DNA from: Cryomorphaceae bacterium
Lineage (GTDB): Bacteria > Bacteroidota > Bacteroidia > Flavobacteriales_D > Cryomorphaceae
Direction: 5' to 3'
DNA length: 40,280 nt
Assembly: GCA_003565555.1 (NCBI GenBank)
Contig: PXBH01000029.1
Span: forward strand, 1-40,280
The position numbers and the translations under genes were made by a program. The notes under the pieces were generated by a model, which was not told the origin of the DNA, searched no databases, and worked only from the letters and a program-made list of their open reading frames with translations. Positions 1 to 40,280 of this stretch are shown piece after piece; the stretch's first letter is position 1, and each line of letters starts with the position of its first letter.

Positions 1-36
1 AAAAAAAAAAAAAAAAGCCGTTCGAAATGAACGACT
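1..36 (-). terminator. Rho-independent terminator of tRNA-Lys
   Basis: Read on the minus strand, a 7-bp stem (GTCGTTC paired with GAACGGC, one G-T wobble) with a 5-nt loop is followed by a run of 16 T. It lies 8 nt past the tRNA-Lys 3' end. The five T at 36-40 on the plus strand would let it act on the other strand too. Confidence 0.85.
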
Positions 37-43
37 TTTTCGG

Positions 44-116
44 TGATCCCGCTGGGGCTCGAACCCAGGACCCACGCCTTAAAAGGGCGTTGCTCTACCA
101 GCTGAGCTACGGAATC
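44..116 (-). tRNA. tRNA-Lys, anticodon TTT
   Basis: This 73-nt cloverleaf has the acceptor stem GATTCCG/CGGGATC (one T-G wobble), D stem GCTC/GAGC, anticodon stem ACGCC/GGCGT with loop CTTTTAA (anticodon TTT), and T arm CCTGG-GTTCGAG-CCCAG. The discriminator base is A and CCA is not encoded (next bases CCG). A canonical Bacteroidota promoter lies upstream and a terminator downstream, so it looks like a single-gene unit. Confidence 0.97.
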
Positions 117-140
117 AATATCTCTCCGGAAATGCGGGTG

Positions 141-171
141 CAAATATACGGGCTCTCTTTTATTTGGCAAA
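141..171 (-). promoter_or_regulatory. Promoter of tRNA-Lys (TTTG-N19-TATATTTG)
   Basis: On the minus strand TTTG (171-168) is followed after exactly 19 nt by TATATTTG (148-141). This matches the -33/-7 consensus of the primary sigma factor in Bacteroidota. The predicted start lies about 20 nt before the tRNA 5' end. Confidence 0.85.
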
Positions 172-321
172 GGAAAAAAATGAACAAGTTTTTTTGAAGA
201 AAAACTCCGCCTTTGAATTCGTAATAATAACATTTTACAACCGCAAAGGTTCTGCACGAATGAACCGCATTTTCTTCTGAGGTTTCACGCGGTTCTCCCA
301 ACAAGATAACCCCTTTTGCGT

Positions 322-329
322 TATTTTCG
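322..329 (+). promoter_or_regulatory. -7 box of the metallophosphoesterase gene
   Basis: TATTTTCG fits TAnnTT(T/C)G and ends 15 nt before the ATG at 345, giving a leader of roughly 10-13 nt. No TTTG lies 18-20 nt upstream. Confidence 0.45.
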
Positions 330-344
330 CGACAATTACCTGCT

Positions 345-1616
345 ATGCGCACCATCCTTCCTTTTATCATATTCATACTCATATTTATCGCTATTGACCT
401 CTACGCCTACAAAGCATTGCGGCTTCCGGTGTCGGGGTGGTCAAATCCACTTTGGAAAAATGCGGCATACGGCGTGTACTGGCTGAGCTCCGTGCTTGTC
501 TATGTCTTTATCGCGGTAGCGGTATATCGCTACAACCGCGGACAAGATGTGGCCGATTACTACTTTTTCTTCATGAGTTTCGGACTGCTGATGTTGGTTT
601 TTATGCCCAAGCTGGTAGTCGCCTTTTTTCATCTTTTCGATGACTTGATTCACCTGTTCAAAAAAGTCGCCACGCATTTCGTGCGCACTACCTCACCCGA
701 CACTCCCGCAGGCGAAGGCATCACGCGGTGGCAATTTCTTACGCGCATCGGTTGGGTCTTGGCGGCCCTGCCCTTTTTGGGCATCATTTACGGAATCAGC
801 AGCGGGAGGTACCGCTTTCGTACGGTGTCTCGAAAACTGAACTTCGCCCACCTGCCCGATTGGGCCGACGGACTCCGCATCGTTCATATCAGCGACATTC
901 ACATCGGGAGCTTCTTTAACAACCACGAAGCCGTACGCAACGGCCTTGACAAGATCAACGCCTTAAAGCCGGACCTCATCCTCTTCACCGGTGATCTGGT
1001 AAACAACTACGCCAAAGAATTGGACGGCTGGGAGCCTCTGCTCGGAGGCCTAAAAGCCCGGCTGGGCAAGTACAGCGTGATGGGAAACCACGATTACGGC
1101 GACTACGTGAAATGGGACAACAAGGAAGAGCGGGATGCCAACATACAAGATCTCCACAAACGTCACGAAAAAATTGGCTTCAAGCTCTTGCTCAATGCGC
1201 ATGAAGCCATTGACCCCGAAAACCAAGGCACGCCGCTGGAAATCATAGGTGTGGAAAATTGGGGGCTTGGAGGATTCAGCAAATACGGAGATTTGAATAA
1301 AGCCCTTGAAGGCACTGCCGATGAGCGCTTTCAGGTATTGCTTTCCCACGATCCCTCACACTGGGATGCAGAGGTACGCGAAAAAACGAAGATAGACCTC
1401 ACCCTCGCCGGCCATACCCACGGCATGCAGTTCGGGGTAGAAATTCCCGGCTTTGTAAAGTGGAGCCCCGTGAAGTATCGGTATCCGCGCTGGGGCGGAC
1501 TGTACACCGAAGGTCGGCAGCACCTCTACGTAAACAGGGGCTTCGGCTATATCGGATTTCCCGGAAGAGTAGGTATGCCCCCCGAAATCACCCTGCTCGA
1601 GCTGCACAAATCGTGA
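345..1616 (+). CDS. Membrane-anchored metallophosphoesterase (YaeI-like)
   Basis: This 423-residue protein is a calcineurin-like phosphoesterase carried on an N-terminal membrane module. Hydrophobic segments are visible at about residues 3-22, 43-62, 75-95 and 134-150. The dimetal core then follows in the usual order: SDIHIG (D184, H186), GDLV (D217), GNHD (N248, H249), SHDP (H335) and GHTHG (H357, H359). All metal ligands are present, so it should be active on phosphoesters. The topology places the catalytic domain after the last segment, as in YaeI-type enzymes that act on lipid-linked or envelope phosphodiesters; the substrate cannot be read from sequence. The ATG follows a -7 box closely. 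The gene stands alone between two minus-strand tRNA units and ends at a strong bidirectional hairpin. Confidence 0.9.
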   Translation: MRTILPFIIFILIFIAIDLYAYKALRLPVSGWSNPLWKNAAYGVYWLSSVLVYVFIAVAVYRYNRGQDVADYYFFFMSFGLLMLVFMPKLVVAFFHLFDDLIHLFKKVATHFVRTTSPDTPAGEGITRWQFLTRIGWVLAALPFLGIIYGISSGRYRFRTVSRKLNFAHLPDWADGLRIVHISDIHIGSFFNNHEAVRNGLDKINALKPDLILFTGDLVNNYAKELDGWEPLLGGLKARLGKYSVMGNHDYGDYVKWDNKEERDANIQDLHKRHEKIGFKLLLNAHEAIDPENQGTPLEIIGVENWGLGGFSKYGDLNKALEGTADERFQVLLSHDPSHWDAEVREKTKIDLTLAGHTHGMQFGVEIPGFVKWSPVKYRYPRWGGLYTEGRQHLYVNRGFGYIGFPGRVGMPPEITLLELHKS

Positions 1617-1655
1617 ACGTGGAGCATATCCCGGAGAGAATAAGCCTGTATAAAT

Positions 1656-1693
1656 AAAAAAACCGCTGTTCATAAACGAACAGCGGTTTTTTT
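1656..1693. terminator. Bidirectional terminator between phosphoesterase and tRNA-Leu
   Basis: An 11-bp perfect stem (1661-1671 with 1678-1688, core CCGCTGTTC/GAACAGCGG) and a 6-nt loop are flanked by A-rich sequence on the left and a T run on the right. It can stop the plus-strand gene and the minus-strand tRNA-Leu transcript. Confidence 0.9.
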
Positions 1694-1697
1694 GGGG

Positions 1698-1780
1698 TGC
1701 CCGGGACTGGATTCGAACCAGCACGAGCGTAGCTCACCACCCCCTCAAGATGGCGTGTCTACCAATTTCACCACCCGGGC
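1698..1780 (-). tRNA. tRNA-Leu, anticodon GAG
   Basis: This 83-nt class II tRNA has a perfect 7-bp acceptor stem GCCCGGG/CCCGGGC, anticodon stem CCATC/GGTGG around loop TTGAGGG (anticodon GAG), a long variable arm with GAGC/GCTC pairing, and T loop TTCGAAT. The discriminator is A and CCA is not encoded. An alternative reading of the loop as TGA (Ser) is excluded because only the GAG register gives a 5-bp anticodon stem and T at position 33. Confidence 0.96.
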
Positions 1781-1793
1781 ATTTTTCGGAGTG

Positions 1794-1823
1794 CAAATGT
1801 AATCGAAAACTTCGTAAAACAAA
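1794..1823 (-). promoter_or_regulatory. Promoter of tRNA-Leu (TTTG-N18-TACATTTG)
   Basis: On the minus strand TTTG (1823-1820) is followed after 18 nt by TACATTTG (1801-1794), which ends 13 nt before the tRNA. It is the second tRNA promoter in the window that carries both boxes. Confidence 0.85.
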
Positions 1824-1911
1824 GATTCCGGATTGAAATTCGCCGAACTATCCGTCGCGGAGATTTTTCCCGAAAAAAATCAAACCGTGCGGGAAACTTT
1901 ACTCCTGCAAA

Positions 1912-3126
1912 TCAACGGACGAGATCGGCTGAGGTACGGAAATATTCCCTGAAAATCGGTTGACCGGGACGCTCGCCGTTTCGCCATAGATCGGCTATCC
2001 GGTAAAATCTGTTGGTGCAATGCTGTATGACCACACTCGGGCTGTGGCTCGAATTCACCCATGCTCCCTCGGGCCACCACGGAATGTTTTTGAATACGTA
2101 ATTGCCGTTGTTCATCAGCCATATCGTAGGCGACTCCTTGCTCGCAATTTGCGTGAAAAGACCGTCCACCTCCACCGTACTGCCGAAACTGCGAAATACC
2201 AATCCACCCTCATAGGGCGCATGCTCGAGGTGAAAATTCTCGATGGCAAAAAACTTGGCCGTGGTGCAGCGGTCAGCATCAAAAAATACCGCGCGGGCAT
2301 TAACCCAGCCTTCGGATATACAGTCAACAAGTCGCACACCCGTGCTTTGTAAAACTTTGAAGGAGGTACCTTCCGTGCCCTTCCTGTTGTACACCCGGCA
2401 GCTGCGCAGTACGGAATGGTTGCATTGAGAATTGTTGTAGCTCGTGCCGGGCCAGGCATTCTCCCGGGTATCGCTGTTCACTCCGCTGCGCAGCACAAAG
2501 CCGTCGTGAAAGGGATTGGTCACCAAGATGTGCTCGAGTGAGGTCATCAGACAAAACACGAGATCTACGGCGGCTTCACGTTGGGAGACGAATTCGATAT
2601 TGCGAATCACGGTATTGAAACTCGACCCGATAAAGATGCCCTTTCCCCCGCCCTCGATGCGGCCGAAATTCTCGATCAGGTACCGCGTTTTATTGTACAC
2701 CATGGCTTCTTCCTGATTTGCCGGAAGGCTATAGAATACGGGAATACCTCCGGAAGCACGGATCACCGCACCCTGCCCGTCAATGATCACCAAACTTCCC
2801 GTGCGCGGCAGGTGGAGGGTATCGCGGACCGTATACGTTCCCGGCGTGAAGCGGATGCGCTGCACCTTGCCTTCCCTCGTAAGCCCCCTGAATATGGCGG
2901 GAAGGTCATCGCCGGGGCGCACGGTGATGTCATGCGGGCTTTCTTTGGTCGGTTCCTTTTCGGGAAATGGGACCTCGCCCGGCGGATCGGCGGGAAGGGC
3001 TGTTTCTTTCGGCCCCGGTTCGGGTTCAAATTCGGATTGCGCATCTTTGTGCAAAGACATCCCGGCACAGGCGGCGACCGTCAAGGGCAAGGCGACCAAA
3101 ATGAAATAAAAAAATCGAACGCTCAT
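1912..3126 (-). CDS. Lipoprotein with right-handed beta-helix (pectate-lyase-like fold)
   Basis: The 404-residue protein starts at the ATG at 3126-3124, because the next 20 residues form a lipoprotein signal ending in the lipobox TVAAC (Cys21 lipidated). An in-frame ORF extends to 3246, but it lacks signal-peptide character and runs into the divergent gene. After an acidic, Pro/Glu-rich linker (about 25-65) come a pectate-lyase-like opening (GDDLPAIFRGL, IDGQGAVIR) and a long series of short repeats such as VIRNIEFVS, VLRSCRVYN and VRLVDCISEG, typical of parallel beta-helix carbohydrate-binding or lyase proteins. No specific catalytic set can be assigned. It is likely surface-exposed or periplasmic and acts on a polysaccharide; this is inference from the fold. 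Its start codon shares two bases with that of the divergent CoA-transferase gene. Confidence 0.8.
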   Translation of the reverse strand: MSVRFFYFILVALPLTVAACAGMSLHKDAQSEFEPEPGPKETALPADPPGEVPFPEKEPTKESPHDITVRPGDDLPAIFRGLTREGKVQRIRFTPGTYTVRDTLHLPRTGSLVIIDGQGAVIRASGGIPVFYSLPANQEEAMVYNKTRYLIENFGRIEGGGKGIFIGSSFNTVIRNIEFVSQREAAVDLVFCLMTSLEHILVTNPFHDGFVLRSGVNSDTRENAWPGTSYNNSQCNHSVLRSCRVYNRKGTEGTSFKVLQSTGVRLVDCISEGWVNARAVFFDADRCTTAKFFAIENFHLEHAPYEGGLVFRSFGSTVEVDGLFTQIASKESPTIWLMNNGNYVFKNIPWWPEGAWVNSSHSPSVVIQHCTNRFYRIADLWRNGERPGQPIFREYFRTSADLVR

Positions 3127-4204
3127 GAGGAATTTTTTTAAAGACCTAAAAATAATTGAGTTGGCTTCTGTATTGGCCGGACCCTCGGCGGGAATGTTTT
3201 TTGCCGAACTCGGCGCGGAAGTGGTAAAGGTAGAAAACAAACGCACCGGCGGCGATGCCGTGCGCGGCTGGCGGCTGCCCGATGAGACAAAGTCGGGACC
3301 TTCAGCATACTTCTGTGCGGTAAATTTCGGGAAAACCTACCTGCCGCTCGACCTCAAAGACCCTGCAGACAGGGAGTACTTAAATCGGCTGCTCACCGAT
3401 GCGGACATCGTATTGAGCAATTACCGTGAGGAGACGGCCCGCAAGCTGGGTTTGCGGTATGCCGACCTTACCGCAGTCAATCCGCGCGTGATTCACATCG
3501 GGCTGGACGGTTTCAGCGGAAGCGATAAAGCCGCCTATGACGTGGTATTGCAAGCCGAAACGGGCTGGATCTCCATGACGGGAGCTGACGCGGACCACCC
3601 GGCAAAGCTGCCGGTAGCCCTCATTGATATTTTGGCGGGGCACCAGATGAAGGAGGCCGCGCTCCTGGCCCTGATAAGCAGGGAAAGAACGGGCAAAGGA
3701 GCCGACATCCGTGTGAGCCTCGAAAAATCTTCCCTGGCCGCATTGGCGAATCAGGCGACGAATTACCTCATGTGCGGCCACGTGGCAAAACCCATCGGAA
3801 CCCTTCATCCCAATATCGCTCCTTACGGGGACAGTTTCATCACCGCCGACGGCAGGCGCACGGTAACTGCAGTAGGGAGCGACGCCCAATTTGAAAAGCT
3901 CTGCACCGTGCTGGGCATAAAGGATGCAGCATCTGACCCGCGCTTCAGGACCAATACGGACCGGACAAAAAACAGGGAAGCACTCACAGCAATTCTTGCC
4001 CCGGCATTTCTCAGGGCGGATGCGGCACATTGGGATTCGGCAATGAGCGCTGCGGGAGTTCCCTGCGGCACGGTACGCCGTCTCGATGAGGTTTTGGAAT
4101 CTGACGCAGCCCGGGAGATGCGTCTGGAGGATGAGATCGAAGGCCGAAAAGCCTCGCGGATCAGCGGGATCGGATTTTCGGTCAATTCCCTCGGGCCTTC
4201 CTGA
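3125..4204 (+). CDS. CaiB/BaiF-type class III CoA-transferase
   Basis: This 359-residue protein belongs to the family III CoA-transferases, which move CoA between carboxylic acids through an aspartyl-CoA thioester intermediate. It shows the family opening (ELASVLAGPSAGMFFAELGA), the GAEVVKVE strand, the AYDVVLQAETGWISMTG region and the catalytic aspartate in ALIDILAG (D168). It is somewhat short for the family (usually about 380-400), mainly near the C-terminus. ATG 3125 is the only plausible start: an in-frame TAA lies 16 nt upstream and the first conserved block begins at residue 8. The 3' end overlaps the convergent membrane-protein gene by 23 nt. The acyl substrate is not predictable. Confidence 0.88.
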   Translation: MRNFFKDLKIIELASVLAGPSAGMFFAELGAEVVKVENKRTGGDAVRGWRLPDETKSGPSAYFCAVNFGKTYLPLDLKDPADREYLNRLLTDADIVLSNYREETARKLGLRYADLTAVNPRVIHIGLDGFSGSDKAAYDVVLQAETGWISMTGADADHPAKLPVALIDILAGHQMKEAALLALISRERTGKGADIRVSLEKSSLAALANQATNYLMCGHVAKPIGTLHPNIAPYGDSFITADGRRTVTAVGSDAQFEKLCTVLGIKDAASDPRFRTNTDRTKNREALTAILAPAFLRADAAHWDSAMSAAGVPCGTVRRLDEVLESDAAREMRLEDEIEGRKASRISGIGFSVNSLGPS

Positions 4205-4748
4205 ATTGAGCTTTCATAAAGCGGAGTATCTCGGCCGTTTCGTTTGCATCGAGCTGCATGCCGAATCGCACGTAACGCCGGTTCGTCTTGAATCCGATCC
4301 TTTCACCGCCCAGTACCCACCATTGGTCCTCGTAGATGTAGGTGAAGGATTTCTCTGAAACAGGTACTTTCTCCGGTTCGCCGATTTCAGTCAGCTTATA
4401 GGTTGCGGTCTTCGCCGGACCGCCCGTTTTGCGGATGACGGTTACCTGCTCGGGACCGATATCAATTGCCTCGTACCCCCCTTTTCGGTAATGCCATACG
4501 CGGCTGATTTTCCACATAAAGTAGGCCCAAAACACGAGAAAAACTACCAGAAAAAGCTTCATTTCCCGATCATCGGTGTTCAGCAGTTCGTAAATGACGA
4601 CCGCTCCGCAAAAAAGCCAGGCAGCGATCCAGGCCGTAAGCGCAGTCACCTTCCACCGCTCGGAAACTCCCGAGATAACGATTTTTGCTCCGCTTTTTTC
4701 ATTGGAGATACGCACGCGTTCGCTGACTTGTTTGGTTTTTTGCTTCAT
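4182..4748 (-). CDS. Small membrane protein, function unknown
   Basis: The 188-residue protein has a basic N-terminal tail, two transmembrane helices (about 34-55 and 64-83) and a C-terminal beta-rich soluble part of about 100 residues. The tail region (VTVIRKTGGPAKTATYKL and following) resembles a PH-like or membrane-associated stress-domain pattern, but I do not recognise a family. Its ATG overlaps the bshA stop as ATGA (4748-4745), so it is translationally coupled to bshA and probably co-transcribed. The 3' end overlaps the convergent CoA-transferase gene by 23 nt. No role in bacillithiol metabolism is known for such a protein; any link is inference from coupling. Confidence 0.75.
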   Translation of the reverse strand: MKQKTKQVSERVRISNEKSGAKIVISGVSERWKVTALTAWIAAWLFCGAVVIYELLNTDDREMKLFLVVFLVFWAYFMWKISRVWHYRKGGYEAIDIGPEQVTVIRKTGGPAKTATYKLTEIGEPEKVPVSEKSFTYIYEDQWWVLGGERIGFKTNRRYVRFGMQLDANETAEILRFMKAQFRKARGN

Positions 4749-5890
4749 TCTTCCACGGCCTTTCTGTGCTTGTCCAGAACACGGTCGTAGAGCGCAGTGT
4801 ACAGGGGCAACACCTTTTTAATACTAAACACATCGGCCCTGCTTCGGGCCTGTTCTTTGAAGCGGTTCAGAACGGCATCCTGCTCCAGCATCGACACGGC
4901 ATAATCTGCCATCCCGTCCACATCGCCCACGGGGCTCAAAAACCCGGAGAACCCGTGTTCATTCACTTCAGGCAAGCCGCCGCGGTCTGAAGAGATTACC
5001 GGCACCCCGCAGGCCATGGCCTCCAATGCTGCAAGCCCGAAACTTTCAGACTCCGAAGGAAGCAGAAACAAATCAGAAATATTCAGCACCTCTTCCGGCT
5101 TTTTGAGCTTTCCGATAAAGAAGGTGTCTTCGCAGGTACCCAATTCTCGGCAGAGGAGTTCGCTGCGGTAGCGTTCGGGACCGTCACCTACCAAAAGCAG
5201 TTTGGCGGGAATTTTATCGGAGATTTTTTTGAAGACGCGTACCACATCTCCCACCCTTTTCACAGGTCTGAAGTTGCTGATGTGGGTAATGATGCGTTCT
5301 CCGTTCGGTGCATAAGCGGCCCTGAAATCCTTTTCGGGCTTCGGGAGGTAATGCTCCGGGCATATGAAATTCGCAATCACTTCGATCTCCCGCGTCACAC
5401 CGAAGTGGGCATAGGTATCTTTCTTCAGGCTTTGGGATACGGCAGTTACGGCATCGCTGTTGTTAATGGCAAAAGTAATGGCGGGCTCAAAGGAGGGATC
5501 GCGCCCCACCAGGGTAATATCTGTACCGTGCAGGGTGGTGATGAAAGGAATTTTGATCCCTTGCGACTCGAGGATGCGCTGAGCCATGTAAGCCGCAGAA
5601 GCATGCGGAATAGCGTAATGCACATGAAGGAGGTCAAGGCCTTCGTTTTTCACCACAGATACCAGCTTGCCCGCCAGCACAGTCTCGTATGGCGGGTACT
5701 CAAACAAGGGGTATTCTGAAACGATGACCTCGTGGTAAAACAGATTTGACGTAAAAGAGCCGAGCCTGACCGGCTGGCTGTAGGTGATAAAGTGCACCTG
5801 ATGTCCGCGTTCGGAAAGGGCTTTTCCCAGTTCGGTGGCCACCACGCCGCTTCCGCCGAATGTGGGATAGAGTACAATGCCTATTTTCAT
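4745..5890 (-). CDS. bshA: N-acetyl-alpha-D-glucosaminyl L-malate synthase BshA
   Basis: This 381-residue GT4 glycosyltransferase joins GlcNAc from UDP-GlcNAc to L-malate, the first step of bacillithiol synthesis. BshA-specific stretches are clear: GIVLYPTFGGSGVVATELGK at the N-terminus, HFITYSQPVRLG, EYPLFEYPPYE and LLHVHYAIPHA. The C-terminal domain has the GDGPER loop and the E-x7-E motif (E282, E290) in SESFGLAALEAMACGVP. The start is the ATG at 5890-5888 (MKIGIV) rather than an in-frame ATG 33 nt upstream, because BshA begins directly with this strand and a TATCTTCG box lies just ahead. Bacillithiol is known from Firmicutes and many Bacteroidota. bshB and bshC are not in the window. Confidence 0.93.
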   Translation of the reverse strand: MKIGIVLYPTFGGSGVVATELGKALSERGHQVHFITYSQPVRLGSFTSNLFYHEVIVSEYPLFEYPPYETVLAGKLVSVVKNEGLDLLHVHYAIPHASAAYMAQRILESQGIKIPFITTLHGTDITLVGRDPSFEPAITFAINNSDAVTAVSQSLKKDTYAHFGVTREIEVIANFICPEHYLPKPEKDFRAAYAPNGERIITHISNFRPVKRVGDVVRVFKKISDKIPAKLLLVGDGPERYRSELLCRELGTCEDTFFIGKLKKPEEVLNISDLFLLPSESESFGLAALEAMACGVPVISSDRGGLPEVNEHGFSGFLSPVGDVDGMADYAVSMLEQDAVLNRFKEQARSRADVFSIKKVLPLYTALYDRVLDKHRKAVEE

Positions 5891-5907
5891 AAAAAAAGTT
5901 GGAGGCA

Positions 5908-5915
5908 CGAAGATA
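5908..5915 (-). promoter_or_regulatory. -7 box of bshA
   Basis: TATCTTCG on the minus strand (5915-5908) matches TAnnTT(T/C)G and sits 17 nt before the bshA ATG. No -33 TTTG is found at the right distance. Confidence 0.5.
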
Positions 5916-6063
5916 GCAATCATTTACCGGTCGGGATCGCGCGGTGTTCTGCGCACCGAATTTCCAAAATATGTGAATTGCAAGGCCCAATACGCTCATT
6001 TCCCTGATGATTAATTAACTTCACCGCCTTTCTGCTGAATTAACAAGCAATCAAATTAACCCA

Positions 6064-9024
6064 ATGAGATTCAAAAGTTTATTTTTCATTGCGGCAGTTT
6101 CCGCAAGTTTCCTTTTCACCTCCTGTGCGGAGGACCAATCTGAGACCACCTACAGGTACAATTACGAATCAGTGGACAACGATCCGCTGGGCGCGAAGCT
6201 TTACACCCTTGAAAACGGGCTGAAAGTTTACATTTCGGAAAACCGTGAAGAACCACGTGTAGTGACCCAAATCGCCGTGCGGACGGGAAGCAAGCAAGAC
6301 CCCGCGGATGCCACGGGTCTCGCGCATTACCTGGAGCACATGCTCTTCAAAGGAAGTTCGCGCATGGGTACCAAAAACTGGGAAGAAGAAAAAGTACTTC
6401 TCCAAAAAATTTCAGACCTGTACGAAGTAAACCGCGCCACCGCCGACGACGAAGAGCGGAAGCGGATTTATGCGCAAATCGACAGCCTTTCGGGCATTGC
6501 CGCGGGATTTGCCATCAGCAATGAGTACGACAAGATGATTTCTTCCCTCGGCGCCAGGGGCACCAACGCTTATACTTCGAACGAACAGACGGTGTACATC
6601 AATGACATTCCCTCCAACGAGCTGGAGAAATGGGCCGCCATCGAGGCAGAACGTTTCAGCGAGCTGGTCCTACGCCTCTTTCACACCGAGCTTGAAGTGG
6701 TGTATGAAGAGTTCAACCGCGGGCAAGACAGCGACTTCAGGCTGGCTTACTACGCACTGATGGAGAACATTTTCCCCAACCACCAGTACGGCACACAGAC
6801 CACCATCGGAACGAGCGAACACCTGAAAGCCCCCTCGATGGAGAAAATTCACGAATACTTCCGCACCCATTACATCCCCAACAATATGGCCATCGTGCTC
6901 GCGGGAGATGTGAACCCCGACGACGCAGTGGATGTGATAAAAAAGTACTTCGGCGATTGGGCTCCGGGAGAGCTTCCCGAATTTGAGGCGCCGGAAGAGG
7001 CACCCATCACAGAGCCGATCGTGAAGGATGTGACGGGTGTAGATGCAGCGTTTGTCACCATCGGCTACCGCATGCCGGGCGTTAACGAAAGAGAGGCCCT
7101 CCTGATGAAGGTCACGGACGGCATCCTCAGCAACGGGCAGGCCGGATTGATCGACCTGAACTTGGTGCAAAAACAAAAAATTCTGTCGGGTTATTCCACA
7201 CCTTACACGATGCATGACTACTCGGTATTCAACCTTCAGGGCGTACCTCGCGGCGGTCAGAGCCCCGAAGAGGTAGCCGACCTGCTCCGCGGACAGCTCG
7301 ACTTGGTAAAGGCCGGCGACTTTCCCGATTGGATGGGGGAAGCCGTAATCAACGATATGAAGCTCAACGCCCTTCGAAGAACGGAAAGCAATTGGGCACG
7401 CGCGAGCCAAATGGTCAACGCCTTTGTGTATTTCCGCGATTGGGAAGACGTAGTGAATGAGTTTGACATCATGGATACTTTCACCAAAGATGACATCGTG
7501 GCCTTTGCCAATGAATGGTTCGGCGATAATTACGTGCAAATTAATAAGCGCACAGGCGCCAACATGGCTGTGAAAGTAGAAAAGCCGCAGATTACTCCCG
7601 TGAATATCGACCGCGAAACCAAATCTGCGTTCTACACCGCATGGGACTCCATCGAAAGCGGGAGACTCGAACCGCAATTTCTCGACTATGACGAGCTGAT
7701 CAAGACCAAAACCCTGAAAAGCGGTTTGGAATTTAACAGCATCAAAAATGAAAACAACGAGCTGTTCAGCCTTTATTATATCCTCGATATGGGTACCGAC
7801 AACGATCTCGAGGCGGGAATTGCAGTTTCTTACCTGCCCTACCTCGGGACGAACGAGTACACGGCTGAGGAACTTGCCCAAGAGATGTTCAAGTTGGGTG
7901 TGAGCTTCGATGTGTTCTCCTCACGCGACAGAACTTACGTCACCTTGCGCGGCCTGAATTCCTCTCTGGAAAAAGGCATGGAACTTTTCGAACACATCCT
8001 GGCCAATGTGGAGCCGGATGAAACCGCACTGAACGATATGGTGGACGGGATTCTCAAAAAGCGTTCGGATGCCTTGAAGAGCAAAGGTCAAATACTGAAC
8101 CGTGCCATGCTGAGCTACGCGCAGTACGGGCCTGAAAACCCTTTCAAGCACCAACTTTCGGAAGAAGAACTCCGCGCTTTAGATGCCGAAGCACTGACCG
8201 ACAAAATCAAAAGTATAACCGGGTTCAAGCACCATGTATTCTACTATGGTCCCGATGAGGCGGCGACGGCTATGAAGAAAATTGACACCTACCACAAAGT
8301 GGACGGAGACCTTCGCGAATACCCCGAGCCCAAAATTTTCGAAGAACTCCCCATCGACGATGACAATGTGTATTTCACCCACTTCGATATGGTGCAAAGT
8401 GAGATCATGCTCGTTTCGAAAGGACCCGTGTTCCAAAAAGGCTTGTTGGGGCCCGCGGGAGTGTACAATCAGTACTTCGGGAGCGGACTTTCCTCGATCG
8501 TTTTTCAGGAAATTCGCGAATCCAAAGCTTTGGCTTACTCCGCCTACAGCGTATTCACCTCGCCGGACCGCATCGATAAATCGCACTATGTGCGCGCATA
8601 CCTCGGTGCTCAGGTAGACAAGCTTCCCGAGGCCACCGATGCCATGCTGGAACTCATGGCAGAAATTCCGCGCTCCGACATCCAGTTTGAAGCCGCCCGG
8701 GAAGCAGCCATGAAGCAAATCGAGGCCAACAGAATCACGCGGGAATCGATCTTCTGGAGCTACCTTACCGCGAAAAGACGCGGACTGGATTACGACATCC
8801 GAAGGGAAAATTACGAGGCGCTCAAAACCATGACTTTTGAAGATCTGGAAGCCTTCTTCAACACCCATATTAAAGGCAACAAATACACCTATCTCGTGAT
8901 CGGTAACGAATCTATGGTAGCCCTTGACGCGCTGGAAAACCTCGGCCCCGTCCGAACCCTGACCCTCGAGGAGCTTTTCGGCTACGGACCGGAAGACGAG
9001 GAGGTGCTCAGTATGAAAAACTGA
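6064..9024 (+). CDS. M16 family zinc metalloprotease, lipoprotein
   Basis: The 986-residue protein has a lipoprotein signal (lipobox LFTSC, Cys21) and then a complete M16 core: the inverted zinc motif HYLEH (H88, E91, H92) and a downstream glutamate ligand in EVVYEEFNR (E216 by alignment with mitochondrial processing peptidase). A lysine- and glutamate-rich insertion of about 60 residues separates them, and a FEAPEEAPITEPI linker closes the first domain. The second half repeats the M16 fold without HxxEH, the usual inactive partner domain, so the single chain forms a complete clamshell. It is expected on the periplasmic side of a membrane, degrading peptides. The ATG is supported by the signal peptide. 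A weak box TAACTTCA lies about 40 nt upstream. A terminator follows. Confidence 0.93.
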   Translation: MRFKSLFFIAAVSASFLFTSCAEDQSETTYRYNYESVDNDPLGAKLYTLENGLKVYISENREEPRVVTQIAVRTGSKQDPADATGLAHYLEHMLFKGSSRMGTKNWEEEKVLLQKISDLYEVNRATADDEERKRIYAQIDSLSGIAAGFAISNEYDKMISSLGARGTNAYTSNEQTVYINDIPSNELEKWAAIEAERFSELVLRLFHTELEVVYEEFNRGQDSDFRLAYYALMENIFPNHQYGTQTTIGTSEHLKAPSMEKIHEYFRTHYIPNNMAIVLAGDVNPDDAVDVIKKYFGDWAPGELPEFEAPEEAPITEPIVKDVTGVDAAFVTIGYRMPGVNEREALLMKVTDGILSNGQAGLIDLNLVQKQKILSGYSTPYTMHDYSVFNLQGVPRGGQSPEEVADLLRGQLDLVKAGDFPDWMGEAVINDMKLNALRRTESNWARASQMVNAFVYFRDWEDVVNEFDIMDTFTKDDIVAFANEWFGDNYVQINKRTGANMAVKVEKPQITPVNIDRETKSAFYTAWDSIESGRLEPQFLDYDELIKTKTLKSGLEFNSIKNENNELFSLYYILDMGTDNDLEAGIAVSYLPYLGTNEYTAEELAQEMFKLGVSFDVFSSRDRTYVTLRGLNSSLEKGMELFEHILANVEPDETALNDMVDGILKKRSDALKSKGQILNRAMLSYAQYGPENPFKHQLSEEELRALDAEALTDKIKSITGFKHHVFYYGPDEAATAMKKIDTYHKVDGDLREYPEPKIFEELPIDDDNVYFTHFDMVQSEIMLVSKGPVFQKGLLGPAGVYNQYFGSGLSSIVFQEIRESKALAYSAYSVFTSPDRIDKSHYVRAYLGAQVDKLPEATDAMLELMAEIPRSDIQFEAAREAAMKQIEANRITRESIFWSYLTAKRRGLDYDIRRENYEALKTMTFEDLEAFFNTHIKGNKYTYLVIGNESMVALDALENLGPVRTLTLEELFGYGPEDEEVLSMKN

Positions 9025-9047
9025 TTTTAGAATTTTTCCCGCCATAC

Positions 9048-9088
9048 GCCCCGCTGCCGACCGATGATATAACGCAGCGGGGCTTTTT
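9048..9088 (+). terminator. Rho-independent terminator of the M16 protease gene
   Basis: A perfect 10-bp GC-rich stem (GCCCCGCTGC, 9048-9057, with GCAGCGGGGC, 9074-9083), a 16-nt loop and five T (9084-9088) lie 23 nt after the stop codon. Confidence 0.88.
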
Positions 9089-9152
9089 CTTCTCCGCACT
9101 CCTCGTGAAAAACAAAACCATCGGCGAACCGTTTACCGACAAATCCCCATCC

Positions 9153-9956
9153 ATGTCACTGAAGTACGCGCTTATTTCTGTTTTCATCGATTCACCCACC
9201 GGAGCGCTGGGTAATATCTCTGCCGTAATTTTTTCCGAAGATGCCCTTCCGGAAAGCACCATGCAAGGCATTGCAGCCGATATGAACCAACCCGCCACCA
9301 CCTTTATCTTCGCCCCGGGGGAGGAAGGCGTGCATCCTGTGCGGTGGTTTGCCCCCGACAGCGAAATCGGACTTTGCGGCCACGGCTCCGCTGCGGCCTG
9401 CGTGTATTTGGCCGAAAGACAGGGGAGCGACACTTTTAGCTTCCGGGCGGGGCGCAATACCATTTCCGGAAAGGCAAGTGCAGAGGACGGCAGTTTCGAA
9501 ATCAGCTTCGACGCGCTGCCGGTAACGCGGGAAATTTCCGTTCCCGAAGCGCTCACGGCAGGTCTCGGCATCAAAGTAAGGGGGCACTACGCTACCGGCA
9601 ACAAGAACATTGTTTTGGCCGAATCTGCGGAAGATGTGCGGAACATGCGGCCCAAGTTTCACGTGCTCCGCACACTGGACCACTTCGGGTATGCCGTCAC
9701 CGCCGAATCGGAAGACGAACAATACGACTTTGTGAGCCGCACGCTCGTGCCCCATGTCGGGCAGTTGGAAGACCACGCTACGGGCTCTTCCCATGCTGCA
9801 CTGGTTCCGTTTTGGGCGGACAGGCTCGGCAAAGAACGACTCACGGCAAGACAATTGAGCCCGCGGGGCGGATTTTTCAGGTGCCGGGCACACGGCGGGC
9901 GCGTGTCTCTGGCGGGAAACAGTAAGGTGATCGCCACGGGCAGTATTTTGCTCTGA
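9153..9956 (+). CDS. PhzF family protein (isomerase/epimerase fold), active-site Glu apparently missing
   Basis: The 267-residue protein has the two-fold PhzF (diaminopimelate-epimerase-like) pattern: N-terminal FIDSPTGALGNISAVIF, LCGHGSAAA in the first half and EDHATGSSHAALVPFW in the second. The ATG at 9153 is preferred over a GTG at 9105, which would add 16 residues not found in the family and start inside the downstream flank of the M16 terminator. The family catalytic glutamate normally lies in a pattern like NLSETxF; here the matching segment reads NQPATTF, with Ala48 at the Glu position. It may therefore be inactive in isomerisation, or use another chemistry. The substrate is unknown. 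It stands between two unrelated secreted enzymes. Confidence 0.85.
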   Translation: MSLKYALISVFIDSPTGALGNISAVIFSEDALPESTMQGIAADMNQPATTFIFAPGEEGVHPVRWFAPDSEIGLCGHGSAAACVYLAERQGSDTFSFRAGRNTISGKASAEDGSFEISFDALPVTREISVPEALTAGLGIKVRGHYATGNKNIVLAESAEDVRNMRPKFHVLRTLDHFGYAVTAESEDEQYDFVSRTLVPHVGQLEDHATGSSHAALVPFWADRLGKERLTARQLSPRGGFFRCRAHGGRVSLAGNSKVIATGSILL

Positions 9957-10008
9957 AAAATACCTTGAGAACAGGCCCCTGAACAAAATGATTTCGCATA
10001 TTGCATGC

Positions 10009-11514
10009 ATGAAACATTTTATTGGTGTCCTATTTTGCCTTTTGGCCGCGGGAGAGCCTGCATTCTCGCAAGAATTCAACGAAGCACTCGATCAGATCAG
10101 GGCGGAGTACAACCTCACGGGCCTGGCCGCAGCGGCCACGTGCCAGGGAACTCCGGTCGAAACTTACTACGGGGGTGTGCGCAACTTACAGACGGGCGCA
10201 CCTCTGAACGAAGACACCTATTTCCGGATTGCCTCCGTTTCGAAGGCGTTCACAGCGGCGGCCCTGCTGCGCCTCTCGGAGGCCGGTGCTTTTCAACTCG
10301 ACGACGACGTTTCCGACGCGCTCGGCTATCTGCTCCGCAACCCGAACCACCCCACGGTACCCATCACCTACCGCATGCTGCTGAACCATACGGCTTCGAT
10401 TCAAGACGGGACGGGTTATTCTGGCTTTCTCGGTGCCACCACAGCTACCGATGATCCACCTTCCGTGACGGAAATACTTCTCCCGGGCGGGAGCTTTTAT
10501 ACCGCCAATATGTGGCGGCTCGAGGTGCCGGGCACCCATTTCGCATACAGCAACATGACCTACGGGATGATCGGAACCCTCGTAGAAATTCACGCAGATA
10601 TGCGTTTCGATCAATTTGTAAATTCCCAAGTACTCGAGCCGCTCGGTATCGCGGGTAGCTTTAATACAGCCGATATTGAGGACATCGACAACCTCTCCCC
10701 GCTTTACCGGAACAGCATTCCGCAAGCGGACAATTTTCAGGGAACGGCGCCACCGGCATTCGATAATCCCGATTACGTACCCGGCACCAACGGTCTGCGG
10801 TTCGGTCCGCAGGGAGGGCTGCGCACCAATTTGGAAGGCATGCTCACCTTCGGAAACTTGCTGATCAATCACGGCGTTCATGAGGGCGTCAGCTTTCTGG
10901 ACAGCACCACCGTAGCCGAAATGCTGCTTCCGCAGTGGACCCATACGGGCAACAACGGAGACAATTTTTTCGGGCTTTTCAACAGTTGGGGACTCGGTAT
11001 TCACCGCTCGCTGGGGATCACGGGCAACGGCTCGGGCGACGCCGTTTTTCCGGGCACGGTCATGTACGGCCATCCCGGGGAGGCTTACGGGTTGCTCAGC
11101 GATCTCTATGTACATCCCGAAACAGGATTCGTCTTTGCCTTTCTCACCAACGGATACACCGTAGCCGGTAACTATGCCTTCGGCAGCACCACCACCTTTT
11201 ACGCCGTCGAAGAGGCCGTATTTTCGGCTTTTGAAGAGAGTGCGTGGGCCGCTTGCCAGACCGTGGCCTCCACGGAGGAGACGGAAAGGGCACAGGCTTG
11301 CCGAGACATCTACTGTGATGCCCGTACGGGCCTGCTCTACAATACCGGCGAGGCACCCGTACAATTTGAAGTATATTCCTCATCCGGAAAATGCACCGAG
11401 CGGGGAATATTGCACCACAGCCACGAACCGAAAGTGGAAGCTTTAGGTATTTACGTGGTGCGCATCCTGAGGCACGACGGGCATACATGCGTACTGAAAA
11501 CGGCAAGATTCTAG
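10009..11514 (+). CDS. Secreted serine hydrolase (beta-lactamase/DD-peptidase family, S12-like) with C-terminal sorting-like tail
   Basis: This 501-residue protein has a signal peptide (cleavage near Ser20-Gln21) and the S12/class C catalytic set: SVSK (S76 nucleophile, K79), YSN in FAYSNMTYGMIG, and HPG in the third motif position. The ATG at 10009 is chosen over an in-frame ATG 21 nt upstream because the signal peptide begins there with MK. The last 65 residues (Cys-rich, then FEVYSSSGKCTE, GIYVVRI and LKTARF) resemble a type A T9SS sorting domain, though the usual PNP motif is missing. Likely roles are esterase, peptidase or beta-lactam-related hydrolysis at the cell surface; true beta-lactamase activity is not implied. 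Confidence 0.88.
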   Translation: MKHFIGVLFCLLAAGEPAFSQEFNEALDQIRAEYNLTGLAAAATCQGTPVETYYGGVRNLQTGAPLNEDTYFRIASVSKAFTAAALLRLSEAGAFQLDDDVSDALGYLLRNPNHPTVPITYRMLLNHTASIQDGTGYSGFLGATTATDDPPSVTEILLPGGSFYTANMWRLEVPGTHFAYSNMTYGMIGTLVEIHADMRFDQFVNSQVLEPLGIAGSFNTADIEDIDNLSPLYRNSIPQADNFQGTAPPAFDNPDYVPGTNGLRFGPQGGLRTNLEGMLTFGNLLINHGVHEGVSFLDSTTVAEMLLPQWTHTGNNGDNFFGLFNSWGLGIHRSLGITGNGSGDAVFPGTVMYGHPGEAYGLLSDLYVHPETGFVFAFLTNGYTVAGNYAFGSTTTFYAVEEAVFSAFEESAWAACQTVASTEETERAQACRDIYCDARTGLLYNTGEAPVQFEVYSSSGKCTERGILHHSHEPKVEALGIYVVRILRHDGHTCVLKTARF

Positions 11515-11670
11515 CTGCGATCGGCGCAAAAATCACCCGATTTGGGGACCAATGTCGCTTTCAGCAAAATCTTTTTTGCGGTAATTTGAGCCAACGTTTG
11601 CACGGTGTTACGTCTTTCGACAGAAACCCGGTCTTACGCCGTTGATATTGCTGTGAAGAAATAAGCGCGA

Positions 11671-12609
11671 ATGAAGGAAAAATTGCAAGTACAATCTTCT
11701 GAAAATCATACCCGAAAAGAACTGACCGAAAACATGGGTGATGTGATCACCCGCTGGGATACATCGGGCTTACTTGTTTTTGCGAACCGCAGGTTTGAAG
11801 ATTACACGGGCATGGCTCCCGAGGCGGCAGAGGGCCGTGAATATACAGAAATCACAAATTACTTCGGCGGAAAGCGAAAATGGCAGCAGGGATTCCGCCG
11901 GTGCATCGTTTCAGGCAAACCCGTAACCATTACTGCAGAAACGGAAGCCAAGAAAGGTGATCCGCTTATATTCGAAACAGAAATTTGCCCGGAATACGAT
12001 GAGGATCGGGACTTGAAGGGATTCATTGCGGTAACCAGAGAGATTGCCCGCAAGTCAGAAACCAGAAACCGCACAGAGCGCCTGGCGTGCAGTACCCTGT
12101 TGATTGCCGATCTGGCTGTTGAATTCATTTCCGCCCTCCCCGAAAGTAAGAATGATCTTTTTTCCTCCCTACTGTCACGCTGCGGTTCGGTGATCGGCGG
12201 AGACCGTGCGTTTCTGTTTTCTTATGACTTCGAAGCGGGACAATTGCACAATACTTACGAGTGGTGTGCTGACGGCATCGCGGCGGAAATCGAAGCACTG
12301 CAAAATTTGCCCCTGAAACTTTTTCCCGAAATATACAAAGCGCCCCTTTCGGGTCAGCCGTACATTGTGCGCGATACGGGTATCCTGCACCCTGAATCTG
12401 AAACCCGAAAAATTCTTGAGCTTCAGGGCGTTAAAACCCTGATTACCGCCCCCATAGGCACGGATGGTGATTGCATCGGATTTATAGGCATCGACTTTGT
12501 AAAGCAATCCTGCGACGTGGGTCCTGAGGAGGTCCACCTGCTCACAACTCTGGCCCGCTTTATCCGGGCATTTGAAGCGAAGTACAGGGCCGTTGCGGAA
12601 AAGGGGTAA
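11671..12609 (+). CDS. PAS-GAF sensor protein without output domain
   Basis: The 312-residue protein has an N-terminal PAS domain (about 15-130; VITRWDTSGLLVFANRRF, DYTGM, and the PAC-like GFIAVTREIAR) joined by a short helix to a GAF domain (about 145-305; GGDRAFLFSYD, VKTLITAPIGTDGDCIGFIGI). It ends right after the GAF helix. There is no histidine kinase, GGDEF or DNA-binding domain within the gene or in the 127 nt after its stop. A free-standing receiver gene follows on the same strand, so the pair may be parts of one pathway that recruits a kinase elsewhere. No cofactor ligand can be assigned. No promoter box was recognised upstream. Confidence 0.85.
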   Translation: MKEKLQVQSSENHTRKELTENMGDVITRWDTSGLLVFANRRFEDYTGMAPEAAEGREYTEITNYFGGKRKWQQGFRRCIVSGKPVTITAETEAKKGDPLIFETEICPEYDEDRDLKGFIAVTREIARKSETRNRTERLACSTLLIADLAVEFISALPESKNDLFSSLLSRCGSVIGGDRAFLFSYDFEAGQLHNTYEWCADGIAAEIEALQNLPLKLFPEIYKAPLSGQPYIVRDTGILHPESETRKILELQGVKTLITAPIGTDGDCIGFIGIDFVKQSCDVGPEEVHLLTTLARFIRAFEAKYRAVAEKG

Positions 12610-12736
12610 TGCGAAGGCATCGCCTGCGGACAGACGGATTTTATCGGGCACCTTTTCGTAACTTTTTATCGATTTTCTCGCCCGGAAAGGTTTTTTTCTT
12701 CAATTTCACGGTGACCATTGAATCCAAAGTCCCGGA

Positions 12737-13120
12737 ATGGAAATTTTTATCATCGATGACGACGAGTTGCTCTGCTTTATTTTGAAAAAACAAATCAGCA
12801 GATACCAAATGCTCGAAATATGGGATACTGCCCATGACGGTGAAAAAGCCCTGGAGATTTTGGCCAAAGCCGAAGAAGCGGAAAGGGTTCCCCCCGATAT
12901 CATCCTGCTCGACCTCAATATGCCCATCATGGACGGGTGGGAATTTTTGGAAGCCTTTAGCCCGCTCAAAAAAAATTTGGCCAAGCAGCCCAAGATTTGC
13001 ATTCTGTCAAGCTCCATCAATCCCGCTGATCGTGAGAAAAGTAAAATCTACCCGGAGGTAATCGAGTTTTTCACCAAACCCCTTCAGGAAGAAAAACTGG
13101 AGCTGCTCAGCCGATTATAA
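12737..13120 (+). CDS. Single-domain response regulator (CheY-like receiver)
   Basis: This 127-residue protein is a lone receiver domain. The acidic pocket (D7-D9), phospho-acceptor D59 in LLDLNMPIMDG, switch Ser at about 91 in ILSSS, and conserved K114 in FFTKP are all present, so phosphorylation should be possible. There is no output domain, so it must act by protein interaction or as a phosphate relay. It follows the PAS-GAF gene by 127 nt and precedes the DUF2911 gene by 22 nt, so co-transcription with the latter is likely. Confidence 0.93.
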   Translation: MEIFIIDDDELLCFILKKQISRYQMLEIWDTAHDGEKALEILAKAEEAERVPPDIILLDLNMPIMDGWEFLEAFSPLKKNLAKQPKICILSSSINPADREKSKIYPEVIEFFTKPLQEEKLELLSRL

Positions 13121-13142
13121 GCAACCCTTCAAATCCGCCGCC

Positions 13143-13691
13143 GTGAAAAGACTCGTAACCATTGTCCTCTTCATTGTCATCATTTTAGCTGCGCTGCTTA
13201 TCGGCGGCTACCAATATTTGATGCACAGCACCAAAAAGCACAGCCCCTTACAGCAGACCACACATGTGACGTCCGGGACGGAGATTACTATCAAGTACAG
13301 CAGCCCTTCCGTGCGTGACCGGGTGATTTTCGGGGAGGTAGTACCCTTCGGTGAGGTGTGGCGCACAGGGGCCAATGAGCCTACCACCGTAACCTTTACC
13401 GCACCTGTCGGCATGGCGGGCGCTACCTTGGAGGCAGGCACCTATTCACTCTGGACCGTCCCCGGTCCTGATCGCTGGACGGTCATTCTCAATGCACGGG
13501 ATTACGATTGGGGCATGGGATGGAGCGGAGAAAGTCCGCGCAAGCCCGAATATGACGTGGTGAATGCGGAAGTTCCCGTGATTGCTTTAGACAGCCTTCA
13601 GGAACAATTGCTGATTACGGTATCCGAAGATCCTCCCGCCTTGGACATCCTCTGGGAGTATACCAAGGTATCTTTGCCGATGCAGCCCTGA
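13143..13691 (+). CDS. DUF2911 protein with N-terminal membrane anchor
   Basis: The 182-residue protein starts at GTG 13143. The first 25 residues (LVTIVLFIVIILAALLIGG) form a membrane anchor, and no ATG lies before it in frame. The rest matches DUF2911, common in Bacteroidota: IKYSSPSVRDRVIFG, PFGEVWRTGANE, AGTYSLWTVPG and WTVILN. The family's function is unknown; the fold is probably a beta-sandwich exposed to the periplasm. It lies 22 nt after the response regulator. Only 5 nt separate its stop from that of the convergent gene, with no hairpin between. Confidence 0.9.
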   Translation: MKRLVTIVLFIVIILAALLIGGYQYLMHSTKKHSPLQQTTHVTSGTEITIKYSSPSVRDRVIFGEVVPFGEVWRTGANEPTTVTFTAPVGMAGATLEAGTYSLWTVPGPDRWTVILNARDYDWGMGWSGESPRKPEYDVVNAEVPVIALDSLQEQLLITVSEDPPALDILWEYTKVSLPMQP

Positions 13692-13696
13692 GCGGA

Positions 13697-14722
13697 TCAG
13701 TCGGGCCAAATATCTCGCATCCAATTCAAAACATGCTCGCCCTTGGGAGAAATCCCTTTGTAATGCGGATGTAGCGTGGCATCGCGGTCGTTGCGGTAGT
13801 TTGTGTAAAGAACATGATCGAAAAGGTAGTCGCCCTCGCGCAGTTCCGCTGCGATATTTCTGAAATGGGCCTCTGTCAGTTGCACCGCTTCGTTGTAATC
13901 GTAAGCGGTATATCCGGCCAATCCCGCTTCGGTTACCGCCACCGGCGTACCTTCCGGAAACATGTTTCTCACCGTTTGTATTTGACCGTAGTTATATTCT
14001 CCCCCGTCAAAGTATAGGTGTAGAACGATCCCGTAGCGCACGCTGTCTTTCAGGGGGGGCGCATATGCGGCCACTGCCTCGTTCCACTCCGTGTTGTAAC
14101 TGTTTTTCCCGCCGTCTTTTTCGGGGGCACAGACCAGGTACAGCGGGATTTCGAGCGGCGCCAATGCTCGGGTGAATGCCGGAACGTGCGTATTTACATA
14201 ATCGTCAAAAGTGATTTTGAACTCCGCTCCCGGTCTGTCCGTTCGGCCTTGCCTGTACTTCACCAGATAGGTCTCGTTCATAAGCTCGATAAAGGTGATG
14301 TTCGCACCTGCGTTTTGCCATCTCCGCACAAAGTCGGCTTGGCTTTCGGGGGTATCGTTTCCGTTCACCACAATGACCAGTCCGAAGCCGTGTTTTCTTT
14401 GCAAATCACACCCCCCCCCGATCTCTTCGTCCGACCAATCGGAAGGTCGTTGCCTTTGCGAACGGGTGCCTCCGGTGACGCGGATGTGCATATGTTCTCT
14501 CAATTGCGGTGAGAGGTCTCGCAGGAGTGTATCCGTCATCGAGAGCTGCTCAGGGGCATTGAGGTTGCCTTTGGCATTGAATCCCACTTCGATCGGGGGA
14601 AGCGCGAGTGATTTCGCTTCGGCTACCACACCGCGCCTCGTTTCCTCGTCGGCCGGGCGCTTGCTTTTACATCCGCTGAAAAGTACGGCAAAAATGAAAA
14701 AGGGAAATATCAATTTCTGCAT
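13697..14722 (-). CDS. Lipoprotein, glycoside-hydrolase-like TIM barrel (clan GH-A type)
   Basis: The 341-residue protein starts at ATG 14722 (MQKLIF), where a lipoprotein signal ends in FSGC (Cys18); a longer in-frame ORF upstream has no signal and overlaps the preceding gene. The body looks like a GH-A barrel. HIRVTGGTRSQ, the acid/base candidate in FIELMNE (N149-E150), YLVCAPEKDGG, LHLYFDGG and the nucleophile candidate in PVAVTEAG (E265) come in the order expected of retaining enzymes. No GH family number can be given. Residues 102-104 are three GGG glycine codons forming a run of 9 G (14411-14419), a potential slippage site. It lies 37 nt after the membrane-protein gene and is likely in one operon with it. 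Confidence 0.78.
   Translation of the reverse strand: MQKLIFPFFIFAVLFSGCKSKRPADEETRRGVVAEAKSLALPPIEVGFNAKGNLNAPEQLSMTDTLLRDLSPQLREHMHIRVTGGTRSQRQRPSDWSDEEIGGGCDLQRKHGFGLVIVVNGNDTPESQADFVRRWQNAGANITFIELMNETYLVKYRQGRTDRPGAEFKITFDDYVNTHVPAFTRALAPLEIPLYLVCAPEKDGGKNSYNTEWNEAVAAYAPPLKDSVRYGIVLHLYFDGGEYNYGQIQTVRNMFPEGTPVAVTEAGLAGYTAYDYNEAVQLTEAHFRNIAAELREGDYLFDHVLYTNYRNDRDATLHPHYKGISPKGEHVLNWMRDIWPD
14411..14419 (-). repeat. Poly-G tract (9 G) inside a lipoprotein gene
   Basis: Nine consecutive C on the plus strand are nine G in the coding strand, encoding Gly102-Gly104. The reading frame is intact at nine. A gain or loss of one base would truncate the protein upstream of both predicted catalytic glutamates. 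Confidence 0.9.
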
Positions 14723-14759
14723 CCTGCAAAGGTCACAAAACCCGCCGGCAAACACCAAT

Positions 14760-15470
14760 TCAAGACCGAATATCCTCCGCGGCAAGCCTGTTAAAGTGAA
14801 GCTGAGCGCGGGAGGCTCCCTTGTAGACCAGCCACATGCTGAAGATAACCGCAACGTGCACGGCATCGCTGTTGGTAAACCAGTGTGCATCGATGTGCCA
14901 AGGCTTCAGATACATCAATCCCGACAGCACGGCCACTGCAAAAGCTGTGAGCAGGGCACCACCGCCGGGTATGGATTTTCGCATCATTTGTGCAGCGTAT
15001 ATCGCGGTGAACCAAGTGAAAGCCAAATCAAGGACTGCGGGAAGGAAACTGCGTGTGTAGAATAGCAGGAAGGAAACCAATACCGCCTTGGCGATAAAAA
15101 ACCACATCACACGGCGCATACCGGGCGCGAAAAAGGCCGATTCGGGACGGCCGAAAATGTAGGGAACCAATGCTGCCGCCGCGAAAAAATTGCCCAAGGG
15201 CACGAAGCTGTTCTTTAACCACCAGACCGTATAAAACTCACTTTCCGTAAAAAGGAGGGGAAATCCGTGGGTAAAAATTCCTCCGAAGGCAGCGACGCCG
15301 AGACAAAGCAAGAAAAGTTTCCACTTGACCATCCAACCCGTACCTTGGCCACGCATCCTGTAGAGCAGTGCTGCCGAAGCGACCAGAATCATCAAATTTG
15401 TGATCAGCCCGCCGGGCTCGTGAAGGTAAACTTCACCGATAAAAATGCCTTGGGGCCTGTCCGGGTACAT
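14760..15470 (-). CDS. Multi-pass membrane protein, unknown function
   Basis: The 236-residue protein has about six to seven hydrophobic segments (roughly 20-38, 50-70, 85-107, 118-138, 140-158, 170-187, 205-222). Polar residues in the membrane part include FTHGFP, HIDAHWFTNSDAVHV and several conserved-looking aromatic residues. The spaced histidines and aspartates recall membrane hydrolases of the CREST type, but the match is too weak to name a family. The ATG at 15470 follows a TATCTTCG box and an inverted repeat by about 20 nt. It is the first gene of a two-gene unit with the GH-like lipoprotein. Confidence 0.75.
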   Translation of the reverse strand: MYPDRPQGIFIGEVYLHEPGGLITNLMILVASAALLYRMRGQGTGWMVKWKLFLLCLGVAAFGGIFTHGFPLLFTESEFYTVWWLKNSFVPLGNFFAAAALVPYIFGRPESAFFAPGMRRVMWFFIAKAVLVSFLLFYTRSFLPAVLDLAFTWFTAIYAAQMMRKSIPGGGALLTAFAVAVLSGLMYLKPWHIDAHWFTNSDAVHVAVIFSMWLVYKGASRAQLHFNRLAAEDIRS

Positions 15471-15487
15471 ATGAATCGTAAAAAGCG

Positions 15488-15521
15488 GGGCGAAGATAAT
15501 CCAATTCGGCCATCTTCGCCC
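15488..15521 (-). promoter_or_regulatory. -7 box embedded in a perfect 10-bp inverted repeat
   Basis: GGGCGAAGAT (15488-15497) and ATCTTCGCCC (15512-15521) form a perfect 10-bp inverted repeat with a 14-nt spacer. The downstream arm contains the minus-strand -7 box TATCTTCG (15498-15491); TTTG lies 22 nt upstream of it (15524-15521), slightly longer than ideal spacing. The geometry suits an operator for a dimeric repressor covering the promoter. Confidence 0.5.
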
Positions 15522-15785
15522 AAAACCTCTGTTAATCCTTTTACAGCCGACTTTTAATGAGATACATTGGCTAAAAATCAGGGGTGCACCGAATACGAAC
15601 CGTCAAAACGCACCTGTATGAACTTACCGCAAATTGCAGACGGGTAAGGCGGCGGTCAGCAGCAGGTCAGAAGGAAGCAGGGCTGCAAAAGTGCGGTGCT
15701 TTTCGGGCGAAACCGGTCAAAAGTCGAAAAGCCGAATGACAGAAGGCCGCTCTGCCTGTTTCCGACGGAAGTTGAACGGGCTTGC
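15522..15785. other. Intergenic stretch without recognisable gene
   Basis: Together with the repeat described next to it, this stretch makes 315 nt between the membrane-protein gene start and the 3' end of the T9SS protease gene. Short ORFs on both strands lack any family signature. I see no tRNA fold and no clear terminator for the minus-strand protease gene. Confidence 0.6.
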
Positions 15786-18700
15786 CTATCTGCTGATCAC
15801 CACCTTCCGAACGGCTGTCACCTCCGCTCCCTCCGCGCGAATCACGTACACTCCGGGAGAAAGCGCAGATAAGTTCCATTCGGTGCGGTTCGTTTGCATC
15901 ACGCTTTGGCTGAGTACAAGCCTGCCGTGTACATCGGTCACGGTGACACGCTCAAAGATGCCGGTTCGGTTCCAGTCTGCATAGACGGTTTCGCGGGCCG
16001 GATTCGGAAAGACCCTGAACCGGGTTTCTTCCGCTTCCGAAGCGGAGAGGATGTCCTCGGCGTCTTCGATACAAAGCTGCAGGGACCAGTCTGCAATATT
16101 GCCCGTAGCCGATCCGCCGGGATTTAATACGCGCAAGATCCAGGCCCCTTGGGAATCCTCCCCGGAAAAGGCTTGGAGCAGACTCGAGGGCGGGACAAGT
16201 TCACCGGAAGCTCCGCAGGCATCATCCCCGTCGGGTGCGGCAAAATCATCGTATCCGAAAGAAAATTCCGCGGCTGCGGCAGACAAAACCTCCAGCAGTT
16301 CGGTACCTTGAGAGAGTCCGATCATTAAACTCGGAACGGTAACATTCGAATTGGTGCCTCCCGGCACAATGAAGTCATCTCCGTCATTATTGATGATGAT
16401 GACCCCGACCGCGCCCGCGATTTGAGCGTTGAGCACTTTTTGCACGAAGGTGCAGCCTCCGCGTGTTACGATGGCAATTTTACCGTCCAGAAGAGCGGCA
16501 TTTTCCGGTTGATCGCACAATTCCGCACCGAAAAGTCCGTTGCCGTCAAAGGCCAAAACAGCAGGAGCCACCAGATCTTCCGTACCGATACCGGGACCGA
16601 AAGGAGCCGTAGCCGAAGCGGGATAATTGAGCTGCGGCTCTCCCGGAGCTTCAATACCCACACTGCCCGAACCGCGCATGGTCACCTGCGCACCGCAGAC
16701 CACCCCGCCCAACTCTACGAAGGTTCCTGCAGGACTCTCCAGTCCGAAGAGCAATTGGTCTGCCGAGCCGTGGGTTCCGTTGATATTGGTGATACTGACT
16801 TTGGACACAATTCCCTCGGTATTGACCTGAGCTGAGGATTCCGATACCGTTCCCGCCAAGGGGAACTCGGTGACCGTATTTCCGATACAGGGTACCGTTG
16901 TGAAGGAAAAGGTCTCCGAAAAATCAGAGATGCCGCAGTCGCTCGTATTGCGTGTGCGCCAGAAATACTGCGTTTCGGGCAGGAGTTCTCCCGCGGCAAT
17001 CTCGGTTACGGAAAGTTCCGAGGCGGAAAATACGGGTGTAGCGAAACTCTCGTCAAGGGCGAGTTCCACACTGTAAGTTTCGGAAATCAATGCATTGTCT
17101 TCCCACGACAGGGTGGGGTGAACAGGTGCATTCACCTCGCCGTTTTGAGGGCTGAGCGGTTGCGCAGCATCGGGCGAAGCATTCCCGAGCTCCGTGAAGA
17201 GTAAGATATCATTGAAGAAGGCCCCGCTGCTCCCTATGATTTGTACGGAATTGAATCCGGGATCGGCATCTGCGGATGTGACCACGGTAGCCGTAAATTC
17301 CTCCCCCGGAGCCACTGCCGGGCTGCTGAAGCTGACGGAAAATCCGGCGGGCAGGTTGACGGCATCCAATTGCACCGGTCCGGGAAGGTCGCCGAGCGCA
17401 TTTGCCGTAAGGGTGTAATCGAAAGCCTCTCCCGTACACCCCTGATTTAAGAGCGGTGTATCCGTCTGGAAGGCAAAACCGTCATCGGCAGCCTGTATGG
17501 TAAAATTAAATGCAGACAAGTCGAAGAAGGGCTGATCTGAGGCCCGCACCATCAGTCGGGCAGTAGTAGTATTAACATTGGCCACCTGCCAGAAGAAGGA
17601 GCCCGTATTTGGGACATCTTCAGCCACGAGTGAGTCAAATTCAGGTACGGAAGATACGGAGAGGTAAATATCGACTGTCTCCGCCTCAATGGGCGCCTCT
17701 TGCGTACCCGCCGGATTCCATACCACTTCTTCATAAGAGAGTCCCTGCCACACGATGCCGGGTGCATTGGGCACCTCGAGGGTAAAGGGTTCTCCCGTGT
17801 CCAGCACATTTACCGTAAGGTCGGCAAATTGATTGCAGCCTCCTGCCGGGTTATTGTCGCGGACGCTCAACCTGAAGTTCATCTCGCGGCTTACGTCAGA
17901 GAGCCTTTCCCAGGTGTCGTCCTCACCGAAAACCAAAGCTTCGATTCGGGGCAACATGCGCGCGGAAGAAAGTGCGGGAGAGAAAGATCTGAAATTCGGG
18001 CCTTGAGCTGAGGAAGGCAAAGGCGGCTGAGGGGAGATCTCTACATCCATTTGCTCCCAGTTGTAGGTTAGCACATCATTCTCCGCGTCCGTTACCACCG
18101 CATCCAGCTCGAAGGGCGTACCTCCCGGCACCCAAACCGAAGCCGCAATCGAATTAATCTCAGGTGCGGTATTGGGAATCGGCGTGAGCACCGGGCACTG
18201 GTCTTGCTCCGCGCGCAACCCGATTTCCCGCATGGAAATGCCGTGAAAATGATCGTCACTGTTAACCTGCACATTCGGGTTGCAAATGCCTGCATAGGCC
18301 ATAATGGTGGATCCGCTTCCCGGCTCGGCAGCAGTTGCATTGTTGCGGTTGCCTCCGCAGGCATTGTTGAAGCAGTGGTTCGAATTGAATTGGTGCCCGA
18401 TTTCGTGCGCCACGTAATCAATATCGAAAGGATCACCGATCGGAGCAGCACTTCCCGTGACGCCCCGCGCCTTGGAATTGTTGCTACAGGTGACTCCCAA
18501 ACCTGCAAGCCCGCCGCTGTTGGTACCGAAGACATGTCCGATGTCGTAATTTGCCGCACCGATCACCGCGTTGGTCAGGGTCTGGTTTTCATTGATCATC
18601 GCGAAGGGACTTCCGTTCGTAAACGGATCGGTATCGGGATTTTCAAATATCAGTTCCGCATTGTTCGGAATCAGGGTCATGGTTATGCCGAAGTCACGCT

Positions 18701-19421
18701 CGTACACCCCGTTCACCCGATTCATGGTTGTTACAATTGCCGCCACCGCATCGGCTGTGCTTCCTCCGTGAAAAATGGTGTACTCGCCCGTAGCCGAAAC
18801 GGCCAAACGGTAAGTCCTGAGCACACATGAATTGTAGGGCTGTCCCTCCCCCGTTTGGGAAGGCTCAGACAACTCAGACTGCCCGTCCAAGACACAATTT
18901 TGCACCTTGTCCGTAACGAAATCCCGACGCCGATAAATCACATGAAGATTTGGATTTTCGGGTCCTACGGGATCGATAAAAAGGGTTTGACGGCCGGGGC
19001 GAAATATGATGGCGTGCATTCCCTTGTGCGAAAAATCAATCTTTCCCCATTCGTTGGGGTTATCGACGCATACGATATTTCCGGAAGAAATCTGCGGAAA
19101 CTGATCCGACAATCCGACGGACATTGTGGTGTTGCGGTGGAGGTGATAGTTTACAGCCCCGCCGTCAGGTCCCGGCAGCGTGATCAACTCGTCTTCGAAA
19201 GCTGCTTCGCGCGCAAGGTGATCGAAAACATTCGTTTCAAAATAACCCCCGCGAAGTGTTTGAACTTGCGGCGTTCCCGAAAATCTGTCGGGAAGGCTCA
19301 TTCCCTCCCACGAATAATCGCGGCTTTCCGAATCGGGTCGATTTTGTGCTGCAGCGCTGAATTGAAATAAACAGAAGGCGATCAAAAGCGCCGCCCGTAA
19401 TGGAAAAGCATCGGATTTCAA
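15786..19421 (-). CDS. T9SS-secreted multidomain metalloprotease (reprolysin-like) with P-domain, PA insert and C-terminal sorting domain
   Basis: This 1211-residue protein begins at a TTG codon; no ATG precedes the signal peptide (ALLIAFCLFQFSAAAQ, cleavage near residue 26). The metzincin catalytic site is VAHEIGHQFNSNH (H339, E340, H343, H349) with Met-turn IMAYAG (M374). Then come Ig/cadherin-like modules (about 415-545 and 545-745) and a fibronectin type III domain (about 755-845). A proprotein-convertase P-domain begins at about 850-908 and resumes at 1078-1117 (SQGAWILRVLNPGG). A protease-associated domain (KIAIVTRGGCTFVQKV, GVIIINNDGDD) lies between the two parts. A type A sorting domain closes the chain (FRVFPNPA, VTVTDVHGRLV, LSPGVYVIRAE, KVVISR). 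It is exported through SecYEG and then T9SS and anchored or released at the surface. Confidence 0.93.
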   Translation of the reverse strand: MKSDAFPLRAALLIAFCLFQFSAAAQNRPDSESRDYSWEGMSLPDRFSGTPQVQTLRGGYFETNVFDHLAREAAFEDELITLPGPDGGAVNYHLHRNTTMSVGLSDQFPQISSGNIVCVDNPNEWGKIDFSHKGMHAIIFRPGRQTLFIDPVGPENPNLHVIYRRRDFVTDKVQNCVLDGQSELSEPSQTGEGQPYNSCVLRTYRLAVSATGEYTIFHGGSTADAVAAIVTTMNRVNGVYERDFGITMTLIPNNAELIFENPDTDPFTNGSPFAMINENQTLTNAVIGAANYDIGHVFGTNSGGLAGLGVTCSNNSKARGVTGSAAPIGDPFDIDYVAHEIGHQFNSNHCFNNACGGNRNNATAAEPGSGSTIMAYAGICNPNVQVNSDDHFHGISMREIGLRAEQDQCPVLTPIPNTAPEINSIAASVWVPGGTPFELDAVVTDAENDVLTYNWEQMDVEISPQPPLPSSAQGPNFRSFSPALSSARMLPRIEALVFGEDDTWERLSDVSREMNFRLSVRDNNPAGGCNQFADLTVNVLDTGEPFTLEVPNAPGIVWQGLSYEEVVWNPAGTQEAPIEAETVDIYLSVSSVPEFDSLVAEDVPNTGSFFWQVANVNTTTARLMVRASDQPFFDLSAFNFTIQAADDGFAFQTDTPLLNQGCTGEAFDYTLTANALGDLPGPVQLDAVNLPAGFSVSFSSPAVAPGEEFTATVVTSADADPGFNSVQIIGSSGAFFNDILLFTELGNASPDAAQPLSPQNGEVNAPVHPTLSWEDNALISETYSVELALDESFATPVFSASELSVTEIAAGELLPETQYFWRTRNTSDCGISDFSETFSFTTVPCIGNTVTEFPLAGTVSESSAQVNTEGIVSKVSITNINGTHGSADQLLFGLESPAGTFVELGGVVCGAQVTMRGSGSVGIEAPGEPQLNYPASATAPFGPGIGTEDLVAPAVLAFDGNGLFGAELCDQPENAALLDGKIAIVTRGGCTFVQKVLNAQIAGAVGVIIINNDGDDFIVPGGTNSNVTVPSLMIGLSQGTELLEVLSAAAAEFSFGYDDFAAPDGDDACGASGELVPPSSLLQAFSGEDSQGAWILRVLNPGGSATGNIADWSLQLCIEDAEDILSASEAEETRFRVFPNPARETVYADWNRTGIFERVTVTDVHGRLVLSQSVMQTNRTEWNLSALSPGVYVIRAEGAEVTAVRKVVISR

Positions 19422-19455
19422 TGGTAAACGGTCAATTGATTTAACAAGGTATGCG

Positions 19456-19474
19456 CAAGAAACAATATTTCTTG
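19456..19474 (-). promoter_or_regulatory. Inverted repeat upstream of the T9SS protease gene
   Basis: CAAGAAA-CAATA-TTTCTTG is a perfect 7-bp palindrome with a 5-nt spacer, a typical size for a dimeric regulator site. It sits 35-53 nt ahead of the TTG start. Binding is not shown. Confidence 0.35.
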
Positions 19475-19774
19475 TGAACTGTCAAAACAACTTCCGGCGG
19501 GCTATGATGTTCACAACTGCGGAAACACACTTCCCGCAAAGAACCCATTCCTTTCATCAACAATGGGTTGCTATTCTCACAGGAAATCCGGGGTACGTAG
19601 CCGACATCGGGTGGCGGAGCTTATAAGTGTTTGATAAGGAGCGATTATAATTTCTAAAAATTGCTGCAGGAGACCGAATTCCGCCGAGAACCAAACCCTG
19701 CGCCGCGCTTGAACTCCTAAGGGCGCAAAGACGGCAGAAATTAATTGCCGCCGTCAAGCAAAAAGACGCACTTT

Positions 19775-19805
19775 TATATTTGCCTGACTTGAAATGGTAA
19801 TTTTG
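19775..19805 (+). promoter_or_regulatory. Two candidate -7 boxes of recR
   Basis: TATATTTG (19775-19782) and TAATTTTG (19798-19805) both match TAnnTTTG. The first would give a leader of about 25 nt; the second ends 5 nt before the ATG and would give an almost leaderless mRNA. Neither has a TTTG 18-20 nt upstream. Confidence 0.45.
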
Positions 19806-19810
19806 CCTGC

Positions 19811-20434
19811 ATGATTCCTTCCAAATACATTGAGAATGCCGTGGACGAAATGGCCTCCCTGCCGGGTGTGGGAAGAAAAACTGCCCTGCGTTACGTGCTG
19901 GACCTGCTCGGCAGATCCGAGGAAGATGTAGCGCGCTTTTCGGATGCCCTGCGCACCATGCGCGAGGAGGTGAAGCTCTGCCGCTCTTGCAATAATATAT
20001 CGGATGAGGAGATTTGCGCCGTATGCGCGAGTCCTGCCCGTGACAGGACTTTGGTGTGCATTGTGGAGGACATCCGCGATCTCATGGCCCTGGAATCTAC
20101 ACAACAGTACAAAGGACTCTACCACGTGCTCGGCGGGAAAATTTCGCCGATGGACGGCATAGGGCCGGGAGATTTACACATCGCGGGGCTGCGGGAGCGC
20201 TTGGATGCGGAAGGGGTGCATGAAGTGATCTTCGCCCTCTCACCTACCATGGAAGGCGACACCACGGCCTACTACATTTACAAAAAGATAGAAACAGCGA
20301 TAGCGGGCGGGCTCAAGGTGTCCACCCTCACGCGCGGCGTGGCCGTGGGCGATGAGCTCCGATACGCCGACGAGGTGACCTTGGGCAAATCCATCCTCCA
20401 CCGCACGCCCTACGACAAAGCCCTGCAAGGATGA
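19811..20434 (+). CDS. recR: Recombination mediator protein RecR
   Basis: This 207-residue protein matches RecR in length and layout. It has the helix-hairpin-helix LPGVGRKTALRYV (about 17-29), a four-cysteine zinc site (C57, C60, C69, C72), the Toprim domain beginning VCIVEDIRDL (E86) and the segment LGGKISPMDGIGPGDLHI. RecR works with RecO (and RecF) to load RecA onto SSB-coated single-stranded DNA. The stop overlaps the next ATG as ATGA (20431-20434), so the downstream glycosyltransferase is translationally coupled, although no functional link is known. Confidence 0.97.
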   Translation: MIPSKYIENAVDEMASLPGVGRKTALRYVLDLLGRSEEDVARFSDALRTMREEVKLCRSCNNISDEEICAVCASPARDRTLVCIVEDIRDLMALESTQQYKGLYHVLGGKISPMDGIGPGDLHIAGLRERLDAEGVHEVIFALSPTMEGDTTAYYIYKKIETAIAGGLKVSTLTRGVAVGDELRYADEVTLGKSILHRTPYDKALQG

Positions 20435-22404
20435 TTGACCTCTCGGTAATCATTGTCAACTACAATGTCGAGTACTTCTTGGAGCAGTGCCTCCACAGCG
20501 TGATCAAAGCCTCCAAAGGGTTGAACTGCGAAATATTCGTCGTGGACAATAACTCCGTAGACGGCTCGGTGGCCATGGTGGAGAAAAAATTTCCCGAAGT
20601 CATCCTGATCGCAAATAAAGAGAACCTCGGCTTTTCCAAAGCCAACAATATGGCCGTGCGGCAATCTAAGGGCAGGTATGTGCTCCTGCTCAATCCCGAT
20701 ACCCTCACGGAGGAGGACACCTTGGAGAAATCAGTGGCCTTTATGGATGCCCACCCGGATGCGGGCGGTCTCGGCGTAAAAATGATCGACGGGCGCGGTC
20801 GTTTCCTGCCCGAAAGTAAGCGGGGGCTGCCCACACCGGCAGTGGCCTTTTACAAGATTTTCGGCCTGGCCGCACTCTTTCCGAAGTCACGCGTATTCGG
20901 GAGGTACCATCTCGGTTTCCTTCCGGAAAATGAAACCCATGAGGTAGAAATTCTCTCCGGGGCCTATATGATGATGCGCCGCAGCTGCCTGGACAAGGTC
21001 GGGCTGCTCGATGAGGCTTTTTTCATGTACGGCGAAGACATCGACCTTTCCTATCGCATTCTCAAAGGCGGATATAAAAACTACTACCTCGCCGATACCC
21101 GCATCATTCATTACAAAGGAGAAAGCACGAAAAAAAGCAGTGTCAATTACGTCTTCGTTTTCTACCGGGCCATGGTCATCTTTGCCCGGAAGCACTTCTC
21201 TCCCGGTGGCGCGGGAACTTTCTCCTTTTTCATCAACCTTGCCATTTACCTGCGGGCGGGCATAGCACTGGGCAGAAGGTTTTCGGGAAAAATCGCCCTG
21301 CCCCTTTTCGACGCGGTCGCCCTGGGACTTTCGCTGTACTTTTTGCGGGAATGGTATGCCTCCTTTACGGGAAAAATTTATGATATCGAGCGCACTGCAA
21401 CAGCCTTTGCCACCTACATCACTGTGTGGATGAGTGCGGTCTACGCATCCGGGGGCTATGCCAAGCCTCTGAATTTCGGAGCCATATTCAGAGGGATCGG
21501 AATCGGCACCCTGATCATCTTGGCAGGATATGCCCTCCTTCCGGAAAGTCTGCGGTTCTCGCGCGCCCTGATCCTTTTGGGAGCGGCGGCGGCCGCAGCG
21601 GTATTCGGCATATCTCGAACCCTGCTTCGCGCAGCCCGTGTAGCCGGATTTCGTCGTGAAGAGGCCGGCAAAAAAATAACAGGAATCGTGGCGGGAAAAG
21701 CCGAATTCGACCGCATTTCCTCCCTGATGGCGGAGGGGCCCGCACGGGGGCAACACATCTTCAGGATATCACCGCCCGGGAAGGCCGATAAAGACGTGCC
21801 CCGTGCGGAACGCCTGCGCGAAGTGGTCGGGGTGTACAAGCCTGATAGTTTGATTTTCAGCGGACAGGACATGACTTCGGCAGACATCATCGCATCTATG
21901 GCCGAAGTAAAATCATCGAAGACAGAGCTCAAAATCGCTCCGCCCGAGAGCCTTTACATCATCGGCAGCAGCTCCGTAGAAAAGGGCGGAGAGCTCTTTG
22001 TGATGAACATCAATGCCGTAAGCAACCCGCGCAACCGCCGCAAAAAACGCCTTTTTGATTTCTTCACGGCCGTTTTGTTCTTGCTCGGATATCCGGTGTG
22101 GGTGCTTTTTGTGAAGGAAAAACGCGGCTTTTATCGCAACATCACGGACGTAATACTCGGCCGAAAAAGCTGGGTGGGCTACGCAAAGGATGCGGGTGCC
22201 TCTGAAGGCCTGCCCGGACTGCGCAACGGAGTATTGAGCCCTTCAGACCGCTCGGGCAAGCTGAAAATGCCTGTAGACACCGCCCGAAAGCTCAATGTAG
22301 TATACGCCCGAGACTACAGGGTGCGCAATGATTTGGCCCTGATGCGCGCTGCGTTCTCCGCATTGGGGCGGCGCAAAGCTCCGATTGCGGGTAAGGAATT
22401 TTAG
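20431..22404 (+). CDS. GT2 glycosyltransferase fused to a degenerate polyprenyl-phosphate sugar phosphotransferase module
   Basis: This 657-residue protein joins two modules. Residues 1-240 are a GT-A, family 2 transferase (VIIVNYN, VVDNNSVDGS, LLLNPDT with D90, and the late GEDIDLSYR, 201-209), close to rhamnosyltransferase-type enzymes. Residues about 262-395 hold several membrane helices. Residues 415-510 form a Rossmann-like part (DSLIFSGQDMTSADIIASM). The C-terminus begins KKRLFDFFTAVLFLLGYPVW, like the membrane-entry helix of initiating sugar phosphotransferases, and continues GFYRNITDVILGRKSWVGY. The normal VGPRP-type catalytic segment is not recognisable, so the second module is probably non-catalytic. 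It likely adds a sugar to a lipid-linked glycan and binds the polyprenyl carrier. Coupled by ATGA to recR. Confidence 0.85.
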   Translation: MIDLSVIIVNYNVEYFLEQCLHSVIKASKGLNCEIFVVDNNSVDGSVAMVEKKFPEVILIANKENLGFSKANNMAVRQSKGRYVLLLNPDTLTEEDTLEKSVAFMDAHPDAGGLGVKMIDGRGRFLPESKRGLPTPAVAFYKIFGLAALFPKSRVFGRYHLGFLPENETHEVEILSGAYMMMRRSCLDKVGLLDEAFFMYGEDIDLSYRILKGGYKNYYLADTRIIHYKGESTKKSSVNYVFVFYRAMVIFARKHFSPGGAGTFSFFINLAIYLRAGIALGRRFSGKIALPLFDAVALGLSLYFLREWYASFTGKIYDIERTATAFATYITVWMSAVYASGGYAKPLNFGAIFRGIGIGTLIILAGYALLPESLRFSRALILLGAAAAAAVFGISRTLLRAARVAGFRREEAGKKITGIVAGKAEFDRISSLMAEGPARGQHIFRISPPGKADKDVPRAERLREVVGVYKPDSLIFSGQDMTSADIIASMAEVKSSKTELKIAPPESLYIIGSSSVEKGGELFVMNINAVSNPRNRRKKRLFDFFTAVLFLLGYPVWVLFVKEKRGFYRNITDVILGRKSWVGYAKDAGASEGLPGLRNGVLSPSDRSGKLKMPVDTARKLNVVYARDYRVRNDLALMRAAFSALGRRKAPIAGKEF

Positions 22405-22448
22405 GCTAATTTTGTGGCCCCATCAACACCGAAACAGAATTATACACC

Positions 22449-23816
22449 ATGCCGCAAACTGAGGTACTCCTTCCCAAAATGGGCGAAAGCGTCGCCGAAG
22501 CCACCATTACCAAATGGGTAATCAACGAAGGTGACACGATCGAAGCCGATGATCCCCTTGTAGAAATTGCCACCGATAAGGTAGACAGCGAAGTGCCTGC
22601 TCCCGAAGACGGCGTGCTCATCAAGCGGCTCTGTGAGGAAGGAGATGTGGTGGAAGTCGGGAAGCCGATTGCCATTATTGACACGGGCGGTGAGGGAAGC
22701 TCGCCTGCACCTGACAGCACCGATGAAGCAGCCGCGCCCTCGGAGGCGCCCGCAGCTGCCAAAACGGAGGCAGCGAAACCCGCCCCGCAACCTCAACCTG
22801 CGGCAGCCGAAGCCGGCGGGCCTATCGCCCGAACAGGTGAAAGCGGAAGGTTTTACTCTCCGCTAGTGCGCAATATCGCAAGGGAGGAAGGCATCACCAT
22901 GGCAGAACTGGAACGCATAGAAGGCTCAGGGAAGGAAGGCCGGGTGACCAAAAAAGACATTTTGGATTACCTCCCGGAGCGCGAAACAAACGGAGCTGCA
23001 GTGCAGAAGGAATCCGAGCAAGCGCAAAAAACCGCACCCAAGCAGCCCGCTTCCGCACAGAGCACGGCTCCCGCCAAAAAGCCCTCCGCCCCCCTGATTG
23101 CCGGACCCGGTGATGAACTTATGGAGATGGATCGCATGCGCCGCATGATCTCTGACCACATGGTGCACTCGAAATACACCTCCCCGCACGTGACTTCCTA
23201 CGTGGAGGCTGATCTCACCAATGTGGTCACATGGCGCAATAAGTGGAAGAAAAAATTCGAAGAGCGCGAAGGTGAAAAGCTCACCTTCACTCCCATCTTC
23301 ATCGAGGCCATAGTAAAAGCAATAAAAGAGCTCCCGATGGTCAATGTATCAACCGACGGCGAGCGTATTTTGAAAAAGAAAAACATCAACATCGGTATGG
23401 CTACGGCCCTGCCTTCGGGCAACCTGATCGTTCCCGTAATCCACAATGCGGACACGCTCAACCTTGTGGGATTGGCAAAGCGGGTCAACGAATTGGCCGG
23501 GCGGGCGAGAGAAAACAAACTTAAACCGGAGGAAATTCAGGGCGGCACTTACACTGTAACCAATGTAGGCACTTTCGGTAATGTGATGGGTCCCCCCATT
23601 ATCAACCAGCCGCAAACCGCCGTTATGGCCGTAGGTGCCATACGTAAAAAGCCGGCCGTTATAGAGACTCCGGAAGGCGACTTTATCGGCATCAGGCAGC
23701 TCATGTTTCTGTCGCACAGTTACGACCACCGCGTGATTGACGGCGCCTTGGGCGGAAAATTCGTTCGGTTAGTAGCTGATTTTCTTGAACAATTTGATGT
23801 GAATAGAGAAATTTAA
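22449..23816 (+). CDS. 2-oxoacid dehydrogenase E2 (dihydrolipoamide acyltransferase)
   Basis: The 455-residue protein has a single N-terminal lipoyl domain with lipoylated lysine in EIATDKVDSEVP (K44), an Ala/Pro-rich linker, the E1/E3-binding domain (about 137-175; FYSPLVRNIAREEG, GRVTKKDILDYL), a second Ala/Pro/Lys linker and the catalytic domain ending in SHSYDHRVIDGALGG (catalytic His427, Asp431). It transfers acyl groups to CoA in a pyruvate or branched-chain 2-oxoacid dehydrogenase complex. The lipoyl sequence and Bacteroidota habit favour the branched-chain type, but this is not certain. E1 and E3 genes are not adjacent. It follows the glycosyltransferase by 44 nt and its stop overlaps a possible ATG of the next gene (TAATG). 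Confidence 0.93.
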   Translation: MPQTEVLLPKMGESVAEATITKWVINEGDTIEADDPLVEIATDKVDSEVPAPEDGVLIKRLCEEGDVVEVGKPIAIIDTGGEGSSPAPDSTDEAAAPSEAPAAAKTEAAKPAPQPQPAAAEAGGPIARTGESGRFYSPLVRNIAREEGITMAELERIEGSGKEGRVTKKDILDYLPERETNGAAVQKESEQAQKTAPKQPASAQSTAPAKKPSAPLIAGPGDELMEMDRMRRMISDHMVHSKYTSPHVTSYVEADLTNVVTWRNKWKKKFEEREGEKLTFTPIFIEAIVKAIKELPMVNVSTDGERILKKKNINIGMATALPSGNLIVPVIHNADTLNLVGLAKRVNELAGRARENKLKPEEIQGGTYTVTNVGTFGNVMGPPIINQPQTAVMAVGAIRKKPAVIETPEGDFIGIRQLMFLSHSYDHRVIDGALGGKFVRLVADFLEQFDVNREI

Positions 23817-23849
23817 TGCCTCAGCGCAGTTCATCCGAGAGGTTTACCT

Positions 23850-23857
23850 TAGATTTG
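23850..23857 (+). promoter_or_regulatory. -7 box of the first TPR/PD40 gene
   Basis: TAGATTTG matches TAnnTTTG and ends 21 nt before the ATG at 23879. It supports that start over the upstream ATG at 23816, which would lie before the transcript start. Confidence 0.45.
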
Positions 23858-23878
23858 GAAATTCAAGTTTTCCATCGG

Positions 23879-25954
23879 ATGAATCAAAACCTTTTCTCAC
23901 TTGCGCCTGCCGCAGCGATTATAGCTTTATTCTTAAGCTTTAACGGTGCAGCCCAGGAAGACAGTTTCAATACCCGTTTCGGAGAGGCCGTGAAGCTCGC
24001 CGAGGAGAATGAATTGGAAATGGCCCGCCGCATCTGGACAGAATTGGCCAAAAACAACCCGAGCAACGGAAACGTGAACTACCGGGCGGGAATGGCCATG
24101 CTGAATTCCGGAAGCAATAAGACCGCTGCTCTGCCCTATTTCAAAAATGCGGAAAAAATCGGGATTTCAAGAAACTACGACATCTTCAGCCCCCAAGAAA
24201 AAAAATCACCCGCAGAGCTGTATTACCACTTGGGGCTCGCATACCATTTGAATTACAAATTCGCGGAAGCGGAGGAAAGCTTTGAGAAATTTTTGAGACT
24301 TGCAGGTCGCAAGCACTTCCTGCGACCGCGGGCAGATTTGGGCATTCAGCATGCACGCAATGCGCGCGAGCTCATTGACAAGAGGGTAGACTATGAAATT
24401 GTCAATCTGGGGGCGACCATCAACAGCCCCTACCCCGATTTCAGTCCCGTGGTTTCGGTAGATGAGAACGCGCTGTTTTTCACCTCTTCACGGATACGCC
24501 CGGACAGTTCGAATGTCGCGCGCCGCGACCGCGCTACCGGAGAGTACTTCAACGATATTTACGTGTCATACAAAGACCGCCGCGGCGAATGGCAAACCCC
24601 CGAACTCCTCGAAATCAATGAACCTGAACACACTGCCACGGTAAATGTAAGCGCCGACGGGCAAACGCTCTTTATCTACCGCGACGACAACGGCGTGGGT
24701 AATATCTATGAAAGCAAACTGGTTGGGGAAACCTGGACGGAGCCGCGGATGCTCGGAGGAGGTATCAATACAAACAATTGGGAAACCCACCTCGCGATGA
24801 CGGTAGATGAGCAGACGGCCTACTTTGTCAGTAACCGTCCGGGCGGCCTCGGAGGGCGCGACATATACCGTGTCAGAAAACTTCCTACCGGCGAGTGGAG
24901 CGCTGCCCAAAACATCGGTGATGTGATCAACACGCCTTATGACGAAGATGCCGTTTTCATCACCCCTGACGGAAAAACAATGTATTTCAGTTCAGAAGGC
25001 CATAACAGTATGGGCGGTTTCGATGTTTTTTCATCAGAACTGAATGAAGACACCAACGAATGGGGTGCACCCCGCAATATCGGCTACCCCATCAACACCA
25101 CTGATGATGATGTGTTTTTCGTAACAAGCGCCGACGGAAGAAGGGCCTATTACAGCTCGGTGAAAGAAACGGGATACGGGGAAAAGGACATTTACATGGT
25201 CACGTTGCCCGGCACGCGTGAAGTGACCTTGGCCCTCCTTACGGGAAAAATTCTGGCCGCAGAGGGGGCAAAAATACCCGCGGACATCAGCGTGTTGGTC
25301 ACCAATAAAGAAACAGGCCAATCAGATAACTACACTCCGCGCAGCAGAGACGGAGCCTTCGTGGCCATACTTCCCCCCTGCCATCGGTACGAGATCGAAT
25401 ACATTTCACGGGATGTTACCTTGGCCACAGACACTTTTTCGATCGATTGCGACATCGCCTACCAAGAAGTTTACAGAGAACTGATGTTGACCCCCGTAAG
25501 AATAGAAAAAGACGGGACCGCTACCGTGATACGCGACGAGGACGGGGAGATGATCGTAAGTGCGGAAACGGATGTAACCAAACCGGCAAGCTTCAAGCGC
25601 CTCTTCGGATATAATGAGGTTACAACCTCCGCCGAGGAGGAAGTGTTTCAGGTATTCATGAAACGGCTGCAGGAGATTGCCGAGCACAAAGAACGCGTCA
25701 GCATCGAGGTGAGAGGCAGTGCTTCAAAGGTGCCTACGCGCACCCACGGCAGCAATGAGAAATTGGCACAACTCAGGGTAGACAACGCAGTGCAGCGTGT
25801 CAAGAAACATGCCGCGGAAATGGGTATCGACCCGAGCCGACTTGAATTTACCAAAAAAGAAGCCGTGGTTTCGGGGCCCGCCTACGGCGGTGACTTCAAA
25901 TCGGGTAAAGACGCTTACAGGCAATACCAATACATCGAAATAAAGGCGGAATAA
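23879..25954 (+). CDS. TPR/PD40 beta-propeller envelope protein with OmpA-like C-terminus
   Basis: The 691-residue protein starts at ATG 23879, where a signal peptide begins (cleavage after NGAAQ); an in-frame ATG at 23816 would add 21 residues before it. N-terminal TPR-type helices (about 30-150) precede a WD40-like PD40 propeller (about 190-450) with repeats such as SPVVSVDENALFFTSSR, LAMTVDEQTAYFVSNRPGG and AVFITPDGKTMYFSSEGH. A carboxypeptidase-regulatory-like segment follows (about 460-550). The last 110 residues resemble an OmpA-type peptidoglycan-binding domain (VSIEVRGSAS, LAQLRVDNAVQRVKKHA) in degenerate form. This layout is shared with PorE-type proteins that tie the T9SS or outer-membrane complexes to peptidoglycan. 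Its paralogue lies directly downstream. Confidence 0.87.
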   Translation: MNQNLFSLAPAAAIIALFLSFNGAAQEDSFNTRFGEAVKLAEENELEMARRIWTELAKNNPSNGNVNYRAGMAMLNSGSNKTAALPYFKNAEKIGISRNYDIFSPQEKKSPAELYYHLGLAYHLNYKFAEAEESFEKFLRLAGRKHFLRPRADLGIQHARNARELIDKRVDYEIVNLGATINSPYPDFSPVVSVDENALFFTSSRIRPDSSNVARRDRATGEYFNDIYVSYKDRRGEWQTPELLEINEPEHTATVNVSADGQTLFIYRDDNGVGNIYESKLVGETWTEPRMLGGGINTNNWETHLAMTVDEQTAYFVSNRPGGLGGRDIYRVRKLPTGEWSAAQNIGDVINTPYDEDAVFITPDGKTMYFSSEGHNSMGGFDVFSSELNEDTNEWGAPRNIGYPINTTDDDVFFVTSADGRRAYYSSVKETGYGEKDIYMVTLPGTREVTLALLTGKILAAEGAKIPADISVLVTNKETGQSDNYTPRSRDGAFVAILPPCHRYEIEYISRDVTLATDTFSIDCDIAYQEVYRELMLTPVRIEKDGTATVIRDEDGEMIVSAETDVTKPASFKRLFGYNEVTTSAEEEVFQVFMKRLQEIAEHKERVSIEVRGSASKVPTRTHGSNEKLAQLRVDNAVQRVKKHAAEMGIDPSRLEFTKKEAVVSGPAYGGDFKSGKDAYRQYQYIEIKAE

Positions 25955-26014
25955 GCATGAACACTCACCGATCGGCACAGTTATTGAAAACAGGTTCCGT
26001 GAAATCAATGCAGC

Positions 26015-27571
26015 ATGGTTAAAGAGATGAAAGCACTTATCGGATGCTTGTTTATTGTCTTGCTCAGCGCTGAGGTGAGGGCACAAGATCCGAGAATCGC
26101 CGCACAGGCATTCAGTGACGGCAACTATTTTAAGGCCATCGAGCTTTACGTCAAGCTTCTGGGTAAAAATCCGGACGAGATGGACTACAATTACCGCGTC
26201 GGCCTCAGCTACCTTCGCACGAGCATAGAACCCCGAAGGGCCTTGGAGTATTTGCTGAAAGCAGAGAACCACCCCAAATTTCCGCCGGAGGGCTTGCTCG
26301 CCGTTGCAGAAGCATACAGCTATCACCTTCAGTATGATATGGCACTCACCTACCTGAACAAATACCAACAGGAAGGCCATGTCAACAAGAAGACGCGGGC
26401 AGAATTTGAGCGGCTCAAGGCCAATTACACAGTAGCACTCGAACTTTTGAAATACCCGGCAGATGTGACGTTCAGAAATTTGGGGCCGATGCTGAACTCC
26501 GAATATCCGGACTACCACCCTTTCGTAGACAAAAACGAGCGAATACTGATCTTTACGTCAAGGCGCAAATCGAAACCGGGCGCGGTTCCGGAATTCGACG
26601 GTTACTTTCCCTCCAACCTTTACATGTCAGAGAAAAATGCTTCGGATGAATGGAAAGAGGCCGTAAAGCTTTCCGACAGGATTAACCCCTCCTATGACGA
26701 GCAAGCCGTGGGGCTCTCGGATTCGGGCGACAGCTTATTCTTCTACATTGACCACATCAATTCCTTCGGCAACATCTATCTCAGCGAGCGTATCCGCGGA
26801 GTGTACGGTGATCCTAAGGCGCTGAATGAGGCCGTAAACACCGAGAATGTTGAATCTGCCTGCTCCATATCACGCGACGGAAATACGCTGATCTTTTCAA
26901 GTGACCGGCCCGGGGGATACGGCGGCTTAGACATTTGGATGCGGCGAAAGCTGCCTACGGGAAAGTGGGGCGAGCCCCTGAACTTGGGCCCGGAAATCAA
27001 TACCCCTTTTGATGAGGACTTCCCCACCCTTTCCGGTGACAACCGAACCCTCTACTTCTGCTCTGAAGGCCACCCCGGAATGGGAAAGTTTGATCTCTTT
27101 TTCTCGACATGGGATCCCTATGACAATTCATGGGGCCACCCCCAAAATCTCGGTTTTCCCATCAACACCCCCGGCGACGAAAAGAGTATATCATTCAACG
27201 GATACGGAGATCGGGCCTATGTGACGGCCTTGCGCCCCGAAGGAAAAGGTGACCTCGATATTTACGAGGTGAACTATGTCAACGTGAGCGGTGCAATGCC
27301 CGCCGTATTTTTGGTAAACGCACCTGAATTGGAAGAAGCTGCTGCCGAAAACAATACCCGTATTCGCGTAAAAAATGAGGCCGACGAACTGATCGGCGAG
27401 TACGCTCCGAATCGGGTTACGGGAAAATATGTGCTCGCCCTCTACCCCGGGAAATACACGATGACCTTAAAGGCGGACGGTTTTCAGCCTTACAGCGAAC
27501 CCCTCATCGTGAACAATGCCCACCTCAGGCAGGAAAAAAACCTGAAAACGATTAACCTAAAGAAACAATGA
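26015..27571 (+). CDS. TPR/PD40 beta-propeller envelope protein without OmpA domain
   Basis: The 518-residue protein has a signal peptide (start ATG 26015, or ATG 26027 four codons later; cleavage after VRAQ), TPR helices (about 25-145) and a PD40 propeller (about 160-425; YHPFVDKNERILIFTSRR, CSISRDGNTLIFSSDRPGG, TLSGDNRTLYFCSEGHPG). A C-terminal beta-sandwich follows (GKYVLALYPGKYTMTLKADG) and ends without an OmpA domain. It is a clear paralogue of the preceding gene (shared NTPxDED and SEGHxxMGxFD blocks) 60 nt away. The stop overlaps the next start as ATGA. It probably sits in the periplasm bound to an outer-membrane partner; that partner is not in the window. Confidence 0.87.
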   Translation: MVKEMKALIGCLFIVLLSAEVRAQDPRIAAQAFSDGNYFKAIELYVKLLGKNPDEMDYNYRVGLSYLRTSIEPRRALEYLLKAENHPKFPPEGLLAVAEAYSYHLQYDMALTYLNKYQQEGHVNKKTRAEFERLKANYTVALELLKYPADVTFRNLGPMLNSEYPDYHPFVDKNERILIFTSRRKSKPGAVPEFDGYFPSNLYMSEKNASDEWKEAVKLSDRINPSYDEQAVGLSDSGDSLFFYIDHINSFGNIYLSERIRGVYGDPKALNEAVNTENVESACSISRDGNTLIFSSDRPGGYGGLDIWMRRKLPTGKWGEPLNLGPEINTPFDEDFPTLSGDNRTLYFCSEGHPGMGKFDLFFSTWDPYDNSWGHPQNLGFPINTPGDEKSISFNGYGDRAYVTALRPEGKGDLDIYEVNYVNVSGAMPAVFLVNAPELEEAAAENNTRIRVKNEADELIGEYAPNRVTGKYVLALYPGKYTMTLKADGFQPYSEPLIVNNAHLRQEKNLKTINLKKQ

Positions 27572-28407
27572 CCAAGCTCAACCTTGAGCGTCCCCTCGCC
27601 TTTTTTGATCTCGAAACCACCGGCGTCAATGTCGCCTCAGACCGCATCGTTGAAATCGCTGTTCTCAAAGTTTTTCCCGACGGGAGAATTGAAAGAAAAC
27701 CTGACCCTTCGGGCGGAGGACCCAATCGCTTTCTGATCAATCCCGAAATGCCCATCCCCCCGGAGACTTCTGCCATTCACGGGATCCGCGATGTAGATGT
27801 GATCGATGCACCTACCTTTAAAGATGTAGCCGACAAACTTTTCAAATTCCTGTACGATGCCGACTTGGCGGGATATAACTCCAACAAGTTTGATGTACCC
27901 ATCCTCGCCGAGGAATTTTTAAGGTGTGGGATCGAATTCAGCATTGAAGGACGCAACCTGATCGATGTGCAAAACATCTTCCACCTTATGGAGCAACGCA
28001 CCCTTCGGGCGGGGTACAAGTTCTACTGCGGCAAAGAGCTCGATAATGCCCATGAAGCCATGGCGGATGTAGAGGCGACTTACGAGGTATTTCTGGCCCA
28101 GATCGAGCGGTACAAAGACACCGAGATCGAAGACCGCGAGGGCCGTTTGTACACGCCTGTAGTCAACGATATGAAGCACCTCCACGAAGTGTCTCAGCGC
28201 CATAAAAATGTCGATTTTCTCGGGCGTTTTGTCTACGACGAAAACGGAACCGAAGTTTTCAACTTCGGAAAGCACAAAGGCCGGCCCGTGGAGGATGTAC
28301 TCAGGGAGGAACCCGGGTATTACGGCTGGATGCTGAACGGAGATTTTCCCTTGTATACCAAGAAGGTGCTCCGCGACATCAAGGAGCGTATGAGCTACGC
28401 ACAATGA
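27568..28407 (+). CDS. DEDDh 3'-5' exonuclease (DnaQ/epsilon-like) with DUF3820-type C-terminus
   Basis: This 279-residue protein has a complete DEDDh active site: D14 and E16 in AFFDLETTG, D109 in NSNKFDVPIL, and H162 and D167 in NAHEAMADVEAT. It would remove nucleotides from 3' ends of DNA or RNA. The C-terminal 70 residues (FNFGKHKGRPVEDVL, YYGWMLNGDFP) match a small module often attached to Bacteroidota exonucleases. It is not the polymerase III epsilon subunit proper, since no polymerase-binding tail is evident. ATGA overlaps join it to the gene before and the gene after. Confidence 0.92.
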   Translation: MTKLNLERPLAFFDLETTGVNVASDRIVEIAVLKVFPDGRIERKPDPSGGGPNRFLINPEMPIPPETSAIHGIRDVDVIDAPTFKDVADKLFKFLYDADLAGYNSNKFDVPILAEEFLRCGIEFSIEGRNLIDVQNIFHLMEQRTLRAGYKFYCGKELDNAHEAMADVEATYEVFLAQIERYKDTEIEDREGRLYTPVVNDMKHLHEVSQRHKNVDFLGRFVYDENGTEVFNFGKHKGRPVEDVLREEPGYYGWMLNGDFPLYTKKVLRDIKERMSYAQ

Positions 28408-29018
28408 AAATCATATGTGTAGGCCGGAATTATGCCGAGCACGCCCGTGAGCTGAATAATGAGGTGCCTTCGGAACCGGTGATTTTCCTCAAACCGGACA
28501 CCGCACTTTTACCCAAGAACCACCCCTTCTTCTACCCCGACCACACCGCCGACCTGCACCACGAGGCTGAAATCGTATTGCGGATCAATCGCTTGGGGAA
28601 ACATATCGATCAGGCCTTTGCGCACAAGTATTACGATGAAATCGGCTTCGGAATAGACTTCACCGCACGCGATGTGCAGCAGAACTGCAAGACCAAAGGA
28701 CTGCCGTGGGAAAAGGCAAAAGCCTTCGACCATTCCGCGCCCCTCTCCCCTGTCTTCCTTCCGCTTGACAGTCTGCCCGACCCTCAAGCGATCCGCTTTT
28801 CGCTTAAAAAAAACGGTGCGGAGGTACAATCCGGCAATACTGCGGATATGCTCTTCGGCTTCAACGCCTTGATCGCCCATATTTCAAAGTTTTTCACCTT
28901 GAAAATCGGAGACTTAATCTTCACCGGCACACCGAGCGGAGTGGGCCCGGTATCGGTTGGCGATCACTTGGAGGGGTTTGTCGAAGGAAAAAAACTGCTC
29001 GACCTGAAAATTAAATAG
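28404..29018 (+). CDS. Fumarylacetoacetate hydrolase family protein (FAHD1-like)
   Basis: The 204-residue protein is a short FAH-fold enzyme like FAHD1 acylpyruvases and oxaloacetate decarboxylases. It shows VGRNYAEHARELN at the N-terminus, metal ligands E54 and E56 in HHEAEIVLRI and D85 in GFGIDFTARD, the KAKAFDHSAP segment, and the terminal GDLIFTGTPSGVGPV. It would cleave or decarboxylate 2,4-diketo acids with Mg2+; the exact substrate is open. It begins in an ATGA overlap with the exonuclease gene, last in a three-gene coupled unit. Confidence 0.92.
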   Translation: MKIICVGRNYAEHARELNNEVPSEPVIFLKPDTALLPKNHPFFYPDHTADLHHEAEIVLRINRLGKHIDQAFAHKYYDEIGFGIDFTARDVQQNCKTKGLPWEKAKAFDHSAPLSPVFLPLDSLPDPQAIRFSLKKNGAEVQSGNTADMLFGFNALIAHISKFFTLKIGDLIFTGTPSGVGPVSVGDHLEGFVEGKKLLDLKIK

Positions 29019-29119
29019 CCTCAGGGGCTTGCCGAACCGAAGAAATTTCAGAACTTCATAGCTGCTGCCCCTGAAGGCGGCTTCAGTCAATCTTATCACC
29101 GCATTAAAAAGATCGCCGC

Positions 29120-31054
29120 ATGGGGGCAATGGATGTATTCGTAGTGGAGACCAAGGAGCAGCGCAAAGCCTTTGTTTCTGCGATTTTAAATGACATGAAA
29201 GCGCTGGAATACATGCTTGATAAGGGCATGTTCGAAAGCGGTGTAGCCCGTATCGGAGCGGAGCAAGAGCTTTGTTTTACAGACCGTCACTATCGGCCGG
29301 CCATGGTGGGACTCGACATCCTGAAAGATATCGACGACCCGCATTTCACCACCGAATTGGCGAAATTCAATCTCGAAGCCAACCTCGATCCGCTGATTTT
29401 TAGCGGTAATGCCCTAAGTACTATGGAAAGGCACCTTACCGTACTGCTCGATAAGGCAGCCAAAGCAGCGGACAACCACAAAGCAAAACCGGTGCTCACA
29501 GGTATACTGCCCACCATCCAAAAAGGGGACTTGGATTTTTCCAATATCACTCCCTATGATCGGTACCGTGCCTTGAACAACGCCATGATCAAAATGCGCG
29601 GCGGAGACTTCGAATTCAACATCAAGGGTACGGATGAGCTGATCACAAAACACAGCACCATGCTCTTCGAAGCTTGCAATACGAGCTTTCAAATTCACCT
29701 GCAAATAGACCCGGACAACTTTGTAGACCAATACAACTGGGCCCAAGCCATTGCAGGCCCCGTGCTGGCCGCATGCTCAAACTCCCCCCTGCTCTTCGGC
29801 AGAAGGTTATGGGAGGAATCCCGGATAGCTGTATTTGAGCAAACCGTCGATCTGAAAAACCTGAATAATCCCGAACGTGAGATTAAGAGCCGCGTCGATT
29901 TCGGCACAGATTGGCTCAGAGAGAGCGTAACGGAAATTTTCAAATACGACATTGCCTACTACAAGCTCTTGCTCGCGGGCCACATTGATGAAGATGCTCT
30001 CGAGCAATTGCGCAACGGAAAAATCCCCAAACTCCGTGCGCTTAACCTGCACAACGGAACCATTTACAAATGGAACAGGCCCTGCTACGGAATCACCAAC
30101 GGGAAACCCCACTTGCGGATAGAGAATCGCTATGTGCCCTCCGGTCCTACCATCGTGGACGAGATTGCCAATACCGCTTTTTGGCTCGGCCTGATGGCCG
30201 GAATGCCCGAGTACGTGAGCGAAATCGATGCGCACCTGGACTTCGACCATGCCAAACACAACTTCCTCAAAGCCGCACAAGTAGGTCTCAGTGCACAATT
30301 CAAGTGGACTGATAATAAAGTCCGCACGGCCGAAGAGCTTATCTTGGGCGAGCTCCTTCCCATAGCGCGAAGAGGTTTGGCGTCAAAAAATATTGACCCG
30401 GCAGACATTGACCGCTATCTCGACATCATTGAGGCGCGCGTAATCGCACACCAAACGGGAAGTATATGGCTCAACAATGCATTCACCAAATTGATCAAGA
30501 AAGCTTCACGTGAAGAAGCGGTGGTGGCGGTAACTGCGGGAATGCTCAAGCGCCAGCAAACCGGACAACCGGTGCACACCTGGGATTCTCCGCATATTCG
30601 CGAAAGCGGATCATGGTCCAATAAGTTCAAATACGTGCGCCAAATCATGTCGCAAGAACTGTATACCGTGCAGGAGGAGGACTTGGTAGAACTCTCAGCC
30701 AGTGTAATGGACTGGAGAAAAATACACCACGTTCCCGTGGAAAATGAGCAAGGTGAAGTGGTGGGTATCATCTCCTCAGCAGATATCCTGAAGTATTACT
30801 GCAAGAAGGTGGACCACGAAGGCAGCGAAATCACCGTGAACGACATCATGAGTAAAAATCCCGTGACGGTGACCCGTGACACCCTGACCACGGACGCGCT
30901 GAAATTGATGCGTAAGTACAATCTGGGCTGCCTGCCGGTAGTGAACGGCGTGAAACTTGTGGGCATAGTGACGGAATACGATTTTATCTGTATTGCGCAA
31001 GATTTGTTTGACGAACTGGAGAATGTTGAAAAAGAAAACCATCACCCTGTTTGA
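29120..31054 (+). CDS. GCS2-type carboxylate-amine ligase fused to two CBS domains
   Basis: Residues 1 to about 490 of this 644-residue protein match the glutamate-cysteine ligase family 2 (YbdK/EgtA-like) fold: GAEQELCF (E48, E50), ELAKFNLEANLDPLIF, CNTSFQIHLQI, NSPLLFGRRLW and SIWLNNAF. Such enzymes activate a carboxylate with ATP and couple it to an amine. Residues about 505-630 are a tandem CBS pair (IMSQELYTV, VVGIISSADILK; DIMSKNPVTVTRD, LVGIVTEYDF), which usually binds adenine nucleotides and regulates the attached enzyme. The start is ATG 29120 or ATG 29129, three codons later. Its 3' end overlaps the aspartoacylase-like gene by 32 nt, indicating tight coupling. True gamma-glutamylcysteine synthesis is doubtful given bshA in the same genome; the substrates are unknown. 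Confidence 0.8.
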   Translation: MGAMDVFVVETKEQRKAFVSAILNDMKALEYMLDKGMFESGVARIGAEQELCFTDRHYRPAMVGLDILKDIDDPHFTTELAKFNLEANLDPLIFSGNALSTMERHLTVLLDKAAKAADNHKAKPVLTGILPTIQKGDLDFSNITPYDRYRALNNAMIKMRGGDFEFNIKGTDELITKHSTMLFEACNTSFQIHLQIDPDNFVDQYNWAQAIAGPVLAACSNSPLLFGRRLWEESRIAVFEQTVDLKNLNNPEREIKSRVDFGTDWLRESVTEIFKYDIAYYKLLLAGHIDEDALEQLRNGKIPKLRALNLHNGTIYKWNRPCYGITNGKPHLRIENRYVPSGPTIVDEIANTAFWLGLMAGMPEYVSEIDAHLDFDHAKHNFLKAAQVGLSAQFKWTDNKVRTAEELILGELLPIARRGLASKNIDPADIDRYLDIIEARVIAHQTGSIWLNNAFTKLIKKASREEAVVAVTAGMLKRQQTGQPVHTWDSPHIRESGSWSNKFKYVRQIMSQELYTVQEEDLVELSASVMDWRKIHHVPVENEQGEVVGIISSADILKYYCKKVDHEGSEITVNDIMSKNPVTVTRDTLTTDALKLMRKYNLGCLPVVNGVKLVGIVTEYDFICIAQDLFDELENVEKENHHPV

Positions 31055-32231
31055 TTTTACGGAAGGGCACGCCGTACAGATTTCGAGGGTGATCGCCGAG
31101 ATCAAAGGCAAACCCTCAGGACCGACTGTTTTTTTCATCGGCGGTATGCACGGAAATGAACCCACCGGTGTACTGGCGCTCAAGCATGTGATGCGTGAAG
31201 TAGAGCGTCTGCAGCCACTTCTTCGGGGCAATGTATACGCCCTCGCGGGAAACCTGACCGCTCTGGAACGCGGGGAGCGGTTCATTCAAAACGACCTGAA
31301 CCGGGTATGGCATGCAGATCAGGTAGAGCGGGCAAAAAAGCGAGACTTCCACCCCACCGAAATTATCAATGAAGTCGAAGAGCAAATCGAACTCTGGGCG
31401 AAGATTGACAATATCATGCAGAATTCGACGGGGCCTTTCTTCTTCGTAAACCTTCACACCACCTCCGTTCAGAGTGTTCCTTTTGTCACCATGAGTGACA
31501 CGATCATGAACCGAAAATTTGTCAGTAAAATCCCTGTGCCCATTGTCCTCGGAATCGAAGAATACCTCACCGAGCCCCTCCTGAGTTACGTCAATGAATT
31601 GGGATGTGTATCGGTGGCCTTCGAAGGCGGTCAGCACAGCGAGGCCGCATCCGTGCACAACCACGAAGCAATGATCTGGCTCAGTTTGGCCTACAGCGGC
31701 GCCATGAAGCAAATAGAAATACCCGGGTTTCGCAAACACGCGGAGCACCTGAAGTTAAGCACAGAGAAAAACAGCGCCGTATACGAAATCAGGTCTCGTC
31801 TGGGCATCGAGCCCGGACAAATGTTTCAAATGATGCCCGGCTTTGTCAATTTCCAGGAAATCAAACAGGATCAACCCCTCGCTCGGCTGGACGGGAAAAC
31901 GGTGCGCGCCGAGGAAGACGGGATGATCTTCATGCCGCTCTATCAGGCGCAGGGCAGCGACGGCTTTTTCACCATCCGAAAAATACGCAGGTTCTGGTTG
32001 GGTGTATCTTACGTATTTCGCAGGCTCAAACTGTTCCGATTGCTCAGGTTTCTTCCCGGAGTGCGTCCCTTTATGGACAGTGATGAGACCATGGTGGTCA
32101 ACACGGCCGTGGCCAAATGGTACAGCACGGAAATTCTACACCTCATGGGCTACCGCCGAAAGAAAAAACGCGGAGGCCTCATTTTATTTATGCGGCGCAA
32201 ATACGATTTTAAAGGTCCTCGAAACCGGTGA
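31023..32231 (+). CDS. Succinylglutamate desuccinylase/aspartoacylase family zinc hydrolase
   Basis: The 402-residue protein has the AstE/AspA (M14-like) zinc set: H43 and E46 in GGMHGNEPTG, H145 in FVNLHTTS, the substrate-carboxylate segment RFIQNDLNRVW and the general base E201 in AFEGGQHSE. The family hydrolyses amide bonds of N-acyl amino acids. The C-terminal 150 residues hold a beta-barrel part (about 265-320) and a basic tail (YRRKKKRGG) longer than in AspA. The start is ATG 31023 (MLKKKT); an upstream ATG at 30993 would deepen the overlap with the ligase gene from 32 to 62 nt. The pairing with an amide-forming ligase suggests opposing reactions on one compound; this is inference. Confidence 0.85.
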   Translation: MLKKKTITLFDFTEGHAVQISRVIAEIKGKPSGPTVFFIGGMHGNEPTGVLALKHVMREVERLQPLLRGNVYALAGNLTALERGERFIQNDLNRVWHADQVERAKKRDFHPTEIINEVEEQIELWAKIDNIMQNSTGPFFFVNLHTTSVQSVPFVTMSDTIMNRKFVSKIPVPIVLGIEEYLTEPLLSYVNELGCVSVAFEGGQHSEAASVHNHEAMIWLSLAYSGAMKQIEIPGFRKHAEHLKLSTEKNSAVYEIRSRLGIEPGQMFQMMPGFVNFQEIKQDQPLARLDGKTVRAEEDGMIFMPLYQAQGSDGFFTIRKIRRFWLGVSYVFRRLKLFRLLRFLPGVRPFMDSDETMVVNTAVAKWYSTEILHLMGYRRKKKRGGLILFMRRKYDFKGPRNR

Positions 32232-32244
32232 AACCTCAACCACA

Positions 32245-32733
32245 TTGACGACCCCCGAAGAACTGAAGCAAAAGGCCTCCGGAAAAAAGAAGGAAAACCG
32301 AAAGTTTCTCCAATCCTTGAAAAAGCAAAAGTCCGGAAACACGGACCGCGAATTTCACGAGGCACATGAGGAAGTCTTCGCCTGTACGGACTGCCTTAAA
32401 TGCGCCAATTGCTGCAAAACAACGGGACCGCTTTTTAATGCAAGAGATGTGCAGCGTATCGCCAAGCACCTTAAGATGCGTCCTTCAGAATTCACGGAAT
32501 CCTATTTGAGACTCGACGAAGAGGGCGATTACGTGCTGAAATCGGTGCCCTGCCCCTTCCTCGGCGCCGATAATCTTTGCGGAATATACGAGGTGCGCCC
32601 CAAAGCATGCCGCGAATACCCGCATACAGACCGCCGAAATATGCAGGAAATCTTCAGCCTGACCCTGAAGAATTCTGAAATATGCCCTGCTGTATTTGAC
32701 ATCCTCGAGAAAATGAAGGCCTCCCGGCGATAA
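32245..32733 (+). CDS. YkgJ-type cysteine-cluster protein
   Basis: This 162-residue protein starts best at TTG 32245. The residues that follow (TTPEELKQKASGKKKENRKF) match the opening of homologous Bacteroidota proteins as I recall them, and 13 nt separate it from the previous stop. A longer in-frame ORF from 32002 lies wholly inside the upstream gene with unlikely composition. The cluster motif (CTDCLKCANCCKTTGP, CPFLGADNLCGIYEVRP, KACREYPH) has eight cysteines that probably bind zinc or an iron-sulfur centre. The molecular role of the family is unknown. It is the third gene of the ligase/hydrolase cluster. Confidence 0.88.
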   Translation: MTTPEELKQKASGKKKENRKFLQSLKKQKSGNTDREFHEAHEEVFACTDCLKCANCCKTTGPLFNARDVQRIAKHLKMRPSEFTESYLRLDEEGDYVLKSVPCPFLGADNLCGIYEVRPKACREYPHTDRRNMQEIFSLTLKNSEICPAVFDILEKMKASRR

Positions 32734-33034
32734 AACCTACGCAACTATGTGCGGCGTTCATTTTTTTTTGAAAAGATACCCGAAGCAGGCATTGTTCAAG
32801 ACGTCACCCGCTCCAAAGTGTATAATTAACACATTGACACCGGGTTCAGAGACCACCACGGTCCGAATATTGTCGGAAACGGCTGTGCACGAAATGCTCA
32901 GCTCGGGATTCTTTAACAAAACGTAAATAAGGGCGTGCATGAATTCAAGCGGGATTTTGTTAGGTTTGCGTCGAGCTGAGTCGGAATCATTCGGCTACGC
33001 ATCATCCTGATTACAAAAAACCAACCTATATCTC
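32734..33034. other. Intergenic region upstream of enolase with weak small ORFs
   Basis: This 301-nt stretch includes a 9-T run (32761-32769), a 59-codon plus-strand ORF (32747-32926, opening MCGVHFFLKRYP) and a 60-codon minus-strand ORF (32940-32758). Both lie on the same bases and neither has a recognised family, so at most one is real. The right end contains the enolase -7 box and a leader of about 60 nt. Confidence 0.5.
32961..32968 (+). promoter_or_regulatory. -7 box of enolase
   Basis: TAGGTTTG matches TAnnTTTG and predicts a leader of about 60 nt before the ATG at 33035. There is no TTTG at -33 spacing. Confidence 0.45.
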
Positions 33035-34321
33035 ATGAAAATTCAAGACGTATCCGCTTTAGAAATTCTCGACTCGCGGGGAAATCCTACCGTAGAAGTT
33101 GATCTCGTACTGGAAGACGGCTCTTTCGGAAGGGCCATGGTGCCCAGCGGGGCCTCTACCGGTGAACGCGAAGCATTCGAACTTCGCGACGGCGATAAAA
33201 ATCGCTACCTCGGCAAAGGGGTGCAAAAGGCCGTGGCCAACGTAAACAACAATATTTCCAAAGTGATCGAAGGCAAATCCTTCAGCAGCCAGCGCGCCTT
33301 TGATTATGCCCTGATCGACTTGGACGGATCACCCAACAAATCGAAACTCGGCGCCAATGCGATACTGGGCGTGTCTATGGCCTATGCCCGTGCCATGGCT
33401 GACTCCTCCGCCCTGCCCCTCTACCAATACCTCGGAGGCAGCAATGCATGCGAAATTCCCGTGCCCTGCATGAACATCATCAACGGCGGAAGCCATGCCG
33501 ATAACAATGTCGACTTTCAGGAATTCATGATTGCCCCGCACGGTGCCGAATCCTTCCGCGAAGCCATTCGAATGGGTGCGGAAGTATTTCACACTTTGAA
33601 AAGCGTATTGAAAAAACAAGGCTACAGCACAGGCGTGGGTGATGAAGGCGGTTTTGCTCCGGACCTCAAATCCAACGATCAAGCTGTGGAAATCATCCTG
33701 GAAGCCATCACCAAAGCCGGGTATAAGCCGGGCGACGAAATCAGCATCTGCCTGGACCCCGCAGTGAGCGAGCTCTGGGACGATGAAAAAGGCATGTACA
33801 AGATGTTCAAAAGCTCCGGAAAGCATGTTTCCTCAGACGATATGGTAAAAATGTGGGAAAGTTGGATCTCGCAATACCCCATCGTATCGCTCGAGGACGG
33901 ACTCGGCGAAAAAGACTGGGACGGTTGGAAAAACCTTACCGACACCCTCGGTCACAAAACCGAAATCGTAGGTGATGACTTACTTTGCACCAACAAAAGC
34001 ATCTTGGCAGATGCCATTTCAAAAGGGGTAGCGAATTCCGTCTTGATCAAGCTCAACCAAATCGGTACAGTGACGGAAACCCTGGAAACGATCGAATTGG
34101 CATTCCGCAATTCTTACAACTGCTTCATCTCTCACCGAAGCGGTGAAACGGTAGATTCCTTCATCGCCGATCTGGCGGTAGGAACAAACGCGGGTCACAT
34201 CAAAACAGGAAGCGCCTGCCGCGGTGAGCGCATCGAAAAGTTCAATCAGCTACTGCGCATCGAGCAGGAACTGGGGGCTGCAGCCCGTTTTCCCGGAAAG
34301 GCTTCGTTCAAAAACGCCTGA
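33035..34321 (+). CDS. eno: Enolase (phosphopyruvate hydratase)
   Basis: The 428-residue protein is a full-length enolase, converting 2-phosphoglycerate to phosphoenolpyruvate in glycolysis and the reverse in gluconeogenesis. N-terminal [26 protein letters not shown], the catalytic acid E204 in [11 protein letters not shown], Mg2+ ligands D241, E287 (SLEDGL) and D314 (VGDDLL), the base K339 in LIKLNQIGT, and [20 protein letters not shown] are all in place. It is monocistronic, with its own -7 box and a strong hairpin after the stop. Confidence 0.99.
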
Positions 34322-34350
34322 TTCCGCCCAAATCTCTGATCGTTACAATA

Positions 34351-34385
34351 AAACACGCCGTCGGCAAACTGTCGACGGCGTGTTT
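34351..34385 (+). terminator. Terminator of enolase
   Basis: A 13-bp perfect stem (34351-34363 with 34373-34385; core CACGCCGTCG/CGACGGCGTG) and a 9-nt loop lie 30 nt after the stop. The following T run is short (TTTCATTT), so efficiency may be moderate. Confidence 0.8.
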
Positions 34386-34574
34386 CATTTGCGCCCCCAT
34401 CAATCTAAGGCCGTTCATTCACCCTTCGTTTCCGGGCGGGGCATTCAGATCTGTACGCTGCGCTATCGAAGCTGCATATTTAAGGTCAAAGAATGCCGGT
34501 CCCGAAGGAGTGCGGACTGACAGATTCGGACGCTGCCACAATACACGGCAGTCAGCGGACATAGCAGATATAAA

Positions 34575-35399
34575 TCAGTTGCAAACTTCTCGAATAAGCT
34601 CAAATGCGCGGGCATAACCCAAATCCCCCGCGCGGCTCAGGTTGAGGCAGCCGTTGTCCACATCTCCCGAATAAATTTCGGAGAGTCCCCTCTGCACCAA
34701 GGCAGAGATATGGCGCGGATAGGCATCGGTGACCCGCTTGAAATCCGCCGCAGCGGCCGCATGATTGTTCGATCGGGCGGCTGCGCGGCCGCGGTAATAG
34801 TAATAAGCGGGACGATCGGCATTTAAAAGTACCGCCTCATCGAAGGATGCGATTGCCTCTGCATAGCGGCCCGCGAAGAAGTGCTCCATTCCTGTGAGAA
34901 AGGCCCCTTCATCCTCGGGGCGCGCACTGCGCTCCGCTTCGAAATCTGCTGCAGCACCTCGGTGATCAGCGAGCTGCTTCTTGGCATAGGCGCGCCGCAT
35001 AAGGAGCCCCTCCATCTCAGGATCCCGATCAATGGCGGCAGTCAGGTCGACTACCGCTCCGGTATAGTCGCCGATTCGGAGCCTCGCCTCTGCACGTGCC
35101 ACATAGCGTTCAGCCGATTCAGGATTGAGGTCAACGGCCCGGTTCAAATCTTCCAGAGCGCCGCGGGCATCGCCGAGCATGGCCTTCGCCCTGCCTCTGT
35201 CGATGTAAGGTGCGGCGAGGTTCGGATTGAGGTTGATCTCGCGGCTTAAGGCAGCGACGCGCTCACTCAGTTCCGCCGGGGAGGCGGTATAGCCCTCAGC
35301 ATCTTTGTAAAAATCAAGTTCGTCAAAAAGTCCCGACGGTTGGGCCTGCAAGGCTCCGATCGAGATCAACAAAAAGCAGAACGGGACTAAATATTTCAT
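34575..35399 (-). CDS. Secreted TPR protein
   Basis: This 274-residue protein has a signal peptide (MKYLVPFCFLLISIGALQAQ) and about five to six tetratricopeptide repeats. Examples are PYIDRGRAKAMLGDARGALE, YVARAEARLRIGDYTGAVV and YYYYRGRAAARSNNHAAAAA. The C-terminus (CLNLSRAGDLGYARAFELIR) is a form common in Bacteroidota TPR proteins. It probably scaffolds an envelope complex; no partner is evident. An 11-bp inverted repeat (35411-35479) lies in the 105 nt between its start and the upstream LPP20-like gene. Confidence 0.87.
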   Translation of the reverse strand: MKYLVPFCFLLISIGALQAQPSGLFDELDFYKDAEGYTASPAELSERVAALSREINLNPNLAAPYIDRGRAKAMLGDARGALEDLNRAVDLNPESAERYVARAEARLRIGDYTGAVVDLTAAIDRDPEMEGLLMRRAYAKKQLADHRGAAADFEAERSARPEDEGAFLTGMEHFFAGRYAEAIASFDEAVLLNADRPAYYYYRGRAAARSNNHAAAAADFKRVTDAYPRHISALVQRGLSEIYSGDVDNGCLNLSRAGDLGYARAFELIREVCN

Positions 35400-35410
35400 G
35401 GCGCGGAATT

Positions 35411-35479
35411 TTAAGTTTTGCGTTCCGTCACCAGGCGGCGGTGCCCGGAGACGCTCGAAATAAGGGTTGCAAAACTTAA
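35411..35479. repeat. 11-bp inverted repeat between two envelope genes
   Basis: TTAAGTTTTGC (35411-35421) and GCAAAACTTAA (35469-35479) are perfect inverse copies 47 nt apart, upstream of the TPR gene. A smaller palindrome GCCAA-GTT-TTGGC (35480-35492) adjoins the right arm. Confidence 0.6.
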
Positions 35480-35504
35480 GCCAAGTTTTGGCGAGAGCGA
35501 CAGT

Positions 35505-36038
35505 CTATTCGCCCAAAACCTCTCTCAGCGCCTCGTCCGCATCATCGCCTCTACCTTCCGTCGGTCCTCCCTCAAGGTACTTTACGATATTGCGACAAGA
35601 TTGCTCAAAAAAAGAACGCGGAACGCCCATAGCGGTATAAGCGACATAAACACCGTCCGTACGGTATTCTGTTTTTTCACAAATCACTTCTGCACCGCGC
35701 AAGGATTCTGCAACCAACTCACTGTGAACAGAAAAATAGGTGCCCATAGCTTCATAATTACCCCTGTTTTTGTCTTCACGAATTGCTGTGTAGGCATCTG
35801 CAAAGTGCTTTGCTATCTTTCCCAATGACCTCGCCAATTCTTCGCGGGCGAGCAGGGCGGCTTTTTCCTCAGCGCGCGTTTCATTCGCATCGTTTGCGAA
35901 TGCCCCGGCAGTGAGCTTTTCGTGCCTGCCGTCGAGCTCGACGCGGCAAGGCATGTCCGTAATCGAAGTGTCTGCCTGAGCAATAAGGCTTCCGAGCGAA
36001 ACAAAACAGAATGCGGCAAGCAGAATCAAAGGCCTCAT
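35505..36038 (-). CDS. Secreted LPP20-like protein
   Basis: The 177-residue protein begins at ATG 36038 (MRPLILLAAFCFVSLGSLIAQ signal peptide); an in-frame ATG 33 nt further up has no signal character at its N-terminus. The mature part has a helical segment RAEEKAALLAREELARSLGK and a C-terminal strand region EKTEYRTDGVYVAYTAMGVP, which resemble LPP20 envelope proteins, but the match is weak. There is no lipobox cysteine. The function is unknown. Two overlapping -7 boxes lie upstream. The TPR gene follows by 105 nt. Confidence 0.7.
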   Translation of the reverse strand: MRPLILLAAFCFVSLGSLIAQADTSITDMPCRVELDGRHEKLTAGAFANDANETRAEEKAALLAREELARSLGKIAKHFADAYTAIREDKNRGNYEAMGTYFSVHSELVAESLRGAEVICEKTEYRTDGVYVAYTAMGVPRSFFEQSCRNIVKYLEGGPTEGRGDDADEALREVLGE

Positions 36039-36056
36039 CACAAGAGTAGGTTTTCC

Positions 36057-36072
36057 GAAAGATACAAACATA
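36057..36072 (-). promoter_or_regulatory. -7 box of the LPP20-like gene
   Basis: On the minus strand TATGTTTG (36072-36065) matches TAnnTTTG, followed directly by the weaker TATCTTTC (36064-36057). The leader would be about 20 nt. Confidence 0.45.
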
Positions 36073-36229
36073 GGCCCTCATCGGGAGCATTACTTCTGAT
36101 ACCCTTTCGGGTTTTCGGTTGCAGCGCACGTTTCCGGCCCGTGCTATCCTCGGTCATTCAGGGGAATTGAGGATTTTGGAATATGGGTGTTCACCCCTCG
36201 GCGGTTTCCCGAAGTAAGCGCAATACGGG

Positions 36230-36904
36230 TCACTTCAACAATTCGGGAAATTTCGCTTTGAATCTTTTAAGCCGCGGATCGGACACCGATCGGATATACG
36301 GGTTTCCCGGGTTTCTCTTTTTATAGTCTTGATGGTAGTCTTCAGCCATCCAAAATTTCTGAAAAGGCAGGATCTCCGCTGCCGGGGTTTCGCCGATTCT
36401 CTCCGCGATTTCATCGTGCTTGGCGCGAACGATGCGCTTCTCATCCTCGTTTTGGTAAAATATTATCGAACGGTATTGGGAACCGATGTCAGGGCCTTGC
36501 CCGTTCTTCTGCGTGATATTTTGCGAACCGAAATAAACGTCAATCAGGGTCTCGAAACTGATTTCTTCAGGATTGTAAATCACCTCGACTGCCTCGGCGT
36601 GCCCGGTGCGGCCTGTATTGCTCTCCTCATAGGTCGGATTTTCGGTATGGCCGCCGGAATAGCCCGCATGCACCTCTTCTACCCCGCGTACACTTTCGTA
36701 CACCGCTTCCACACACCAAAAACAGCCACTCGCGAAATAGGCCCTTTTCAATCCGTTTTCGGTCGGGACCTCCACGGGCGGCGCATTTTCTACCGCTATT
36801 TGTGCAGCACTTTTTTCCTGCGCTCCCGCACAGCTTACTGTCAGTGTAGCCATCAAAGAGAGGATTGCGAGAATACTCAGGGAGGCGGAGGTTTTAGGAA
36901 TCAT
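36230..36904 (-). CDS. msrA: Peptide methionine sulfoxide reductase MsrA, lipoprotein form
   Basis: This 224-residue protein reduces the S-epimer of methionine sulfoxide. It carries a lipoprotein signal (lipobox TVSC, Cys25), then the MsrA catalytic motif ASGCFWCVEAVYE with nucleophile C61 and a second cysteine C64 in the GCFWC form. GYSGGHTENPTYEE, GHAEAVEVIYNP and GPDIGSQYRSIIF complete the fold. The usual HDPTQ segment reads QNITQ. Resolving cysteines near the C-terminus are absent, so C64 or an external reductant may resolve the intermediate. The lipidation signal places it outside the cytoplasm, protecting envelope proteins. No MsrB is fused or adjacent. Confidence 0.95.
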   Translation of the reverse strand: MIPKTSASLSILAILSLMATLTVSCAGAQEKSAAQIAVENAPPVEVPTENGLKRAYFASGCFWCVEAVYESVRGVEEVHAGYSGGHTENPTYEESNTGRTGHAEAVEVIYNPEEISFETLIDVYFGSQNITQKNGQGPDIGSQYRSIIFYQNEDEKRIVRAKHDEIAERIGETPAAEILPFQKFWMAEDYHQDYKKRNPGNPYIRSVSDPRLKRFKAKFPELLK

Positions 36905-37073
36905 AAAGTCATAACGCCCCGCAGCCGCGAATGGTTTTCAACATGCTTCCCTGCGGCCACATGTCTCAGAGGATGAGCAGATATCGCGATGCATATCCCC
37001 ATATTTCGGACCATTGAGCAAAGCATTGTGAGCAACTCCGGCCTCCGCAGTGTCGCGGGAAGGAATGGTCCGG

Positions 37074-37081
37074 TATATTTG
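37074..37081 (+). promoter_or_regulatory. -7 box of the FkbM methyltransferase gene
   Basis: TATATTTG ends at the G of a GTG codon (37081). With usual -7 geometry, transcription would begin at about 37084-37088. This favours the ATG at 37087 as start and implies a leaderless or nearly leaderless mRNA. Confidence 0.45.
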
Positions 37082-37086
37082 TGCCG

Positions 37087-38034
37087 ATGATCAAGTTTAG
37101 GATCGAAGAAAAAGAAGATGGCGCGGTGCTTGAAATTGAAGGCAAACGCACGGCACCACTCGATTTGCAGGAGATGCTCGACCTTTCGGAAGGGCTGCGC
37201 ACCTATGTATTAGAAAATGCACACCACGCGGATGCACCTCCTTTGCGCACCGTGACTGTGGGCGATACGGCCTTTAAAGTAACCGCTGCAGATAAGCCTG
37301 ATTTCTGGGATAAGGTAGACAGCGGTAATTGGGAGCCGGAAACGTTTCGGGTTTTTGACCGCTTCATCGACCGCGATACCGTCTTCTTGGATGTAGGTGC
37401 ATGGATCGGATCCACTGCCCTTTACGCAGCCCCGCACGCCAAAGAAACCCACGCTTTTGAGCCTGATCCGGTGGCCTTTGAGCAGCTCAAAAAAAACTTA
37501 GATGCGAACGGACGCAGTGCTTGGGCCGAGCGCGTAGCTCTCCACCGCGAGGCCATCGCTCCCGCAAACGGCACCATGGAAATGGGCAGCCGCAGCGATA
37601 AGGGCGATTCCATGAGCAGTGCGCTACTTTCCGAAAAGGAGGACTCATGGGAGGTCAAAACCCTCGCTTTGGGCACCTTTGTGAAAGCCCAAGGGCTGAG
37701 CGGTGAAAAGCTCTTCCTCAAAATTGACATCGAAGGCGGCGAGTATAATCTCATCCCGGCATTGGGTACATTTTTGAAGCGCGAAGACTGTGCGGTATTT
37801 CTCTCATTGCACCCCGAGTTTTTACTGGAGCAACTCAGAGCATCCTACGGGGGCCCTTTTCGGGAAATACGGGTCCGCGCCGCTTTCTGGAAAAAGCACC
37901 GATCCCTACTCAAGGCGTTGCCCTTTCCCAAAGTGACTTATACCAACGGCAAGCCGCTGAATCGAACCAAGGCGCTGACCAAAGCCCTGCTTTTTGCAAA
38001 ATTCACCCACGGTCTGCTGGCCTGCGACGGATAA
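37087..38034 (+). CDS. FkbM family SAM-dependent methyltransferase
   Basis: The 315-residue protein has a class I methyltransferase fold of FkbM type. SAM-binding motif I is FLDVGAWIGSTALYAA (about 99-114), followed by HAFEPDPVAFEQLKKNL and the FkbM signature KIDIEGGEYNLI. The N-terminal 70 residues are a small added domain that I do not recognise. FkbM enzymes O-methylate sugars and polyketides. ATG 37087 is preferred to GTG 37081, which overlaps the -7 box. The gene converges on the DEAD-box helicase with 15 nt between the stops. Confidence 0.88.
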   Translation: MIKFRIEEKEDGAVLEIEGKRTAPLDLQEMLDLSEGLRTYVLENAHHADAPPLRTVTVGDTAFKVTAADKPDFWDKVDSGNWEPETFRVFDRFIDRDTVFLDVGAWIGSTALYAAPHAKETHAFEPDPVAFEQLKKNLDANGRSAWAERVALHREAIAPANGTMEMGSRSDKGDSMSSALLSEKEDSWEVKTLALGTFVKAQGLSGEKLFLKIDIEGGEYNLIPALGTFLKREDCAVFLSLHPEFLLEQLRASYGGPFREIRVRAAFWKKHRSLLKALPFPKVTYTNGKPLNRTKALTKALLFAKFTHGLLACDG

Positions 38035-38049
38035 AAAAGTTATAGCGAA

Positions 38050-39822
38050 TCAGCGGTTCTTCTTGAAGCGGCCGGCGATGTTTTTCGAACCTTTCCCCTT
38101 GCTCTTCCCGGCAAATTTCTTCTTTTCGTAGCCTTTCGAACCTCCGCGGCTTCCGTAGCTGCCGCCGCCGCGGCCGGTTTTCACATTGGCTTTCACCCGA
38201 ATACTGCCGAAGCGCAATCCGTCGAGCACCGCTGCCACGTCCTCGGCATGGCCTGATTCTACCCCTACAAAGGTCTTGTTGTCAAAGATATCGATGCGGC
38301 CGAAATTGATAGACGGATTGCCGGTGAGGTCATTGATGATGCCCATGATTTTATTGGGCTTCAGGTACTGCGCACGGCCCAAATTGATTTCCACCTCGGT
38401 GAAAGCTCCGTCGGCGTCACGACTCGGCCGTTCGGATCTGCCTGCCTTTCGCTTATCCCCGTAGCTGCCTTTGGCTTCCATTCTGCCTTTTCCCTTTTCC
38501 ACATTCACATTATCGGGCATTCCGGGCTCCGGCTGCTGTGCGGCATAGGCGGCTTTGATCCACAACTCAATCAGGTCTTCGCGAGAAAGGTCGGCAAATT
38601 TAAGGGCCACTGCTGCGGGCACATCGCCCATGCCTGAGAGATTTCCTTCAGATTCCATCAACTTATCAGCCATAGACAGCACACGCTTGCGTGTAATCTC
38701 GGAGAGCAGAGGTACTTTCTTCTGCTCAAATTTCTTTCCGGTGATCCGCTCCAGCTCGCGAATTCTGCCTTGTTCGCGGCTGTGAATGATGCTGACGGCT
38801 ACCCCGCTTTTTCCCGCCCTGCCGGTGCGGCCGCTGCGGTGCACGTAGACTTCAGGATCGTCCGGGAGGTTGTAATTGATCACATGCGTCAGCTCATCCA
38901 CATCCAGTCCGCGAGCAGCTACATCGGTCGCCACCAGAAGTTTCACACGGCCTTTGCGGAATGAACCCATCACTTGGTCGCGTTGCTGCTGAGACATATC
39001 GCCGTTGAGCGCCTGTGCTTCATATCCTTTTCGCGAAAGCTTCTCGGCAATGCCGGTGGTTTCAGCGCGGGTTCTGCAAAATACCACACCGTATACCTCT
39101 TCCTCAGAGGCGATGATGCGGCTGAGTGCTTCAAATCTGTCACGTGCCTGCACCATGTAGTATACATGACTGATGTTCGATGCCCCTTCATTGCGCTTTC
39201 CCACGGTTATCTTCAGCGGATCGCGCATATACTTGCCCGCAATGGATTCCACTTTGGAGGGCATGGTGGCGGAAAAGAGCCAGGTATTCTTGGCTTCGGG
39301 TGCAGCTTCAAAAACGGTTTCAAGGTCTTCTTTGAAACCCATATTCAGCATTTCATCTGCCTCATCGAGGACGAACCAATCGAGGTTTTGCAGGCGAAGC
39401 TCTCCGCGCGAAATCATATCCACCACGCGTCCGGGCGTACCGATCACTACTTGGGAGCCCTTTCTGAGCGCGCGAATCTGCACCTCCATGGAGGCCCCTC
39501 CGTAGACTGCCGTCACGGAAACACCTTTCATAAATCTGGAGAAATCTTTCAGATCATTTACAATCTGAAGACAGAGCTCTCTCGTGGGGCAAAGTACAAG
39601 GGCCTGCACCTTGTTTGACTCCGTATCCAAACGGTGGAGCAGCGGAAGCCCGAAAGCAGCGGTTTTGCCCGTTCCCGTCTGGGCCAAGGCTATCATGTCT
39701 TTTGACGCTTCCTGAAGCAAGGGCAAGGTACGCGCCTGAATCGGGGTGGGTTCGGTAAAGCCTAGCGCGCTGACGGCTTCAATCAGTTCCGGACGAAGGC
39801 CGGATTCGAGAAAACTTTTCAT
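38050..39822 (-). CDS. DEAD-box RNA helicase (DeaD/CsdA-like) with DbpA-type RNA-binding domain
   Basis: This 590-residue protein starts at ATG 39822 (MKSFLESGL), where the Q motif FTEPTPIQ begins at residue 22; a longer in-frame ORF to 40065 lies in the leader. Helicase motifs are complete: AQTGTGKT (47-54), PTREL, DEAD (153-156), SAT (184-186), and in the C-lobe ATDVAARGLD and HRSGRTGRAG. A DbpA/CsdA-type RNA-binding domain follows (about 455-535; VEINLGRAQYLKPNKIMGI, FVGVESGHAEDVAAVL), then a Gly/Lys/Arg-rich basic tail of about 50 residues. It unwinds RNA duplexes in ribosome assembly and cold response. The leader is about 100 nt and contains a hairpin. Confidence 0.95.
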   Translation of the reverse strand: MKSFLESGLRPELIEAVSALGFTEPTPIQARTLPLLQEASKDMIALAQTGTGKTAAFGLPLLHRLDTESNKVQALVLCPTRELCLQIVNDLKDFSRFMKGVSVTAVYGGASMEVQIRALRKGSQVVIGTPGRVVDMISRGELRLQNLDWFVLDEADEMLNMGFKEDLETVFEAAPEAKNTWLFSATMPSKVESIAGKYMRDPLKITVGKRNEGASNISHVYYMVQARDRFEALSRIIASEEEVYGVVFCRTRAETTGIAEKLSRKGYEAQALNGDMSQQQRDQVMGSFRKGRVKLLVATDVAARGLDVDELTHVINYNLPDDPEVYVHRSGRTGRAGKSGVAVSIIHSREQGRIRELERITGKKFEQKKVPLLSEITRKRVLSMADKLMESEGNLSGMGDVPAAVALKFADLSREDLIELWIKAAYAAQQPEPGMPDNVNVEKGKGRMEAKGSYGDKRKAGRSERPSRDADGAFTEVEINLGRAQYLKPNKIMGIINDLTGNPSINFGRIDIFDNKTFVGVESGHAEDVAAVLDGLRFGSIRVKANVKTGRGGGSYGSRGGSKGYEKKKFAGKSKGKGSKNIAGRFKKNR

Positions 39823-39842
39823 GTAGATGAGGATGTAAGGAA

Positions 39843-39886
39843 GCATGTTTCCGTCTGAGACAATATATCCTGCCGGGAAATCATGC
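39843..39886 (-). promoter_or_regulatory. Hairpin in the DEAD-box helicase leader
   Basis: In the minus-strand transcript GCATGATTTCC pairs with GGAAACATGC, giving 10 bp with one bulged A, and a 23-nt loop that itself contains GTCT-C-AGAC. It ends about 20 nt before the ATG and could modulate translation. Confidence 0.5.
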
Positions 39887-39924
39887 GGTGCGCAACGCGG
39901 AAATTGTAAGGCGAAACGATGGCG

Positions 39925-39932
39925 CAAATGTA
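39925..39932 (-). promoter_or_regulatory. -7 box of the DEAD-box helicase gene
   Basis: TACATTTG (39932-39925) matches TAnnTTTG and predicts a leader of about 100 nt. There is no TTTG at -33. Confidence 0.5.
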
Positions 39933-40040
39933 CATCAATTTGTTTTGTCTGTATGTTAATAGTTTCCGATGAAAAGCAAATTTCTCCCCCGGTAGATAAA
40001 TCACTTGATTTGATGAGGGCATAACGGCGTGAGAACGGCC

Positions 40041-40048
40041 TACCTTCG
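40041..40048 (+). promoter_or_regulatory. -7 box of the FISUMP lipoprotein gene
   Basis: TACCTTCG matches TAnnTT(T/C)G and lies 25 nt before the ATG at 40074. Confidence 0.45.
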
Positions 40049-40073
40049 CAACCTAAAATTAACATCCGAAAAA

Positions 40074-40280
40074 ATGAAAAAGTACTTTCAAAGCTTCCCT
40101 TTAATGCTCGCCTTATGCGCAGCTCCGATACTGACTTCCTGTGAAGAAGATGATGACGCCCCGGACAACGGTACGAACGGCTCTGAAGAGGTTACGCCCC
40201 TTACGGGTACGGTAACTGACCGCGACGGCAACCTGTACACCACGGTTATTCTCGGAGACTACGAATGGATGGCTGAAAAT
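40074..40280 (+). CDS. FISUMP-domain lipoprotein, 5' part (runs off the window)
   Basis: Only 69 codons are present; the gene continues past the window end. A lipoprotein signal ends in ILTSC (Cys23), followed by an acidic linker. Then comes the start of a FISUMP (Fibrobacter succinogenes major paralogous) domain, TVTDRDGNLYTTVILGDYEW followed by MAEN. Such domains are common in surface lipoproteins of Bacteroidota and have no established function. The ATG is supported by the signal peptide and by the -7 box at 40041. Confidence 0.88.
   Translation, partial: MKKYFQSFPLMLALCAAPILTSCEEDDDAPDNGTNGSEEVTPLTGTVTDRDGNLYTTVILGDYEWMAEN

Follow-up and report, generated by a model that had tools for sequence, protein, structure and literature searches.

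A conserved ligase-hydrolase gene pair of the Bacteroidota with a plausible role in making and breaking an amide

Background

What might be the role of a locus in which an enzyme predicted to form an amide bond is encoded immediately ahead of an enzyme predicted to break one? The question is raised by three consecutive reading frames in the window, by which is meant the whole stretch of 40,280 nucleotides that was analysed, taken from a draft genome of 237 contigs. In a preliminary description of this DNA, a GCS2-type carboxylate-amine ligase fused to two CBS domains, an AstE/AspA-type zinc amidohydrolase and a YkgJ-type cysteine-cluster protein were proposed to constitute a single coupled unit. 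The three frames lie where that description had placed them, with an overlap of 32 nt between genes 1 and 2 and, according to the reading frames, a gap of 13 nt between genes 2 and 3. Among the genomes of the collection compared, the closest relatives of the window are uncultured Flavobacteriales. The features needed for the argument are as follows.

4745-5923: bshA, in the window (TIGR03999, 1e-160)
27568..28407, + strand: exonuclease (RNase_T), upstream of gene 1, judged outside the unit
28404..29018, + strand: FAA-hydrolase-family protein, upstream of gene 1, judged outside the unit
29120..31054, + strand: gene 1, GCS2-kin carboxylate-amine ligase domain and two CBS domains, 644 aa (predicted)
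29120..30589, + strand: ligase domain of gene 1, residues 1-490, from homologue alignment and profile-profile comparison
30635..30994, + strand: CBS1 and CBS2 of gene 1, about residues 506-625
31023..32231, + strand: gene 2, AstE/AspA-type zinc hydrolase (predicted), 402 aa, ATG at 31023
31023..31054, + strand: overlap of genes 1 and 2, 32 nt
31974..32051, + strand: basic amphipathic stretch in the C-terminal extension of gene 2, residues 318-343
32245..32733, + strand: gene 3, CxxCxxCC (YkgJ-type) protein, TTG start, adjacent and judged outside the unit

The ligase domain of gene 1

The window protein scores 19.1 bits against the Pfam model for GCS2 (PF04107), below the gathering cut-off of 21, whereas same-family relatives of gene 1 exceed it (for instance, at 31.6 and 30.8 bits), and a GCS2 match at an E-value of 0.1 or better is found in 13 of 17 gene 1 relatives. 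When a ligase-domain profile of 60 gene 1 homologues, drawn from Bacteroidota, Pirellulaceae and Actinomycetota, was compared by hhalign with one built from E. coli YbdK and 25 further GCS2 proteins, the two aligned over 354 columns with a Prob of 96.9 and an E-value of 3e-10. The assignment of the first domain to GCS2 was thus upheld at the level of profiles. In the composite claim of a GCS2-type ligase fused to two CBS domains, the CBS part stands as made, whereas the GCS2 part stands by profile-profile comparison, the window protein itself being sub-threshold in Pfam. These comparisons support the prediction that gene 1 encodes a ligase of GCS2 kinship.

The likeness to GCS2 extends over most of the domain and includes the GxExE, HxH-type, NSP and (V/R)E-R motifs. 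Residues E48, E50, E86, H193, W318-N319-R320, R333 and R337 show no variation across the 60 homologues, and E335 is kept in 59, with D in the remaining one. In the profile alignment, the GxExE motif is matched by E48 and E50, the HVH region by H193, the ASP motif by N221-S222-P223, and the V-E-V-R motif by E335 and R337. By alignment with the GCS2 superfamily, the conserved residues are presumed to form a metal and ATP site. Unlike GCS2 proteins, however, the ligase domain of gene 1 is about 120 residues longer, carries invariant blocks of its own (WNRPCYG and LRIENRY(I/V)PSGPT), and in most cases has two CBS domains attached; its partner is an AstE-type hydrolase. When the PDB was searched with a profile of the domain, no match was returned, and a scan of viral contigs found no relatives. 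An AlphaFold model of the domain built from an alignment of few sequences has a mean pLDDT of 47, too low to bear on the glutamine-synthetase-like fold expected of GCS2 proteins.

The CBS pair

Both CBS domains of gene 1 are well formed according to Pfam (PF00571, 9e-27). The ribose-contact motif TxxD is kept in CBS2 (T618xxD621), where the final position is D in 43 and N in 11 of 55 sequences, and is not kept in CBS1, where D555 is found in 14 of 55. The CBS region is absent from gene 1 relatives of a deep branch (family f29) and of actinobacteria, which suggests that the pair is a regulatory addition rather than a part of the catalytic apparatus. The proposal that the CBS domains switch the ligase with energy state is therefore supported in part, by the motif retained in CBS2, whereas the motif is variable in CBS1 and the pair is missing altogether in a branch whose ligase has a hydrolase neighbour.

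The hydrolase encoded by gene 2

In the case of gene 2, the family assignment is direct, with a score of 54.7 bits against PF24827 (AstE_AspA_cat; cut-off 25, E-value 1e-14) and an intact catalytic set, as expected of the AstE/AspA-type zinc enzyme that had been proposed. Residues H43, E46, D91, N93, R94, H145 and E201 do not vary among 32 gene 2 sequences, and the HGNE, DLNR and DLH regions align to solved aspartoacylase structures. By this alignment, H43, E46 and H145 are the presumed zinc ligands, and D91-N93-R94 would correspond to a substrate-type motif; E201 is presumed, by analogy, to be the catalytic glutamate. An AlphaFold model of gene 2, likewise built from an alignment of few sequences, has a pLDDT of 49.

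The zinc-site and DLNR motifs are common to gene 2 and to the aspartoacylases and succinylglutamate desuccinylases of PF24827, whereas gene 2 has motifs of its own (DxxxNR, FEGGQH and FMPLYQ). It also often carries a basic C-terminal extension; in many orthologues the extension includes a basic amphipathic stretch, and short forms are without it. Gene 2 scores 44.1 bits against the NCBIfam aspartoacylase equivalog (cut-off 180) and 32.1 bits against that for AstE (cut-off 305.65). With scores so far under both cut-offs, gene 2 is best described as an active-looking member of the family and not as an aspartoacylase or AstE proper.

Conservation of the gene pair

The preliminary description had proposed conservation of the neighbourhood as a check. 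For genes 1 and 2, the neighbourhood is conserved far beyond chance. Among 395 sampled Bacteroidota genomes, which are related and whose counts are thus not independent observations, gene 1 is present in 116 and gene 2 in 59; gene 1 occurs in 56 of the 59 genomes with gene 2, as against 60 of the 336 without it. Comparison of coordinate lists places the ligase ahead of the hydrolase, adjacent and on the same strand, in 51 of the 56 genomes that have both. Wherever the sequence of the locus suffices, relatives from the same taxonomic order carry gene 2 directly 3' of a full-length gene 1. In 34 pairs studied in detail, the longest frame that gene 2 could have starts at points ranging from 112 nt within gene 1 to 60 nt past its end, and the putative ATG starts of gene 2 often lie inside gene 1.

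Order and overlap are kept in eight Bacteroidota families and in one planctomycete, the pair being present on a Pirellulaceae contig (L004). A ninth Bacteroidota family, f29, pairs the ligase with a distant hydrolase. Here the ligase lacks CBS domains and branches outside all CBS-bearing ligases, and a very distant AstE relative, which retains the HGNE, D-NR, DLH and LECG motifs in the three sequences read, lies directly 3' of it in all four genomes inspected. Whether the coupling is ancient or arose on two occasions, it points to a functional link.

The genes that flank the pair vary by family. For instance, the window's family has an exonuclease and an FAA hydrolase there, whereas f35 has PriA, ScpB and a pseudouridine synthase, and other families have MBOAT or MsrB, so that the pair alone is constant. 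Genes 1 and 2 are a genuine conserved unit, in which a predicted GCS2-kin ligase is retained beside an AstE/AspA-type hydrolase that appears to be active. At three f35 loci studied in detail (genera g155 and g186), a single hydrolase is preceded by a tandem of two ligases that belong to different subtypes.

Where the pair is incomplete

The association is nonetheless one-sided, as the hydrolase accompanies the ligase, which can itself do without the hydrolase. In a sister clade of gene 1, comprising families f25, f30, f37, f41, f47, f51, f53, f59 and f63, gene 1 occurs without gene 2, and no gene 2 orthologue was found anywhere in the searched genomes of these nine families; ligase function thus does not depend on the hydrolase. 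Family f18, which accounts for all five non-adjacent cases among the 56, has the two genes at separate places. Gene 2 without gene 1, by comparison, was encountered in three genomes. The product of the ligase is the most likely substrate of the hydrolase, since the latter is almost never found without the ligase, whereas the ligase is often found alone.

Some genomes of the sister clade carry other AstE relatives.

Neighbouring genes outside the unit

Gene 3 is a plain CxxCxxCC protein that scores above the cut-off of PF03692 (1e-15), and the YkgJ-type designation was correct. Its membership of the unit, by contrast, does not hold. Linkage of gene 3 to the pair is shared with only one genome, of the same genus, and in 12 other tested relatives its orthologues (45-67% identity, and one weak partial match) are all at unrelated loci; outside the genus, gene 3 is unlinked to the pair. 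Gene 3 encodes a conserved protein of an ordinary kind and is a chance neighbour, and its removal disposes of a wrong lead.

Other neighbours were likewise rejected as parts of the unit. The order of the upstream exonuclease and FAA hydrolase is kept at the family level only, and is missing at one locus of the same family (L038). PriA, ScpB and the pseudouridine synthase, considered as helpers, represent clade-specific housekeeping synteny.

A model for the pair, and alternatives

The reading slightly favoured on balance is that genes 1 and 2 form a two-gene metabolic unit that makes and breaks an amino-acid amide. The product of gene 1 would act as an ATP-dependent GCS2-superfamily ligase and couple an amino acid to an amine, most likely via a side-chain carboxylate in the manner of gamma-glutamyl ligases, and CBS2 would probably bind an adenine nucleotide and tune the activity of the ligase. 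Gene 2 would be expressed from the same transcript by overlapping translation, and its zinc hydrolase would cleave the amide, or a derivative of it, and return the building blocks, the presumed direction of flux being from ligation to hydrolysis. In GCS2 relatives it is the side-chain carboxylate of glutamate that is activated, and the gamma-glutamyl group resembles the succinyl group that is taken off by AstE relatives; a product of the gamma-glutamyl type is thus the most natural guess.

Joint transcription of two genes that serve unrelated pathways would account for the many genomes with gene 1 alone and for the unlinked genes of f18, yet order and overlap are kept across families while all other neighbours change, and gene 2 is rarely found without gene 1, making this explanation very improbable. 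A functional link need not be a cycle of synthesis and breakdown, however. AstE/AspA-family desuccinylases and deacetylases remove acyl groups in amino-acid and osmolyte routes, and a sequential pathway can be envisaged in which the ligase uses an acyl-protected amino acid, or adds a protecting group, and the hydrolase later removes the acyl group. Such a pathway would suit the relatives of gene 2, which are N-acyl-amino-acid hydrolases, and the scores of gene 2 under both NCBIfam cut-offs leave room for various acyl groups; on the other hand, no acyltransferase or other pathway gene is kept beside the pair across families, and a large clade has kept the ligase though the hydrolase is absent. 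A sequential pathway is accordingly rated unlikely.

More doubtful still is reversible tagging, in which the ligase would add an amino acid to a protein or other large molecule and the hydrolase would remove it. That a ligase and a hydrolase can be paired in this way is proven for RimK and RimB (PMC11957791), an AstE-type gene adjoins RimB-type and RimK genes in this same genome, and the basic amphipathic tail of gene 2 might hold the hydrolase to a surface. The closest kin of the ligase, however, are in the GCS2 superfamily, the characterised members of which act on free amino acids, and no conserved protein partner is encoded nearby. The GCS2 kinship of gene 1 could also be taken to indicate a glutathione or gamma-glutamylcysteine system, and this is the least credible of the explanations. 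Neither a GCS1-type ligase nor GshF is present in the genome, the only glutathione-synthetase-type (GSH-S_ATP) match in the genome is the RimK gene itself, and BshA is present, as was confirmed for the window by the TIGR03999 match; the earlier judgement that glutathione synthesis is an unlikely purpose is borne out by the same three observations.

If the make-and-break reading of genes 1 and 2 is extended to the reach of the ligase family, which was found in 116 of the 395 Bacteroidota genomes sampled, much of the phylum may make an undescribed amino-acid amide with a nucleotide-gated ligase, and many of its members may degrade that amide with a dedicated hydrolase encoded on the same message. 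The amide might be, for example, a gamma-glutamyl conjugate serving as a store, a protectant or a signal. This wider proposal is put forward tentatively, and we regard it as somewhat short of an even prospect. Within the literature searched, no paper was found on the ligase family or on the pairing of genes 1 and 2, and the ligase-hydrolase pair appears to be uncharacterised. The cassette thus offers a testable hypothesis, that of an enzyme couple for an undescribed conjugate, in which both enzymes are small enough to purify.

Relation to RimK and RimB

The nearest working analogue of the pair is RimK-RimB, a ligase and a hydrolase that act on one and the same bond and whose genes lie together (PMC11957791). 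Genes 1 and 2 would share with that system the encoding, side by side, of a ligase and a hydrolase for the same kind of bond, whereas the protein families are different, RimK being an ATP-grasp ligase and RimB a retropepsin. The preliminary description had also raised the possibility of a nearby ATP-grasp or RimK gene, and no RimK gene is present in the window; the RimK-domain matches of the genome are on other contigs, and its own RimK/RimB-type locus lies elsewhere. At that locus, the AstE-type gene lies in divergent orientation beside the RimB-type and RimK genes. Considered with gene 2, it indicates that AstE-type hydrolases adjoin amidoligases of two folds in this genome.

Variation in the ligase gene and its relatives

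In three loci from other genomes, the cassette carries two tandem ligase subtypes, followed by a single hydrolase gene:

L104, 8015-11882: two ligases, one hydrolase
L105, 7665-11510: two ligases, one hydrolase
L106, 7410-11250: two ligases, one hydrolase

In the tree, one of the two copies clusters with the other ligases of family f35, and its partner with distant families, a placement that suggests transfer into the cassette.

In a genome of the same genus (L049:6713-8378), the ligase gene is broken between residues 283 and 330, reflecting a frameshift or an assembly gap. Further afield, a gene for a CBS-less protein related to the ligase lies a short distance upstream of a nickel-hydrogenase gene cluster on Streptomyces fungicidicus plasmid p1 (L123:5971-13437), a proximity that may be incidental, and a haloarchaeal (Natrinema) hypothetical protein (L188:5401-6954) is distantly related to the ligase domain, matching the query from the deep CBS-less branch f29 at 27% over 88% of its length.

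The hydrolase extension and neighbouring genes

The C-terminal extension of the hydrolase includes one feature that is absent from short-form orthologues, and that might serve as a membrane or surface anchor:

31974-32051, + strand: a basic, amphipathic segment with a net charge of +6 and a hydrophobic moment of 0.61, over 18 residues

On another contig of the same genome (L190:3848-6243, G000:C179), an AstE-type hydrolase gene stands near an amidoligase for a second time: an AstE_AspA-type gene is divergently oriented relative to a RimB-type gene (zinc protease/retropepsin) that is followed by RimK. Upstream in the window, two related genes of 712 and 518 aa lie in tandem (23816-27571); each matches the other's orthologues by tblastn, and the position of the pair upstream of the exonuclease gene is kept within the same family.
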